62,840 nt of DNA, taken from assembly GCA_024696005.1 (NCBI GenBank), contig JAILHF010000036.1, positions 1 through 62,840 on the forward strand, written 5' to 3'. A program made the position numbers and the translations under genes. The notes below the pieces were generated by a model. It saw only the letters and a program-made list of their open reading frames with translations, had not been told where the DNA came from and ran no database searches. This DNA is from Lachnospiraceae bacterium. GTDB taxonomy: Bacteria > Bacillota > Clostridia > Lachnospirales > Lachnospiraceae. Below, piece after piece: positions 1 through 62,840 of the stretch. The number at the start of each line of letters is the position of its first letter. Position 1 is the first letter of the stretch.

Positions 1-839
1 ACGGCGCGGCGGTGACTGCAGCGGCTGCGGAAGCCGGAGGAACGGATGAGAGCGGTGCGGCCGGGAAGACGAATGCGGTGACGATCCTCGACAGGAAGAA
101 CACCGGACTTGCGACCATCAATGAGGACGGCCAGCTTGTGATCGCATACAAGGACGGCGTGAAGAAGGGGACCTACACGATCACCCTGCAGTCCGGCGAA
201 GCCAAGACGAACGTAAAGATCAAAGTAAGCGACAAGGCTCTGGACAAGGCCGTTACGGCAAAGGTAAAGACGAAGTACGATGTGGTGACCGGACAGGGCA
301 TGGTGGTCGTTCCGAAGCTTGGAGACCTGGGCGGAACCATCAAGGCGGTCTCGGTGGCGGAGAGCGGCTTCATCGCCAGGCTCAACGCGGCCGGCAACAT
401 CGTGATCGACTATACCGGCAATGCGTATGACGCGAAAAACCTGAAGATCGGAACGCTGACACTGACGCTTGCGATCAGCGGTGTGGAGAAGCCGGTGACG
501 CTTGTGCTCAAGAACGTGAAGGCAAAGAAGACCACGCCGAAGGCAAAGGTGACGAGCGTGACGATACCTGCGGATGCGGCGGAAGCGGCCGGCAAGGTCA
601 TCGGAACGGCAAACATCGTTAGCACTTACAAAGACAGCGCCGGGATGATCAGGACCATCAGGCCGGTAGAGGTCTCGATCGTGGGCACGCCGAAGGGCGT
701 GGAAGCAAAGGTCAATGAGAGTGATCTGAGTCAGGTGGACATCTACAGCCTCAGCAGGAAGAGTGCATCCTTCAAGGTGAAACTGACCTACGCCGGAGGC
801 GTGACCAAGACTGTGACGGTGAAGGTGAAAAAGAAGTAA
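1..839 (+). CDS. C-terminal part of a large Ig-like-repeat surface protein (5' truncated by window edge)
   Basis: The reading frame is already open at the left edge. The residues before the first possible start (GTG at 12) continue in frame, so this is the C-terminal part, about 278 residues, of a longer protein. It is built of short Thr/Val/Lys-rich beta-strand segments, such as GTYTITLQSG, GTLTLTLAISG and KTVTVKVKKK, arranged as bacterial Ig-like or cadherin-like modules. It has no cysteines and no LPXTG-type sorting signal. The C-terminus is a basic KVKKK. The style matches the secreted protein at 44934-48479, so a secreted or cell-surface protein is inferred. Substrate and partners cannot be read from this fragment. 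A strong terminator follows directly. Confidence 0.75.
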   Translation, partial: GAAVTAAAAEAGGTDESGAAGKTNAVTILDRKNTGLATINEDGQLVIAYKDGVKKGTYTITLQSGEAKTNVKIKVSDKALDKAVTAKVKTKYDVVTGQGMVVVPKLGDLGGTIKAVSVAESGFIARLNAAGNIVIDYTGNAYDAKNLKIGTLTLTLAISGVEKPVTLVLKNVKAKKTTPKAKVTSVTIPADAAEAAGKVIGTANIVSTYKDSAGMIRTIRPVEVSIVGTPKGVEAKVNESDLSQVDIYSLSRKSASFKVKLTYAGGVTKTVTVKVKKK

Positions 840-855
840 GGACCTGTCGTTCAAA

Positions 856-883
856 GGGCGATGCGGAAGCATCGCCCTTTTTT
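856..883 (+). terminator. Rho-independent terminator after the surface protein gene
   Basis: A perfect 9-bp stem (GGGCGATGC/GCATCGCCC) with a GGAA tetraloop is followed by six T residues. It lies 16 bases after the stop codon of the gene ending at 839. Confidence 0.93.
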
Positions 884-1031
884 CGTTTTCGGCGGATAGC
901 GGGAGGGGAAATTTTGAAAAAAACATAAAGAAAGGACCGGCTCAAGCCGATAAAGAAGATGAGATATGGCTCATTATCTCTTTTTTGCCGGAAAGGATTC
1001 CGGCGTCCGCACTTACAGGGAGGTAAGGCAC

Positions 1032-2129
1032 ATGAATGTTTCTTTTGATCCTCTGAATAAATATGGAATAGGATATCAATCCGCGAGGCAGGGGAGAGAC
1101 GCTAAAGGCTCTGCTGCTGCGGGTGCTTCGTCAGGCCTTAAGAAGGTGGCCGGGAAAGAGATCCCTTCGGGGGCAGCTGCTCTGGAGTTGAAGAACCGGA
1201 GCATCCGGGACCGACAGGAGCAGCGCAGGAAGATCAGGGAACTTGAGCGCTCTGAGAGTAAGAAGAGCGGAGTGGCGGCTGATCCCCTGGGGCTTTTGGA
1301 GACGACCGAAGCTTCCGACGAAAAGGAAAAAGAAAAGTCGGGAAAGCCCGTAAACTATAACTATAAAGAGGTGTCGAACAAGATCCGGAGCGCAAAGAAT
1401 CCGGTCAGTGCCGAAAAGGCCGTGCTGGCAGCCAAACGAAAGACGATGGAGCTGAGGCGGAAGATCTCGGCCAAAGAGGGGGATCCCGAAGAGCTGCAGC
1501 TCGCATTGAACCATGCCAGGAGCATGGAACTGGTGGCCAGAAAAAAGAAGCATCATCTGGAGCTGGAGGAGATGGCGGAGCATGTGCAGCGGGCGGATGA
1601 GGCAAAAGACAAGACGGAGGAAGCGGAAGATCGTCTGCGGGGATGCCTGATCGGCGCAGAAGAAGAGAAACTCACAGAGCGGGAAGAGGAGATCCTTGGG
1701 GAGCGTACGGAGACCATGGAGGAGGCGGCAGAGGAGCTTCAGGAAAGTGCGGCTGCATCTGCGGATGAGATGCTTTCGGAGCTGAACGAGATGCTCTCGG
1801 AGTTCGGGGAAGAGGAGCTGGAAGAGCTGGAGTCGGCCATGGAGCTGCTGGAGGACATGGAATTTTTAGATCCCCACATGAGCGAAGAGGAACTGAAGGA
1901 AGTAAAGACCAAACACAGGGCTTCCGAGAATAAATCCCTTGTCAAGGCAGACATGGATTATCTGAAGGCGATGATCAAACATCAGCTGGCGGCGGGAAAG
2001 AGCATCCCGGGGATGAGCGGCAGTACAGCGGGAGCGGTATCTTTTGGGGCCGCGTTTTCCGGAGGAAGCGCCGCAGCACCTTCCGGCACGCCTGCCATGG
2101 GAAGTGTATCCGTGGATGTGCAGGTATAG
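1032..2129 (+). CDS. Conserved-looking hypothetical coiled-coil protein (365 aa)
   Basis: The function is not recognised. I chose ATG 1032 because AGGGAGG ends 8 bases upstream. The in-frame ATG at 966 has no ribosome binding site. The protein starts MNVSFDPLNKYGIGYQ and continues as a highly charged helical protein. Residues of about 60-330 are rich in E, K, R, L and A, with a very acidic stretch around residues 200-300 (EEEKLTEREEEIL, FGEEELEELESAMELLED). It ends in a Gly/Ala/Ser-rich tail (residues about 330-365). There is no signal peptide or membrane segment, so a cytoplasmic coiled-coil protein is inferred. It stands alone between a terminator and the promoter of a two-component operon. 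Confidence 0.8.
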   Translation: MNVSFDPLNKYGIGYQSARQGRDAKGSAAAGASSGLKKVAGKEIPSGAAALELKNRSIRDRQEQRRKIRELERSESKKSGVAADPLGLLETTEASDEKEKEKSGKPVNYNYKEVSNKIRSAKNPVSAEKAVLAAKRKTMELRRKISAKEGDPEELQLALNHARSMELVARKKKHHLELEEMAEHVQRADEAKDKTEEAEDRLRGCLIGAEEEKLTEREEEILGERTETMEEAAEELQESAAASADEMLSELNEMLSEFGEEELEELESAMELLEDMEFLDPHMSEEELKEVKTKHRASENKSLVKADMDYLKAMIKHQLAAGKSIPGMSGSTAGAVSFGAAFSGGSAAAPSGTPAMGSVSVDVQV

Positions 2130-2139
2130 CCGGGACCGA

Positions 2140-2168
2140 TTGCAAGCTCAGGGATAATGCATTACAAT
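2140..2168 (+). promoter_or_regulatory. Sigma-A promoter of the two-component operon
   Basis: TTGCAA (2140-2145), a 17-base spacer, and TACAAT (2163-2168). It lies directly after the preceding stop codon and about 40 bases before the response regulator start. Confidence 0.7.
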
Positions 2169-2206
2169 GGTGCCGGAGCATTTTTCGGAACTACGGAGAA
2201 AAAGCA

Positions 2207-2866
2207 ATGATGAAGATACTCTTGCTGGAAGATGATGAAAACCTGGCGGATGCACTGGTCTATTCCCTGAAGGGGGAAGGGATCACGGCTGTCCGTGCGG
2301 ATTGCATCGCGGCGGCGCAGGAGCTGCTCGGGGCGGAAAGCTTTGATCTGGCACTTTTGGATGTGATGCTGCCTGACGGTGACGGTTACGGGCTGTGCGA
2401 GTGGATACGAAAGCGGGATGCGTCGCTGCCGGTCATCTTTCTGACGGCTCTGGAGGACGAGAGCAACGTGGTGCGGGGCTTTGGGGCCGGTGCGGATGAT
2501 TACGTCAGCAAGCCCTTCCGCATGGGGGAGCTGGTGGCGAGGATACGCGCAAATGTCCGCAGGAGCGGCGGCGGGCAGGAAAAGAAGCTGGATGATACCA
2601 GACTGTGCATATGGAAAAAGGATGAGAGGATCGATCTGGCTCCGGGAGAGTACAAGCTGCTGAAGCTTTTGATGGAGGAGAACGGACGGACGGTTTCTAA
2701 GGAACGCATCCTTGAGAGGCTCTGGGGAGGCGATGTTTCCGGGATGGATGACCATGCCGTTCCGGTCTATATCCGCAGGCTCAGAGACAAGCTGGATGGG
2801 GGTGCCGCCAAAAGCTGCATCGGGACCGTTCGGGGAGAAGGATACCGCTGGGAGGGATGGACATGA
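2207..2866 (+). CDS. OmpR/PhoB-family response regulator (219 aa)
   Basis: DNA-binding response regulator of a two-component system. The receiver domain (residues 1-about 115) shows the acidic pocket E8/D9/D10, phospho-acceptor D52 in LALLDVMLPDGDG, the switch Thr in VIFLTA, and the conserved Lys in YVSKPF. Residues of about 125-219 form a winged-helix OmpR-type effector domain ending in GTVRGEGYRWE, the usual wing motif. The gene overlaps the histidine kinase start by 10 bases, so the pair is translationally coupled. No target transporter (for example BceAB-type) is adjacent, so the regulon is unknown. ATG ATG at 2207/2210 are both possible starts. Confidence 0.95.
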   Translation: MMKILLLEDDENLADALVYSLKGEGITAVRADCIAAAQELLGAESFDLALLDVMLPDGDGYGLCEWIRKRDASLPVIFLTALEDESNVVRGFGAGADDYVSKPFRMGELVARIRANVRRSGGGQEKKLDDTRLCIWKKDERIDLAPGEYKLLKLLMEENGRTVSKERILERLWGGDVSGMDDHAVPVYIRRLRDKLDGGAAKSCIGTVRGEGYRWEGWT

Positions 2867-3822
2867 TCTGGCAGGGGCTCAGTGCCGTTTTTTTATTGCT
2901 TTCACTGGTGCTGGCGGTTTGCCTGTTTTTGGACAGGCGGCGGGTGCGCCAAAGGACGCAGGAGCTGGAATGGCTTCTGGAGGACATGCTGGACGGGGAT
3001 CATGACGCTCATCCGGAAAGCCTCAGGCACCTGCGCGCCGACCGGCATTTCGCGCGGATCTGTGACCGGATCCGGGAGCTGGGGGAGATCCTTGCGGACA
3101 AGGAAGCACAGAATGCGCGGGACAAGAAATGGCTCAAGGACCTGATGAGCGATATTTCCCATCAGATGAAAACACCGCTGGCTGCACTCGAGCTCTATAT
3201 CGACATCTTCCGGAAGGAAATGAGGGGAAAGGATCCGGAGGTCGAAAAGCTCGCGCTGCAGGCGGGAAGTGCCATGGAGCGCATCCGCTGGCTTGTGACG
3301 GGCATGCTGAAGCTGGCGCAGCTGGAATCGGGGACCTATGTGATGGAGAAACGCCTTCTGCCGGTAAGGGATACCCTGGAGAAAAGCATCCACGCGCTGG
3401 AGGGGATGTACCGGGAAAAGGGGCTGAAGATCGAGATCGACTGCCCCGGTGAGGAGATCCTGCTTCTGCAGGAACCGGACTGGCTGCAGGAGGCGTTTCA
3501 GAACATCCTGAAGAATGCGATCACCTATGCGGATCCGGGCACGGCCATCACGATCGAGATCCGGGATACGACGATGTCGCTCATGATCAGCATCCGGGAC
3601 CGGGGAGAAGGCATCCCCGCCGAGGAACTGCCCAGGATCTTTAATCGTTTCTACCGGGCAAAGCGCCAGAACGGAAAACGCGGCGACGGCGTCGGGATCG
3701 GGCTCGCGCTGGCGCGGCAGATCGTGGAAGCCCATGACGGCAGCCTGACGGCCGAAAGCAGCTGCGGCGAAGACAGCTCCACGACCATGATCATGACATT
3801 TCTGCGGGAAGTCGAACCGTGA
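2857..3822 (+). CDS. Sensor histidine kinase, HisKA/HATPase_c (321 aa)
   Basis: Partner of the upstream response regulator. One N-terminal membrane segment (residues about 4-25) leads straight into a linker without a recognisable extracellular sensor domain. The H-box is DISHQMKTPLAAL with phospho-His102. The ATPase domain has the N-box QNILKNAI, G1 box DRGEGIP and G2 box GVGIGLAL. At 321 residues it is short, like intramembrane-sensing kinases of the Firmicutes, which often sense through a partner membrane protein. That comparison is an inference. ATG 2857 lies inside the response regulator gene and gives the normal two-component overlap. Confidence 0.95.
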   Translation: MDMIWQGLSAVFLLLSLVLAVCLFLDRRRVRQRTQELEWLLEDMLDGDHDAHPESLRHLRADRHFARICDRIRELGEILADKEAQNARDKKWLKDLMSDISHQMKTPLAALELYIDIFRKEMRGKDPEVEKLALQAGSAMERIRWLVTGMLKLAQLESGTYVMEKRLLPVRDTLEKSIHALEGMYREKGLKIEIDCPGEEILLLQEPDWLQEAFQNILKNAITYADPGTAITIEIRDTTMSLMISIRDRGEGIPAEELPRIFNRFYRAKRQNGKRGDGVGIGLALARQIVEAHDGSLTAESSCGEDSSTTMIMTFLREVEP

Positions 3823-3931
3823 AAGGAAACATCGATTGTAAAATTGTACGAATCTGAACTCTATTAGAATCTTGAACTATAGACTTAAGATACGAGCAAA
3901 AGGGAAGAGTATTCTCCCAAGGCGCCTCGCG
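3823..3931. other. Intergenic leader into repeat array, no gene seen
   Basis: An A+T-rich stretch between the histidine kinase stop and the repeat array. No open frame with a ribosome binding site, no clear promoter and no terminator of the usual form are visible. Confidence 0.5.
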
Positions 3932-4341
3932 GCTACCACAGGAGCTCCCAAAGAGGGGATGTGTTAGCCGAGGGACCTTGGAGATAGGGAGAATAGGAGA
4001 CCGGTGGCTAACACAAGCCCTCAAAGAGGGGGATGTGTTAGCTGAGGGACCTTGGAGATAGGGAGAATAGGAGACCGGTGGCTAACACAAGCCCCCAAAG
4101 AGGGGGATGTGTTAGCCGGAAGACCTTGGAGATAGGGAGAATAGGAGACCGGTGGCTAACACAAGAGCCCCCAAAGAGGGGGATGTGTTAGCTGGGGGGC
4201 CTTGGAGATAGGGAGAATAGGAGACCGGTGGCTAACACAAGTGCCTCAAAGAGGGGGATGTGTTAGCCGGAAGACCTCGGAGATAGGGAGAATAGGAGAC
4301 CGGTGGCTAACACAAGCCCCCAAAGAGGGGGATGTGTTAGC
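3932..4341. repeat. Tandem array of six hairpin repeats (array 1; period 74-76 bases)
   Basis: Six copies of a 36-38 base inverted repeat with arms GCTAACACA and TGTGTTAGC lie at 3932-3968 (degenerate, GCTACCACA), 4007-4042, 4081-4116, 4155-4192, 4231-4267 and 4306-4341. Inside each, a C-run and a G-run (CCCCC..GGGGG) flank AAAGA and can extend the stem. The hairpins are separated by nearly identical linkers of about 38 bases containing CTTGGAGATAGGGAGAATAG and ending CCGGTG. The array lies between convergent genes (histidine kinase and phosphoketolase). The same hairpin ends and period recur at 49262-49594. Confidence 0.95.
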
Positions 4342-4380
4342 CGAGGAGCTTCGGGAATTGGGTTTTTTCTTTTAGGATAA

Positions 4381-4412
4381 AAAACCGCCCATCGGAAAGG
4401 ATGGGCGGTTTT
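4381..4412 (-). terminator. Terminator of the phosphoketolase gene
   Basis: A perfect 13-bp stem (AAAACCGCCCATC/GATGGGCGGTTTT) with a 6-base loop, followed on the minus strand by further T residues. It lies 35 bases beyond the phosphoketolase stop and may also stop transcription from the left. Confidence 0.9.
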
Positions 4413-4447
4413 GTGCATTTTGGATTTTTCTCCCGGAAGGGGCATGC

Positions 4448-6829
4448 TCAGTGCAGATCTTCCCACTTCCAGTTCACGATCTCGGGCAGGTCTACGCCGT
4501 AATCGCTGATGTACTGCTTGTGCTCGACGAGCTTGTCGCTCATCTTCTGGTAGAGGTATGCGCCGCGGTTGCCGAGCTGGGGCAGGAACTTCAGAGCATC
4601 CTGAACCAGGTGGAAACGGTCGATGTCGTTCTGCACGCGCACATCGAAGGCGGTGGTGATGGTACCCTCCTCCTTGTAGCCGCGAACGTGCATCAGACGG
4701 TTGTTGTGACGGCGATAGGTCATTTCGTGGACCAGCGTTGCATAGCCGTGGAAGTTGAAGATGACCGGCTTGTTGGTGGTGAAGAGCATGTCGTACTCCG
4801 CGTCGGACAGGCCGTGCGGGTGCTCGGTCTTGGGAACCAGCTTGAACAGGTCGATCACGTTGATGAAGCGGATCCGGATGTCCGGGAGCTCCTTACGGAG
4901 GATCGATACCGCAGCCAGAGCTTCCAGGGTGGGTGTTTCACCGGCGCTCGCGAATACGATGTCCGGCTCCTTGCCCTGGTCGTTGGAAGCCCAATCCCAG
5001 ATGCTGATGCCCTGCGTGCAGTGCTTGACCGCCTCGGGCATCGACAGCCACTGGGGACGGGGATGCTTGGAAGCGATGATCACGTTTACGTAGTTGCGGC
5101 TGCGCAGGCAGTGATCCATCGTGGAGAGCAGGCAGTTGGTATCAGCCGGCAGATAGATGCGCACCACGTCGGCCTTCTTGTTGGCGATGTGATCCATGAA
5201 GCCGGGATCCTGATGGGTAAAGCCGTTGTGGTCCTGCTGCCATACGGTGGAGCACATCAGCAGGTTCAGGGAAGCGATCTCTTCTCTCCAGGGCAGCTGG
5301 TTGCAGACCTTCAGCCACTTTGCGTGCTGGGCGCCCATGGAATCGATGATACGGGAGAAGGCTTCGTAGGTATTGAAGAAGCCGTGACGGCCTGTCAGCA
5401 GATAGCCTTCCAGCCAGCCTTCGCACATGTGCTCGGAGAGCATGGAATCCATCACGCGGCCGAAGCGGGACAGATGGTCGTCCATGTCGCTCTGATCCGC
5501 ATTCCAGTCGCGGTTCTCCACTTCGAAGACGGAGGAGAAGCGGTTGGAATTGTTCTCATCCGGCGAGAAGATGCGGAAATTCTTTGCTTCCGCGTTCAGC
5601 TTGAAGATGTCGCGGATGTAATCGGAGAGGTTGGAGGTATCCTGGCTCTCCTTGGAACCGTGTGCACCGGTGTCGAATGCGTAGTTGCGGAAATCCGGCA
5701 GGCGCAGGTCGCGAAGGAGCTTGCCGCCGTTGGCGTGCGGGTTTGCACCCAGTCTCGCGTCGCCGACGGGAGCGAGTGCCTCGATCTCGGGCAGGAGACG
5801 GCCGTTGTCGTCAAAGAGCTCCTCGGGCTTGTAGCTGTGCAGCCAGTCGGAGAGGATCTGCAGATGCTCGGGCTTGTCCATCATCACCGGCACCTGGTGT
5901 GCCAGGAAGTTGCCTTCGATGCGGTTGCCGTCCACAACCTTGGGACCGGTCCAGCCCTTGGGCGTGCGCAGAACGATCATGGGCCATACGGGACGGGTGG
6001 CATCCCCGGTCTCGCGGGCATGCTTCTGGATCTCTTTGATCCGCTCGATCACGGTGTCCATGGCCTCGGCCATCTTGCGATGCATGTCCATGGGCTCCTC
6101 GCCCTCAACGAAGTGAGGCTCCCAGCCGTTGCCGTGGAAGAAGTCGGTGAGCTCTTCCTTGGACAGGCGTCCGAAGATGGTGGGGTTCGCGATCTTGTAG
6201 CCGTTCAGGTGCAGGATGGGCAGCACGGCGCCATCCCCGACGGGGTTGATGAACTTGTTGCACTGCCAGGAAGTGGCCAGAGGGCCGGTCTCGGCTTCGC
6301 CGTCACCGACCACAACGGTTGCGATCAGATCGGGATTGTCAAAGATGGCTCCGCAGCCGTGAGCGATGGAATAGCCAAGCTCACCGCCTTCGTGAATGGA
6401 ACCGGGCGTTTCCGGAGCGCAGTGGCTGGGAACGCCACCGGGGAAGGAGAACTGCTTGAAGAGCTTCTGCATGCCCTCCACATCCCTGGAGATATTGGGA
6501 TAGATCTCGCTGTAGGAGCCGTCCAGATAGTCATTGGCGATGAAGAAGTTTCCGCCGTGGCCGGGGCCGGAGAGCAGGATCATGTCCAGGTCGTAGCGCT
6601 TGATGGCGCGGTTGCAGTGTGCGAAAATGAAGTTCTGTCCGGGAACGGTTCCCCAGTGCCCGACGATCTTCTTCTTGACCATTTTTTCGGTCAGAGGCTC
6701 CTTCAGGAGCGGATTCTCCAGCAGATAAAGCTGGCAGGCAGAGAGGTAATTGGCAGCCCGGAAGTAGCGGTCCATGTTTGCCAACAGTTCGTCGGTAATG
6801 GGCCCTTTTTCTGCGATGTCATTGCTCAT
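4448..6829 (-). CDS. xfp: Xylulose-5-phosphate/fructose-6-phosphate phosphoketolase (793 aa)
   Basis: A thiamine-diphosphate enzyme that splits xylulose-5-P (and often fructose-6-P) with phosphate into acetyl-phosphate plus glyceraldehyde-3-P or erythrose-4-P. It is the key step of the phosphoketolase/bifid pathway in the cytoplasm. The length of 793 residues is normal for the family. Typical signatures include [20 protein letters not shown], the cofactor/Mg motif [24 protein letters not shown], and [12 protein letters not shown] in the C-terminal half. The start at 6829 is preceded by AAAGGAAA. It is a single gene with its own promoter and terminator, and no pentose genes are adjacent. A large antisense frame over it is a composition artefact. 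Confidence 0.97.
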
Positions 6830-6862
6830 GTGAGTGTTTCCTTTCTTTGTTTGTTTGGGGTT

Positions 6863-6915
6863 TGACTTTTGTCAGGACTTACGATACTCCAAAGAGGCCT
6901 TTTCGTCAACGAAAA
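6863..6915 (-). promoter_or_regulatory. xfp promoter with two dyad-symmetric candidate operators
   Basis: On the minus strand: -35 TTGACG (6904-6909), a 17-base spacer, -10 TATCGT (6881-6886). The -35 is embedded in the perfect inverted repeat TTTTCG-N4-CGAAAA (6900-6915). A second dyad, TGAC-TTTT-GTCA (6863-6874), falls around the expected transcript start. Both positions suit repressor binding; the regulator is not identifiable from the sequence. The first dyad could also act as a weak terminator for the upstream minus-strand gene. Confidence 0.6.
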
Positions 6916-6920
6916 ATCCC

Positions 6921-7703
6921 TCAGAATACCCATTCATACATCACGCCGAACATCTCGCGCAGGTAATAGGTCGGAAAAAGCCAGGCCGGCGTCGCAGCGG
7001 GAATGGACGCATCGGAAAGGGAAAGCTTCCCGGCGATGAGCGAGGCGCGGTAGGCGTGAAACTCGTTTGTGACGATGGCCAGATTCGGGGACAGACCTTC
7101 CTCTTCGATGATCTTTGCGGAAAAGAGGAGGTTTTCACGCGTGGAGGTGGAGGCGGCCTCTTTATAAAGCCGTTCCGGGGAGATGCCGGCGTTGCAAAGC
7201 CATTGATACATGCACTCGGCCTCGGAGATCCCTTCGTCGGGACCCTGGCCGCCGGAAAGGATGCAGGGGGCGTCGGGGTGTTCCTCCAGATAGCGGAGCG
7301 CGGCTTTCAGGCGGCTTTCGAGCATTATGCTGGGGCGGCTGCCGTATACCTTGCAGCCGAGGACGACCACGGTCGCGTCCGGGGCGGGAGGGGTGTGCGC
7401 TGCCCGTATCATGCAGAAGTTGATCACGAGAAAGAGCACGAAGCAGACGGCCACAAAAGCCGCGAGCAGGGCAAGGAGCGCTTTCCCGGCAGTCTTTGTC
7501 CAGAGAAAACGCACAAAAGCGTTGACGGGAGCGAAAAAGACCGTGTAAAGAAGAAGCAGGAGCGAAAGCCCCATGCCGACGGCGTTACCGATGTTTAAGA
7601 TGCGTCGGAGCAGAAGCGGTGCGGCACAGCTGATCCCGAGGAAACAGGCAAAGGCCGCTAGCAAAAGACGCAGGATGATCTGTGGTGAAGCAGCTGTTTT
7701 CAT
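6921..7703 (-). CDS. YdcF/SanA-like DUF218 membrane protein (260 aa)
   Basis: The N-terminal 100 residues hold about three hydrophobic segments (residues about 9-31, 40-63, 75-99). The rest is a DUF218 domain with VVVLGCKV, PSIMLESRL, ILSGGQGPDEGISEA, ASTSTRENLLFS and IVTNEFHAYRA. DUF218 proteins such as E. coli SanA, ElyC and YdcF are linked to envelope or polyprenyl-lipid metabolism. The exact reaction is unsettled, so only an envelope role is inferred. ATG 7703 is the only reasonable start, but it has no Shine-Dalgarno site and lies 7 bases behind a -10 box, so the mRNA may be leaderless. Confidence 0.85.
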   Translation of the reverse strand: MKTAASPQIILRLLLAAFACFLGISCAAPLLLRRILNIGNAVGMGLSLLLLLYTVFFAPVNAFVRFLWTKTAGKALLALLAAFVAVCFVLFLVINFCMIRAAHTPPAPDATVVVLGCKVYGSRPSIMLESRLKAALRYLEEHPDAPCILSGGQGPDEGISEAECMYQWLCNAGISPERLYKEAASTSTRENLLFSAKIIEEEGLSPNLAIVTNEFHAYRASLIAGKLSLSDASIPAATPAWLFPTYYLREMFGVMYEWVF

Positions 7704-7710
7704 GAGTTAC

Positions 7711-7739
7711 ATTATAAGGAAAAAATGCCCGCAAGACAA
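7711..7739 (-). promoter_or_regulatory. Promoter of the DUF218 gene, implying a leaderless mRNA
   Basis: Minus strand TTGTCT (7734-7739), a 17-base spacer, TATAAT (7711-7716). Only 7 bases separate the -10 box from the ATG at 7703, so transcription should start at or next to the start codon. Confidence 0.7.
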
Positions 7740-7752
7740 GTGCCGGAAAGTC

Positions 7753-7781
7753 TTGAAAAACACGGGGGGCTTTAGTAAACT
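7753..7781 (+). promoter_or_regulatory. Promoter for the membrane protein/SNF2 operon
   Basis: TTGAAA (7753-7758), a 17-base spacer, TAAACT (7776-7781), about 35 bases ahead of ATG 7816. It is divergent from the DUF218 promoter. Confidence 0.6.
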
Positions 7782-7815
7782 GTTAACATAATTCTTTTAC
7801 GGGGAGAGTGTGCGC

Positions 7816-8436
7816 ATGACGATTAACATCTCACAGCTGGATATCGCGCTGGTATACGCATTGCTGATGCTGGCGGCAGGCTATATCTGTTTCCGGGGAT
7901 ACAAGATCTACAAACTGGCGCTGGCCCTGATCGGCTTTGCCGTGGGCTTTACCAGGCTGCAGCCCTATCTGGCCCTGCTCGGTCTGGGAGAGGGGACGAT
8001 GCTGATCGCACAGCTTCTGGCGGGACTGGCATGCGCGGCACTGGCATGGCATTTCGTAAGGATCGGGATCTTCATCGCGGTATATCATTTCGCGCAGAAC
8101 AAGCTGGCGCTGCTTTTGGCGGCGCTTCTGGCGCAGAAGCTGCAGCTTCCGGAGATACTCTGGCCCGTATTCGGTGCTGTGGCCGGCATGGTGATCGCTT
8201 GGCTGATCGCCCTGCTGGCCGTCAAGAGTGAACGCCCGGTGGTGGTGATCGTGACCGCACTGGTGGGCGGATTCGCGGCGATCGAGTTTCTGCTGGCCGC
8301 GCTGGAGAGGGTCCCGGAGGAATGGAAGCCCACGGCCACGGCGATCACGGCTCTGCCGGCCATGGTGTGGCTTGCGGCAAAGGGCCTGCTCTGTCTGAGC
8401 GGCGTCCTGGTGCAGAGACCGCTCAACAAACGATGA
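7816..8436 (+). CDS. Multi-pass membrane protein of unknown function (206 aa)
   Basis: I chose ATG 7816 because GGGGAGAG lies 7 bases upstream. The GTG at 7810 is too close to that site. The protein is almost entirely hydrophobic, with about six or seven membrane-spanning segments. Short charged links include RGYKIYK near residue 28 and VKSERP near residue 135. The arrangement resembles DUF4203/TMEM198-like membrane proteins, but I see no diagnostic motif, so this is only a weak comparison. The SNF2-type gene begins 9 bases after its stop, suggesting one operon. Confidence 0.8.
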   Translation: MTINISQLDIALVYALLMLAAGYICFRGYKIYKLALALIGFAVGFTRLQPYLALLGLGEGTMLIAQLLAGLACAALAWHFVRIGIFIAVYHFAQNKLALLLAALLAQKLQLPEILWPVFGAVAGMVIAWLIALLAVKSERPVVVIVTALVGGFAAIEFLLAALERVPEEWKPTATAITALPAMVWLAAKGLLCLSGVLVQRPLNKR

Positions 8437-8445
8437 GGGAGCGCG

Positions 8446-10257
8446 ATGGATTTTTCGGATAAATTCAGGGAAATGAAAAAAGCTGCCGAGGAGAGGATAA
8501 AGTTCCTCAGCGGAAAGCTGAACATAACACAGGCGGCAGAAGCGGAACCGCTTACGGAAGAGGCGCCCGCTTCGGGGAGAACGCAGGTTTCGGAAGCGCC
8601 GGAAACGCAGCCCGCGGAAGAAGCCGTAACGCAGGACCCCGCGCCGCAAATTCCGCAGGCAGCAGAGGAAGCGCCCGTACGGAAGGCGGCCGGAAGCGAA
8701 GCCGGGAAAGAAACCGGCATGCTTGCAGAAGAGCTGGTGGAGGAGATCAACGCCCAGGAGCTGAACGACGAGCTGATGCTTGCTCATCTGCGGCGGTACC
8801 AGCAGTTCGGTGCAAAATACATCGTGAACCGAAAACATGCCCTGCTCGGAGATGAGATGGGGCTGGGCAAGACGATACAGGCCCTGGCCGTGATGGCGCA
8901 TCTGGCCTGGAGCGGGAAGCGGCGCTTTCTGGTGGTATGCCCTCTGAGCGTGATGGTCAACTGGGTCAGGGAGATCGAAAGGCATTCGCAGCTGGAAGCG
9001 GTCGCGATCCACGGGAACGACCGCGGGGAGGAATTCACGCTCTGGAAGGAGCAGTGCCCGGTCGGCGTTACCAGCTTTGAGACGCTTGAGCGCCTGCCGC
9101 TGAACGAAGTCAAAGCCCTGGACCTGATCGTGGTGGATGAGGCCCATAATGTCAAGAACGCGAAGGCCAAGCGCACGCAGAACGTTCTGCTTCTGGTGCA
9201 GCGTTCCGAACGGGTGCTCTACATGACGGGAACGCCGCTCGAGAACCGGGTGGAGGAGATGCGCTTTCTGATCGAGAGCATCGACCACGCCCTGGGGACG
9301 AAGCTCAGACTGCTTCCCGCTGTGGCGGACGAGACCTTCCGCAGGACCATCGCGCAGGTCTATCTGAGGCGGGGGCGGGAGGAAGTCCTCGGGGAACTGC
9401 CCGAGCTGATCGAATCGGAAGAATGGCTGGAGATGACCGCAGCCGAAAAGGAAGCTTACAAAAAGAGTCTCCGGAAACAGAACTTCATGGCGGTGCGCCG
9501 TATCTCCTGGGATACGGGAGAGCAGAGCAGCAAGCTGAACCGCCTTTGCGAACTGGTGGAAGAGGCCGTGGAGGACGGACGACGCGTTCTGGTCTTTTCC
9601 TATTTTCTGGATACCCTTCAGATGGTCGCGGATGCGCTGGGAGACCTGTGCATCGGCCGGATCGACGGGAGCATTCCCGCGGCGGAGCGCCAGGGACTGG
9701 TGGACCGCTTCGGGGCCTGCCGCAAGGGAGCGGTGCTTCTGGGACAGGTGACGGCTGCGGGGGTGGGACTCAATATCCAGGCGGCCAGCGTGGTGATCTT
9801 TTGCGAGCCCCAGCTGAAGCCCTCGATGGAGGAGCAGGCGATCGCCCGGGCCTACCGCATGGGGCAGGAGCGCGGCGTGACCGTGTATCGCCTGCTGATG
9901 AAAGACAGCATCGATGAGCGCATCATGCAGATCCTCAAGGAAAAGCAGGAGATCTTTGACCGCTATGCGGATCATTCCGTGGTCGGGGATGAGGACCTGC
10001 AGCAGAATAAGCAGGCTTACCTGAAAGAACTGATGGAGGAAGAGCTGCGCAGGCTGGAAGGAAAGAACGCCGCGGAGAGCGGGGAAGGAGCCGAAGAGTC
10101 TCAGACAGGGGAAGAAAACGTCGCGGGGGGCGCCGAAGCGCAGGACGGTGGCCCGGAGCAGATCCCGGAAGAAAAGGAAGAAGCGGAGAGTACGAACGGT
10201 AAGCCGGAAGAGCACGAACGGCAAGCCGAAGAAATTGACGATACGGACGCTTCGTAA
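8446..10257 (+). CDS. SNF2-family DNA-dependent ATPase/helicase-like protein (603 aa)
   Basis: A Swi2/Snf2-type superfamily 2 ATPase, probably cytoplasmic and acting on DNA-protein complexes. Residues 1-about 95 are acidic, Ala/Pro/Glu-rich and probably disordered. The ATPase core has motif I GDEMGLGKT (residues 135-143), motif II DEAH (231-234) and motif III MTGTPLENR. The second RecA lobe has LVFSYFLDTLQ, GQVTAAGVGLNIQAAS and motif VI ARAYRMGQ (467-474). The C-terminal 80 residues are again acidic and low-complexity. It lacks an N-terminal SWIM zinc motif and any nuclease domain. No restriction or defence genes are adjacent, so a specific role cannot be assigned. Confidence 0.93.
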   Translation: MDFSDKFREMKKAAEERIKFLSGKLNITQAAEAEPLTEEAPASGRTQVSEAPETQPAEEAVTQDPAPQIPQAAEEAPVRKAAGSEAGKETGMLAEELVEEINAQELNDELMLAHLRRYQQFGAKYIVNRKHALLGDEMGLGKTIQALAVMAHLAWSGKRRFLVVCPLSVMVNWVREIERHSQLEAVAIHGNDRGEEFTLWKEQCPVGVTSFETLERLPLNEVKALDLIVVDEAHNVKNAKAKRTQNVLLLVQRSERVLYMTGTPLENRVEEMRFLIESIDHALGTKLRLLPAVADETFRRTIAQVYLRRGREEVLGELPELIESEEWLEMTAAEKEAYKKSLRKQNFMAVRRISWDTGEQSSKLNRLCELVEEAVEDGRRVLVFSYFLDTLQMVADALGDLCIGRIDGSIPAAERQGLVDRFGACRKGAVLLGQVTAAGVGLNIQAASVVIFCEPQLKPSMEEQAIARAYRMGQERGVTVYRLLMKDSIDERIMQILKEKQEIFDRYADHSVVGDEDLQQNKQAYLKELMEEELRRLEGKNAAESGEGAEESQTGEENVAGGAEAQDGGPEQIPEEKEEAESTNGKPEEHERQAEEIDDTDAS

Positions 10258-10293
10258 TAAAATAAAGTATTACTGAAAAAAGGCAGGATTCGG

Positions 10294-12198
10294 ATGAGGG
10301 AGTATGTGATCAATTATTCGCCGGTTGGCGATCTGCTTACCGTGGCCGTCTGCATCGGCATCATTTTGCTGATGCGGGTGGCTTATGTGAGCCATACCGC
10401 AAATTTCCGGCTGTTTCGGGCATCCATTCATTCCCTGATCCTGGCGTCGCTTACAAACGTGGCCTTCCATATGATCATGGAACAGGGCAATGCGGGTGCA
10501 GCCGTTTGGTGTTATGTTTTCCGGGCGGCTTATCACGCCTGCCTCTTCACGGTCTTTCTGCTCTATGTTTTTTACGCCCTATCCCTGATGCAGGTGGAGG
10601 AACGGGTGGGGAAGGCTGTATCGACAGTTTCCGTGTTTCTGCTTGTTTTCCTGATCCTTTATGACGTTCTGGGCGAGATCTTCGGCTATTCCTTTCACAT
10701 CGGGCAGGACGGTGCGGTCACGAGAGGCTTCAACATCTTTCCCATCGGACATGCGGTCTTTACGGTGCTGCTGCTTTTGCTGATCCTGAACTATCGCAGA
10801 AGGGTCTACCACAAGGTGGTGACGGGCATCTGCAGTTCCGCGGTCCTTTCCTATCTGATGCTCATGGTACAGGGGATCTTCGGGCGGACTTCCTTTACGA
10901 CGGCCACCTTCCTGTTCCCGACCTTTGCACTCTTTTATCTGGTCCATTCCACACCCTACGATATCAACACCGGATCGGTGAGCATTAATGCTTTTTCGGA
11001 TTTCGTTCGTTATCATCACAAACGCGGGAAGCGTTTTGTGCTGGTCAGCATCCTGGTTCCCGAGTGCAATGTGAGCGGCAGAAGGATCCCCGAGGAGCTG
11101 CAGGAAAAGCTGCGTCACTTCATTCGGGAGCATTTTCCGGGCGGGGTGCTCTTCCGGCTTTCGGGCGGACATCTGATCCTTGCGGTACCGAGAGCGCGCA
11201 ATCCCGAGTTTGAAAAATGGCTGGATGTGCTGCATTCCAATTTTGAGGGAGACCGTTCGGATACAAACCTTACCTACAAGATGGTCTTTTTGGACAGCGT
11301 GGACGAGATCAGCGAGAAGAACGATTATCTGGAAATGATCGACTTCTTTGAAGACAAGGCGGATGAGAACCTTCTGACCAGTGTGGAAGAAGCCGATGTC
11401 GAGGCCTATCGGAAATACCGCTACATCGTGAAGGAACTGGCCGACATCCACGCGAAACGCGACATGTACGATCCGCGCGTGGCGGTGTACTGCCAGCCGG
11501 TCTATAACCTGCAGACTCAGAGCTATGACACAGCAGAGGCGCTGATGCGTCTGAAGCTGGAAAAATGCGGCATGGTCTTTCCGGACCAGTTCATCCCGGT
11601 GGCGGAGAAATTCAACTACATTCCCGTGCTGAGCCTGATCATCCTTTCCAAGACCTGCGCCTGCATACGTTCGCTTCTGGATGAAGGCTATTATGTGCGC
11701 AGGATCTCCGTGAACTTCTCGATGATCGATGTGCGTGAACCGGATTTTGCCGTCAATGTCAACCGCGTGGTCGCCGAGAACAACATCCCTTACGACAAGG
11801 TGGCCCTCGAACTGACGGAGAGCCAGAACGAGAAGGATTTCCGCCTGGTCAAGGAGAGGATCGAAGAACTGAAGGGCAGCGGGATGAAGTTCTATCTGGA
11901 CGATTTTGGCACGGGCTATTCATCCTTCGAGCGCATCGTGGAGCTGCCCTTTGACATCATCAAGTTTGACCGCTCGCTCGTGATCGCGAGCGCAACGGAT
12001 ATCAAGGCGGAGACGATGGTGGACTATCTGGCCCATATGTTCAGCGACATGAATTATTCGGTCCTTTATGAGGGAATCGAGGATGAGACGGACGAGGAAC
12101 GATGTGCCCGCATGTGTGCGAAATACCTGCAGGGCTACAAGTATTCCAAGCCGATCCCCATCGAAAAACTGACGGAATATTTTTCCAAAGAGAAATAA
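10294..12198 (+). CDS. Membrane-anchored EAL-domain c-di-GMP phosphodiesterase (634 aa)
   Basis: The N-terminal 230 residues carry about seven hydrophobic segments, resembling a 7TM sensor. Residues of about 240-375 form a soluble linker where a GGDEF-like fold would be expected but no GGDEF motif is present. Residues of about 385-634 are an EAL domain. All usual catalytic positions appear kept: E415 (EAL), N474 (ISVNFS), E506 (LELTES), D536/D537 (DDFG), K557 (IIKFD), E593 (EGIE) and Q613 (QGYKYSKP). It should hydrolyse c-di-GMP to pGpG. It starts 36 bases after the SNF2 gene, and metH follows after 22 bases. Confidence 0.93.
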   Translation: MREYVINYSPVGDLLTVAVCIGIILLMRVAYVSHTANFRLFRASIHSLILASLTNVAFHMIMEQGNAGAAVWCYVFRAAYHACLFTVFLLYVFYALSLMQVEERVGKAVSTVSVFLLVFLILYDVLGEIFGYSFHIGQDGAVTRGFNIFPIGHAVFTVLLLLLILNYRRRVYHKVVTGICSSAVLSYLMLMVQGIFGRTSFTTATFLFPTFALFYLVHSTPYDINTGSVSINAFSDFVRYHHKRGKRFVLVSILVPECNVSGRRIPEELQEKLRHFIREHFPGGVLFRLSGGHLILAVPRARNPEFEKWLDVLHSNFEGDRSDTNLTYKMVFLDSVDEISEKNDYLEMIDFFEDKADENLLTSVEEADVEAYRKYRYIVKELADIHAKRDMYDPRVAVYCQPVYNLQTQSYDTAEALMRLKLEKCGMVFPDQFIPVAEKFNYIPVLSLIILSKTCACIRSLLDEGYYVRRISVNFSMIDVREPDFAVNVNRVVAENNIPYDKVALELTESQNEKDFRLVKERIEELKGSGMKFYLDDFGTGYSSFERIVELPFDIIKFDRSLVIASATDIKAETMVDYLAHMFSDMNYSVLYEGIEDETDEERCARMCAKYLQGYKYSKPIPIEKLTEYFSKEK

Positions 12199-12220
12199 TA
12201 CGGTAACAGAGGAGAGTGAC

Positions 12221-14722
12221 ATGAATATCCTGGAAAAGATGCAGGAAGGTTTTACCTGGTTTGACGGCGGCTGCGGAACGATACTGCAGGCGGCGGGGCT
12301 TCAGCCCGGAGAGCTGCCGGAGCGCTGGAACATGAGCCATGCCGATGTGATCCGCGGGATGCATTTCGATTATCTGCTGGCAGGAGTCAACATCTTAAAG
12401 ACCAATACCTTCGGCGCAAACTGCATGAAGTTTTCCGAAGAGGGGGAACTGGAGACCATCATCCGTGCGGCGATCGGAAACGCGAGAGCGGCGGTCGCGG
12501 CAGCGGAGAGCGGGCAGGAGATCGCGGGAAGGAGCGGCTCCGACTTTTCCCGCGTCGCGAAGGAGCATTATGTGGCCCTGGATGTGGGACCGCTCGGAAA
12601 GCTCCTTAAGCCCCTCGGGGATCTGGATTTTGAGGATGCGTACCGGACCTTTCTGCGTACCGTAGAGATCGGAACGGCAGAGGGGGCGGACCTGATCCTG
12701 ATCGAGACCATGAACGACATCTACGAGGCCAAGGCGGCTGTGCTTGCGGCAAAGGAGAGCGGACTGCCGGTGTTCCTGACCACGGCCTATGACGAAAGCG
12801 CCAAGCTTCTGACCGGCGCGGATCCCAGAAGTGTTGTGGCGGTCGCGGAAGGCCTGGGCGTGGATGCCGTGGGTGTCAACTGCAGCCTGGGGCCTGAAGA
12901 GATGATGGGCATCGTGGACGAACTGGCCGCATACGCTTCCGTCCCCGTGATCGTCAATCCCAATGCCGGCCTTCCCAGGACGGAGGGGGGACGGACGGTC
13001 TATGACGTCACTCCTGATCTGTTTGCAAAGTCCATGATAAAGATCGCGTCAAAGGGAGCAAGAGTGCTCGGCGGCTGCTGCGGGACGACCCCTGCGCACA
13101 TCGGGGCAATGATCACGGAAGTGAAGAAGATGACGCCGCTGCCTCTTTCGGAAAAGGAATATTCGCTGATCACCTCCTATACCCATGCGGTGGAATTCGG
13201 AAAGAAGCCCATTCTGATCGGGGAGCGCATCAATCCGACGGGAAAGAAGCGCTTCAAGGAAGCACTGCGCGCCCACGACATGGACTATATCCTGCAGCAG
13301 GGGCTTTTGCAGCAGGACCAGCACGCGGATGTGCTGGATGTGAACGTCGGCCTGCCCGAGATCGATGAGGCCGGCATGATGGAAGAGGTGGTCGGGGAGC
13401 TGCAGGCTGTCTGCGATCTGCCGCTTCAGATCGATACGACCGATCCGGTCGCCATGGAGAGGGCGCTTCGCCGCTATAACGGCAAGCCCATGATCAATTC
13501 GGTGAACGGTAAGGCAGAGGTCATGGAGCAGGTGTTCCCGCTCGCGAAGAAATACGGCGGCCTGATCGTGGCCCTGACCATAGATGAGGAAGGGATTCCC
13601 GCCACGGCGGAAGGGCGCGTGGCGATCGCGGAACGTATTTATGCGAAGGCTGCGGAATACGGTATCAAAAGAAAGGATCTGATCATCGATCCGCTTGCGA
13701 TGAGCATCAGCGCCGAGGCGGAATCGGCAAAGGTGACACTGGAAGCGCTCCGGCTCATCCGTGAAAAGCTCGGCGGTCTTACTTCGCTGGGTGTTTCCAA
13801 CATCTCCTTCGGCCTGCCCAAGAGGGATCTGGTGAATGCCGCTTTCTTTACAATGGCGATGCAGAACGGGCTCTCGGCGGCGATCATGAACCCCGCTTCG
13901 ATGGAGATGATGAAATCCTATTACGGATTCTGCGCGCTGCAGGCTCTGGACGAGAACTGCACGGATTACATCGCGTTTACCGAGACCTATGAGGAAAGCC
14001 TTCCTGCGGCGGCAGCAGCAGGGGATGCGGGAAAGAAAACGGCACCGGCAGCAGGCGCGGCCTATGACGCGATCGAGGACAAGAGCTTGATCCCGCTGGT
14101 AGAGTCGATCGTGAAGGGCCTTAAGGACAGGGCCGGAGCGATCACAAAGGAAATGCTGGAGGCGGGGCGCAGCTCCATGGATCTGATCGACGGCGCGCTT
14201 ATCCCGGCTCTGGACATCGTGGGGAAAGGCTTTGAGGAAAAGCGGGTCTTTCTGCCGCAGCTGCTCATGAGCGCCGATGCGGCCGGCGGGGCTTTTGACG
14301 AGATCCGCGCGCGCATGCGGGACAGCGGGGCGGAGCAGGAGATCAAGGGACGGATGATCCTGGCTACCGTGAAGGGGGACATCCATGACATCGGAAAGAA
14401 TATCGTGAAGGTCCTTTTGGAGAACTACGGTTTCGAGGTCATCGACCTGGGCAAGGATGTGCCGCCCGAGCTGATCGTGGAGACCGCAAAGAAGGAAAAC
14501 ATCCGGCTGGTGGGGCTGAGCGCCCTCATGACCACGACCGTTCCCGCGATGGAGGAAACGATACGGCAGTTGAATGCCGAACTGCCGGATTGCAGGACCG
14601 TTGTGGGCGGCGCCGTGATGACGCCGGAGTATGCAGGCATGATCCATGCGGACCGCTATTGCAAGGACGCCATGGAAACGGTGCGTTTCGCCGAACAGTT
14701 TTTTGCGCAGGAGGGAAAATAA
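12221..14722 (+). CDS. metH: Cobalamin-dependent methionine synthase lacking the activation domain (833 aa)
   Basis: Transfers the methyl group of 5-methyltetrahydrofolate to homocysteine through B12. The domains in order are: homocysteine-binding barrel (about 10-295) with zinc ligands C221, C286 and C287 (GGCCGTTP); pterin-binding barrel (about 315-575) with GERINPTGKKRFKEAL; helical cap (about 605-690); and B12-binding Rossmann domain (about 700-830) with DIHDIGKN, lower axial ligand His722. E. coli MetH continues with an AdoMet-binding reactivation domain; this protein ends before it, as is common in anaerobes. Reactivation would need a separate protein, not found here. ATG 12221 follows GGAGAG. 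Confidence 0.95.
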   Translation: MNILEKMQEGFTWFDGGCGTILQAAGLQPGELPERWNMSHADVIRGMHFDYLLAGVNILKTNTFGANCMKFSEEGELETIIRAAIGNARAAVAAAESGQEIAGRSGSDFSRVAKEHYVALDVGPLGKLLKPLGDLDFEDAYRTFLRTVEIGTAEGADLILIETMNDIYEAKAAVLAAKESGLPVFLTTAYDESAKLLTGADPRSVVAVAEGLGVDAVGVNCSLGPEEMMGIVDELAAYASVPVIVNPNAGLPRTEGGRTVYDVTPDLFAKSMIKIASKGARVLGGCCGTTPAHIGAMITEVKKMTPLPLSEKEYSLITSYTHAVEFGKKPILIGERINPTGKKRFKEALRAHDMDYILQQGLLQQDQHADVLDVNVGLPEIDEAGMMEEVVGELQAVCDLPLQIDTTDPVAMERALRRYNGKPMINSVNGKAEVMEQVFPLAKKYGGLIVALTIDEEGIPATAEGRVAIAERIYAKAAEYGIKRKDLIIDPLAMSISAEAESAKVTLEALRLIREKLGGLTSLGVSNISFGLPKRDLVNAAFFTMAMQNGLSAAIMNPASMEMMKSYYGFCALQALDENCTDYIAFTETYEESLPAAAAAGDAGKKTAPAAGAAYDAIEDKSLIPLVESIVKGLKDRAGAITKEMLEAGRSSMDLIDGALIPALDIVGKGFEEKRVFLPQLLMSADAAGGAFDEIRARMRDSGAEQEIKGRMILATVKGDIHDIGKNIVKVLLENYGFEVIDLGKDVPPELIVETAKKENIRLVGLSALMTTTVPAMEETIRQLNAELPDCRTVVGGAVMTPEYAGMIHADRYCKDAMETVRFAEQFFAQEGK

Positions 14723-14723
14723 C

Positions 14724-15719
14724 TTGTTCTGTTTTATCATAAACCCTGCGGCCCGTTCCGGCCGCGGACGCCGGATCTGGGAAAAGCTCAGGGAAGAACT
14801 GGATCACAAGAACGTGGAATACCGGTATTATTTCACCTCGAAGGAGCGCAGTGCCGGAAGGATCGTCAGATGCATCCTGAAGGCCAACGCCGGCACGGTA
14901 ACGGTCGTGCTGCTGGGAGGGGACGGGACGGTGAACGAGCTTCTGCAGGGCGTGGCAGCCAGCGGGGAAGACTGCTTCGAGCGCCTGCGGCTCGGTTATA
15001 TCCCGACGGGATCGGCCAGCGACCTGGCAAGGGCATTGGAGCTTCCGGCAAACCAGCTGGAGGGCCTGCGGCGCATCCTTGCCGCCGGCGACGGACACAT
15101 CTCCTATGTGGACGGGACCTCCGCAGCCAGGGAGCGGAGCACGGATCTGGGCGTGCTGGAATACCTTGATGCGGAGAAGAAGGAATACAACGGGCGCAAA
15201 CGCTATTTCGCGGTCAGTGCCGGCATGGGCTTTGATGCGGCTGTCTGCGCGGAGGCTTCGGTTTCCGCGACAAAGAAGGCCTTGAACCGCATCGGCCTGG
15301 GGGGCCTGTCCTACGGATTCATCTGCGTAAAACGCCTGCTCGGGGCACCGCGCACGGACTGCACGGTCATCATGGACCGGAAGGAAGCCATCAGCGCGCA
15401 TGACTGCCTTTTCGTGACGGTCATGAACAACCGCTTTCAGGGCGGCGGCGTGATGTTCGCGCCGGAAGCGGTGAGCAACGACGGAATGCTGGATCTGTGC
15501 TTCACCGACCGGATCAGCCGTGGCAAGGTGCTGATCACTTTCCCGAAGGCGTACAGCGGCAGCCATGTGGGCACGAAGGGCATCATCCTGAAGCGTGCGA
15601 AAGAAGCAAGGATCGCGGCCACGGGCTACCTGTGGGTGCATACGGACGGAGAGGTGAAGACAAAGGCAAAGGAGGTCTCGATCCGCTGCCTGCCCGGGAA
15701 GCTGCGTCTGCTGCTGTAG
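14724..15719 (+). CDS. Diacylglycerol/lipid kinase-like protein (331 aa), TTG start
   Basis: DAGK catalytic-domain protein of the YegS/DgkB/BmrU type, which phosphorylates diacylglycerol or related lipids with ATP. It shows the N-terminal FCFIINPAARSGRG, the nucleotide-binding LLGGDGTVNELLQG, and GYIPTGSASDLAR. The start is TTG 14724, two bases after the metH stop, with AGGAGGG at 14709-14715 at ideal spacing. Upstream ATG codons in this frame lie inside metH and lack such a site. Translational coupling to metH is likely. A second, shorter paralogue lies at 19963-20856; the true lipid substrate of either is unknown. Confidence 0.9.
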   Translation: MFCFIINPAARSGRGRRIWEKLREELDHKNVEYRYYFTSKERSAGRIVRCILKANAGTVTVVLLGGDGTVNELLQGVAASGEDCFERLRLGYIPTGSASDLARALELPANQLEGLRRILAAGDGHISYVDGTSAARERSTDLGVLEYLDAEKKEYNGRKRYFAVSAGMGFDAAVCAEASVSATKKALNRIGLGGLSYGFICVKRLLGAPRTDCTVIMDRKEAISAHDCLFVTVMNNRFQGGGVMFAPEAVSNDGMLDLCFTDRISRGKVLITFPKAYSGSHVGTKGIILKRAKEARIAATGYLWVHTDGEVKTKAKEVSIRCLPGKLRLLL

Positions 15720-15782
15720 GAACAGGAAAACGATGCGGCACGAAAAAGGCCGCTAAAAAAGGAAGGGAGATAAAGAAAGACA

Positions 15783-16880
15783 ATGGATCTGAAATTGCGT
15801 GACAGAAAGGAATGCAGGTTTGATGCGGTATCACTGGGAGAGATCATGCTGCGTCTCGATCCCGGCGAGGGGCGGATCCGCACCGCCCGCGAATTCAAGG
15901 CATGGGAGGGCGGCGGCGAGTATAACGTCATCCGCGGCCTGCATAAATGCTTTGGCCTGCACACGGCCGTCATCACAGCCTTCGCGGATAACGAGGTGGG
16001 CCTGCTGATGAAGGATCTGATCGAGCAGGGCGGTGTGGATACCTCCCTGATCTACTGGAAAAAGACCGACGGCATCGGCCGGATCTGCCGCAACGGCCTG
16101 AACTTTACGGAAAGGGGCTTCGGGATCCGCGGAGCGGTCGGCTGTTCCGACCGTGCGAATACGGCGATCTCCCAGGCCGGACCGGAGGATTTTGATTTTG
16201 AGCACATCTTCGGGGAACTGGGCGTGCGCTGGCTGCATACGGGCGGCATTTACGCGGCGCTGTCCGAGAAGAGCTGCGAAACGGTCATTGCCGCGTGCAA
16301 GGCGGCCAAGAAATACGGGACGATCGTCTCTTATGACCTGAATTACCGACCTTCCATGTGGAGTGCGATCGGCGGACAGGCGAAGGCGCAGGAAGTGAAC
16401 CGCGAAGTTGCGAAGTATGTGGACGTGATGATCGGAAACGAGGAGGACTTCACGGCCTGCCTCGGTTTCGGGATCGAAGGAAACGATGAGAACTTAAAGG
16501 AGCTGAACATCGACGGTTACCGCAAGATGATCGGTGAGGCCGCGAAGGCCTATCCGAATTTCAAGGCCGTGGCGACCACGCTCAGGACCGTGAAGACGGC
16601 TACCGTCAACGACTGGAAGGCGATCTGCTGGGCGGACGGCGAGATCTTCATGTCCAAGGAATACAACGGACTCGAGATCCTCGACCGTGTCGGCGGCGGC
16701 GATTCCTTTGCTTCCGGCCTGGTATACGGACTGATGACGACGCAGGACGCGGAAAAGGCCGTCAATTACGGAGCGGCCCACGGCGCACTGGCCATGACCA
16801 CACCGGGCGACACCTCGATGGCAAGCCTGTCGGAAGTGGAAGCGATCATGGGCGGCGCAGGTGCCCGCGTAAAACGCTGA
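15783..16880 (+). CDS. kdgK: PfkB-family sugar kinase, probably 2-keto-3-deoxygluconate kinase (365 aa)
   Basis: Ribokinase/PfkB fold with LGEIMLRLDPGEG at the N-terminus and the C-terminal signature DRVGGGDSFASG, in which GGGD takes the place of the usual GAGD anion hole and catalytic Asp. It should phosphorylate 2-keto-3-deoxygluconate to KDPG. The specificity rests on overall resemblance and on the partner gene uxaC, which starts 12 bases downstream in the glucuronate pathway. The intermediate genes (uxuA, uxuB, aldolase) are absent from this window. The N-terminus is slightly longer than typical, and the insert around residues 225-245 fits the Firmicutes form. Confidence 0.88.
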   Translation: MDLKLRDRKECRFDAVSLGEIMLRLDPGEGRIRTAREFKAWEGGGEYNVIRGLHKCFGLHTAVITAFADNEVGLLMKDLIEQGGVDTSLIYWKKTDGIGRICRNGLNFTERGFGIRGAVGCSDRANTAISQAGPEDFDFEHIFGELGVRWLHTGGIYAALSEKSCETVIAACKAAKKYGTIVSYDLNYRPSMWSAIGGQAKAQEVNREVAKYVDVMIGNEEDFTACLGFGIEGNDENLKELNIDGYRKMIGEAAKAYPNFKAVATTLRTVKTATVNDWKAICWADGEIFMSKEYNGLEILDRVGGGDSFASGLVYGLMTTQDAEKAVNYGAAHGALAMTTPGDTSMASLSEVEAIMGGAGARVKR

Positions 16881-16892
16881 GGGGGTGCGAAG

Positions 16893-18329
16893 ATGAAGAC
16901 TTTTATGGACAAAGATTTCATGCTGCAGAACCAGACGGCAAAGCACCTCTTTCACGGATATGCGGAGAGCCTGCCGATCATTGACTACCATTGCCATATC
17001 TCCCCGCAGGAGATCTGCGAGGACAGGCGTTACGAGAATATCGCCCAGATCTGGCTGGGCGGGAGAAACCCGGACGGGAGCTGCTACGGGGATCATTACA
17101 AGTGGCGCCTGATGCGTTCGAACGGTGTGCCGGAGAGCGCGGTGACCGGAGACGCGGAGCCTTTCGAAAAGTTTCTGGCCTTCGCCGGGACGCTGGAGGC
17201 CGCGATCGGCAATCCGATGTATCACTGGTCGCATCTGGAGCTTCAGAAGTATTTCGGGATCGAAGAGCCGCTGACGCGTGAGAGCGCGAAACGGATCTGG
17301 GAACAGACCTCCGAGATGCTGAAGAACGACGAAAGCCTGTCGGCACGCGGCATCATCCGCCGGTCCAACGTGAAGTTTGTCGGGACGACCGACGATCCCA
17401 CGGACAGCCTGGAATGGCATGAAAAACTGGCGAAGGAGGATACGGGCTTCATGGTGCGCCCTTCCTTCCGCCCGGATAAAGCGGTCAACATCACGAAGGA
17501 CGGCTTTGCCGATTACATCAAAAAGCTCGCCCGGAGTGTGGGAAAGGAGAGCCTGGATACGGCGGTCGAGGTGTGCGATGCGCTCTGCAAACGGCTCGAT
17601 CATTTTGCGGCCCACGGCTGCAAGGCTTCCGATCACGGACTGGATTACGTGATGTTCCGGAAGGGGACGGCAGAGGAGGCGGACGCCGCTTTCCGGAAGG
17701 CCATGCGCGGGGAAGCGCTTGACAAACGCGAAGCCGAGATCTATCAGACCTTTGTGCTGTTGCGCCTGGCGAGGGAATACCATGCGCGCGGCATCGTGAT
17801 GGAGATCCATTTCTCCTGCTCGCGCAACGTAAACAGCCGGATGTTTAAGGCTATCGGTCCGGACACGGGCTATGACATGATCGCAAAGAGCAACTGCTTC
17901 AATGAGCTGGCGGCGTTTTTCTCCGAACTCGATGAGAGCGGGGAACTGCCCCGGACGATCGTTTTCTCGCTGGACCAGAACGATCTGAACCAGATCGCGA
18001 CCTGTCTGGGAGCCTTCCAGTCGGAGGAGATCCCGGGAAAGATGCAGCTCGGGGCGGCCTGGTGGTTTCTGGATTCCCGCGACGGGATGGAGGCGCAGAT
18101 GCGTGCCCTCGGAAACCTGGGGCTTCTGGGAAATTTCGTCGGGATGCTCACGGATTCCCGCTCGCTCCTTTCCTACACGCGGCACGACTATTTCCGCAGG
18201 ATCGCCTGCAACCTGATCGGCCGCTGGGTGGAGGACGGGGAGTACCCGAATGACGAGAAGAGCCTGAAACGCATCGTCGAAGGGATCTCGTATTACAACG
18301 CCGTGCGTTATTTCGGGATAGAGCTGTAA
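16893..18329 (+). CDS. uxaC: Glucuronate isomerase (478 aa)
   Basis: UxaC of the amidohydrolase superfamily converts D-glucuronate to D-fructuronate, and galacturonate to tagaturonate. The length is normal. Diagnostic parts are the metal-binding IIDYHCHISPQEI, the region from ENIAQIWL to DHYKWRLMRSNG, NVKFVGTTDDPTDSLEWH, GIVMEIHFSC, and the C-terminal LTDSRSLLSYTRHDYFRRI. GGGGGTGCG precedes ATG 16893. Together with the upstream KDG kinase it forms part of hexuronate catabolism, which suggests use of plant or host glucuronides. Confidence 0.97.
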   Translation: MKTFMDKDFMLQNQTAKHLFHGYAESLPIIDYHCHISPQEICEDRRYENIAQIWLGGRNPDGSCYGDHYKWRLMRSNGVPESAVTGDAEPFEKFLAFAGTLEAAIGNPMYHWSHLELQKYFGIEEPLTRESAKRIWEQTSEMLKNDESLSARGIIRRSNVKFVGTTDDPTDSLEWHEKLAKEDTGFMVRPSFRPDKAVNITKDGFADYIKKLARSVGKESLDTAVEVCDALCKRLDHFAAHGCKASDHGLDYVMFRKGTAEEADAAFRKAMRGEALDKREAEIYQTFVLLRLAREYHARGIVMEIHFSCSRNVNSRMFKAIGPDTGYDMIAKSNCFNELAAFFSELDESGELPRTIVFSLDQNDLNQIATCLGAFQSEEIPGKMQLGAAWWFLDSRDGMEAQMRALGNLGLLGNFVGMLTDSRSLLSYTRHDYFRRIACNLIGRWVEDGEYPNDEKSLKRIVEGISYYNAVRYFGIEL

Positions 18330-18335
18330 CGAACG

Positions 18336-18497
18336 TAGCGGGAGGGCATCATGTGTTCAGCTCCGGGACCCTATCGGACCTCCGGCATCGAAGCATAGCG
18401 GGAGGGCATCATGTGTTCAGCTCCGGGACCCTATCGGACCTCCGGGCATCGAAGCATAGCGGGAGGGCATCATGTGTTCAGCTCCGGGACCCTATCG
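18336..18497. repeat. Tandem repeat of 60/61-base units (2.7 copies)
   Basis: Unit 1 18336-18395, unit 2 18396-18456, partial unit 3 18457-18497. Each starts TAGCGGGAGGGCATCATG and contains TTCAGCTCCGGGACCCTATC. Units 1 and 2 differ by one inserted G. The 60/61 alternation breaks any reading frame, so it is non-coding. It lies right behind uxaC and ahead of the glyA promoter. Confidence 0.95.
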
Positions 18498-18578
18498 AGC
18501 CGTCGGCGCTTAACGAGCGGGTGCCTTCAGGTGCCCGCGAGTTTAGCGTCCGCTACGAAGCGAGATGGAGCGAGAGCG

Positions 18579-18599
18579 TGTCCGGGAGCGAACACATGT
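18579..18599. repeat. Inverted partial copy of the 60-base repeat
   Basis: The bases around 18579-18599 (TGTCCGGGAGCGAACACATG) are nearly the reverse complement of the part of the upstream unit reading CATGTGTTCAGCTCCGGGAC. A transcript from the uxaC side could form a long stem with any of the three units, perhaps working as a terminator-like structure. Confidence 0.6.
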
Positions 18600-18661
18600 G
18601 ACCGACCGCGGCGGAGTGTTCCGAGTGTTCCGAGCGCTCCGGCGGCTCTGCAATCGGCAAC

Positions 18662-18690
18662 TTGTACAGCGCAGGATAATATGCTACAAT
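18662..18690 (+). promoter_or_regulatory. glyA promoter
   Basis: TTGTAC (18662-18667), a 17-base spacer, TACAAT (18685-18690). An AGGAGGG site (18709-18715) and ATG 18722 follow. Confidence 0.75.
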
Positions 18691-18721
18691 TATCATAATT
18701 ATTATCTTAGGAGGGAAGATC

Positions 18722-19960
18722 ATGTATTCTTTGGAAGAACTGAAAGCAGTCGATCCCGATATCGCGCAGGCGATCGTGGATGAGCAGGCAAGACAGAACA
18801 GCCACATCGAGCTGATCGCATCCGAGAACTGGGTGAGCCATGCGGTAATGGCAGCCATGGGATCGGTGCTGACCAATAAGTACGCGGAAGGCTATCCCGG
18901 AAAGCGTTACTACGGCGGCTGTGACTGTGTGGACGTCGTGGAGACGCTCGCGATCGAGAGGGCCAAGGAGCTGTTCGGCTGCACCTACGCGAACGTACAG
19001 CCCCATTCCGGCGCGCAGGCGAACCTGGCGGTGCAGTTCGCGATCTGCCAGCCCGGGGATACCATCATGGGCATGAACCTCGATCACGGCGGACATCTGA
19101 CCCACGGAAGCCCCGTCAACATCTCCGGTACCTATTTCAAGATCGTGCCTTACGGCGTTAACGACGAAGGCTTCATCGATTATGACGAGCTGGAGCGCAT
19201 CGCTCTGGAGTGCAAGCCCAAGATGATCATCGCCGGTGCCAGCGCTTATGCGCGTACCATCGACTTCAAGCGTTTCCGCGAAGTGGCGGACAAGGTGGGC
19301 GCGGTGCTGATGGTGGACATGGCTCATATCGCGGGCCTGGTCGCTACCGGCCTTCATCCTTCACCCATCCCTTATGCGGATGTCGTGACCACCACGACGC
19401 ACAAGACGCTCCGCGGACCCCGCGGCGGCCTGATCCTCTCCAGCGAGGAGAACGCAAAGAAGTACAAGTTCAACAAGGCCGTGTTCCCCGGCATTCAGGG
19501 CGGCCCTCTGATGCATGTGATCGCGGCAAAGGCTGTCTGCTTCAAGGAAGCACTTTCCGACGATTTCAAGACCTACTGCAAGGGCATCGTTGACAATGCG
19601 CAGGCTCTGGCAAAGGGACTGACGGACCGCGGGCTCAAGATCGTTTCCGGCGGCACCGACAATCACCTGATGCTTCTGGATCTGACGCCCTTCGAGCTTA
19701 CGGGCAAGGACGTGGAAGGCTGGATGGATGCGGCACATCTGACTGCCAACAAGAACACGATCCCCAACGATCCCCAGAAGCCGAATGTAACGAGCGGCAT
19801 CCGTCTGGGAACGCCTTCCGTGACCAGCCGCGGCATGAACACGGCAGACATGGACCGCATCGCGGAAGCGATCGCGCTGATCGTGAAGGGCGGAGAGTCG
19901 GCGATCCCGGCTGCAAGAGCCATTGTTGATGAACTTACCGCAAAATATCCTTTGAACTGA
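18722..19960 (+). CDS. glyA: Serine hydroxymethyltransferase (412 aa)
   Basis: A PLP enzyme interconverting serine plus tetrahydrofolate with glycine plus 5,10-methylene-THF, the main source of one-carbon units. It shows the N-terminal [31 protein letters not shown], and the PLP-lysine motif [11 protein letters not shown] with Lys228. The length is standard. Functionally it supplies the folate pool used by the methionine synthase 4 kb upstream, although it has its own promoter. A lipid-kinase-like gene begins 2 bases after the stop. Confidence 0.98.
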
Positions 19961-19962
19961 TC

Positions 19963-20856
19963 ATGCCTTCCTATAAGAAACTGCTATTCATCGTGAACCC
20001 GCACGCGGGGGTGCGGAAAAAGGAGAGTGTCCTGACGGACATCATACTGACCTTTTCCGATTTTTACTACGAGACCATCGTATGCTGTACCCGCGAAGCG
20101 GGGGATGCGAGCAGGATCGTCCGTGAACATGTGGATGACGAGATCGACCGCATTGTATGCATGGGAGGGGACGGGACCCTTTCCGAGGTGATCGGAGCCT
20201 GCCGTGCATACGAATGGGACAAGCCGATCGGCTATATCCCCGCGGGATCGACTAACGACTTCGCCGCCAGCTTAAAGCTCCCGATGGAGCCGGCAGAGGC
20301 GGCGGAGCGGGTGATGCGCGGAAAGCCGCACCGCCTGGACATCGGACGCTTTAACGGAGGGTATTTTGTTTATACCGCATCCTGCGGCCTGTTTACGAAG
20401 GCCTCCTATGATACGCCCCAGCGGACCAAGAACCTGATCGGTCATCTGGCCTATGTCCTTGAGGGGATGAAGGAACTGACGCAGATCCGTTCCTGGCACA
20501 TGCGCATCATGACGGAAGGCCGTGTTTACGAGGACAATTATCTTTTTGTATCCATATGCAATACCTTTTCGCTCGGCGGAGTCATGAATCTCGAGCACGC
20601 GCAGGTGAGTCTTTCCGACGGCCTGTTTGAACTCCTGTTGATCTCGATGCCGAGGGATCTTCTGCAGCTGCGGGATATCATCCAGTCCCTGCGGGAGCAG
20701 AAATTTGAAAGTCCCCTTGTACAGTTCCGGAAGGTGGACCAGCTGACCATCAGCTGTCCGGACAAGGCGGACTGGTCTCTGGACGGAGAAAAGTCCGAAG
20801 GAAAGGAAAAAACGGAGATCGCCGTGATCCCCGGAGCTGTGCGCATTCTGTATTGA
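19963..20856 (+). CDS. Second diacylglycerol/lipid kinase-like protein (297 aa)
   Basis: DAGK catalytic-domain protein with KKLLFIVNPHAG, CMGGDGTLSEV and GYIPAGSTNDFA, and a C-terminal beta domain ending in DKADWSLDGEKSEG (the usual DGE motif). It probably phosphorylates diacylglycerol or a related lipid with ATP at the membrane face. It starts two bases after glyA and has a weak ribosome binding site, so it depends on coupling to glyA. It differs from the 331-residue paralogue at 14724-15719, which carries an extra insert around residues 135-150. Confidence 0.9.
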   Translation: MPSYKKLLFIVNPHAGVRKKESVLTDIILTFSDFYYETIVCCTREAGDASRIVREHVDDEIDRIVCMGGDGTLSEVIGACRAYEWDKPIGYIPAGSTNDFAASLKLPMEPAEAAERVMRGKPHRLDIGRFNGGYFVYTASCGLFTKASYDTPQRTKNLIGHLAYVLEGMKELTQIRSWHMRIMTEGRVYEDNYLFVSICNTFSLGGVMNLEHAQVSLSDGLFELLLISMPRDLLQLRDIIQSLREQKFESPLVQFRKVDQLTISCPDKADWSLDGEKSEGKEKTEIAVIPGAVRILY

Positions 20857-20878
20857 GGCTTGATTGGAGGGTTACATC

Positions 20879-22474
20879 ATGAAGCTTACTTTTGTGGGTG
20901 CGGATCACGAGGTGACGGGAAGCTGTCACTATCTGGAAGCGGCCGGCAAGCATATCCTGCTGGACTGCGGCATGGAACAGGGTGTGAACGTATACGAGAA
21001 CATCGAGATCCCCATTGAGGAGGGACTGATCGATTACGTGCTCCTTTCCCATGCGCACATCGACCATTCCGGTCTGTTGCCGCTTCTGTACGCAAGAGGT
21101 TTCCGGGGACAGATCATGGCAACCGATGCCACGGTGGACCTGTGCAGCATCATGCTCCGTGACTGCGCGCACATCCAGATGCAGGAAGCGGAATGGAAGA
21201 ACCGCAAGGCACAGCGAAGCGCGGCAAATGCCGTGGAACCGCTCTACACGATGGAAGACGCGATGGGCGCCATCCGCCGTCTGGTCCCGTTCCATTACGG
21301 GGAGATCTATGAGCTTTGCGAGGGGATCAACTTCCGTTTCACCGATGTGGGTCATCTTTTGGGTTCCGCGAGCATCGAGCTGTGGATCACGGAAGGAAAC
21401 GAGACGCGCAAGCTTGTGTTCTCGGGTGACATCGGCAACAAGAAGAGCACGCTGATCAAGGATCCCGAATATGTGGAAGGCGCGGATTACGTGATCATGG
21501 AATCCACGTACGGAACGCGTTATCATACCACGGAACGCCCGGATTATGTCGGGGAACTGGCCGGCATCATCTCGGAAACGCTCGGACGGGGCGGAAATCT
21601 GGTGATCCCTTCCTTTGCGGTGGGACGCACCCAGGAGATGCTCTATTACATCCGCGAGATCAAGGCGCGGGGGCTGGTAAAGAACCAGCCGGATTTCCCC
21701 GTCTATGTGGACTCGCCGCTGGCGGTGGAAGCAACGGAGGTCTTTCAGAAGAACCAGGCGGCCTGCTTCTCCGAGGAGGCACTGGCACTGGTCCAGCAGG
21801 GGATCAACCCCATCACCTTCCCGGGACTGCAGCTTTCGATCACCAGTGATGAATCCAAGATGATCAACTTTGACAGCGTGCCGAAGGTGATCATTTCGGC
21901 TTCGGGCATGTGCGATGCCGGCCGCATCCGCCATCATCTGAAGCATAATCTCTGGAGAAGTGAATCCACGATCCTGTTTGTCGGTTATCAGGCCGTCGGA
22001 ACCCTCGGCCGCATCCTGGTGGACGGGGAGAAGGAAGTGAAGCTCTTCGGCGAGCCCATCGAGGTGCGGGCGCAGATCAGCCAGATGGCGGGAATGAGCG
22101 GCCACGCCGACAAGGGCGGCCTGCTGGAATGGCTGCAGAAGATCGGGGATAAGCCCAAGAAGGTCTTTGTGGTACACGGGGACGACGACAACGCCGGGCT
22201 TTTCACCGAATGCCTGAAGAACGAGTACGGATATGACGCTTACGCGCCCTACAGCGGCTGCAGCTTTGACATGATCAGCGGTCAGTTCATCACGCAGCCC
22301 AAAGGCGTGCCTGCCAAGAAAAAGACGAAGCACATCTCCGATGTATTCCGTCGTCTGGTTGCTGCCGGGCAGCGCCTGCTGGCGGTCATATACAAAAACG
22401 AGGGCGGCACCAACAAGGATCTGGCCAAATTTGCGGATCAGATCAATTCGCTCTCCGACAAGTGGGACAGATAG
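20879..22474 (+). CDS. MBL-fold/beta-CASP RNA-processing-like metallohydrolase (531 aa)
   Basis: A metallo-beta-lactamase nuclease of the CPSF73/YSH1 type. The metal motif is SHAHIDHSG (H58, H60, D62, H63), followed by VGHLLGSASIE, FSGDIGN, the beta-CASP domain, and the C-terminal Zn-dependent motifs FSGHADKGG (here MSGHADKGG) and FVVHGDDDNA. Such bacterial proteins are predicted exo/endoribonucleases. ATG 20879 is preferred, with GGAGGG 7 bases upstream; the TTG at 20864 overlaps that site. The last 60 residues, after the RMMBL region, are a helical extension. It is packed between lipid kinase and glycosyltransferase genes in one transcription unit. Confidence 0.92.
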   Translation: MKLTFVGADHEVTGSCHYLEAAGKHILLDCGMEQGVNVYENIEIPIEEGLIDYVLLSHAHIDHSGLLPLLYARGFRGQIMATDATVDLCSIMLRDCAHIQMQEAEWKNRKAQRSAANAVEPLYTMEDAMGAIRRLVPFHYGEIYELCEGINFRFTDVGHLLGSASIELWITEGNETRKLVFSGDIGNKKSTLIKDPEYVEGADYVIMESTYGTRYHTTERPDYVGELAGIISETLGRGGNLVIPSFAVGRTQEMLYYIREIKARGLVKNQPDFPVYVDSPLAVEATEVFQKNQAACFSEEALALVQQGINPITFPGLQLSITSDESKMINFDSVPKVIISASGMCDAGRIRHHLKHNLWRSESTILFVGYQAVGTLGRILVDGEKEVKLFGEPIEVRAQISQMAGMSGHADKGGLLEWLQKIGDKPKKVFVVHGDDDNAGLFTECLKNEYGYDAYAPYSGCSFDMISGQFITQPKGVPAKKKTKHISDVFRRLVAAGQRLLAVIYKNEGGTNKDLAKFADQINSLSDKWDR

Positions 22475-22482
22475 GAAAAGTA

Positions 22483-23196
22483 ATGGAAACGGAACGTTTA
22501 TTCATTGTGGCGCCGGCTTATAATGAGTCGGAAAACCTGGAAGCTTTTGTAAATGCCTGGTATCCGCTGACGGAAAAGTACGGCGGGGAAGGCTCGGCAC
22601 TTTTGATCGTCAATGACGGATCGACCGATGATACGGCGGAGCGGCTGGCGGAGCTGGCGAAAGACCGGCCCCGTCTGATCCCGCTTGGCAAAGAAAACGG
22701 CGGCCATGGGCCGGCTCTGATCTACGGCTATTCTTATGCCCTTGAAAAGGGGGCGGACTGGATCTTTCAGACGGATTCTGACGGACAGACCGATCCGGCG
22801 GATTTCCCGAAGTTCTGGAAACGCAGAAAAGGATATGAGGCACTCTTTGCCTATCGTCCCGAACGGGGAGACGGCAGCTCCAGGGCCTTTGTGGAGAAGG
22901 TGCTCTGCCTGGTCGTTTTCTGCTTTTTCGGTGTGAAGCTTCCGGATGCGAATGCGCCCTTCCGCCTGATGAGCCGGGAGTATCTCTCGACCTATCTGAA
23001 TAAGCTGCCGAAGGATTTCAATCTGCCGAATGTGATCCTTACGGCCCTGGGGGCGCATGACCGCAAGTCGATCCGTTTTCTGCCGATCAGCTTCGGGGCA
23101 AGAAAAAAAGGAAAGAACTCGATCAACGTGAAGAGGATATTTGCCATAGGATGGAAGGCTCTTTCCGATTTCGCGAAGATAAGGAGGGATTACTAA
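22483..23196 (+). CDS. GT2 glycosyltransferase, polyprenyl-phosphate sugar synthase-like (237 aa)
   Basis: A short, soluble GT-A fold enzyme resembling dolichol-phosphate mannose synthase (DPM1). It has IVAPAYNESENL, the nucleotide-sugar motif VNDGSTDDT, QTDSDGQTDP (DxD) and a RFLPISFGAR segment near the end. It lacks the C-terminal membrane helices of DpgS/GtrB-type enzymes. The start is ATG 22483 behind AGGAAAAG. The stop codon abuts the ATG of a GT-C-like membrane protein, so the pair probably makes a lipid-linked sugar and then transfers it outside the membrane. The sugar is unknown. Confidence 0.88.
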   Translation: METERLFIVAPAYNESENLEAFVNAWYPLTEKYGGEGSALLIVNDGSTDDTAERLAELAKDRPRLIPLGKENGGHGPALIYGYSYALEKGADWIFQTDSDGQTDPADFPKFWKRRKGYEALFAYRPERGDGSSRAFVEKVLCLVVFCFFGVKLPDANAPFRLMSREYLSTYLNKLPKDFNLPNVILTALGAHDRKSIRFLPISFGARKKGKNSINVKRIFAIGWKALSDFAKIRRDY

Positions 23197-24759
23197 ATGC
23201 CGGAATCAAACGTTTGCAGCAGGGAAAGGCTTGTCAGCACGGCAGCCTTTGCTTTTTTTGTGCTCGTGGCACTGCACAAGCTTACCGGTGCTTCGCTCTG
23301 GTACGATGAAGCCATAGAGTACTGGTATTCCAAGGTCATGGTCGGAGGCCTGCCCTGGGAGCTTTCTCCTTCCCCGGGAATGTACGACCGAATCAATTAT
23401 ACCTTTCAGCCGCCCCTCTACAACTTTGTGATGTTCTTCTGGCTGCTGATCGGGACTTCCGAATGGTGGTTCCGCTTCTTCGGCGTGATCATGGGCTTTG
23501 TGGGCATGCTTGGGCTTTTCCACGGCATCCGGCGCGTGACCGGAAACGAATACCTTGCCTCCGGCGCGGTGTTCTTTTCCTCGTTTGTCTATGAACTGGC
23601 CTACTACTGGCAGGAATGCGCGGAGTATTGCCTCCTTCTGGGCATGCTCTTCATGACAGTCTGTTTCTGGCTGCATGTGATCATTGAACCGGAACGCAAA
23701 TACGTGATCGCCTTTACCGTGTTTGCCGTATTGTCGATGTACAGCCAGTACGGTGCGGCTTTTCCGGTCTTTGCGCTGGCGCTTACCGCGGCTGTCTCGG
23801 TATTGCTGAGAAAGAAGAAGGGGGAGATCCTCTGCCTGGTGATCACGTACGGAGCAGCCTTTGTGGGGGCCGGATTGCCGCTCTACTTCTTTTTCCTGCG
23901 CAAACAGCTGCTGATGCAGCAGGGGGGAGAGCTTGCCCCGGATGCGCTTTCCTTTAAGGGCGGGATCATCAAGGACTTTTTCGACAGCCTGCTGACGGTG
24001 TTCCGCTGGAACATGATGTCGGTATTCGACCGCTCCGCAGCCTGTGTTGTCCTTGTGCTTCTGCTGATCGGGCTCGTGGTGGTGACGATCTTCGGCGGGG
24101 CCTTTTTCCGCTGGCTTGCCGCAGCCAACGTGCTCACCTGGCTTGCCTATTATGTGGCGGTCAAGCTGGGCCTGTACGGCTACGGCAACTTCGGGAACCG
24201 CTACGGCCTGTTCTTCCTGCCGCTCTGGCTGGCCACGGATTTTGTGATGCTGTGGGAGCTGTATTATGAACTGAGTGAACACCAGATCTGGCGTCTGCCG
24301 AACCTGCATGTGGAGTTTGCGGGGATCGTGCTGGCAGCCTGCCTGTGCTTCTGCTTTGTTTCCTGGAGCGACGGGATCAGTGAAAACTGGAACAAGTTCG
24401 AAGACAATCGTCAGATCGTGGACGCGTGGTACGAAAACGGCGGAGAGAACAGCCATACGCTGGTCTATTACGGAAGCGCGCCTGCGTTTGCCTATTATAT
24501 CCGTCAGAATGAGAAATTCGATCCGGCGATGGAAAAGAATATCGGCTACATGCCTTTCTATCGGGACCAGAGCGAGGAGACCTATGACCAGCTGATCAGG
24601 CAGCTGTTCGGCGGAAGCTTCCCCGGCGAGGTCTATGTCGCGTTTACGCATAACAGCGACGACATCTATACCGTGCTGAACATTTTCCTGGGTTACGGTT
24701 ACACGCCGGAGATGCTCTACGAAGGGGAAGGAATGCTGATCCGCTATTACAAGGAGTAG
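23197..24759 (+). CDS. GT-C-type integral membrane glycosyltransferase (520 aa)
   Basis: About 10-12 hydrophobic segments. The first extracytoplasmic loop carries WYDEA (ASLWYDEAIEYW), matching the acidic catalytic motif of ArnT/PMT/GT39-GT83 enzymes that use polyprenyl-phosphate sugars. Residues of about 395-520 form a soluble C-terminal extracytoplasmic domain. The start codon directly follows the GT2 stop, with AAGGAGGG inside the upstream gene, so expression is coupled. It probably adds a sugar to an envelope polymer or protein; the acceptor cannot be inferred. It is convergent with the next gene. Confidence 0.85.
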   Translation: MPESNVCSRERLVSTAAFAFFVLVALHKLTGASLWYDEAIEYWYSKVMVGGLPWELSPSPGMYDRINYTFQPPLYNFVMFFWLLIGTSEWWFRFFGVIMGFVGMLGLFHGIRRVTGNEYLASGAVFFSSFVYELAYYWQECAEYCLLLGMLFMTVCFWLHVIIEPERKYVIAFTVFAVLSMYSQYGAAFPVFALALTAAVSVLLRKKKGEILCLVITYGAAFVGAGLPLYFFFLRKQLLMQQGGELAPDALSFKGGIIKDFFDSLLTVFRWNMMSVFDRSAACVVLVLLLIGLVVVTIFGGAFFRWLAAANVLTWLAYYVAVKLGLYGYGNFGNRYGLFFLPLWLATDFVMLWELYYELSEHQIWRLPNLHVEFAGIVLAACLCFCFVSWSDGISENWNKFEDNRQIVDAWYENGGENSHTLVYYGSAPAFAYYIRQNEKFDPAMEKNIGYMPFYRDQSEETYDQLIRQLFGGSFPGEVYVAFTHNSDDIYTVLNIFLGYGYTPEMLYEGEGMLIRYYKE

Positions 24760-24783
24760 GATCTCCCTTGGAGCGGAAACAAC

Positions 24784-25542
24784 TTATTTTTTCATTTTCA
24801 GGGGCGGGTCCGCAGGGTATCCGCCTTTTAATTTCTGCATGCCGCGCTGCACGGCATCCTTGGATTCCTTCCAGTCGGCTTCCGCGTTGCGGTAGTCGAA
24901 TTTCTCGATCAGCCAGTTGACATCCTCCTGCAGGCGGTCGAGGTTTCTGCGCATGAGCGCAAAGATCATCTCGTAGAATTCATCCAGGAGCGGGCCGGAG
25001 AGCTTGGTATCCGCGGCGGCGCAGAGGTCTCCGAAATGCGTGATGCAGAAGCCCTTGCTTTCGGCGATGCGGCGGCGGAAGCCTTCGTCATCCCGAAACA
25101 TCACGAAAAAGGTATCGAGATAACGCGCGTAGATCTCTTCCGAATGGCGGCAGACGTAGCAGGATTCTTCCCGCGAACGTACCCAGTTCACGATATTGTT
25201 GGATGCACTCTTGCCTTTGAGCTTGTCGGCAAGGCTCATTTTGCCGGGACGGAAGCGTTTGATCTCGTTTTCGAGGTCGTTGCGCGTCTTCATGAAGTGT
25301 GTTTTCAGGATCCAGCCGTTCCCGAGGGTGTTTCCGTAGTCAAACATCTTTTTGAAATGCTCGCGGCAGAAGCCCTGCGCATCGGTAAGCGCACGCACGT
25401 CGCTTTCCATGTAGGAAGCGCAGGAACCCAGGACAAAATCCAGGGAATCCTGTTCGAGGGAGCGTTCCACGAAGCAGAAGGGGCACTCGTCGCCGGCATT
25501 GACAGCGTCATTTAAGGGGATGGTGTAAAGCTGTTCTTTCAT
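24784..25542 (-). CDS. Duplicated Cys/His zinc-module protein, DUF6062-like (252 aa)
   Basis: A soluble protein with two similar modules. Each begins with CxxC and continues with a GFCxxHF motif: CPFC (residues 20-23) with GFCREHFKKMF, and CYVC with GFCITHFGDLC. Metal binding is likely, though no enzymatic motif is visible. From memory it fits the DUF6062 family of Firmicutes, whose function is unknown. I moved the start to ATG 25542: CGGAGG lies 8 bases upstream and overlaps the alternative starts. The C-terminus is basic (PPLKMKK). Confidence 0.82.
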   Translation of the reverse strand: MKEQLYTIPLNDAVNAGDECPFCFVERSLEQDSLDFVLGSCASYMESDVRALTDAQGFCREHFKKMFDYGNTLGNGWILKTHFMKTRNDLENEIKRFRPGKMSLADKLKGKSASNNIVNWVRSREESCYVCRHSEEIYARYLDTFFVMFRDDEGFRRRIAESKGFCITHFGDLCAAADTKLSGPLLDEFYEMIFALMRRNLDRLQEDVNWLIEKFDYRNAEADWKESKDAVQRGMQKLKGGYPADPPLKMKK

Positions 25543-25589
25543 TTGCATGTCCTCCGAAGGAAAATATAGCATATTTTCTCCGACTGTGC

Positions 25590-25595
25590 TACAAT
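25590..25595 (+). promoter_or_regulatory. Extended -10 promoter for the small membrane protein gene
   Basis: TGC followed by TACAAT at 25590-25595 forms an extended -10. No good -35 is seen. It is located about 30 bases before ATG 25626. Confidence 0.5.
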
Positions 25596-25625
25596 GGTAG
25601 CAGTTTTTTTCAAGGAGAGAATATC

Positions 25626-27616
<1,991 letters not shown>

Positions 27617-27658
27617 TCTGCATGCGCTGACTAAATAAATACGAGGAGGGTATTGGGG

Positions 27659-29014
27659 ATGAAACACATACTGGTGGTGGATGAAGACAGGACCAGTCTG
27701 GAGATCATTAGGAACACGCTCGGAAGCAATTACAGGGTGACCGAACTCGTGACCGGGCCTCAGGTGCTCCAGTTTCTTACCAAGACAGTTCCGGACATGA
27801 TCCTGATGGAGATGCAGCTGACCGTCATGAACGGTTTTGAGCTGATCACCAGGATCCGCGCTAATGAGGCGACCAAGCGGATCCCCATCATCTGCATGTC
27901 TGTGAGGGATATCGATATGGAAGCGCGCTGCCTGGAAGTGGCCTCCGCTTATATCGGCAAACCCTTTGTACCCAGCGCCATGCTTTCCACGGTCAACGAT
28001 ATCATGGGAGCCGTGGAACAGGAGCGCAGCCTGGGCGGTCTGATGCAGGGCAATTCGGTCCATGTGGACGAGAGCCAGCGCGACAGCCTTACCGGCCTGC
28101 TGAACTGGAATGCGGCGGTCCAGATGATCGACCAGCGCATGAACAACGGCTACAGCGGATCGATCTTCATGATCGACGTGGATAACTCCGGGGCCTTCGC
28201 CGACGTATACGGCGGCCAGTCCGGTGACCTGTGCATGCAGAATGTGGCTCGGACCATGCAGGAGCACAGCGATTCCGACGACATCCTCTGCAGGGTGTTC
28301 GGCGACGTCTTCATGGCGTTCTTCAGCGGGGTCACGGACCGCACGACCCTCAGCCAGAAGGCGGAAGGGATCATCTCCGAATTCGCGTTCAAGCTTCAGG
28401 AGGGGCGTTTCGATGCAAACACCTCCCTTTCCATAGGCATTGCCATCGCGCCGGAGGATGCAAGGGATTTCGTGCATCTGTATTCCATGGCGGATAAAGC
28501 CCTTTATTTCGTAAAACAGAACGGCAAGCGCAATTACCACTTCTATTCCAAGGGTGGGGAAGACGAGAACGAGACCGTCAATCTTTGGACCCTGCAGACG
28601 AAATTCAGCAGCGTGATCCCTTCAAAGGGTGCGTACATGCTGGATGTGGCAGGTTTCCAGTATGTTTACAATTTCATGCACCGCCGTGCGGAACGCGGAC
28701 AGATCGATGCCCGCATGGTGCTCTTCACGCTTTCGCCCGACCAGGGGTATCTTCCCAAGAAGGACGAGATCAAAAAAGCCGTGGAACGTCTGGACCAGGC
28801 ACTGTATTCCACGCTGCGAAGGGGAGATGTGTCCACGCAGTATTCGGGACGCCAGGTGCTGGTGATCCTTCTGGACATCTCGGCGGAATCCTGCGCAACG
28901 GTGGTACAGCGTGTCGCGGTCAACTACGAAAAGATGGATCCGCAGGGCCGCATCCATCTGCTCTACGAGACGGTGGAGCTGGGAGCCGACATCCTGGCTG
29001 CGAAGCAGAGCTGA
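27659..29014 (+). CDS. Receiver-GGDEF-like regulator with lost phospho-acceptor and cyclase motifs (451 aa)
   Basis: Residues 1-about 125 form a receiver domain. The acidic pocket (D8/E9/D10) and Lys (YIGKPF) remain, but the phospho-acceptor Asp is replaced by Glu51 (MILMEMQLTV). Residues of about 135-285 form a GGDEF-fold domain beginning RDSLTGLLN, in which the signature is F-G-D-V-F (214-218), so diguanylate cyclase activity is unlikely. Residues of about 310-451 resemble another degenerate GGDEF/cyclase fold. A signalling adaptor or c-di-GMP/GTP sensor without catalysis is inferred. I chose ATG 27659; GAGGAGGG is 8 bases upstream, while TTG 27653 is too close. Confidence 0.85.
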   Translation: MKHILVVDEDRTSLEIIRNTLGSNYRVTELVTGPQVLQFLTKTVPDMILMEMQLTVMNGFELITRIRANEATKRIPIICMSVRDIDMEARCLEVASAYIGKPFVPSAMLSTVNDIMGAVEQERSLGGLMQGNSVHVDESQRDSLTGLLNWNAAVQMIDQRMNNGYSGSIFMIDVDNSGAFADVYGGQSGDLCMQNVARTMQEHSDSDDILCRVFGDVFMAFFSGVTDRTTLSQKAEGIISEFAFKLQEGRFDANTSLSIGIAIAPEDARDFVHLYSMADKALYFVKQNGKRNYHFYSKGGEDENETVNLWTLQTKFSSVIPSKGAYMLDVAGFQYVYNFMHRRAERGQIDARMVLFTLSPDQGYLPKKDEIKKAVERLDQALYSTLRRGDVSTQYSGRQVLVILLDISAESCATVVQRVAVNYEKMDPQGRIHLLYETVELGADILAAKQS

Positions 29015-29042
29015 ACAAAACAGATCGGAACGGAACTTCACG

Positions 29043-29068
29043 GGGGCGCTTGTCAGAGCGCCCCTTTT
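29043..29068 (+). terminator. Terminator of the guaB-regulator unit
   Basis: An 8-bp stem GGGGCGCT/AGCGCCCC with a 6-base loop and TTTT. The -35 box of the downstream RNA promoter overlaps its loop. Confidence 0.85.
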
Positions 29069-29078
29069 ATTGTATCAT
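29050..29078 (+). promoter_or_regulatory. Promoter of the candidate small RNA
   Basis: TTGTCA (29050-29055), a 17-base spacer, TATCAT (29073-29078). Five of six consensus bases match in each box. Transcription should start near 29085. Confidence 0.6.
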
Positions 29079-29084
29079 TCTGGC

Positions 29085-29194
29085 AGGCCTCAATTCTTCG
29101 CAAGAGCCTCTGCGCTTCGGCGCATTGGTTGTCTGTGTCCAGTTCCAACCATTGAACAGCGCTGTGAACACAAGACAGTTGAGGCTTTTTTTTT
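29085..29194 (+). ncRNA. Candidate structured small RNA, about 110 nt, unknown class
   Basis: No protein frame with a start signal is present here. The stretch is framed by a promoter and by GCCTCAA (29087-29093), which pairs with TTGAGGC (29179-29185) directly before nine T residues. The termini would thus close one multi-branched RNA. Inside are small hairpins: TCTT/AAGA (29095-29105), TGCGC-TTCG-GCGCA (29111-29124) and TGGTTG/CAACCA (29126-29151). I do not find the conserved sequence of SRP RNA, 6S RNA, tmRNA, RNase P or a T-box. It could alternatively be part of a cysE leader, but cysE has its own promoter behind it. Confidence 0.5.
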
Positions 29195-29205
29195 ATGCCC
29201 GAAAG

Positions 29206-29214
29206 TGCTATAAT
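29206..29214 (+). promoter_or_regulatory. Extended -10 promoter of cysE
   Basis: TGC-TATAAT: a perfect -10 at 29209-29214 with the TGn extension. The -35 region is a T-run. It lies 66 bases before ATG 29280. Confidence 0.65.
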
Positions 29215-29279
29215 ATTCGGGATGTTATGCGCGCAATAAAAGCGCACGCCGTGGAGTTTACGGATAGAAGGAGAAGGGT

Positions 29280-30239
29280 ATGAACGACAAGATCGAGGAA
29301 CGGATCGGCAGCCTGGTGGAGGAGATCCTTTCGGATTACAAGGGAGGAAAGGATATCGACCGGGTGCTTTCTTTTGACCAGCCTGACAGGGCTACGATCC
29401 TGTCGATCCTGGAGAAGCTGCAGCATCTGGTGTTCCCGGGCTTTTTCCGGAACCGTTCCCTGAAAGTGTATACGGTGCGCAACGATACCACCATGCTGGT
29501 GGAGGATATCCTTTTCTACCTGCAGAAGCAGCTGATGATCGTGCTGCGTTACCGGCCGGAGCTGAAGGACAGTCCGGAGGAGGAACTAATGGGGCAGGCG
29601 GAAGAGATCGCTTTTGCCTTTTTGGGGAAGCTTCCGAAGATCCGCGAATACATCGAAACGGATGTGCAGGCATCCTTTGACGGGGATCCGGCGGCCTTCT
29701 ACAAGGACGAGATCATCCTGTCTTATCCGGGACTGTATGCGATCTTTGTCAACCGCATTGCCCATGAGCTCTACCTTCTGGGCGTTCCGCTGATCCCCCG
29801 GATCATGACGGAGCATGCCCATTCCCTTACGGGGATCGATATCAATCCGGGTGCCACCATAGGAAAGTATTTCTTTATCGATCACGGCACCGGCATCGTG
29901 GTGGGGGAGACTACCACGATCGGCGATAATGTAAAGATCTACCAGGGTGTGACGCTGGGTGCGGCCTCCACGCGGGGCGGAAGAAGCTTAAACAACAAGA
30001 AGCGGCATCCCACCATCGAGAACAACGTGACCATATACTCCGGCGCTTCCATCCTCGGGGGTGATACGGTGATCGGGGAAGGCGCGGTGATCGGCGGCAA
30101 CTGCTTTATCACCGGGTCGATCCCGGCAGGCGCAAAGGTGAGCATCAAAAACCAGGAGCTGCTTTGCAAAAACGGTAACGAAAAGAAGGAGAGCAGCGTA
30201 CCGCTGGATGAAGAGAATACCTGGTTCTACGTGATCTGA
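29280..30239 (+). CDS. cysE: Serine O-acetyltransferase, EpsC type (319 aa)
   Basis: Acetylates L-serine from acetyl-CoA to O-acetylserine, the first step of cysteine synthesis. The helical N-terminal half (about 1-185) is followed by a left-handed beta-helix with GIDINPGATIGKYFFIDHGT, VVGETTTIGDNVKIYQGVTLG and KRHPTIENNVTIYSGASILG. The length of 319 fits the longer form found in Firmicutes and Bacteroidetes rather than the 270-residue E. coli form. No cysK is adjacent. The giant gene starts 55 bases downstream without an obvious terminator between. Confidence 0.95.
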   Translation: MNDKIEERIGSLVEEILSDYKGGKDIDRVLSFDQPDRATILSILEKLQHLVFPGFFRNRSLKVYTVRNDTTMLVEDILFYLQKQLMIVLRYRPELKDSPEEELMGQAEEIAFAFLGKLPKIREYIETDVQASFDGDPAAFYKDEIILSYPGLYAIFVNRIAHELYLLGVPLIPRIMTEHAHSLTGIDINPGATIGKYFFIDHGTGIVVGETTTIGDNVKIYQGVTLGAASTRGGRSLNNKKRHPTIENNVTIYSGASILGGDTVIGEGAVIGGNCFITGSIPAGAKVSIKNQELLCKNGNEKKESSVPLDEENTWFYVI

Positions 30240-30294
30240 GAACGACTGGCTGCAACGCGGGGGCGTGCAGAGTCAGGAAAGGAGAGAGGTGGGC

Positions 30295-33200
30295 ATGGAC
30301 AGCAAACAGATAGCCAAGCAGAAGGCAATGAATGAGCGGATCAATACGCTCAGACAGGATGAGGCGGAATTCAGTTTTTCCGCCCATCAGTATGCAAGGG
30401 AACAGAAGCAGGAAGCGCAACAGAGTGTGCAGAAGGCAAAGCAGGACAATGTTGCGATCGACCTGGCACTGGAACAGGCCGAAGCCTTCCGGCTGAACCT
30501 GAGCGAGAAAGCCCGTCTGGAATCCATCCGGGGGCGGAACCTGTCCCATATCCTTCTCAACAACAACCGGTTCAAAAAAGACAGTCCCGAAATGGAGGCT
30601 GTCAAGAATGCAGTGGCCGAGGTGGAAATGGTCATCGATGCTCCCATCGTGACGGATTATTCCATGACCGGCCCCGGGGAGGAACAGTACGGACGCGCCA
30701 TTTCCCTGGGCAGGGCAGAGGGCCTTTACCAGGAGGCCATTGTTGCCTGCCGGAATTATCTGTTAAAAAAATCGCCGATCACCTCCAAGGGTATCGAGCG
30801 GTATAACCAGGTCCGTCAGCAGATGAACTTCATGATGAAAGAAGCCGCGAACCTGGCCATGGCCAAGCAGCTCATGTTCCGCGGGCTGATCGGGAAAAAC
30901 GCCAAGACCGTGCGGGAGCTGCTGGTAGAGCAGAAATCCAGCATGAACAAGGTGGGCATCGTCGGGAAAAAGGAAAAGGAGCGCTACGAGAAGGCAAATG
31001 ACCGCTTGAAGACCTTTAACGATGTCACGAGACAGACCATGATCACCAGCGACGATGAGGAGAACTTCTCTCCGGAGATGAACATCTATTTCGAAGCGCT
31101 TACCCAGAAGAAGCTTCCGAACGCTCTGATGGACATGCTGGGCGAGAAAAAAGAAGACAGGCAAAAGGCGGTCACGATACTCAAAAACATGCACAAACGT
31201 CTGCGTGAGCTGAAGGAGGACCGTTTTACCAGCGTGAGCTTTCTGGCCGGGGATACCGTTATCCATATCTTCCAGAAAGAGGACAACACGCTGGATTTCG
31301 GCTACACCGTGCGGACGGTCGATAAAACCGTTGATCCGCCCCAGGAGCGCATCCAATTCAAGCAGAGGAACCTGGAGATCAGCGCTAGGGAGCTGGCGGC
31401 GCGGATGAGCGAGAACCTGATCGAAAACGAAGAGGTCTTCGGGAAGGAATACAGCGCCGAGATCGTGGATAAGCTCGAGCTGCTGGACGACAAGATGTCC
31501 ACGCTGGAAAAGAGCCGTGCAACCAACGCGGCCACGGCATTTCTGTGCACCCGCTTAAAGCTTGCCAAGAGCGATCTGGCCAACATCCCGCAGGATGAGC
31601 GCGTGAAGCTCGCCAAAGCCCTGAATGTGGGCTTTGTGACCGAGGAGTATGCGAAGCAGTACCTGAAGGATTATGAGCTTGGCAACAAGTATGAGAAGCA
31701 GGCCAAAAAGAAGAACAAACTGGATAAGCTGAATACGAAGAAGGACGAACTGGACGCGTTTGCCCGTAGTCAGGGTTATGCCGACATGGAGGCCATGATC
31801 CGGGAGCAGCAGGAAAAGGATGAACTCCGGAGACTGACGGAGGAAGAAAACGCGAAGCTTCTGCACGAGAAGGAAGAACAGGAGCGGATCAGGCAGGAAA
31901 TCGAAAACGCGGAGCTTCGCAGGGAACAGGAAAAGGAGGCAAAGCTTCAGGCCGATCAGGAGAAGCGGAAACAGGAAGCGGCAGAGGAAGAAAAGAAGAG
32001 GGCGGAGGCCAAGAAAAAGAGAAAGCAGGAGAAGGCAAAGGAAGAGGCTGAGAAGGAAAAGAAAGAGATCAAGAAAGCCGGGAAAGAGATCGCCCGTGAC
32101 TTTATTGATCAGCTTTTCGCAGAGATAGAAGAACAGGAAGAAACGGAAAAGGAACTGAAGGAAGCCGGTCTGGACGGCTTGCTCGATGACCTTTTTGCCG
32201 AGGCGCAGGAGAAGGTCGCAAAAAAGCAGGCTGATGAGAAGCGGGAGAAAAAACTTAAAAAGCAGGCTGCCAAAGAGGACAGAAGAAAGAAACGGGAAAG
32301 ACGGGCCGAGATCGAAGAACTGGAACGAAAGGCAGAGGAATCCCTCGCGAAGAAGGAAGTGGAAAAGCGGGAGATGGATCATTACGAGATGGAGAATCTC
32401 GGAGTGTCGGAGCTTGTTGACGATCTTCTGGGGGATGTGAATGAGGAGATAAAGAAGGATAAGGAGGCAGCTGATCTTGAGAGCGTCCCCGAGCATCTGC
32501 GGGGGCTGTATCAGTATGAAAGGAATCAGCTTCTGCTTGCCATGGCCGGGAAGAGTGCGGGGCAGGAGGAGCTGCGCCGGCAGCAGAAGGAACTGCAGGA
32601 TAAGCTGGATGCTTCTGCCGCAAAGGAAAGGGAGGATCTGCAAAGGATAAGGGAGGAAAACGAGACCGCCCTGAAGGTGCGTACCGAAAATGCGCAGCAG
32701 CGCGCTTATGAGATCGATGCAGAGTACCAGGAGCAGATGGAGATCCTGGAGGAGCGCCTCGAGGATACCTTCAAGACGTCCCGGGAACGTGATGAAGACG
32801 GTCGGATGACGCATGCGGCCGTTGTGGCTGAGGAGCAGATCCGGAAAGAGACCGCAAAGCTTGAGGAGCAGCGTAACGCGAAGCTGGCGCTGCTGGATGA
32901 GGAACTGGAAGACTATGTCCGCATGCAGGAGAAGCGGGTCGAAAAGTGGCAGAAGCGGGTTGAGCGCAAGCAGCAGGCCATGAGCGAAGAGATCGCGAAG
33001 CTGACCATTGCCATCGAACAGAGCGGAAAATACGGAAACTGCAGCGAAGAGGAGCTGGAAGCGGAGTGGGAGAAATTTGACCAATGGCGGGAATACCTGA
33101 TCGGTACGGGCAAGTACACAGGCATGATCCGTCTGAGTTTTGACCAGTGGAAGGAGAAGCTGCAGGCGGACACCCGGAAGTTTCAGGAAGAAACCGAGGA

Positions 33201-36200
33201 GCGGATCCGCAGGGAAGAGGAACGCAAACAAAAGATGGAGGAGTACCGGGATGTTACGGAAGACATCCGGGAACTGGAGGAAGGCGAGCTTTCCACGCTT
33301 ACGGATGAGCGTGTCAACGGCGCCGAGACCCTGGAACTCTTAAAGAACCGGAAGAAGTGCGAACAGAACGGCACGTTAAAGACGATGGTCGTCTATTCCG
33401 AGGATCTGGAGCTCGAGGAGGAAGCGAAGGAAGAAGAGAGACGGAAGAGACTGATCAAGGAGTCGGATCGTGATCTTCCGGAGGCAACCCGGCGCGTTGA
33501 GGAAAATGAGGAAAGGCTGGCGGAATGCAAGAAGAAGCAGGAGGCCGCCCAGAAGAAGCTGAAGGAGCTGGAGGCGGAGAAAACGAAGATCGCGGGCCTG
33601 CCGGCGGATTCGGAGGAAAACGCGGAACGGCTCGAACAGCTGACCGGCATGGATCAGGACGAGCTCATAGACGATCTCATGAACGATGTGGTGCGTCAGG
33701 AGGGTGGCGAGATGGAGCTGATCCTCAAGCACCAGGCGATCCGCCAGGGATCCGTTTCGGAGATCCAAAAGGAATACGACGCGCAGGTCGCCCTTCTGGA
33801 CGAGCGTGTCGCCTCCAAAAAGCTTGGCGCCAAAGCCGCTGAGGAAAGGAAAAAGAAGCTTAAAGCGGAGCTGCAGGAGCGGGTGCGTGTCCTGGAGGAG
33901 CCGGAATTTCTGCTGGCTGAGGAGCTGGAAAGCACGCTGGGAGACAAATATCTGGCGTCAGAGGAGTATGCCGAAAGGCTTCAGGCGTTCCGAAAGAAGC
34001 ATGAGGAAGAAAAAGCGAGTGCCTTAAAAGTCTACAGGGATGAATACGAACGTGTTCTGCAGAATCTGAAGACTGTCTTTGATCCCAAGGCGGAGCAGAA
34101 GGCTGCAGAGAAATATGACCGAGAGACGAAGAAGCTGGAAGCGAAGTACAAGAAGGCGCAGATCGAAAACGAAGATCTTCTGCGTGCCGAGTATGTGGAA
34201 AAGCTGAAAGAGATCAACGGGAAAGCCGTTGAAAAGAAAACAGCGAAAAAGAAGGCAGCAGCCGAGCGGGAAGAGAAATTGAGCAGGATCGAGATCGAGA
34301 TCCTGCAGACCATGGATGAAGTCGAAAAGCTGGGGAAGGAGCGTCAGGATCTTACCCGTGCCGGAGCGAGCCTGCGTACCGTGCGCGCCCAGCTGGAGAG
34401 CACCAAGCAGGAATCGGAGGAAAAGCTCAAGAAGATCGAACAGGACCGCAAAAACCGGGTGACGCTCAAGAAACTGGAGGCGGAGCGGAAACAGCAGGCC
34501 ATACAGGAAGGAACGGCCTGGACAGAGGATGAAGAAGCCCTGAAGGACATGCTGGCGGAATTCATCTATGCCCGGGATACCTGGGAAATGGACGAAGAGA
34601 AGAAGCCGGGACTCCGTCTTTGGAATGTTCTGCAGAAAAACCAGAAGCTTCTTACGATGCTGATCGCCAATCCCCAGGGGTTCAAGCAGGTTACGGACGG
34701 CTTTATCCAAAAGCTCCCTGTGGAATTCATGGGAATGAAGCCCGAAGAGCTGAGCAGCATCATAGACAATTCCGCCAAGATCGTTCAGGACATGGCACGG
34801 GCGCAGATCAAGGAAATGCGCGAGCAGGTCGCGAAACGCAAGAAGGAAAGGGAAAAGCGTGTTGCGGATAAAACGGCCGAAGTGGCTGAGCGCAAGAAAG
34901 CCCGCGCAGAGGCGAAAGCCAAACCGAAGCCGGAGGAAGTGAAGAAGGCGCAGGAAGAGGCGAAGAAGCAGCTGGCAGAGTATGAGCAGTATCTGAAGGA
35001 GCATCGGGATTTCAGCCCCCTGGAAGAGCTGGAGCGGCTCGAGGAGCTTAAGAAGCAGGCCGGGATCGGGCAGACCGTGCCCGTTAAGCAGGAGGCAAAG
35101 AAAGAACAGGCGTCAGGCGGCGGTTTCTTTGGCTTCTTCTCCAACATGTTCAAGACGGAGACGGAAGAAGAACGGCAGGAGCGCGAGGAGAACGAGGCCT
35201 GGGAGAAGGAGATCGAAGAGGCCGGTCAGGACGAGTATCTGGAGGATGACAAAAAGCTGGAGTGGATGCCGGACTACATGCTGCTTTGTGCCGCCGTTAA
35301 CAAGACGCTGAACGAGACCCCGCTTGAGGAGAACACCTATCTTCAGAAGCTCGCGGAGCAGGAAGCCGAGCTGGAAGAGCAGATGCACAAACAGATCCGC
35401 GGCCTGAAGAAGATCATGAAGCAGTATGTTCAGGATAATTTCAGCGGAGAAGGCAAGGAAGAGGAGATCGGGCAGGTCGAGTATTACCGCGAGAAGGGGA
35501 TCAGCAAAGAGGAAAGGGACAGGCGGATCAAAGCCGGAAACGATGAGCTGGATAAGATGATCAACAATGCCCTGGTCGGAGAAGAAGGACAGGGACAGTT
35601 TTTGCGAAACATCCTTTCGGATTATCTGAGCGGCTGCAACAATCTGGACCTGCGCAGCATGCTGTCTTCCGCGATCCGGAATGCAAAGCCGGCCAAGCTT
35701 TCCAAAGACGCGACGGATGAGGAGAAGCTGAAGGCCGTCTCCAGTTACGTGGGCGGTGCACTGAAGGGTGCGGGACCTTTGCTGCAGAAGACGCTTCAGG
35801 GTGTGCCGGAGAGCATGATCCCCAAGGGGCTGGAGGAGGCCATGGAAGACATGAAATCCAATCTGGCACCTATCCCGAAGGAGATCGTGGAGGCCGAGCT
35901 TTTGGGGATCGTGCAGCGCTCCGACGGTCAGATCAGACGCATTGCCATTACCAAATCCCTGGGGGCCGCGTCGGTCGGACAGGCGTTCCTTTGCAGGGTT
36001 TACATGAAGGACAGCGAAAACTACGGACGTCCCGTGGTGATCAAGCTGCTCCGTCCCGATGTGCGCAACCGCATGATGCGGGAAGAAAAGATCCTGAACA
36101 AATGTGCTGCCGATGCGGGCGAGGGTATGCGCAAGACCTTTGAAGGCCAGATGGAGCGTATCCGTGAGGAACTGGATCTGACCATTGAGGCAAAGAACTG

Positions 36201-38268
36201 TGAACTGGGCATGATCTATGATGATGACCAGAACGACGTGAAAGCCATGAAAGTGAGCCGCGAGGCCAATCCCACCACCAATTCCCTGATGGTGGACCGG
36301 GCCGACGGGGACACCGTGGTTGGTGTGCTGAAGTCCTCCAGACAATTGCGTGACGTGCTGCTCAACAGCTTCTATACAAAAAACAAGGACGGAAAGATCG
36401 AGATGGAGGGCTCGAATCCCAAGCTGAGCATCCCTCTGGGATCTGACGTGCAGGAGATCAAGGCGCAGCTTTCCAGGCATCTGGACACGCTTCAGAAACA
36501 GCAGGGCATGCTCTGTGAAATGGCAAGAAAGTGGGTTGATGAGGCAATCTTCGGAAAAGGCTTCTACCATGGCGACCTGCATGCCGGAAATATCATGATG
36601 AGCGACCGCAAGCTGACCATCATCGATTTCGGCAATGCCACCATGCTGGATGAATTTCAGCGCACGCAGGTGACCAAGATGCTGATGGCGGCGGCCGGCG
36701 GCAGCGGCAGCGGCTTCATGGACGGCTTTGAGGCACTGCTCAGCGATTCATCGAAGGAATTGCTGAAGACCAAGCGTGCGGAACTGGAAGCGGTCTTTCA
36801 GGAAGTCCTGCATCTGGGCGATTTTAATTCCAGCGCCCAGCGCATTGCTGCGGTACTCGTACGTGCCCAGAAGCTGGGCTTTGAGCTGCCTCCCGCGATC
36901 TACGGTTTCCAGCAGTGCCAGCTGCGCGTGCAGAATACCATCGAGGATTTCAATAAAGAGATCACGGCGGTACAGGATGCACTGAAAACGCTGGAAGATG
37001 TGCAGAAGAACACCCTCTTTGACGTGAAGAAAAAGCACGACAAGATGCTCCACAGCGGCAGTGATTCCGCGCAGTCCCTGCGCATCGCACTGCTTCCGAA
37101 TGATGAGGAACAGCTGCTTAAGCTGATCCGGGACAAGAGTGAGGGCAGCAGGCTCACGCTGGATAAGGCATTCGGTAACCAGATCGAATTCATCAGCCTC
37201 CGTCAGGAACAGACAACGGATGAAGCCCTGGAAGAGGCGCTGTTGAATTATTACGGCGGAGAAGGCGGTGAATACCGCAGCATATGCTGGGATTTCATTT
37301 CGCGGGAAAAGTGGACCAAGGTCTTTACGGATAAAAACATTCCGATCAAGACCGGCAACTACGGCATCCGGGAAAAGAATCCGGCCTACGAAAAAGCTGT
37401 TGCAAAGCTTTCGGAAAAGGACCGGAAGGAAATCGTGGCAGGGATCCGGGAACTGTATGAAGCCGTTAACGTTAAAGCTGCGCTGAAAGAGCTTCACAAG
37501 GCGCAGGACGCGGGGGCCGGGGAAGATGTGCTGGCTCCGTTGGAACAGAAGGTGCTGGAGAAGATCCGGAATGCCAAGGAAAGCTACATGAGCCAACGGG
37601 ATGCGGCTTATGAAAATGATGTCCTTCTGAATTCCGAGCTTTCGGATATTGAAGATGACTGGGATGAGCTGGACGAAGAGGAACAGAAAGACGAGAAGAT
37701 CATCAAGCAGTTTGAGGACAGGCGTAAGAAGGCACAGGATAAGAAAAAAGAGGAGATAGCCAAGAGAAAGAAGGAATATGATCCGGATGAACAGCTCAAG
37801 GACGTGAAGGAGTCGCTGAAGGATGCCAAGAAACTGGATCAGGCCGCAAATGAGCTGAAAGCCCTGTTTGAAGAGCCGGCTTTCGGTGCGGAGCTCCGGG
37901 CTGCTTTTAACGCATACCGTGAAGCGGTGAAGAACAATGCGCCCGAGGATCAGAAAGAAGAGCTGCTGAACAGGTTCCTGGATTGCTACAAGCTTCCTCT
38001 CCTGAAGACCATCGTCATAGGCAACGAGAACAGCAGCAGAGAGTATGCCATCGATTACAGCAAGCCGAAGGACTTTGTCGGCGTGATGGGGAACGTGATC
38101 GGTGACAAGTGGAAGACCGCCCTGAAGCGTATGAATATCTTTAAGGCGATCAAATACGGTTGGCGCATCCGTGAGGACGAGGCGGGGAAACTGCTGGGGA
38201 TCAAGGATGTATACAAAGATATCATGGACATCATTTTTGACCGCGAACAGGAACAGGAACAGAAGTAA
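30295..38268 (+). CDS. Giant coiled-coil protein with embedded ABC1/UbiB-type kinase domain (2657 aa)
   Basis: I chose ATG 30295 because GGAGAGAGG precedes it; the GTG at 30265 has no such site. Residues 1-about 490 are a mixed helical region. Residues of about 490-1640 are extremely E/K/R/Q-rich, predicted coiled coil. From about 1820 an ABC1/AarF/UbiB-like domain begins: Ala-rich loop LGAASVGQA (about 1889-1898), VVIKLLRP with Lys1917, ELDLTIEAKN (Glu1965), catalytic loop HGDLHAGN (D2094, N2099) and IDFGNAT (D2111). The N-terminal KxGQ motif of true UbiB proteins is changed (KGAGP). Residues of about 2200-2657 are again helical. No signal peptide or clear membrane helix is seen. ATP binding is inferred; the substrate is unknown. 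Confidence 0.9.
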   Translation: MDSKQIAKQKAMNERINTLRQDEAEFSFSAHQYAREQKQEAQQSVQKAKQDNVAIDLALEQAEAFRLNLSEKARLESIRGRNLSHILLNNNRFKKDSPEMEAVKNAVAEVEMVIDAPIVTDYSMTGPGEEQYGRAISLGRAEGLYQEAIVACRNYLLKKSPITSKGIERYNQVRQQMNFMMKEAANLAMAKQLMFRGLIGKNAKTVRELLVEQKSSMNKVGIVGKKEKERYEKANDRLKTFNDVTRQTMITSDDEENFSPEMNIYFEALTQKKLPNALMDMLGEKKEDRQKAVTILKNMHKRLRELKEDRFTSVSFLAGDTVIHIFQKEDNTLDFGYTVRTVDKTVDPPQERIQFKQRNLEISARELAARMSENLIENEEVFGKEYSAEIVDKLELLDDKMSTLEKSRATNAATAFLCTRLKLAKSDLANIPQDERVKLAKALNVGFVTEEYAKQYLKDYELGNKYEKQAKKKNKLDKLNTKKDELDAFARSQGYADMEAMIREQQEKDELRRLTEEENAKLLHEKEEQERIRQEIENAELRREQEKEAKLQADQEKRKQEAAEEEKKRAEAKKKRKQEKAKEEAEKEKKEIKKAGKEIARDFIDQLFAEIEEQEETEKELKEAGLDGLLDDLFAEAQEKVAKKQADEKREKKLKKQAAKEDRRKKRERRAEIEELERKAEESLAKKEVEKREMDHYEMENLGVSELVDDLLGDVNEEIKKDKEAADLESVPEHLRGLYQYERNQLLLAMAGKSAGQEELRRQQKELQDKLDASAAKEREDLQRIREENETALKVRTENAQQRAYEIDAEYQEQMEILEERLEDTFKTSRERDEDGRMTHAAVVAEEQIRKETAKLEEQRNAKLALLDEELEDYVRMQEKRVEKWQKRVERKQQAMSEEIAKLTIAIEQSGKYGNCSEEELEAEWEKFDQWREYLIGTGKYTGMIRLSFDQWKEKLQADTRKFQEETEERIRREEERKQKMEEYRDVTEDIRELEEGELSTLTDERVNGAETLELLKNRKKCEQNGTLKTMVVYSEDLELEEEAKEEERRKRLIKESDRDLPEATRRVEENEERLAECKKKQEAAQKKLKELEAEKTKIAGLPADSEENAERLEQLTGMDQDELIDDLMNDVVRQEGGEMELILKHQAIRQGSVSEIQKEYDAQVALLDERVASKKLGAKAAEERKKKLKAELQERVRVLEEPEFLLAEELESTLGDKYLASEEYAERLQAFRKKHEEEKASALKVYRDEYERVLQNLKTVFDPKAEQKAAEKYDRETKKLEAKYKKAQIENEDLLRAEYVEKLKEINGKAVEKKTAKKKAAAEREEKLSRIEIEILQTMDEVEKLGKERQDLTRAGASLRTVRAQLESTKQESEEKLKKIEQDRKNRVTLKKLEAERKQQAIQEGTAWTEDEEALKDMLAEFIYARDTWEMDEEKKPGLRLWNVLQKNQKLLTMLIANPQGFKQVTDGFIQKLPVEFMGMKPEELSSIIDNSAKIVQDMARAQIKEMREQVAKRKKEREKRVADKTAEVAERKKARAEAKAKPKPEEVKKAQEEAKKQLAEYEQYLKEHRDFSPLEELERLEELKKQAGIGQTVPVKQEAKKEQASGGGFFGFFSNMFKTETEEERQEREENEAWEKEIEEAGQDEYLEDDKKLEWMPDYMLLCAAVNKTLNETPLEENTYLQKLAEQEAELEEQMHKQIRGLKKIMKQYVQDNFSGEGKEEEIGQVEYYREKGISKEERDRRIKAGNDELDKMINNALVGEEGQGQFLRNILSDYLSGCNNLDLRSMLSSAIRNAKPAKLSKDATDEEKLKAVSSYVGGALKGAGPLLQKTLQGVPESMIPKGLEEAMEDMKSNLAPIPKEIVEAELLGIVQRSDGQIRRIAITKSLGAASVGQAFLCRVYMKDSENYGRPVVIKLLRPDVRNRMMREEKILNKCAADAGEGMRKTFEGQMERIREELDLTIEAKNCELGMIYDDDQNDVKAMKVSREANPTTNSLMVDRADGDTVVGVLKSSRQLRDVLLNSFYTKNKDGKIEMEGSNPKLSIPLGSDVQEIKAQLSRHLDTLQKQQGMLCEMARKWVDEAIFGKGFYHGDLHAGNIMMSDRKLTIIDFGNATMLDEFQRTQVTKMLMAAAGGSGSGFMDGFEALLSDSSKELLKTKRAELEAVFQEVLHLGDFNSSAQRIAAVLVRAQKLGFELPPAIYGFQQCQLRVQNTIEDFNKEITAVQDALKTLEDVQKNTLFDVKKKHDKMLHSGSDSAQSLRIALLPNDEEQLLKLIRDKSEGSRLTLDKAFGNQIEFISLRQEQTTDEALEEALLNYYGGEGGEYRSICWDFISREKWTKVFTDKNIPIKTGNYGIREKNPAYEKAVAKLSEKDRKEIVAGIRELYEAVNVKAALKELHKAQDAGAGEDVLAPLEQKVLEKIRNAKESYMSQRDAAYENDVLLNSELSDIEDDWDELDEEEQKDEKIIKQFEDRRKKAQDKKKEEIAKRKKEYDPDEQLKDVKESLKDAKKLDQAANELKALFEEPAFGAELRAAFNAYREAVKNNAPEDQKEELLNRFLDCYKLPLLKTIVIGNENSSREYAIDYSKPKDFVGVMGNVIGDKWKTALKRMNIFKAIKYGWRIREDEAGKLLGIKDVYKDIMDIIFDREQEQEQK

Positions 38269-38335
38269 GCGAAAACAAGGTAAGACAGATCAGGATAAGA
38301 AAAAATAAGCAAAGAGAGGCAGGAAAGATCGAAAA

Positions 38336-39268
38336 ATGAAGATAGCTGTATTAAGGGAAGAATACCTGGATTACTTCGCCCATATGGACCCCCTGTTTTT
38401 TTTGGAGCGTGCGGCGTTCCCGGATCGTGTGTGCTTTGCGGCGGTGCAGGAAGCCGAGGACGGGGATGAGCCGGCCGGACTGATGCTCTGCCGGGTGATG
38501 GAGGAGTGCCTGTGTGTGGAGTGGATCTGCGTGCGGGATGACCTGCGCTGGCAGCAGGTGGGCGGACGCCTGATGGAGCATGCCTACCGGATCGCAGCTG
38601 CGGCCGGGAACAAAAAGCTGCTGCTTTACCTGAACGAGGAGTACGGACGGAAGGATATCTGTCCGCAGGAAACGGCATTTCTGGAAGAGTACGATTTTGT
38701 GAAGGAAAAGGATCTGCCCGGAGAATGGATCACGGATGTGGGAAGCATGCTCGCGCAGCCTTTTGCGGAGGACGGGGAAGACGTGCTTCCGGAAACGGAG
38801 CCTTTCGGAAGCCTCAGGTCCGGAGAACGGACGGAACTGCTTCAGAAGCTGGCCGGGGATGAGAAAGCCGCACTGCTTTATTCGCCGGAAGGAGCGGAGA
38901 GGCTGATCGACGGCACGCTCAGCCGCCTGATCCGCCGGGGCGGAAAGATCAGCGGGGTGCTTCTGGTACAGGAATCGGGAGAAAGCCTGTATGTGACCGG
39001 GGCTCTGGCAGGAAACAGTACCGAGCTGCAGGCCCTGGCTTTCGGCGCGCTGGCGGAGGCGCGGAAACGATACGGGACGGAAAAGGGGATCCGGATCCTG
39101 AAGGACAGTGAGCGGTATACCGCCATGCTGGGCAGCCTGATCCCGGAGGAAGCGGTGAAATGCTCTCTCTATGCCTCGGATGTGGAGAAACATTATAAAG
39201 GACAGGAAGGTTTTACGCCCATGGACAGCGTAACGGACATTCTGAGCGTCCTGGTGGGGGCGAAGTAA
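38336..39268 (+). CDS. GNAT-family N-acetyltransferase-like protein (310 aa)
   Basis: Residues of about 25-120 resemble a GNAT fold: a beta strand ECLCVEWICVRDD, then RWQQVGGRLMEHAYRIAAAAG as the acetyl-CoA-binding helix region, where the classic QxxGxG/A is only partly kept (QQVGGR). Residues of about 165-310 look like a second, more divergent GNAT-like half. Such tandem GNAT proteins may acylate amino groups of sugars or proteins. Its stop lies 2 bases before the membrane dehydratase gene. It is therefore probably part of the amino-sugar operon, although PglD-type acetyltransferases have a different fold. Confidence 0.75.
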   Translation: MKIAVLREEYLDYFAHMDPLFFLERAAFPDRVCFAAVQEAEDGDEPAGLMLCRVMEECLCVEWICVRDDLRWQQVGGRLMEHAYRIAAAAGNKKLLLYLNEEYGRKDICPQETAFLEEYDFVKEKDLPGEWITDVGSMLAQPFAEDGEDVLPETEPFGSLRSGERTELLQKLAGDEKAALLYSPEGAERLIDGTLSRLIRRGGKISGVLLVQESGESLYVTGALAGNSTELQALAFGALAEARKRYGTEKGIRILKDSERYTAMLGSLIPEEAVKCSLYASDVEKHYKGQEGFTPMDSVTDILSVLVGAK

Positions 39269-39270
39269 GC

Positions 39271-41238
39271 ATGGCGGCTGGAACGAAAAGACGGCTGCAG
39301 CACTGGCAGTGGATGGCGTTGATCCTGGCGTTCTACGACGCCGTTGTGGTCAATCTGTCCTTTTTTCTGGCCTTATGGCTGCGTTTTGACTGCAATATCC
39401 GCAGCATTCCGGAGGACTACGGGCTGGCTTACCTGCATTTCACGCCGATCTACATGGTGGCGGCGCTGCTGATCTTCTGGCGCTGCGGCCTGTATTCGGC
39501 CATGTGGCGTTATGCCAGCTTCATGGAGCTGGAGCGGGTGGTGCTGGCCACGGCGCTGAGCTTTGCGGTTCAGATCCTGGGAAGCATTCCTTTTATCATT
39601 GAGTCATCGGATGAGTTCTGGCACATGCCCATGTCCTACTACTTCGTGGGCATCATGATACAGTTTCTGATGATCCTGGGGGCGCGTTTTTCCTATCGTT
39701 TCCTTTTGCTGGTAAAGGATCACCGGGTCAATTCGGATGTGGATTATCACCCCGTGATGCTGATCGGTGCCGGGGCTGCGGGCCGGGCCATCATCCGCGA
39801 GATGAAGCGTTTCGGGCGCGGACACGAGCGCATCTGCTGCATCATCGACGATGATGCGAACAAATGGAAGCGCAATATCGACGGGATCCCCATTGTGGGA
39901 GGCCGGGACCGCATCCTGGAATCCGTCGAGCGCTACCATATCGAAAAGATCTATGTGGCCATTCCCTCGGCGGCGGCAGCGGATCTGCAGGAGATCCTGA
40001 ACGTCTGCAAGGAGACGGACTGCACGCTGAAGCTTTTGCGCGGCATGTACCAGATCGTGGACGAGGACCGGATCTCGGTACGGGATCTGAAAGACGTTTC
40101 CATCGAGGATCTGCTCGGGAGGGATCCGATCCGGGTTGAGATGAAGGAGATCTACGATTTCCTAAACGGCCGCGTGATCCTGGTGACCGGCGGAGGCGGC
40201 TCCATCGGCAGCGAGCTTTGCAGGCAGATCGCCAAGCACAGTCCGAAGCAGCTGATCATCTTTGACGTATACGAGAACAATGCCTACGAGATCCAGCAGG
40301 AGCTGCTGCGGGATCATCCGGAACTGGATCTTAAGGTGGAGATCGGATCGGTACGGGATTCCAGAAGGCTCAGGCAGCTTTTCGAAAACTACCGCCCGCA
40401 GGTGGTCTACCATGCGGCGGCCCACAAGCATGTGCCCCTGATGGAGGGAAGCCCGGCGGAGGCCATCAAGAACAACGCCGTCGGGACCTACAAGACGGCT
40501 TATGCGGCCATGAAGAGCGGTGTGGAGCGTTTCGTGCTCATCAGCACCGACAAGGCCGTGAACCCGACGAACATCATGGGTGCGAGCAAGCGCCTCTGTG
40601 AAATGGTGGTGCAGAGCTTTGATGCCCTGATCAAGGCCGGAAAAGCCGGTGAGCTGAAGGAGCTGTGCAGCCATGCGCCCGCAGGGGAAGCCTGGGAGAC
40701 GAAGGAGGAGCCGCACACGGAGTTTGTTGCCGTGCGTTTCGGCAATGTGCTGGGCAGCAACGGCAGCGTGGTCCCGCTCTTCAAGGAGCAGATCGCCCAG
40801 GGCGGTCCGGTGACCGTGACCCATCCGGACATCATCCGTTATTTCATGACGATACCCGAGGCCGTGAGCCTGGTGCTGCAGGCCGGGACCTATGCGAAGG
40901 GGGGCGAGATCTTTGTGCTGGACATGGGAAGTCCGGTAAAGATCGATACCCTGGCCCGCAATCTGATCCGTCTTTCGGGCTTCAAGCCGGATGAAGACAT
41001 CCGCATCGTCTATACGGGGCTGCGCCCGGGTGAGAAGATGTATGAGGAGAAGCTGATGGAAGAGGAAGGGCTGAAGACTACACCCAACCATCTGATCCAT
41101 ATCGGCAATCCCGTGCCCTTTGACGAGCGTCGCTTCCTGGAACAGCTGGAGGAGCTGATGCACGCCGCATATGACGGCGCGCCCGATCTGCGGGCAAGGG
41201 TCGCAAAGATCGTGGATACATATCATTATTCCGAATAG
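39271..41238 (+). CDS. Membrane NDP-sugar 4,6-dehydratase/epimerase, PglF/CapD family (655 aa)
   Basis: Four or five N-terminal membrane segments (about 15-125) are followed by a CoA-binding-like domain (MLIGAGAAGRAIIREM) and an extended SDR domain from about residue 300. That domain has the NAD motif TGGGGSIGSEL (306-316), VYHAAAHKHVPLME and STDKAVNPTNIMGASKR, where Met takes the usual Tyr position, as is typical for large PglF/FlaA1-like enzymes. It should convert UDP-GlcNAc to a 4-keto-6-deoxy sugar. The following aminotransferase would then add the 4-amino group, a bacillosamine-type route. Confidence 0.93.
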   Translation: MAAGTKRRLQHWQWMALILAFYDAVVVNLSFFLALWLRFDCNIRSIPEDYGLAYLHFTPIYMVAALLIFWRCGLYSAMWRYASFMELERVVLATALSFAVQILGSIPFIIESSDEFWHMPMSYYFVGIMIQFLMILGARFSYRFLLLVKDHRVNSDVDYHPVMLIGAGAAGRAIIREMKRFGRGHERICCIIDDDANKWKRNIDGIPIVGGRDRILESVERYHIEKIYVAIPSAAAADLQEILNVCKETDCTLKLLRGMYQIVDEDRISVRDLKDVSIEDLLGRDPIRVEMKEIYDFLNGRVILVTGGGGSIGSELCRQIAKHSPKQLIIFDVYENNAYEIQQELLRDHPELDLKVEIGSVRDSRRLRQLFENYRPQVVYHAAAHKHVPLMEGSPAEAIKNNAVGTYKTAYAAMKSGVERFVLISTDKAVNPTNIMGASKRLCEMVVQSFDALIKAGKAGELKELCSHAPAGEAWETKEEPHTEFVAVRFGNVLGSNGSVVPLFKEQIAQGGPVTVTHPDIIRYFMTIPEAVSLVLQAGTYAKGGEIFVLDMGSPVKIDTLARNLIRLSGFKPDEDIRIVYTGLRPGEKMYEEKLMEEEGLKTTPNHLIHIGNPVPFDERRFLEQLEELMHAAYDGAPDLRARVAKIVDTYHYSE

Positions 41239-41251
41239 AAGGGAGAAAACG

Positions 41252-42484
41252 ATGGAAACGAGAAAGATCATATTCAGTCCGCCCGACATCACGGAGGAGG
41301 AGGTCGAGGAAGTATGCGCCTGCCTTCGTTCGGGCTGGCTTACGACGGGACCGCGGACGAAGGAACTGGAAAAGAGGATAGCGGCTTATCTGGGTGCGCC
41401 CCGCGCGGTGTGCCTGAATTCCGCGACGGCGGCGGAGGAGCTGAATTTCCGCATCCTGGGCATCGGAGAGGGTGACGAGGTCCTTGTCCCCGCATATACC
41501 TATACCGCTTCGGCGGCGGCAGCGCTGCATGTGGGAGCGACGGTCCGCTTCATCGACAGCCGGAAGGACAGTCCCGAGATCGATTACGATGCGCTTGAAG
41601 AGGCCATCGGCCCCCGGACGAAGGCAGTCGTGCCCGTGGACCTGGGCGGAGTACCCTGCGATTACGATCGCATCCGGAAGATCGTGGAGAGCAGGAGGGA
41701 GCTCTTTACCCCCGGGGGGAACACGGAACTCGGACAGAGGATCCAGAAGGCCATCGGACGGGTGATCATCGTATCGGACAGCGCCCATTCCTTTGGGGCA
41801 CAGCGGGGCGGGATCAAGGCCGGCATGCTGGCGGACTTCTCCTCCTTTTCCTTTCATGCGGTAAAGAACCTGACCACCGCGGAGGGCGGGGCTTCGGTCT
41901 GGCGCTCCATCCCGGGCATCGATGACGAAGAGCTGTACCATCGCTACCAGCTCCTGAGCCTGCACGGACAGGACAAGGATGCACTGGCCAAGACCCGGCT
42001 GGGAAGCTGGGAATACGACATCATCGAGCCGCTCTACAAGTGCAATCTGACGGATGTGGCGGCAGCGATCGGCCTGGTGCAGCTGAAGCGCTATCCGCAG
42101 CTTCTGGCACGCCGGAAAGAGATCATTGCCCGTTACGACGAGGTCTGCGACAGGCATGGAGTCGGTCATCTGATCCACTACACGGATGAGTACAGCTCCA
42201 GCGGTCATCTGCATCTGAGCTTCATTCCCTGGGCGGATGACGCGCGCAGGCGTGAGATGATCACTTCGATGGCGGAACGCGGCGTACCCTGCAACGTGCA
42301 TTACAAGCCGCTTCCGATGATGACGGCATACAAAAACCTGGGCTTTGACATCAAGGATTACCCGAACGCATACGCCCATTACGCGCACGAACTCACGCTG
42401 CCGCTTCACACAAAGCTTTCCGAAGAGGATGTGGATTTCATCTGCGCAAACTATGAGGAAGTGTTAGAGCAGTTTAAGCCGTAA
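41252..42484 (+). CDS. DegT/DnrJ/EryC1-family sugar aminotransferase (410 aa)
   Basis: PLP-dependent aminotransferase acting on keto-sugar nucleotides. Seen are SGWLTTGPRTKELE, LNSATAAEELN, VPAYTYTASAAA, SDSAHSFGA, and the PLP-lysine motif SFHAVKNLTTAEGG with Lys205. The length of 410 includes a small insertion near residues 145-165. ATG 41252 follows AAGGGAG, 13 bases after the dehydratase stop. With PglF it should yield a UDP-4-amino-4,6-dideoxy sugar; the exact stereochemistry cannot be read from sequence. Confidence 0.93.
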   Translation: METRKIIFSPPDITEEEVEEVCACLRSGWLTTGPRTKELEKRIAAYLGAPRAVCLNSATAAEELNFRILGIGEGDEVLVPAYTYTASAAAALHVGATVRFIDSRKDSPEIDYDALEEAIGPRTKAVVPVDLGGVPCDYDRIRKIVESRRELFTPGGNTELGQRIQKAIGRVIIVSDSAHSFGAQRGGIKAGMLADFSSFSFHAVKNLTTAEGGASVWRSIPGIDDEELYHRYQLLSLHGQDKDALAKTRLGSWEYDIIEPLYKCNLTDVAAAIGLVQLKRYPQLLARRKEIIARYDEVCDRHGVGHLIHYTDEYSSSGHLHLSFIPWADDARRREMITSMAERGVPCNVHYKPLPMMTAYKNLGFDIKDYPNAYAHYAHELTLPLHTKLSEEDVDFICANYEEVLEQFKP

Positions 42485-42505
42485 ACTGCGGGCCGAAGCG
42501 GAGAA

Positions 42506-42528
42506 GGTACAGACAGGCGGTCTGTACC
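42506..42528 (+). other. Strong intercistronic hairpin within the glycan operon
   Basis: A perfect 9-bp stem GGTACAGAC/GTCTGTACC with a 5-base loop lies in the gap between the aminotransferase and esterase genes. No T-run follows, so it is more likely an mRNA processing or stability element than a terminator. Confidence 0.6.
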
Positions 42529-42562
42529 GGTTCGTGACGGCTTCCGGAAAAGGGAGGAATAT

Positions 42563-43702
42563 ATGGAACTGAAGAGAGTAGGTCTTTCGGAGGATGAGCG
42601 CATCCTCGTGAGAGGAAGAACGGTGGCATCCCGCAATCCGGCGGTGCTTTTGTGGGGCGGCAGTTCCGTGGATCTCACGGTGCGCTGCAGCGAGCTCTGG
42701 GTGGAGCTGGCCGGGCCTTTTGCGATACGCGAGGTCTGGATCGCCATCGAGATCAACGGCGAGATCATGGCCAGACAGATGGTAAGCCCGGAACGCAGCC
42801 GGATCTGCATCTTCCGCGGAAAGAGCACGGCACGGCCCAGCCGCGTCCGCATCATCAAGGAAGCACAGGCGATGAACGACGAAACGGAGCATCGTCTGGA
42901 GGTTTATGCCTTTTATCTGGACGGAGAAGTCCTGGAGACGGCTCCGAAGAAGCGCAGGATCGAGTTCATCGGCGATTCCATCAACAGCGGAGAGGGCGCA
43001 AGGGGTGCGGTAGAAGAGGATGAATGGATCCCCCTGTATTTTTCGCACACCCATGCTTATCCCTACATGGTCGCGAAAGAGCTCGATGCGGATTACCGCG
43101 TGGTCAGCCAGGGCGGCTGGGGGCTTTATGTTTCCTGGGATAACCGCAGGCAGTGCAATATCCCGCGGATCTATCGGGAGATCTGCTCGGTAACGGTCCC
43201 GGATTTCGCGGTGGCGGGCCTGCACGAAGCAAATGATTTTGCGGCCTGGCAGCCGGATGTGATCGTCGTGAACCTGGGGACCAACGATAACGGTGCCTTT
43301 CATAACGTGCCCTTTGTCGATCCGGAGAGCGGGGAAAGCTTCAAGATGCACATGAGCGGCGAGCATTTCGAAAACGGCAATTTCATCCCGGGAACGGATT
43401 ACGAGCCGGAGGATCTGAAGAAGGTGAGCGATGCCGCGACGGCTTTCCTTGCGACTTTGCGGGAATGCAATCCGAAAGCCCACATCATCTGGGCCTTCGG
43501 CATACTCGGAAGCGACCTGGCTCCGGCCATTCAGGCGGGGATCGAAGAATACAAAAAGCAGAGCGGGGACGGGCGGGTGGAATTCCTGCCCATTCCGGAT
43601 ACCACGCCGGAGACCGTGGGAAGCTGCGGGCATCCGGGCGTGAAGGCACACCGCCTGGCGGCGGAGGTGATCGCGGCGCGCATTGCGGAGATTTGTCAAT
43701 GA
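42563..43702 (+). CDS. SGNH/GDSL hydrolase, CE2-like carbohydrate esterase (379 aa)
   Basis: Residues 1-about 130 form a jelly-roll-like beta domain and the rest an SGNH hydrolase, the layout of carbohydrate esterase family 2. Block I is FIGDSINSGEG with Ser139, block III VVNLGTNDN, and the catalytic His is in CGHPG (His357). No signal peptide is present, so it should act in the cytoplasm, unlike secreted CE2 xylan esterases. It may deacetylate (or acylate) a glycan intermediate. GGGAGG precedes ATG 42563, and the stop overlaps the next start (ATGA). Confidence 0.88.
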   Translation: MELKRVGLSEDERILVRGRTVASRNPAVLLWGGSSVDLTVRCSELWVELAGPFAIREVWIAIEINGEIMARQMVSPERSRICIFRGKSTARPSRVRIIKEAQAMNDETEHRLEVYAFYLDGEVLETAPKKRRIEFIGDSINSGEGARGAVEEDEWIPLYFSHTHAYPYMVAKELDADYRVVSQGGWGLYVSWDNRRQCNIPRIYREICSVTVPDFAVAGLHEANDFAAWQPDVIVVNLGTNDNGAFHNVPFVDPESGESFKMHMSGEHFENGNFIPGTDYEPEDLKKVSDAATAFLATLRECNPKAHIIWAFGILGSDLAPAIQAGIEEYKKQSGDGRVEFLPIPDTTPETVGSCGHPGVKAHRLAAEVIAARIAEICQ

Positions 43703-44889
43703 AGCGTGTGGCTGTCCTGGTACAAAGTCTGAATAACGGCGGTGCGGAGCGCATGGCAGCGAATCTTTCGCTGGAGCTCGCCCGCCATTACCGTGTGTAT
43801 CTGATCGTCTTTGACGCGGAACGCATCATTTATCCGTACGGCGGCAGGCTCATCGACCTGAAAGTACCACCGCTGGCAGAGGGCAGCGCGGCCAGGCGTG
43901 TCATGAACACGCTGACGCGTGTGCGGCGCCTGCGCTACATCAAAAAGAAGCTGGGGATCGATGTGACGATCAGTCACATGGAAGGGGCCAATCTGGTCAA
44001 TATCCTGTCCCGCATGAACGACCGCATCCTCTGCGTCTATCACAGCATGCCGTCCATGTGCGAAAGCGGAAGCTTCGCGAACAGGCTTCTGCACCGTTTT
44101 ATCGGAAACGGGGCAGACAGCTATCTCACGGTCTCAAAGCTGGCGGAAGCGGACATGCACGAGAGCTTCGGCGTGGACGATAAAAAGCTTTCCTGCATTT
44201 ACAATTTCTGCGATCTGGAAAAGATCCGCAGCTGGAAGGAAAAGGAGCTGCCGAAAGAGGCACAGGCTTTTTATGCGGCCCATCCACACATGATCATCAG
44301 CGTGGGGAGGCTTACGCACATGAAAGCGCACGACCGCCTGCTCCGCATGCTTAGTGTTCTGCGAAAGGATGACCCTGAAGCGGGGCTTGTGGTCCTCGGC
44401 GAAGGGGAGGAGAGGGAAGCGCTTCAAAAGCTGGCGGACGAGCTCGGCCTGGCTTCGCATTTTTATCTGCCCGGGGAAGTGGAAAACCCCTTCCCTTATC
44501 TGAAACGGGCGCGTGTCTTTGCGCTGATCTCGGATTTCGAGGGGCTGCCCATGGTCTTGATCGAGGCGGCAGCCTGCGCCCTGCCCATCGTCAGCGTCGA
44601 CATCCCCTCCGGCCCGCGTGAGATCCTCGCGCCGAATACGGACCAGCGGGAAAGGACGAAGGAGACCGTGGAGTGCTCCTGCGGCCTGCTCTGCCCGCCC
44701 TGTGCCGATGAGGAGAGGCGCGGAGAGCTCGGGGAGAAGGAAGCCATGTTTGCGGAAGCGCTGAAGAGGCTTTTGCGGGATGAAGAGCTTCACAAACGTC
44801 TGCGTGAGCGCTCTGCGGAGTGCGCACAGCGCTTTTCGGCGGAACGGATCGTTTCGCAATGGCAGGAGATCATAGAACAAAAGAAGTAA
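43699..44889 (+). CDS. GT4-family glycosyltransferase (396 aa)
   Basis: A GT-B enzyme with the N-terminal VQSLNNGGAERMAANLS and C-terminal domain motifs SVGRLTHMKAHDRLL, VLGEGEEREAL and SDFEGLPMVLIEAAACALP (the E-x7-E region of GT4). An insert of about 25 residues near position 325 (TKETVECSCGLLCPPC) carries four cysteines and may bind metal. It overlaps the esterase by 4 bases (ATGA) and ends the amino-sugar operon. It likely transfers the operon's sugar to a lipid-linked acceptor at the inner membrane face. Confidence 0.92.
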   Translation: MKRVAVLVQSLNNGGAERMAANLSLELARHYRVYLIVFDAERIIYPYGGRLIDLKVPPLAEGSAARRVMNTLTRVRRLRYIKKKLGIDVTISHMEGANLVNILSRMNDRILCVYHSMPSMCESGSFANRLLHRFIGNGADSYLTVSKLAEADMHESFGVDDKKLSCIYNFCDLEKIRSWKEKELPKEAQAFYAAHPHMIISVGRLTHMKAHDRLLRMLSVLRKDDPEAGLVVLGEGEEREALQKLADELGLASHFYLPGEVENPFPYLKRARVFALISDFEGLPMVLIEAAACALPIVSVDIPSGPREILAPNTDQRERTKETVECSCGLLCPPCADEERRGELGEKEAMFAEALKRLLRDEELHKRLRERSAECAQRFSAERIVSQWQEIIEQKK

Positions 44890-44897
44890 GAAACCAA

Positions 44898-44911
44898 TTC
44901 AGCGAAAGCTG
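44898..44911 (+). other. GAAA-tetraloop hairpin just ahead of the CAP-protein ribosome binding site
   Basis: TCAGC-GAAA-GCTGA lies a few bases before the AAGGAGG site of the next gene. A role in mRNA stability or start-site access is possible. Confidence 0.4.
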
Positions 44912-44933
44912 ACACAATAAGGAGGAAAGAGCA

Positions 44934-47900
44934 ATGAAGAGACAAAAAAGATTGTGCGGCATTCTGAGCTGGCTGCTGACACTGGCACTGGTCCTTGGGG
45001 ACTTTGCACCGGTGTTTACGGTGCGGGCAGAGGATGCGGAGGGCGGCATTGCCGTCTGGAGCGAAGAGCAGGGTGAAGACGGCAGTGTTTCGGGCCCGGA
45101 GACCGCTCAGACGGTGTCCGGGACGGATGCGGTTTCGGATGATGAGCTGACGGAGACGGTATCGGATCCCGATGCGGCCGAGCCGGAAGGAGAGGAAGCC
45201 GACGAAGGAGCGGAAGGCGAAGCGGAGATACCCGATCCGGATGAGGCGGCCCTGACGGTACGGATCCGCGTAAAGTACGGACAGACCGAAGCCAGAAAAG
45301 CGGCTGTTTCGGTCAACGATCTGCGTGCCTCAAAAAGTGTGGCCAAGCTTGCGTATGACTATGACCTGGAAAAGAAGGCCATGCAGCGTGCGGCCGAAGT
45401 GGCGTTCTATTTCAGCGAGACGCGGCCGAACGGGGAGAAGTATACGGATATTCTGAAGAAGGAGATCGTGGAAAAGGGCGTTCAGGAACTGCGTTTCCGG
45501 GGAAATGACAACGCTGCCGCCGCTGTGGGAAAATGGATGGAAGGCAGCTCCGATCAGCTGATGAAGGATGGCTTCAAATACGTGGCGATCGGTCATGCGG
45601 CCCTGGACGGCGAGCATTACTGGGTCATCGAATACACAAATGTGGAAATGAAGGCTTCGGATGCACCCAAGGCCGATGACAGCGAAACGGATGTGGAAAT
45701 GAACGTGCAGGAGGGGCTGATCACCGGACTGGAGGTGACGCCTTCCGTAGCGGATAACAGCAAGCTGAACATAGAATACAACAAGGAGACGGCGCTTCCG
45801 GTCTTCTCCTGCCGCCTGGCCGTCAACGGCCACGAGCCCGCGGGAAAAACGGTGCCGGTAAAAGGCGAAAAGGTTGAATGGAAGCTGGCGGACAAGGACT
45901 TTGCAAAGATCAAGGACGGAAAGATCACCGGCCTGGTAGAGCGAGGAGACAGCAAAGTATCGGCGACCGTAAGCCTCTGCGGCCGCAGCAAGGACTTCAA
46001 CTATAAGCTCCATATCGTGGTACATCCTTCTTCCGTGGTATTTTCGGAAAAAGAGAAGTCGCTGGAAATGGACGAGGAGTACCAGCTCGTCTGGACCGTC
46101 CTGCCGGACGATGCGGATGACAAGAGTGTTACCTTCAAGCTGGGCAAGGGAACGGAAAATCTTGCCGTGAGCAAAAAGGGACTGGTCACGGCCATGGGCA
46201 ACGGCACGGGCGAAGTGATCGTGGAGACGGTCGACGGGAAGAAGACCGACGTGTGCCGGATCAGCGTGAGCACGAACCAGTCGGTGGCCATGCCTGTTCT
46301 GGATCCTTCTACCGGCATCATCCGGGAGGGAGAGAGCTTCCGTCTGAGCAGCGATACCCCTCTGGCAACGATACGCTATACCCTGGACGGAAGTGAGCCT
46401 TCCGCGGTATCGGGAAATGTTTACAGCGGACCCTTTACGATCACGGAAGACTGCATGCTGAAGGCCGTTGCCTGCAAGGAGCTGTATTTCGGAAAAGAAG
46501 GCGAGGAGATCACAAAGAGCTTTCTCACGAGCGCCAAGCTGGAGCAGAAGCTTTATGTCCTGGGCGATAACTGGGGCGATGTGGAAGAGGATGACCGTGA
46601 GCAGTGGGGAACATCGGATAAGGTCCCCGCAGGTCTGTGGGTGGCTGCGGCTTCGATTCCGGAGCTTCCCTATACCGGGCAGGCCTATAAGCCCGATCTT
46701 TTCCGGGTATACGACCATACCGCTCTTCTGCGTCCCGGCACGGATTATACCATCACCTACAAGAACAACGTGAATGCCGGCAAGGCCATCGCGGTCTTTA
46801 AGTTCAAGGGGAACATCCAGGGCAAGCTGAACCGCGAGTTTACCATCACCCCGGCCGCCATCGGGGGCGCGGAAGTGAGCGCATCCGACGGGATCTGGAC
46901 CGGAAGCGTGATCGTGCCGAAGGTAACGGTGAAATGGAACGGAAAGATCCTGAAGGAAAACGTGGATTATGCCGTAAGCTGTGACAGACAGCTGAAGGAC
47001 GAGGGTGACTACGAGCTTACGATCACGGGCAAGGGAAATCTGAACGGGAGCGTTACCTGTGCTTACAGCATCATAAAGCAGGCAAGTGTTCTGGACCTTT
47101 CCGCGGCGAAGATCGGAAAGATCCCCGATCAGAAATGGATCGCGGAAGGCTATGTGAGCGGCAACCAGCTGAAGGACAAGAAGGGGAACGCCTTTGTTCT
47201 TTCCGTAAAGATCGGAAAGCAGGAAGTTCCCGCAGGCGATTACGAGACCGAGATCCTTCACGGGAACGCGGTCGGCACGGCGACCCTCCGGATCAAAGGA
47301 AACGGGACAAAGACCGCAGGCTATAAGGATATCAGCTTCAAGATCAAGGGAACGGATATCAGCAAGGCTGTTACGGTGGCAAAGATTGCGGACCAGACCT
47401 ACACGGGTACTCCGCTCACGCCGGAAGTGACGGTCACCGCCAAGAGCGGCTATCTGATCACGGAAGCGTGCTACAACTGTGTATATTCCAAGAATGTGAA
47501 AGCCGGAACCGCGAAAGTAACCATTTACGGCGTGGAGCAGCAGGGCTTCAGCGGAAAGATCAGCAAGAGCTTCCGCATCGTAAAGGCAAACCTGAACGAT
47601 CTGCAGGCCGCAGGGCGTCTGGAGATCGATTACGACAAAGAGACGGTCTATGTCAAGGGCGGCGAGAAGCCCCTGGTGCTGGTAAGCTACAAGGCCGGCG
47701 AGGATCTGGTGGTACTGGAGGAAGGGAAGGATTTCACCCTGAAATGCGGGAATAACAAGAATGTGGCAGCAGCGACGGACAAGAACGCACCCTGGTTCCA
47801 GGTCGTCGGAAAGGGAAGCTATTCCGGAAAGAGCAACAAGATCCTCTATTCCATCACGGCCAAAAGCCTGGGGCATGTGACGGCAGTGGTTCCCGATGTG

Positions 47901-48479
47901 GAGTACAAGGCCGGCAAGCCGACCGTGAAGTGCATGGGCAAGGTGACGGTCACGGATGAGAACGGAAAGAAGCTGAAGATGGGGACGGATCTGGATACGG
48001 AGCGCAGCATACTCCGTTATCTGGAGAATACCTATGTAAAGCGCGGCACCGTGGAAAAATGCTATGTAAAGGCCGGTGACCCGGTGGAAAAGAATGACAT
48101 TGCCCCCGTGGGAACGGCTCTGACGCAGGTGTTTTACTATAAAGAGGGCGGAAATTACTGCGGTACCCTGCGGATCAACCTCAAGGTGGTGGACACGGGC
48201 CGGGAGCTTTCCGCGGCGAAGGCAAAGATCGCGAACCAGTTCTATACGGGAGAGGCGGTCACGCTGACGAAGGATCAGATCAATCCCACCATCCGCGGGA
48301 CGGCGATCCCGAAGGACTGCTATGATATCGTAGCCTATGAGAAGAATACCAAAATCGGAACCGCGAAGGTGACCATCGAAGGCCGGAACGGCTACGGCGG
48401 AAGGGCAAGCTTCAGCTTCAAGATCGTGAAGCAGCCTGCCGACAGATGGGTTGCGGGATCCGGAAAGCCGCAGAAGTAA
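44934..48479 (+). CDS. Secreted CAP-domain protein with Ig-like and repeated beta domains (1181 aa)
   Basis: The signal peptide is residues 1-32 (KRQKR, a hydrophobic core, then VRA before EDAE). An acidic low-complexity linker follows to about 105. A CAP/SCP domain covers about 105-240 with LAYDYDLEKKAMQRAAEVAF, FSETRPNG, and HYWVIEYTN. Then come Big_2-like Ig domains (about 255-450), a chitobiase C-terminal-like domain (about 452-530, IRYTLDGSEPS), and six or so repeats containing IPELPYTGQAYKP-type and VDYAVS-type motifs. No LPXTG or transmembrane anchor is seen at the C-terminus, so it is probably released or held by wall polymers. AAGGAGG precedes the ATG. Confidence 0.92.
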   Translation: MKRQKRLCGILSWLLTLALVLGDFAPVFTVRAEDAEGGIAVWSEEQGEDGSVSGPETAQTVSGTDAVSDDELTETVSDPDAAEPEGEEADEGAEGEAEIPDPDEAALTVRIRVKYGQTEARKAAVSVNDLRASKSVAKLAYDYDLEKKAMQRAAEVAFYFSETRPNGEKYTDILKKEIVEKGVQELRFRGNDNAAAAVGKWMEGSSDQLMKDGFKYVAIGHAALDGEHYWVIEYTNVEMKASDAPKADDSETDVEMNVQEGLITGLEVTPSVADNSKLNIEYNKETALPVFSCRLAVNGHEPAGKTVPVKGEKVEWKLADKDFAKIKDGKITGLVERGDSKVSATVSLCGRSKDFNYKLHIVVHPSSVVFSEKEKSLEMDEEYQLVWTVLPDDADDKSVTFKLGKGTENLAVSKKGLVTAMGNGTGEVIVETVDGKKTDVCRISVSTNQSVAMPVLDPSTGIIREGESFRLSSDTPLATIRYTLDGSEPSAVSGNVYSGPFTITEDCMLKAVACKELYFGKEGEEITKSFLTSAKLEQKLYVLGDNWGDVEEDDREQWGTSDKVPAGLWVAAASIPELPYTGQAYKPDLFRVYDHTALLRPGTDYTITYKNNVNAGKAIAVFKFKGNIQGKLNREFTITPAAIGGAEVSASDGIWTGSVIVPKVTVKWNGKILKENVDYAVSCDRQLKDEGDYELTITGKGNLNGSVTCAYSIIKQASVLDLSAAKIGKIPDQKWIAEGYVSGNQLKDKKGNAFVLSVKIGKQEVPAGDYETEILHGNAVGTATLRIKGNGTKTAGYKDISFKIKGTDISKAVTVAKIADQTYTGTPLTPEVTVTAKSGYLITEACYNCVYSKNVKAGTAKVTIYGVEQQGFSGKISKSFRIVKANLNDLQAAGRLEIDYDKETVYVKGGEKPLVLVSYKAGEDLVVLEEGKDFTLKCGNNKNVAAATDKNAPWFQVVGKGSYSGKSNKILYSITAKSLGHVTAVVPDVEYKAGKPTVKCMGKVTVTDENGKKLKMGTDLDTERSILRYLENTYVKRGTVEKCYVKAGDPVEKNDIAPVGTALTQVFYYKEGGNYCGTLRINLKVVDTGRELSAAKAKIANQFYTGEAVTLTKDQINPTIRGTAIPKDCYDIVAYEKNTKIGTAKVTIEGRNGYGGRASFSFKIVKQPADRWVAGSGKPQK

Positions 48480-48501
48480 GAACGGAAAAAGAAACAGACT
48501 T

Positions 48502-49080
48502 TTATGCTCCGGTGTGTCGCAGGACGCGCCGGAGCGTTTTGTTTCTGCTGAGGGCAAAGGCCAGGGAAAGTTTCAGAAGGTCAGGGATCACAAAAGGAAA
48601 GACGCAGAGCCCCAGGGTGGCGGCGATGCCGATGTGCGTGCCGTCCTCCGTAAGGTAGACGCGCTCGAACCAGACCGTGCCGAAGGCATAGCAGAGCAGG
48701 AGCGCGCACAGCATCGAAAGGATGCAGAGCAGGCGCTTGTGAGCGGAGCGGGACGCAGCTTTTTCGAAGCCCCACATGCAGATGGCAGAAAAGAAGAAGC
48801 CGATGATGTAGCCGCCGGTGGGACCGAGGAGCGCGGCAAGCCCGCCCTTGAAGCCGGAAAAGACCGGAGCGCCGACGGCTCCGAGCAGGATATAGATCAG
48901 GACCGACAGGCTGCCGCGCATGCCGCCGAGCAAAAGGACGGACACGAAGACCGCAAAGGTCTGCATTGTGAACGGGACCGTCGCGGGGATCGTGATCCAG
49001 GAGCAGACGCAGATCAGAGCCGTCATAAGAGCAATGTAAGCGAGATCATAGACCGTCAGGGTCTTTTTTTGTTTATCCAT
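48502..49080 (-). CDS. bioY: Biotin transporter S component BioY (192 aa)
   Basis: An integral membrane protein with six hydrophobic segments that binds biotin and works with the shared ECF energizing module. BioY features are the N-terminal YIALMTALICVCSWITIP, VPFTMQTFAVFVSVLLLGG, and LLGAVGAPVFSGFKGGLAAL with GPTGGYIIGF. The start ATG 49080 has AAGGAAG upstream; the longer frame starting at 49158 would run through the promoter. No ecfA/ecfT genes or biotin synthesis genes are nearby. Regulation by BirA is predicted from the operator upstream. Confidence 0.96.
   Translation of the reverse strand: MDKQKKTLTVYDLAYIALMTALICVCSWITIPATVPFTMQTFAVFVSVLLLGGMRGSLSVLIYILLGAVGAPVFSGFKGGLAALLGPTGGYIIGFFFSAICMWGFEKAASRSAHKRLLCILSMLCALLLCYAFGTVWFERVYLTEDGTHIGIAATLGLCVFPFVIPDLLKLSLAFALSRNKTLRRVLRHTGA
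48506..48539 (+). terminator. Terminator of the CAP-protein gene
   Basis: A stem GCTCCGG/CCGGAGC is followed by GTTTTGTTT, 26 bases past the stop. It overlaps the 3' end of the convergent bioY gene. Confidence 0.8.
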
Positions 49081-49105
49081 GATGCACTTCCTTTTTTTGT
49101 TTTGC

Positions 49106-49134
49106 ATCATAGCAGACACGAGACGAAATGTCAA
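49106..49134 (-). promoter_or_regulatory. bioY promoter
   Basis: On the minus strand, a perfect TTGACA (49129-49134), a 17-base spacer and TATGAT (49106-49111). Confidence 0.85.
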
Positions 49135-49158
49135 CCCTGTTATTGCATAGGTTAACAA
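49128..49158 (-). promoter_or_regulatory. BirA-type operator overlapping the bioY -35 box
   Basis: On the minus strand, TTGTTAACC, 13 bases, then GGTTGACAT: an imperfect inverted repeat with the half-sites of Firmicutes BirA operators. The right half contains the -35 hexamer, so biotin-loaded BirA should block the promoter. Confidence 0.75.
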
Positions 49159-49261
49159 TTCGTTTTTGCAGGCAGATATGGTCAGTGGCGCACGATTCCG
49201 TTGCTAAGCCACTCCATAGGCGTCCAAGTCCTATATTATGCCTGCTGTGGAAAAGGGGCTG

Positions 49262-49594
49262 GCTAACACAAGAGCCAAATAAGGGGAAAGTGTTAGCTGA
49301 AGGAAGCCGCATTGTGGAGGAAAGAGGGTAGCCCGGCTAACACAAGAGCCAAATAAGGGGAAAGTGTTAGCTAAAGAGAGCTGTATTGTGGAGGAAAGAG
49401 GATAGCCCGGCTAACACAAGAGTCAAATAAGGGGAAAGTGTTAGCTAAAGAGAGCTGTATTGTGGAGGAAAGAGGGTAGCCCGGCTAACACAAGAGCCAA
49501 ATAAGGGGAAAGTGTTAGCTAAAGAGAGCTGTATTGTGGAGGAAAGAGGATAGCCCGGCTAACACAAGAGCCAAATAAAGGGGATGGTGTTAGC
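49262..49594. repeat. Tandem array of five hairpin repeats (array 2; period 74 bases)
   Basis: Five copies of a 36-37 base inverted repeat begin GCTAACACAAGAG and end AGTGTTAGC (GGTGTTAGC in the last copy). They lie at 49262-49297, 49336-49371, 49410-49445, 49484-49519 and 49558-49594, exactly 74 bases apart. Each has an internal AAATAAGGGG segment. Linkers of 38 bases are nearly identical to each other (CTGTATTGTGGAGGAAAGAG) but differ from those of array 1. The array lies between the divergent bioY and GT4 promoters. Confidence 0.95.
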
Positions 49595-49630
49595 TCAAGG
49601 GAGCAGTCATATGAATGGAAGCCCGGTGTC

Positions 49631-49659
49631 TTGAAAGTGCAGGGAGGTCGGCGTATAAT
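49631..49659 (+). promoter_or_regulatory. Promoter of the GT4-GH13 operon
   Basis: TTGAAA (49631-49636), a 17-base spacer, and a perfect TATAAT (49654-49659). It starts 36 bases after the last hairpin repeat. It rules out the upstream in-frame starts of the GT4 gene. Confidence 0.85.
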
Positions 49660-49684
49660 GGGGGGCATACGGAGGCTTGCTACT

Positions 49685-51307
49685 ATGAATGTATGCTTGT
49701 TGAACGATTCTTTCCCGCCGGTCATCGACGGGGTGGCAAATGTGGTGATGAACTACGGCCGCATCATGACGGAGGAGCTGGGCGCGAAGGTCCTGGTGGG
49801 GACGCCCCGCTATCCGGACACCGATTACGATCATTATCCTTACCGGGTCGTGGCTTATCCGAGCCTGGATACGACCGGTTTCATCAGCGGCTACCGGACG
49901 GGCAATCCGCTGGCCATGCGCGAGATCGCCGAGATGAAGGAGTTTAAGCCCGACATCATCCACTCGCACTGTCCCGCGGCTTCCACGATCATGGCGCGGG
50001 TGCTGCAGAACGAGACCGATGCACCGATCGTCTTTACCTATCACACCAAATTCGATGTGGATATCGCCAGGGCCGTTGGGGAGGGCTTTTTGAAGCACGA
50101 GACCGTGAAGGCCATGGTCAGCAACATCTCCGCCTGTGATGAGGTGTGGGTGGTGAGCAACGGTGCCGGAGAAAACTTAAAGAACCTGGGTTATACCGGA
50201 GAGTTCAAGGTGATGAGCAACGGCGTGGACTTCCCGCAGGGGAGGATGCCGCAGGAGTTCGTGCGGGAGGTGACCGGTGCATACGACCTTCCGGAGGGAG
50301 TGCCGGTATTTCTCTTTGTCGGACGTGTGATGAAATACAAGGGGATCCCGATGATCCTTGATGCGATGAAGCTTCTGAGCGATCACGGGCAGGATTTCCG
50401 CATGGTCATCATCGGCGGAGGCGCCGATGCCGAAGAGATGCATCAGAAGGTGCGGGATCTGGGGCTTACCCTGGATATCGTGGATGAGAACGGGAAATGC
50501 GGCAGCATGCCCGGTTCGGACGGCAGCTGCGGGCGCGTCTTGTTTACGGGACCGGTCAGGGACCGTGACCGTCTGCGTGCGTGGAACACCAGGGCGGATC
50601 TGTTCCTCTTCCCTTCGGTATACGATACCAACGGCATCGTGGTGCGGGAAGCGGCGGCCTGCGGGCTGGCCAGCGTGCTGATCAAGGGTTCCTGCGCGGC
50701 GGAGGGCATCGAGCATGCGCGCAACGGTTATCTGATCGAGGAAACGGCAGAATCCATGGCGGTCCTTCTGGCCGATGTCTGCACGGATTTCGATAACATG
50801 CACAGTGTGGGGCAGCACGCGATGGACGAGATCTATATCTCCTGGGAGACGAGCACCAGGCAGGCTTATGCGCGCTACGGCGAGCTGCTTAAGATGCAGA
50901 AGGACGGGACGCTTGTGCGCAGACGGCGCACCGCCTCGGATGTGATGCTCGGAGCGGCCAGCATCGTGGCCGAGGGAACGAGACGCGTCTTCGACATCCC
51001 GCGCAACATCTACGGCGGCATGATCGAGAACGTGAACGAGCTGCGTGCGGGCTTTGAGGAGCTGAAGGAAAAGCTGCCGGAAGGCGTGCGTGAGTTCGGT
51101 GACGGAGCCGTGGGAAGCATGCGGGAGCTGGGCGAGAATGCCGGAAAGACCGTGCGTGCGGGCATAAAGTTTGTGGAACAGAGCGTGAAGGAAGGCCTGG
51201 ATCTGAGCATCGGAAGGAGGGACACCCCTGCGATCGAGAAGAAAGAGGCACCCGCGATCGAGAAGAAAGAAGCCTCTGCTTCGGGAAAGAAGGCTGATCC
51301 CGAATGA
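49685..51307 (+). CDS. GT4 glycosyltransferase with long amphipathic C-terminal tail (540 aa)
   Basis: The GT-B enzyme part (about 1-400) has LLNDSFPPVIDGVANVV, HSHCPAAS, FTYHTKFDVDIA, VGRVMKYKGIPMILDA and TNGIVVREAAACGLASVL. It resembles 1,2-diacylglycerol 3-glucosyltransferases. Residues of about 415-540 are a tail of amphipathic helices with FEELKEKLPEGVREFGDGAV and a repeated PAIEKKEA/PAIEKKEAS end; this may bind the membrane or a polymer. The start ATG 49685 follows ACGGAGG and lies behind the TATAAT at 49654. Its stop overlaps the GH13 start (ATGA). Confidence 0.9.
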   Translation: MNVCLLNDSFPPVIDGVANVVMNYGRIMTEELGAKVLVGTPRYPDTDYDHYPYRVVAYPSLDTTGFISGYRTGNPLAMREIAEMKEFKPDIIHSHCPAASTIMARVLQNETDAPIVFTYHTKFDVDIARAVGEGFLKHETVKAMVSNISACDEVWVVSNGAGENLKNLGYTGEFKVMSNGVDFPQGRMPQEFVREVTGAYDLPEGVPVFLFVGRVMKYKGIPMILDAMKLLSDHGQDFRMVIIGGGADAEEMHQKVRDLGLTLDIVDENGKCGSMPGSDGSCGRVLFTGPVRDRDRLRAWNTRADLFLFPSVYDTNGIVVREAAACGLASVLIKGSCAAEGIEHARNGYLIEETAESMAVLLADVCTDFDNMHSVGQHAMDEIYISWETSTRQAYARYGELLKMQKDGTLVRRRRTASDVMLGAASIVAEGTRRVFDIPRNIYGGMIENVNELRAGFEELKEKLPEGVREFGDGAVGSMRELGENAGKTVRAGIKFVEQSVKEGLDLSIGRRDTPAIEKKEAPAIEKKEASASGKKADPE

Positions 51308-53004
51308 GAAAGAACGACTGGTTTAAGAGAATGAGTTTTTACCAGATCTGGGTGCGCAGCTTCGCAGACGGGAACGGAGACGGGATCGGTGATCTGTACG
51401 GCGTGTACGACAGACTGGAATACATAAAAAGCCTGGGAGTGGACGGGATCTGGTTCTCGCCGATCTATCCGTCACCGAATGCGGATTACGGCTATGACAT
51501 TTCGGATTACCGGGACATCCATCCCGATTTCGGCACGCTGGATCAGTTCAAAAAGGTGCTGAAGAAAGCACACGAGCTGGGACTGAAGGTCATCATGGAT
51601 CTGGTGGTGAACCACACCTCGGATGAGCATCCCTGGTTCAAGGAAAGCCGGAAGGGCAAAGACAATCCCTACAGCGATTATTATATCTGGCGTGACAAGC
51701 CGAACAACTGGTACAGCCTTTTCGAAGGCAGGGCCTGGGAATACGATGCGCAGCGGGGGCAGTATTATCTGCACATCTTCGCAAGGAAACAACCGGATCT
51801 GAACATGGACAATCCGAAGGTGCGTGAGGAAGTGAAAGGCATCATGCGCTTCTGGCTGGACATGGGAGTGGACGGCTTCCGTGAGGACGTGATCAATTTC
51901 ATCTCCAAGAAGGAGGGGCTGCCGGACGGGCTTCCGTTTTTGCCGGCGGTGAACGGCATGCCCTATTACAAGGACGGGCCGCACATCCACGAGTACATGG
52001 CGGAATTCCGCAAGGTCTGCGACGAGTACGACTGCTTCCAGCTGGGGGAAGGCCCCATGACCACGGTGCAGAGCGCGCTCCGTTATCTGAGCGGGCCAAC
52101 GAAGTCGCTGGACATGATGTTCGGTTTCGATCACATGATGGCGGACTGCCTGTACACGGAGTACGTCCACAGGCCGTTTTCCCTGATCAAGCTGAAAAAG
52201 GCATTTTCCAAATGGCAGTACGCCCTGCAGGGGAAGGCCTGGAATGCCCTTTATCTGGAGAACCACGATCATCCCAGGGTGATCAGCCGTTACGGAAGCG
52301 AACGTTTCCACCGTGAGAGCGGAACGATGCTGGCGGCGTCCTATCTCTTCCAGTGCGGAACGCCCTTCATTTACCAGGGGCAGGAGATCGGCATGACGAA
52401 CATCCGGCTCTGGAGCATCGACCAGTATGTGGATGTCTCGACCAAGAACAACTTCCACAGCTATCATCTCAAGGATGACATCAAGGACCGTCTGGCGCGC
52501 ATCCACTTATCCAGCCGCGATTCTTCCCGCACCCCCATGCAGTGGGACGGCACGAAGAACGCCGGCTTTACGAGCGGAAAGCCCTGGTTTTACGTGAATC
52601 CGAATTACAAGCGGATCAATGTGGAAGCAGAAGAGGCGGATGAGAACAGCATCCTGAACTTTTACCGGAAATGCCTGGCGCTGAGGAAGAGCTCAAAGAC
52701 GCTGATCTTCGGAAAGTACCGGGAGTATTTCCCGAAGGATCCGAATGTCTACATGTATGAACGCTCCCGCGGGAACATACGCTATCTGATCGTCTGTTCC
52801 TTTACCGGGCTGCCGCTGCGCCTGCGCATTCCGAAAGCCTATGTGGGAAAGAAAGGGAAACTCGTGCTTTGCAATTATCCGCAGGGCCCCCAGACCATGG
52901 CGGAGCGTTTCAAGGACCGCATGCGTCAGGAGGTGAGCCTGCTGGCGTGGGAACACGGGATGCTCAGACCTTATGAGGCCAGGGTATACCGTTTCCGCTT
53001 CTGA
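51304..53004 (+). CDS. GH13 alpha-glucosidase, oligo-1,6-glucosidase-like (566 aa)
   Basis: A cytoplasmic alpha-amylase-superfamily enzyme without signal peptide. Its catalytic set is complete: nucleophile D195 in GFREDVINF, acid/base E249 in QLGEGPM, and stabiliser D322 in ENHDHPR. Region I is DLVVNHTSDEHPWF. It starts FYQIWVRSFADGNGDGIGD, as in GH13 subfamily 31 (oligo-1,6-glucosidase, dextran glucosidase, trehalulose-type enzymes). It probably hydrolyses short alpha-glucosides. Gene overlap with the GT4 enzyme suggests linked turnover of one alpha-glucoside product, which is an inference. Confidence 0.93.
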   Translation: MRKNDWFKRMSFYQIWVRSFADGNGDGIGDLYGVYDRLEYIKSLGVDGIWFSPIYPSPNADYGYDISDYRDIHPDFGTLDQFKKVLKKAHELGLKVIMDLVVNHTSDEHPWFKESRKGKDNPYSDYYIWRDKPNNWYSLFEGRAWEYDAQRGQYYLHIFARKQPDLNMDNPKVREEVKGIMRFWLDMGVDGFREDVINFISKKEGLPDGLPFLPAVNGMPYYKDGPHIHEYMAEFRKVCDEYDCFQLGEGPMTTVQSALRYLSGPTKSLDMMFGFDHMMADCLYTEYVHRPFSLIKLKKAFSKWQYALQGKAWNALYLENHDHPRVISRYGSERFHRESGTMLAASYLFQCGTPFIYQGQEIGMTNIRLWSIDQYVDVSTKNNFHSYHLKDDIKDRLARIHLSSRDSSRTPMQWDGTKNAGFTSGKPWFYVNPNYKRINVEAEEADENSILNFYRKCLALRKSSKTLIFGKYREYFPKDPNVYMYERSRGNIRYLIVCSFTGLPLRLRIPKAYVGKKGKLVLCNYPQGPQTMAERFKDRMRQEVSLLAWEHGMLRPYEARVYRFRF

Positions 53005-53012
53005 GTAACGGC

Positions 53013-53570
53013 TCAGCTGTTTCGCCGGACCAGCCGGTAGAGCACGGAGGCCGGAGAGCAGAGGATCAAAGCGATCACGACGCCCATCAGTGCCTGAAGG
53101 ATCTCGAAGGGGAGCTTCAGGATGGCGTATTCCGGGGTGCGGTAGAAAAAGGCACGCCCTATGGTATAGCCGGTGACCATGATCACGGCGCCGCAGAGCA
53201 GGCCGATGACATGGGCACAGTTAACGGCAGCGTGAGGATGCTTTTTCGCAAAGCTCCCGTCGTGAAAGAGCCTGGTCCCGAGCAGCGCGATGACGGCTGC
53301 CTGAAGCCCATGCGTGACGAGCGAGACAAGGGCGGAATCCGGGTTGAAAAAGATGTCGCCCAGAAACGAGCCGAAGCCTCCCATGATAAAGGCATAGAGA
53401 GGATTGCCGAGCAGAAGGGAGCCGGTACAGATCACGGTGTCGCAAAAATACAGATGCCCACCCGGCACAGGGATGCTGAAGGTGGAAAGAGCGATGGTCA
53501 GAGCCATCAGGACAGCGGAAAGCGTGAGCTTCCGGATATGCTGCCGGTCGATATTGTTTTCTGCGGACAT
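53013..53570 (-). CDS. ECF transporter S component, COG4720-like (185 aa)
   Basis: A small membrane protein with about six hydrophobic segments. It opens with KLTLSAVLMALTIALS, the typical helix 1 of S components, followed by IPVPGGHLYFCDTVI and GFGSFLGDIFFNPDSALVSL. This looks like the COG4720 group, whose members carry thiamine precursors, vitamin B6 or related vitamins; the ligand is not certain. GGGGAGG lies 8 bases before the start. It would share the ECF energizing module with BioY. Confidence 0.85.
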   Translation of the reverse strand: MSAENNIDRQHIRKLTLSAVLMALTIALSTFSIPVPGGHLYFCDTVICTGSLLLGNPLYAFIMGGFGSFLGDIFFNPDSALVSLVTHGLQAAVIALLGTRLFHDGSFAKKHPHAAVNCAHVIGLLCGAVIMVTGYTIGRAFFYRTPEYAILKLPFEILQALMGVVIALILCSPASVLYRLVRRNS

Positions 53571-53642
53571 GATCGTATCCTCCCCGTTATTCGTATTTCC
53601 CGTTATCTTACCACAAAAATGCGGGATCAGACAACGGAAGTA

Positions 53643-53688
53643 AACCGATAGGTTGGTATGATTATAGCATTTTTATTTGCAGAGTCAA
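53643..53688 (-). promoter_or_regulatory. Promoter of the ECF S component with a dyad at the transcript start
   Basis: On the minus strand, TTGACT (53683-53688), a 16-base spacer, and TGC-TATAAT (-10 at 53661-53666). The palindrome AACC-N4-GGTT (53643-53654) covers the expected start point and may be an operator. I see no THI-box or other known riboswitch in the 85-base leader. Confidence 0.65.
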
Positions 53689-53724
53689 GCAAAAAATAAA
53701 TCTCAGGAAAAGGAGGAACAAGCC

Positions 53725-54840
53725 ATGAACGCAAAAGAGTTGCGGCCGGAGGATACCGGAAAGCTGGGCTTCGGCCTGATGCGGCTGCCGAGAAAAGGGC
53801 TGGGGATCGACGTCGCCCAGACCTCGCAGATGGTGGACCTCTTCCTGGAGGCGGGTTTTACCTACTTTGACACGGCCCATGTTTATCCCGGTTCGGAAGA
53901 GGCCATCCGAAAGGCGCTGGTGGAGAGGCATCCCAGGGAGAGCTTCACGCTGGCGACCAAGCTGTTTGCCATGACGGCCCTGAGCGAAAAGGCGGCCAGG
54001 CAGCAGTTCACGACCAGTCTGGAACGCACGGGGGCGGGGTACATTGACTATTATCTGCTCCATACGCTGATGGAGAACAATTACCGGAAGTACGAAAAAT
54101 TCCATCTCTGGGATTTCGTGCAGGAGGAGAAGGAAAAAGGGCGGATACGCCATGTGGGCTTTTCCTTCCATGACGGTCCCGAGCTTCTGGAAAAGATCCT
54201 GCAGGCACACCCTGAGGTGGACTTTGTGCAGCTCCAGATCAATTACGCGGACTGGGAGCGGCCTTCGGTCACGTCCCGAGCGAATTACGAGGTGGCCAGA
54301 AAGCACGGAAAGCAGATCGTGGTGATGGAGCCGGTAAAGGGCGGGGCGCTTGCAAAACCGCCCAAGGAGATCCAGAAGATGTTCCTTGACTATGCACCGA
54401 ACCGCTCGTTCGCTTCCTGGGCGATCCGTTTTGTGGCTTCGCTGGAAGGGATACTCACGGTCCTTTCGGGCATGTCCAATGTGGCGCAGATGGAAGACAA
54501 TCTTTCCTATATGAAGGATTTTCAGCCGCTGAACGAGGAAGAACGGCAGATCATACGGAAGGCGCAGGAGATCCTGGGGCGTTCCGCGACCATTCCCTGC
54601 ACGGGCTGCGGCTATTGCATGAAAGGCTGCCCGAAGCAGATCCCGATCCCCGAGGTCTTTGCGGCCATGAACCGCCGCCTGGGAGACGGACAGCTGGCGG
54701 AGGCTTCGGAGGCCTATGCCGCCATACGGGAAAAGGGGCCGGCGGCGGATGCCTGCGTTGCCTGCGGCCAGTGCGAGAATGTCTGCCCGCAGCACATTCC
54801 CGTGATCGAAAAACTGAAGGAGTGCCACGAAGCCCTCTGA
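53725..54840 (+). CDS. Aldo/keto reductase with C-terminal 2[4Fe-4S] ferredoxin module (371 aa)
   Basis: Residues 1-about 265 form the (beta/alpha)8 aldo-keto reductase barrel: LGFGLMRLP, FTYFDTAHVYPGSEEAI with Asp/Tyr, LATKLF with the catalytic Lys, and YLLHTL with His. The C-terminal part has two four-cysteine clusters, CTGCGYCMKGCP and CVACGQCENVCP. Such proteins are oxidoreductases of Clostridia with unknown substrates. I chose ATG 53725 for the AGGAGG 8 bases upstream. A terminator follows. Confidence 0.94.
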   Translation: MNAKELRPEDTGKLGFGLMRLPRKGLGIDVAQTSQMVDLFLEAGFTYFDTAHVYPGSEEAIRKALVERHPRESFTLATKLFAMTALSEKAARQQFTTSLERTGAGYIDYYLLHTLMENNYRKYEKFHLWDFVQEEKEKGRIRHVGFSFHDGPELLEKILQAHPEVDFVQLQINYADWERPSVTSRANYEVARKHGKQIVVMEPVKGGALAKPPKEIQKMFLDYAPNRSFASWAIRFVASLEGILTVLSGMSNVAQMEDNLSYMKDFQPLNEEERQIIRKAQEILGRSATIPCTGCGYCMKGCPKQIPIPEVFAAMNRRLGDGQLAEASEAYAAIREKGPAADACVACGQCENVCPQHIPVIEKLKECHEAL

Positions 54841-54853
54841 AGCTGTTAAGCGG

Positions 54854-54888
54854 GGACGGTTCCCGTGCCGGTCGGGACCGTCCTTTTT
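54854..54888 (+). terminator. Terminator after the aldo/keto reductase gene
   Basis: A stem GGACGGT-T-CCC pairs with GGG-ACCGTCC (one bulged T), loop of 9, followed by TTTTT. Confidence 0.85.
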
Positions 54889-54998
54889 CTTTGCGATCCG
54901 GGATACGATTCCGCGGAGCCGGTCTGCGAAGAGGACGGGAGCAGGCTGGTCCGCATTTCGTATACGGTGACGGAGCCGGAAGAGGAACCGCAGAATTA

Positions 54999-55025
54999 TT
55001 AGCACTCTCTCTTGACGAGTGCTAA
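54999..55025 (+). promoter_or_regulatory. CIRCE element (HrcA operator) of clpB
   Basis: A perfect TTAGCACTC-N9-GAGTGCTAA. The spacer and first base of the right arm contain the -35 box of the clpB promoter, so HrcA should repress clpB directly. Confidence 0.97.
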
Positions 55026-55040
55026 TCCAGGTGGTATAGT
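55012..55040 (+). promoter_or_regulatory. clpB promoter
   Basis: TTGACG (55012-55017), a 17-base spacer, TATAGT (55035-55040). The -35 is embedded in CIRCE. Confidence 0.85.
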
Positions 55041-55093
55041 ATGAGCGTAAGAAAAGAACTTACGCTCATTTTTATTTCGGGAGGTGAGGCTTC

Positions 55094-57676
55094 ATGAACA
55101 TACAGAGATTTACGCAGAATTCCGCACAGGCGGTGAACGACAGCGAAAAGCTGGCAGTGCGCTACGGCAATCAGGAGATCGAGCAGGAGCACCTGCTCTG
55201 CGCCCTGTTGCAGCTTCAGGATTCCCTGATCCTCAAGCTGGTGGAAAAGATGGAGATCGAGCCGGAGCATTTCTGCAGACGTGTCTGCCAGGGACTGGAA
55301 AAACGCGTGAAGGTTCAGGGCGGCGACCTCCGGATCGGGCAGGATCTGAACAAGGTGCTGATCAGTGCCGAGGACGAAGCCAAAGCCATGGGAGACGATT
55401 ACATCTCCGTGGAACACCTGATGCTGGCCATGATACGCTACCCGAACCGTGAGATCAAGGCGATCTTCACCGAATACGGCTTCACGAGGGAGCGTTTCCT
55501 CGAGGCCCTGCAGCAGGTGAGGGGCAACCAGCGCGTGAGCAGCGACAACCCCGAGGCGACCTATGACACACTGGAAAAATACGGCCAGGATCTGGTGGAG
55601 CGGGCGAGAGCCCAGAAGCTGGACCCTGTGATCGGGCGTGATTCGGAGATACGGAACGTGATCCGCATCCTTTCCCGCAAGACCAAGAACAATCCGGTCC
55701 TGATCGGGGAACCCGGCGTCGGCAAGACGGCCGTTGTGGAAGGCCTGGCACAGCGCATCGTGCGCGGTGATGTGCCCGGAGGCCTGAAGGATAAAAAGAT
55801 CTTTGCGCTGGACATGGGCGCGCTGATCGCCGGAGCCAAATACCGCGGCGAATTCGAGGAACGTCTGAAGGCCGTGCTGGAGGAAGTAAAGAGCAGCGAG
55901 GGCCGGATCATCCTCTTCATCGATGAGCTGCATACCATTGTGGGGGCCGGAAAGAGCGACGGCGCCATGGATGCCGGCAACATGCTCAAGCCCATGCTGG
56001 CGAGAGGCGAGCTGCACTGCATCGGTGCCACGACCCTGGATGAATACCGGAAATACATTGAAAAGGATCCCGCGCTGGAGCGCCGTTTCCAGCCGGTCAT
56101 GGTGGAAGAACCGTCGGTCGAGGACACGATCTCGATCCTGCGCGGCCTGAAGGAGCGTTACGAGGTCTATCACGGTGTGAAGATCCTGGACAACGCCCTG
56201 GTGAGCGCCGCGGTGCTCTCCAACCGCTACATCAGCGACCGTTTCCTGCCGGACAAGGCGATCGACCTGGTGGACGAGGCTTGTGCCCTGATCAAGACCG
56301 AGCTCGATACCATGCCCACGGAGCTGGATGAACAGTCCCGCCGCATCATGCAGATGGAGATCGAGGTGGCGGCCCTGAAAAAGGAAGACGACAATCTGAG
56401 CCGCGAACGCCTGGAGGATCTTTCCCGGGAACTGGCCGAGGAGAAGGAGTCGTTTGAGGCGGCGAAGGCGCAGTGGGAGAATGAAAAAGCTTCCGTGGAC
56501 AAGGTGTCGAAGCTGCGGGAACAGATCGAAGCCGTGAACAACGAGATCGTGATCGCGCAGCGGGAAGGAAATTATGAAAAGGCCGGGGAGCTTTCCTACG
56601 GCACGCTGCCGGAACTGAAGAAACAGCTGGAGATCGAGGAGGAAACGGCCGGAAAGAAGGAGAACCGTCTCGTGCACGAAAACGTTTCGGAGGACGAGAT
56701 CGCCCGCATCATCTCCCGCTGGACCGGCATCCCGGTCAGCAAGCTGAACGAGAGCGAGCGCAACAAGACCCTTCATCTTGACGAGGAGCTCCACAAGAGG
56801 GTCGTGGGACAGGATGTGGCCGTGACAAAGGTCAGCGAGTCGATCATCCGTTCCAAGGCCGGGATCAAGGATCCCAAGAAGCCGATCGGCAGCTTCCTCT
56901 TCCTGGGCCCTACCGGTGTGGGAAAGACGGAACTGGCAAAATCCCTGGCGGATACGCTTTTTGACGATGAAAGCAACATGGTGCGCATCGACATGAGCGA
57001 ATACATGGAGAAATTCTCCGTATCCAGACTGATCGGAGCGCCTCCCGGATATGTGGGCTACGATGAAGGCGGACAGCTGACAGAGGCAGTGCGCCGCAAG
57101 CCGTATTCCGTGGTGCTCTTTGATGAAGTGGAAAAGGCACATCCCGATGTTTTCAACATCCTGCTGCAGGCGCTGGATGACGGCCGGATCACGGATTCCC
57201 AGGGGCGTACCGTGGACTTCAAGAACACGATCATGATCATGACCTCCAATATCGGGGCCCAGACGCTCCTTGACGGGATCGACGAGAACGGGAACATCAC
57301 GCCGGAAGCGGAGGAGGATGCGACCGAGCAGCTGCGGGATCATTTCCGTCCGGAGTTTCTGAACCGTCTGGACGAGATCATCATGTTCAAGCCGCTCACG
57401 AAGGAAAACATCGGCGGCATCGTCGGCCTGATCATGAAGGATCTGAACTCCAGGCTCGAGGACCGGGAGCTGCATGTGGAACTGACGCCGGAAGCCGAGA
57501 GCTATGTCGTGGAGAACGGCTATGACCCGATCTATGGGGCAAGGCCGCTGAAGCGCTTTATCCAGAAGAGCGTGGAAACGCTGGCCGCGAAACTGATCCT
57601 GGGCGGCGAGATCTCCCAGGGCGACACGATACGGATCGAACTGCAAAACGGAGAGCTGAAGGCGGTCAAAGCGTGA
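55094..57676 (+). CDS. clpB: ATP-dependent disaggregase ClpB (860 aa)
   Basis: A Hsp100 chaperone that dissolves protein aggregates with DnaK. It has an N-terminal double Clp repeat (about 1-150), NBD1 with Walker A GEPGVGKT (205-212) and arginine-finger region, a ClpB-type coiled-coil M-domain (about 400-525), and NBD2 with GPTGVGKT (605-612) and [20 protein letters not shown]. The start ATG 55094 follows GGGAGGTGAGG. The length of 860 is typical. It stands alone under HrcA/CIRCE control; dnaK, grpE and groEL are not in the window. Confidence 0.98.
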
Positions 57677-57681
57677 AAAGC

Positions 57682-57710
57682 TTGTGAGAACGAGCGATCC
57701 GTGATACGAT
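57682..57710 (+). promoter_or_regulatory. Possible promoter of the foldase-like lipoprotein gene
   Basis: TTGTGA (57682-57687), a 17-base spacer, TACGAT (57705-57710), about 52 bases before GTG 57762. Confidence 0.45.
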
Positions 57711-57761
57711 ATCCCTTGCGACGGAAACGCCAATGATCAGGGAAAAGAGGGAACGCTCGGA

Positions 57762-58796
57762 GTGAGGAGCTTTGCGATAAAAAAGAAAAAAGGGCAGGGA
57801 CGGAGAGGAGTGCTCCGGCTCTGCCTTTTATTGTGCCTGCTGCTTTGCGGCTGCGGGAAGGGGCGCATCGTGCTGACCACCGGTTTCGGCGAGGACGAGG
57901 TCTTCCGCGTGGAGGATGAGCATTGCAGCAGGGCGGAGGTGCTGGTTTATCTGACGAATCTGCATTCCCAGTACGAGAGCGCTTTCGGTAGCGGGATCTG
58001 GCAGGCGAAAGCGGGAGATACCGATCTGGAGCAGAGCGTGAAACAGACGGTGCTGGCGAGGCTGGCCAAGATCAAACTGATGAACATCATGGCCGGGCTT
58101 CATCAGGTGAGCCTGGACAAGGAAGAGGAACGGAAAGCGGCCGAGGCGGCTTCGGCCTATTACCAGAGCCTGAGCCCGGAGGAGATCGCGGTGATGGACG
58201 GGGTGAACGAAGAACAGATCCGCATGATGTACGAGGAATATGCCGTGGCGGATAAGCTCTACCGTGTGCTCACGCAGGATGTGGATACCGAGATCAGTGA
58301 TGACGAAGCCCGCATCGTGACGCTGCACCAGCTCGTTCTGTATTGCGATTCCCGGACGGAAGAGGCACAGCTGCGGCTGGCGGAGGAGCTTAGGGAGCGC
58401 TGCGTGGCGGGAGAGGATTTTGACAGCCTGGCCCATAATTACAGCGAAGCGGAGGATCTGACGCTTCTGCTCGCCAAGGGGCAGGAGGCCCCGCTGATCG
58501 AGCAGACCGGCTTTTCGCTCGCGGAAGGAGAGCTGAGCAGCCCGGTCGTTACCGAAAAGGCGGTGTATCTCTTCCGCTGCATCAGCACGCATGACAGGGA
58601 ACAGACGGAGGAGCGCAAGAAGCTGCTTGCGGAGAAACGGAAGAAGGAAGCCTTTGACGCGCGTTACGACGAATTCGCCGGGAGCCGGGAGTGCCACCTG
58701 AACGAGGAACTCTGGAACGGCATCGAACCGGTAACCGGAGAAGGGATCGATACTGCGGATTTCTTTGATGTCTATGAACGCTATTTCGCCCGGTGA
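57762..58796 (+). CDS. Putative lipoprotein with parvulin/SurA-like foldase domain (344 aa), GTG start
   Basis: The N-terminus has a basic region (KKKKGQGRR), a leucine-rich core, and the lipobox-like LLCGC, so it is probably anchored outside the membrane through Cys31. A helical SurA/PrsA-type N-terminal region (about 55-175) follows. Residues of about 185-285 fit a divergent peptidyl-prolyl isomerase fold (VTLHQLVLYC, FDSLAHNYSEAED, FSLAEGELSSPVVTEKAVYLF). Extracytoplasmic protein folding is inferred. The start is GTG 57762, as no ATG lies near the signal sequence; AGAGGG is 11 bases upstream. Confidence 0.85.
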   Translation: MRSFAIKKKKGQGRRGVLRLCLLLCLLLCGCGKGRIVLTTGFGEDEVFRVEDEHCSRAEVLVYLTNLHSQYESAFGSGIWQAKAGDTDLEQSVKQTVLARLAKIKLMNIMAGLHQVSLDKEEERKAAEAASAYYQSLSPEEIAVMDGVNEEQIRMMYEEYAVADKLYRVLTQDVDTEISDDEARIVTLHQLVLYCDSRTEEAQLRLAEELRERCVAGEDFDSLAHNYSEAEDLTLLLAKGQEAPLIEQTGFSLAEGELSSPVVTEKAVYLFRCISTHDREQTEERKKLLAEKRKKEAFDARYDEFAGSRECHLNEELWNGIEPVTGEGIDTADFFDVYERYFAR

Positions 58797-58811
58797 GGCA
58801 CTTCGTTTGTA

Positions 58812-58840
58812 TTGTGGAAAGATCAAAAATGTTGTAAAAT
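58812..58840 (+). promoter_or_regulatory. Possible promoter of the toxin-antitoxin pair
   Basis: TTGTGG (58812-58817), a 17-base spacer, TAAAAT (58835-58840). The leader of about 120 bases before ATG 58968 shows nothing else recognisable. Confidence 0.5.
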
Positions 58841-58967
58841 CAGCTTAGATACAGCTTGTTATGCTTGACGGGAAGCAGATATCATATGTTCCCCGGCGTA
58901 AAGGGCGGCATGGCTTTGGCTGCAGGGATGTCGCCGTCAGGAAAACGGATAAGGAGAGTATGAGTGC

Positions 58968-59222
58968 ATGTGTAAGATAGCGTTCAGCATTCCAAATGAA
59001 ATATTGTATGATACCAGGCAGAGTGAAGAAGAGGCGCTTCAGTTTGCAAGGAGATTTACTGCCTTGAGTTATTATGTTCACAGGGGCGTATCTCTGGGAT
59101 ACGCGGCGCAGATTGCGGATATGGACAAGGAGTCATTTATCAGATTCCTTGGGGAGAATGGCGTGTCCATCTTCCATTTTGACAATGAAAAGGAGTTCCT
59201 GGAGGAACTTGCCAATGCGTAA
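58968..59222 (+). CDS. UPF0175-family antitoxin-like protein (84 aa)
   Basis: A small protein with MCKIAFSIPNEIL and an N-terminal ribbon/helix followed by a UPF0175 helix-turn-helix-like part (LSYYVHRGVSLGYAAQIADM, FIRFLGENGVSIF). UPF0175 proteins act as antitoxin partners of PIN-like DUF3368 toxins. Here the next gene overlaps by 8 bases and has exactly that form. GGAGAG lies 11 bases upstream of ATG 58968. The ATG at 58959 is in another frame and closes after six codons. Confidence 0.85.
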   Translation: MCKIAFSIPNEILYDTRQSEEEALQFARRFTALSYYVHRGVSLGYAAQIADMDKESFIRFLGENGVSIFHFDNEKEFLEELANA

Positions 59223-59688
59223 GGTTTTGGCGAATACGACCCCGCTGATCGCGCTGGCGAACATTGACCGTCTGGAACTCCTGAATAAGCTGTATGGAAC
59301 TATCATCATTCCGCAGGCAGTCATGGATGAGATCATCCGGGAACCTGCAAGGCAGAAGGTTCACGATGCATCATGGATAAAGGTTGAAATGATCCGGGAC
59401 CCTTCGCAGAAGGATATATTTCGCGCAAGGCTTCATGCCGGGGAAGTTGAGCTCATGATCCTTGCAAGGGAACAAAAGGCTGACCTTGTGATCATGGATG
59501 ATGATGCCGCCAAGAAGACGGCTAAATTTCTGGGGCTTAATGTGACCGGGACATTAGGTGTTCTGCTGAAAGCAAAAAGAGAAGGACTTTTGGAAAAGGT
59601 GGGCCCGGTCATGAACGAACTGATCAATGATGGACTATTCATCAGTGACACAGTCAAAAGCTATGTGTTGAAGGAAGCCGGGGAATAG
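59215..59688 (+). CDS. PIN-like toxin, DUF3368 family (157 aa)
   Basis: A predicted ribonuclease of the VapC/PIN superfamily. It has the N-terminal NTTPLIALANI (the first acidic PIN residue is replaced by Asn, as in many DUF3368 proteins), VMDEII, an acidic GEVELMILAREQ, and LVIMDDDAAKKTAKFLGL. These supply the metal-binding Asp/Glu residues. ATG 59215 lies inside the antitoxin gene, with GGAGGAAC before it. Activity as a cellular toxin is inferred from family and arrangement. Confidence 0.87.
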   Translation: MRKVLANTTPLIALANIDRLELLNKLYGTIIIPQAVMDEIIREPARQKVHDASWIKVEMIRDPSQKDIFRARLHAGEVELMILAREQKADLVIMDDDAAKKTAKFLGLNVTGTLGVLLKAKREGLLEKVGPVMNELINDGLFISDTVKSYVLKEAGE

Positions 59689-59708
59689 AGAAAGAGTACT
59701 GTAACAGC

Positions 59709-59759
59709 AACTGACTGTCGCTTGTGAGGATGAAGGCATCCTTGCGGGCTGCAGTTTTT
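59709..59759 (+). terminator. Probable terminator of the toxin-antitoxin unit
   Basis: A hairpin AGGATG/CATCCT extended by CGC/GCG and AACTG/CAGTT pairs, then TTTTT. Confidence 0.5.
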
Positions 59760-59835
59760 GTATGTCGGCATGGCCGGATCCTGACAGAATAAAAAGCAGA
59801 TATTAAAGCATAACTATCAAGAAGGGAGCAACATC

Positions 59836-62800
59836 ATGAAACAAAATCGCATCACAAAAAGGATCATCCCGTGGATCATGACACTGGCCCTGATGGCAGG
59901 TGAGCTGCAGCTGCCGCTGCCTGCTTCGGTGGCTAGGGCGGAGGAGCCGGAACCGGCAGCGGAAAAGACCATCACCGGCCTGGGAACGGGAGCGATCACA
60001 AATCCGGTTGTACCGTATAGTGCTGGTAATTATTGGAGCGGGAGCAACGTATACTATGGGAAATATGACGGAACCCCCACGAAGTATCGTGTGCTGGATA
60101 AGGCTTCCGGTGATTTCGGAGTGAATGGCGGAAGCCTTCTCTTGGACTGTGACAGTATACTTTATGAGGCGGTGTTTGACCAACGCGGCTCTGAATCTTC
60201 TGAACCTATTGAATGGGCAAAAAGCAAAGTAAGAACAGGCCTTAACGGGGATAGTTTCCTTGATTTTGCAGGAAATTTCACAGATGCTGAAAAAAAAGCC
60301 ATAGCAGAGAGCAGTAAGGTAACAGCAGTAGATGGTGATGGTAACGGAGGGACTTCTTTGACACCTCAAGCTGATGATTATGCAGAATTTGATTTTATAA
60401 GGATATCCCAGGAAAAAATCTTTCTTCTTGACCAAAAAGAAGTAACAAGACCTTCTTATGGTTATTCCAATACTCCATTTAGAGCAAATAACAGGCTAAA
60501 GACTGGAAGAGATGGAGAGAAAAAAGCCTGGTGGTTGCGGAATCACAATAATAGTGACAGTTCACATAGCAAAGCCGGCGTAGTGAATAGAGATGTAGGA
60601 CAAATCGAATCACGCTCGGCTATAACAATATTTGATGTTGGCGTCAGTCCCGCATTTAATGTCAGCCTTAATTCAGTCCTTTTCTCAACTTTAGTCTCCG
60701 GAACCGCGGGTCAACCCGGTGCGGAATACAAGCTGACGCTGAAGGATGAAAACATGGGGATCGCTGTAGCGGAAGGCGAAAGCGTTGTACAGTCGGATAC
60801 GACCGTCACGATCCCCTATACCATCACCAATGATACGGACAGTGGCATTACAGCTGATCAGGTTTCAGTGCTGATAACGGATAAGGCTTATACCGAGAGT
60901 GATGCTTCTGTTCTGCAATATACTGCCCTGACGGTAGAAGAGGGCACTGTGGGAAGCAGCGGGACGGGTACTTTTATGCTGGATACAAGTAAGGTTACGG
61001 GAACATGGGGGACGGACTACCATGTCTATCTCCTGGCGGAAGAGGTGAATCTCGGTGATGATATCAAACTGACGGACTACGCGAGCAGCCCCACGGAGCT
61101 TACCGATGTAAGCAGTCTGGTTGTTTCGCAGGACAGCGTATCCACATACGGCCAGTTTGAAAACCTGTCCGTGATCAAAGAAGGCGAGAGCACGGGCGAT
61201 GAAATCCGGGTCGGCGACAGGGTTAAATATTCCTTTGACTATCAGCCGCCTGAGGGAGGTGTGGTATCAAGCTATACCGTTTTCTACAACAAAGGTGACA
61301 TGAAGTCCACCATGGTCAAGGAATATGGTTTTAATGAGACAGTCATCATTGACGGTAATCTGTTATTCACACCTTTTGATGCAAATTATTACGGTGACTG
61401 GAAGGTCTGGAGCATAGTGGTAAACTTTGCCCAATCTCCTGAAAGCATAGGTGAAGGTAACAGTATCACATTTTATGATAAAGCGTACCTGAATGGTTCA
61501 AAGAGGTATATGAACCCGGGAGCGGATTATTGTGTGGCCGATCTTTCGGAGCTGTCCTTCACTGTCGAAAAAACAGAGCAGGCAGAAGCTGATCATCAGG
61601 GCCCCGATATCGGCACGGGCGGGATCAGCATTGATAAATCGGCCGTAGATATAGCCGACGATGCGGTTGTAAATATCAGCGTGCCCATAACAGATGACAG
61701 TGGCATAGCCGAATGGCATATTGCCGTAACGGATGGAAAACATATCAGGATAAGACATGAGTTTCCTGATACTTATGACCCGTTCAGCGAGGCGTATGAT
61801 GAAGGAAGTCATACCGGAATCACAAGGGCCTATTCAAAAAGTCTTGGAGACTATCAGATACTGTATATTCTGGCATATGACCGCGCAGGAAATGAGACTG
61901 CGGTTTACAACAGTGCATTTTCTGCCAGTGAGAATTTTGTGTATAGTGATTATTCTCAGCAGCAGATCGTTGAAAGCTATTTAGAGAACCGTACCAAAGG
62001 TACTACGGTGGATCTTAGTACTAAGGCTTACTCTGTTGTCGATGGAAGGGATACCGGTGTGGCACCTGTATTCCGTTTGGATGATTTTTCGAATAACGGC
62101 GAACGTTTTGCTTTTGGTGAGGATGTAATTTTGCGTACGCCGATCGAAGGAAGCCTCAGTAAATTTGTGATCGGGTTTGGGATTGAACGCCAGGAAGGGG
62201 GGACGTACGTTCTTGAGCACAATGGCCAATATGAACCCATGCTGTTCCAGGCTACCCGTTTCGGATCATGTTTTATAAAATACATTTCGGCAACGGATAC
62301 GGCAGGACGGAAATCCGCATTGTATAATTCCGCTGAATGTGATAATGCGGCTGCAGCGGGGATAGACGAGAGTAAATACGACAGTGTGTCAGACGCTGAT
62401 CTGTCTTCCATGAACTGGGTAGTGGGGCTGAAAGATGAGGCGACCGGCATCCTGGCATCAAATGAAGAATTTGAGGCAGGAAGTACGTCGATGAACGTGG
62501 CGGAACAGGAAATGTCTTCCTCCAGTGAATCATATAGAAATATAACCGATACATCCGTTCACGGATATGACGAATCGTTCGGGACGGATTATACAGACAG
62601 ATTCTTCTGGAACATAGAACTGGAGAACTTCGATCATCAGAACAACAATAAGATAAAGGTATGGGTTCCTGTCCCAGGCATGAAAAACGGCAGCAGAGTG
62701 CTCATCAGGCATCTTAAGCATAAAGAGAATGCAAATGATGCCAATGATGTTGAATTCTTTAATCCTGTAGTAGAAGACGGACTTGCCTACTTTGAAGTGG

Positions 62801-62840
62801 ATGGGTTCTCCCCCATTCTGGTTTCCTATAATGATGAGGG
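59836..62840 (+). CDS. Large secreted surface protein with DUF6273-like domain (3' end beyond window; 1001+ codons)
   Basis: Open from ATG 59836 (GAAGGGAG upstream) to the right edge without a stop. The signal peptide is about residues 1-36 (KQNRITKR, a hydrophobic stretch, ASVARA before EEPE). Residues of about 55-300 resemble DUF6273, with KAWWLRN near 232-238 and a FDVGVSPAF segment. Then come Ig-like segments, for example EYKLTLKDEN, ITDDSGIAEWHIAV and AYDRAGNETAVYN (the last typical of Ig_3-like surface repeats). The DNA from about 60180 on is clearly richer in A+T than the neighbours, suggesting foreign origin or relaxed codon choice. Surface location is inferred. Confidence 0.85.
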   Translation, partial: MKQNRITKRIIPWIMTLALMAGELQLPLPASVARAEEPEPAAEKTITGLGTGAITNPVVPYSAGNYWSGSNVYYGKYDGTPTKYRVLDKASGDFGVNGGSLLLDCDSILYEAVFDQRGSESSEPIEWAKSKVRTGLNGDSFLDFAGNFTDAEKKAIAESSKVTAVDGDGNGGTSLTPQADDYAEFDFIRISQEKIFLLDQKEVTRPSYGYSNTPFRANNRLKTGRDGEKKAWWLRNHNNSDSSHSKAGVVNRDVGQIESRSAITIFDVGVSPAFNVSLNSVLFSTLVSGTAGQPGAEYKLTLKDENMGIAVAEGESVVQSDTTVTIPYTITNDTDSGITADQVSVLITDKAYTESDASVLQYTALTVEEGTVGSSGTGTFMLDTSKVTGTWGTDYHVYLLAEEVNLGDDIKLTDYASSPTELTDVSSLVVSQDSVSTYGQFENLSVIKEGESTGDEIRVGDRVKYSFDYQPPEGGVVSSYTVFYNKGDMKSTMVKEYGFNETVIIDGNLLFTPFDANYYGDWKVWSIVVNFAQSPESIGEGNSITFYDKAYLNGSKRYMNPGADYCVADLSELSFTVEKTEQAEADHQGPDIGTGGISIDKSAVDIADDAVVNISVPITDDSGIAEWHIAVTDGKHIRIRHEFPDTYDPFSEAYDEGSHTGITRAYSKSLGDYQILYILAYDRAGNETAVYNSAFSASENFVYSDYSQQQIVESYLENRTKGTTVDLSTKAYSVVDGRDTGVAPVFRLDDFSNNGERFAFGEDVILRTPIEGSLSKFVIGFGIERQEGGTYVLEHNGQYEPMLFQATRFGSCFIKYISATDTAGRKSALYNSAECDNAAAAGIDESKYDSVSDADLSSMNWVVGLKDEATGILASNEEFEAGSTSMNVAEQEMSSSSESYRNITDTSVHGYDESFGTDYTDRFFWNIELENFDHQNNNKIKVWVPVPGMKNGSRVLIRHLKHKENANDANDVEFFNPVVEDGLAYFEVDGFSPILVSYNDE

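What the first reader, a model, noticed from the sequence alone, without database searches (positions are those of the whole stretch)
30295..38268. A 2657-residue coiled-coil protein carrying a complete-looking ABC1/UbiB-type kinase
Known ABC1/AarF/UbiB proteins are about 450-650 residues long, mostly membrane-linked, and act in quinone or lipid metabolism. Here the same catalytic set (Lys1917, Glu1965, D2094/N2099 in HGDLHAGN, D2111 in IDFG, Ala-rich loop LGAASVGQ) is embedded near the C-terminus of a giant SMC-like, E/K-rich protein. The KxGQ motif that inhibits protein kinase activity in true UbiB enzymes is altered (KGAGP). This could be a new type of ATP-driven scaffold or kinase, and it is the best candidate for an undescribed system in this window.
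Basis: partly seen in the sequence, partly recalled or inferred. Interest (0 to 1): 0.88.

Follow-up and report, generated by a model that had tools for sequence, protein, structure and literature searches.

The report
Giant kinase tied to injection machine
A bacterium related to rumen species carries a giant protein with an unusual kinase, and the evidence suggests it is one of a family of effectors that go with a phage-tail-like injection machine, a link I did not find described.

The parts
30295..38268 (+). giant protein, 2657 aa, no membrane segment by hydropathy
30280..30289 (+). ribosome-binding-like sequence before ATG 30295
   Evidence: read from sequence
30424..31686 (+). N-terminal domain (NTD) linked to the CIS; found by iterated profile in 76 of 91 unique ABC1 giants; confident model without a significant PDB match
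30490..30960 (+). portable helical module inside the NTD; also in 28 frames without an ABC1 domain (8 of them cut by contig ends, some perhaps pieces of ABC1 giants), one with a calpain domain
31792..35394 (+). E/K-rich, mostly variable linker (coiled coil inferred from composition); a stretch near residues 1400-1500 is shared by up to 41 of 91 giants
35467..37164 (+). kinase region used for the model (pLDDT 90.2); best PDB matches are ABC1 proteins
35695..37095 (+). ABC1 domain (PF03109)
35764..35799 (+). KGAGPLLQKTLQ: GAGP aligns with LGP and KTLQ with KxGQ of UbiB; Gly lost, Lys and Gln kept
35959..35982 (+). Ala-rich loop LGAASVGQ
36568..36591 (+). catalytic HGDLHAGN
36622..36636 (+). metal-binding IDFGN (role recalled from kinase knowledge)
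38336..39268 (+). GNAT-like partner (Acetyltransf_1, E 1.6e-6); its family matches in 12 of 12 sheath-positive and 1 of 23 sheath-negative genomes of the genus

Best explanation
The protein is most likely an effector of the cell's contractile injection system. Shown by sequence: an N-terminal domain with a portable helical module, a long charged linker, an intact ABC1-type kinase domain, and a GNAT-like partner gene directly downstream. Shown by genome comparison: domain, partner and giants travel with one clade of CIS. Inferred: the module, with the GNAT-like protein as modifier or loading partner, couples the giant to the CIS; on firing it reaches a neighbouring cell, where the ABC1 domain uses ATP to phosphorylate (or otherwise act on) a protein, lipid or small molecule. 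The eukaryote-style calpain domain in sister proteins and the rumen source of many relatives make rumen protozoa or fungi a plausible but untested target.
For: Co-occurrence in the genus (35 genomes): sheath in 12; ABC1 giants in 7, all sheath-positive; NTD in 11, all sheath-positive, 0 of 23 sheath-negative (Fisher 2.9e-8); partner in 12 of 12 against 1 of 23 (1.6e-8). Order sample of 392: NTD in 7 and ABC1 giants in 3, all among the 31 sheath-positive. Sheath in 40 of 46 genomes reached through ABC1 giants. Linkage: G029 contig C50 has four ABC1 giants on one strand beside the CIS genes; an NTD match in the window's own genome lies on the CIS contig, 30 kb from the sheath, and in G240 it is 16 kb away. 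The CIS looks genuine: sheath, gp19 tube, CIS_tube, gp25, baseplate J, DUF4280, Pvc16_N. Polymorphism: the same module plus a calpain domain (E 5.7e-13) beside a partner gene, L290; beside other partner genes Ntox11 (E 5.9e-44) and a second calpain (E 7.2e-13). Kinase fold and catalytic residues intact. No membrane segment in 90 of 91 giants.
Against: No experiment; loading and secretion are unseen. In the window the gene lies on a contig where no CIS gene was recognised, next to sugar and polysaccharide genes. Six of the 46 genomes with giants showed no sheath. Fisher values ignore shared ancestry. 24 of the 31 sheath-positive genomes of the order sample had no NTD match, so it serves at most one CIS clade; in the order searches only the best few candidates per genome were scored, so misses are possible. 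One sheath-negative genome, G024, has a marginal partner match (6.5e-11). The calpain and Ntox11 proteins were found through the partner gene; one of the two calpain proteins has the module, the other and the Ntox11 protein do not. 14 of the 18 ABC1 copies of the genus are on contigs other than the sheath's. 2657 aa is very large for a CIS cargo (recalled). No DUF4157, a known mark of CIS toxins, in the Pfam scans.
Confidence: 0.62

Rival explanations
1. The giants are accessory parts of the CIS (assembly platform, anchor, tape-measure-like or firing control), not cargo; the kinase domain regulates the machine.
For: Tight co-occurrence with the CIS and the array beside the CIS genes in G029 fit this as well.
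Against: Copy number varies from 0 to 7 per sheath-positive genome of the genus, 14 of 18 copies are not on the sheath's contig, frames not cut by contig ends run from 755 to 2740 aa, the shortest perhaps split genes, and partner-linked sisters carry calpain and Ntox11 domains, which is effector-like.
Confidence: 0.17
2. The giants are intracellular kinase scaffolds unrelated to the CIS; the link is shared ancestry of one set of rumen lineages.
For: Fisher values are not corrected for phylogeny; 6 of 46 genomes with giants have no sheath match; the window copy is not beside the CIS.
Against: 0 of 23 sheath-negative genomes of the same genus have the NTD; the link holds in other genera and in one genome of another family, G356; physical proximity in G029, the window's genome and G240.
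Confidence: 0.14
3. A conventional ABC1/UbiB enzyme of quinone or lipid metabolism with extra domains.
For: Same fold and catalytic set.
Against: UbiB model TIGR01982 scores 69 bits against a cut-off of 487.55; Gly of KxGQ lost in 51 of 51; no membrane segment; in the genus found only in sheath-positive genomes.
Confidence: 0.03

Closest known systems
ABC1/UbiB/COQ8 atypical kinases (PF03109; COQ8A, MSMEG_1954, Rv3197)
   Different: Part of a 2657-aa protein without membrane segments; KxGQ reads KxLQ; HGDLHAGN instead of the HADPHPGN or HADMHPGN of the six yardsticks; TIGR01982 cut-off not reached.
Extracellular contractile injection systems and their associated toxins (Geller et al. 2021, PMC8213781; five passages seen)
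   Same: A CIS with accessory proteins, some with toxin domains; Firmicutes are among the hosts in that paper (Paenibacillus, Ruminiclostridium).
   Different: The passages seen name no kinase cargo; 'acetyltransferase', 'rumen' and 'Butyrivibrio' do not occur in its main text. Here many candidate effectors lie away from the CIS and are paired with a GNAT-like gene.
Legionella effector kinases (pan-kinome, PMC9758233; three passages seen)
   Same: Kinase-like folds used as injected effectors, including phosphatidylinositol kinases in its reference list.
   Different: Different delivery machine. One passage lists the ABC1 protein lpg2905 as a non-effector; another says that some Legionella kinase-like proteins cluster with ABC1, and I did not see whether any of these is an effector.
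Polymorphic toxins with Ntox domains and type VI effectors with dedicated adaptors (recalled)
   Same: Shared N-terminal part or partner with exchangeable enzymatic ends.
   Different: A GNAT-like partner and this helical module are not among the adaptors I recall; I did not look systematically for immunity genes.

Membership tests
ABC1 domain superfamily (PF03109) | profile score over the curated cut-off | tested here: met
   66.8 bits against 22.9 on residues 1801-2267
ABC1 domain superfamily (PF03109) | ABC1-type fold | tested here: met
   the 11 best PDB rows in both comparisons are ABC1 proteins
ABC1 domain superfamily (PF03109) | Ala-rich loop and catalytic Lys/Glu/Asp/Asn/Asp | tested here: met
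   catalytic residues invariant in 51 of 51 aligned; A168 of the loop in 51 of 51
UbiB family proper (TIGR01982) | equivalog cut-off of 487.55 bits | tested here: not met
   69 bits
UbiB family proper (TIGR01982) | KxGQ motif | tested here: not met
   Lys and Gln kept, Gly absent in 51 of 51 aligned
UbiB family proper (TIGR01982) | role in quinone synthesis | not testable with these tools
   needs an assay; no quinone gene was recognised among the window genes scanned
CIS effector | occurs with a CIS | tested here: met
CIS effector | encoded in or beside the CIS locus | tested here: inconclusive
   yes in G029; the window copy is on a separate contig, with an NTD match in the same genome 30 kb from the sheath
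CIS effector | shares a targeting part with known toxin or enzyme ends | tested here: met
   module plus calpain in L290; Ntox11 beside a partner gene in L289 but without the module
CIS effector | loaded into particles and delivered | not testable with these tools
   needs particle proteomics and a sheath mutant

The most novel reading that the evidence does not exclude
Rumen Lachnospiraceae run an injection system with a large, exchangeable arsenal (1-16 partner-gene matches per sheath-positive genome of the genus) of very large effectors, sorted by a portable helical module and a GNAT-fold partner, in which an ABC1-family kinase has been turned into an injected enzyme, possibly aimed at rumen protozoa or fungi.
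Probability: 0.33. Interest if true: 0.9.

Novelty: new variant of a known kind. Interest (0 to 1): 0.78.

Why it matters
If true it would be the first ABC1-type kinase used as an injected effector that I know of (recalled; the Legionella survey leaves room for others), a large effector repertoire for a CIS in anaerobic gut Firmicutes, and a new marker (GNAT-like partner plus module) for finding CIS effectors by sequence. Butyrivibrio sp. FCS014, whose record is not marked as a MAG, has both a giant and the sheath, so it may be testable in culture.

Full report

THE KxGQ POINT. Profile-profile alignment with E. coli UbiB and five UbiB/AarF-type proteins (probability 99.7, E 1.3e-25) puts KxGQ on KTLQ, residues 1832-1835. 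Lys and Gln are kept in 51 of 51; the Gly is L in 35, M in 11, I in 3, V in 1, F in 1. So the motif is altered, but by loss of its Gly.

WHO HAS IT. In the genus 7 of 35 genomes encode ABC1 giants, 18 copies in all, 1 to 7 each (also 17). A scan of GTDB genomes confirmed 211 relatives, of which 78 loci were kept; 67 of the 78 are titled Lachnospiraceae or Butyrivibrio, and the titles that name a source name mostly ruminants. They hold 84 ABC1 frames; the 69 not cut by a contig end have a median of 1792 aa (755-2740). Two loci come from MAGs labelled Sutterella and Succinivibrio.

THE LINK TO A CONTRACTILE INJECTION SYSTEM. In G029 contig C50 has four ABC1 frames in a row, on the same strand as and beside genes of a phage-tail-like machine; between them lies one 612-aa frame with the NTD only, perhaps a split gene. 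The sheath of that machine is in 12 of 35 genomes of the genus, among them all 7 with giants. The N-terminal domain, used alone as a profile, is found in 11 of 35, all sheath-positive; G001 is the only sheath-positive genome without it, and the 23 sheath-negative genomes have none. In a sample of 392 genomes of the order the sheath is in 31 and the domain in 7, all among the 31; ABC1 giants are in 3 of 392, again all sheath-positive. In these order searches only the best few candidates of each genome were scored. Of 46 genomes reached through ABC1 loci, 40 have the sheath; the six misses include the two MAGs labelled Sutterella and Succinivibrio. Genes of the window's own CIS (contig C27) match gp25, baseplate J, CIS_tube, gp19, DUF4280 and Pvc16_N and Phage_sheath_1. 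Fisher values ignore kinship and are only a guide.

THE PARTNER. Directly downstream (38336-39268) lies a GNAT-like protein. Clustering of the neighbours in the 78 loci and the window gave a family of 70 members in 49 loci, all 70 on the giant's strand, median 4 bases from it. In a wider count 64 of 93 unique ABC1 giants have one within 2.5 kb on the same strand, 47 of them within 200 bases downstream; many loci are cut by contig ends. As a profile it matches in 12 of 12 sheath-positive genomes, 1-16 places each, and in 1 of 23 sheath-negative ones, once at E 6.5e-11. The acetyl-CoA motif [RQ]xxGx[GA] was seen in 15 of 25 aligned partners, so some may be enzymes and others not.

POLYMORPHISM. 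A helical module inside the N-terminal domain is present in 69 of 93 ABC1 giants and in 28 other frames, at varying positions; 8 of the 28 are cut by contig ends and some may be pieces of ABC1 giants. One of the 28, L290:1446-5135 (1229 aa, G007), has a calpain domain (E 5.7e-13) with the stretch QGHLGDCYFLATL and a partner gene beside it. Two partner-linked proteins on the contig that holds the CIS sheath of G007 have Ntox11 (E 5.9e-44) and calpain (E 7.2e-13), but not the module. The other 7 of the 10 proteins of that last Pfam scan had no match. L103:2215-6408 has a third, sub-threshold calpain match (21.8 against 23.8 bits). A 2677-aa protein in G029 that resembles stretches of four ABC1 giants has a weak PI3/PI4-kinase match below the Pfam cut-off (21.3 against 27.1 bits). 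Of 108 frames of 500 aa or more within 300 bases of a partner gene, 57 have the module and 46 the ABC1 domain; this set was gathered around giants and partners, may include spurious frames, and is not a random sample.

MECHANISM. Steps shown: intact kinase fold and residues; module; partner; co-occurrence. Steps inferred: loading by module and partner, injection, phosphotransfer in a target cell, eukaryotic target. I put 0.62 on effector, 0.17 on accessory part of the machine, 0.14 on no functional link, 0.03 on a conventional UbiB enzyme.

NOVELTY. The ABC1 domain and the CIS are known; their combination, the giant size, the module and the GNAT-like partner are in no paper that my ten searches listed. 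I call it a new variant of a known kind.

Noticed in passing
L289:7266-9014 (-), G007: 582-aa protein with Ntox11 (PF15521, E 5.9e-44) beside a GNAT-like partner gene, on the contig that also holds the CIS sheath.
   Followed up: partly
L217:3259-11292 (-), G029: 2677-aa protein resembling parts of four ABC1 giants, with a weak PI3/PI4-kinase-like match (E 2.9e-4, below the Pfam cut-off).
   Followed up: partly
L208:2599-12687 and L209:2627-11620: Giant proteins of 3362 and 2997 aa without any Pfam match, next to GNAT-like partners; the own genome has a frame with a similar N-terminus at L282:2-5878.
   Followed up: partly
L278:11318-11944, L282:8682-9314, L285:8064-8699, L293:7872-8543, L209:15033-15638: A recurring small-protein set (about 210 aa and about 140 aa, and STAS-like 100-aa proteins in other loci) near partner genes; by eye it looks like a regulatory module.
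   Followed up: no
L167 and L168: ABC1 giants in MAGs labelled Sutterella and Succinivibrio, with no sheath match in those MAGs: mis-binned contigs or transfer.
   Followed up: no
L037:5810-10437 (-), G029: A 612-aa frame with the NTD runs by a 4-base overlap into a 930-aa frame with the ABC1 domain: a split gene or two coupled genes.
   Followed up: no
window 44934-48479: 1181-aa protein with CAP, Big_2 and chitobiase-like domains, probably a surface protein.
   Followed up: no
window 59836-62838: Large frame with a signal-peptide-like start that runs off the contig end.
   Followed up: no
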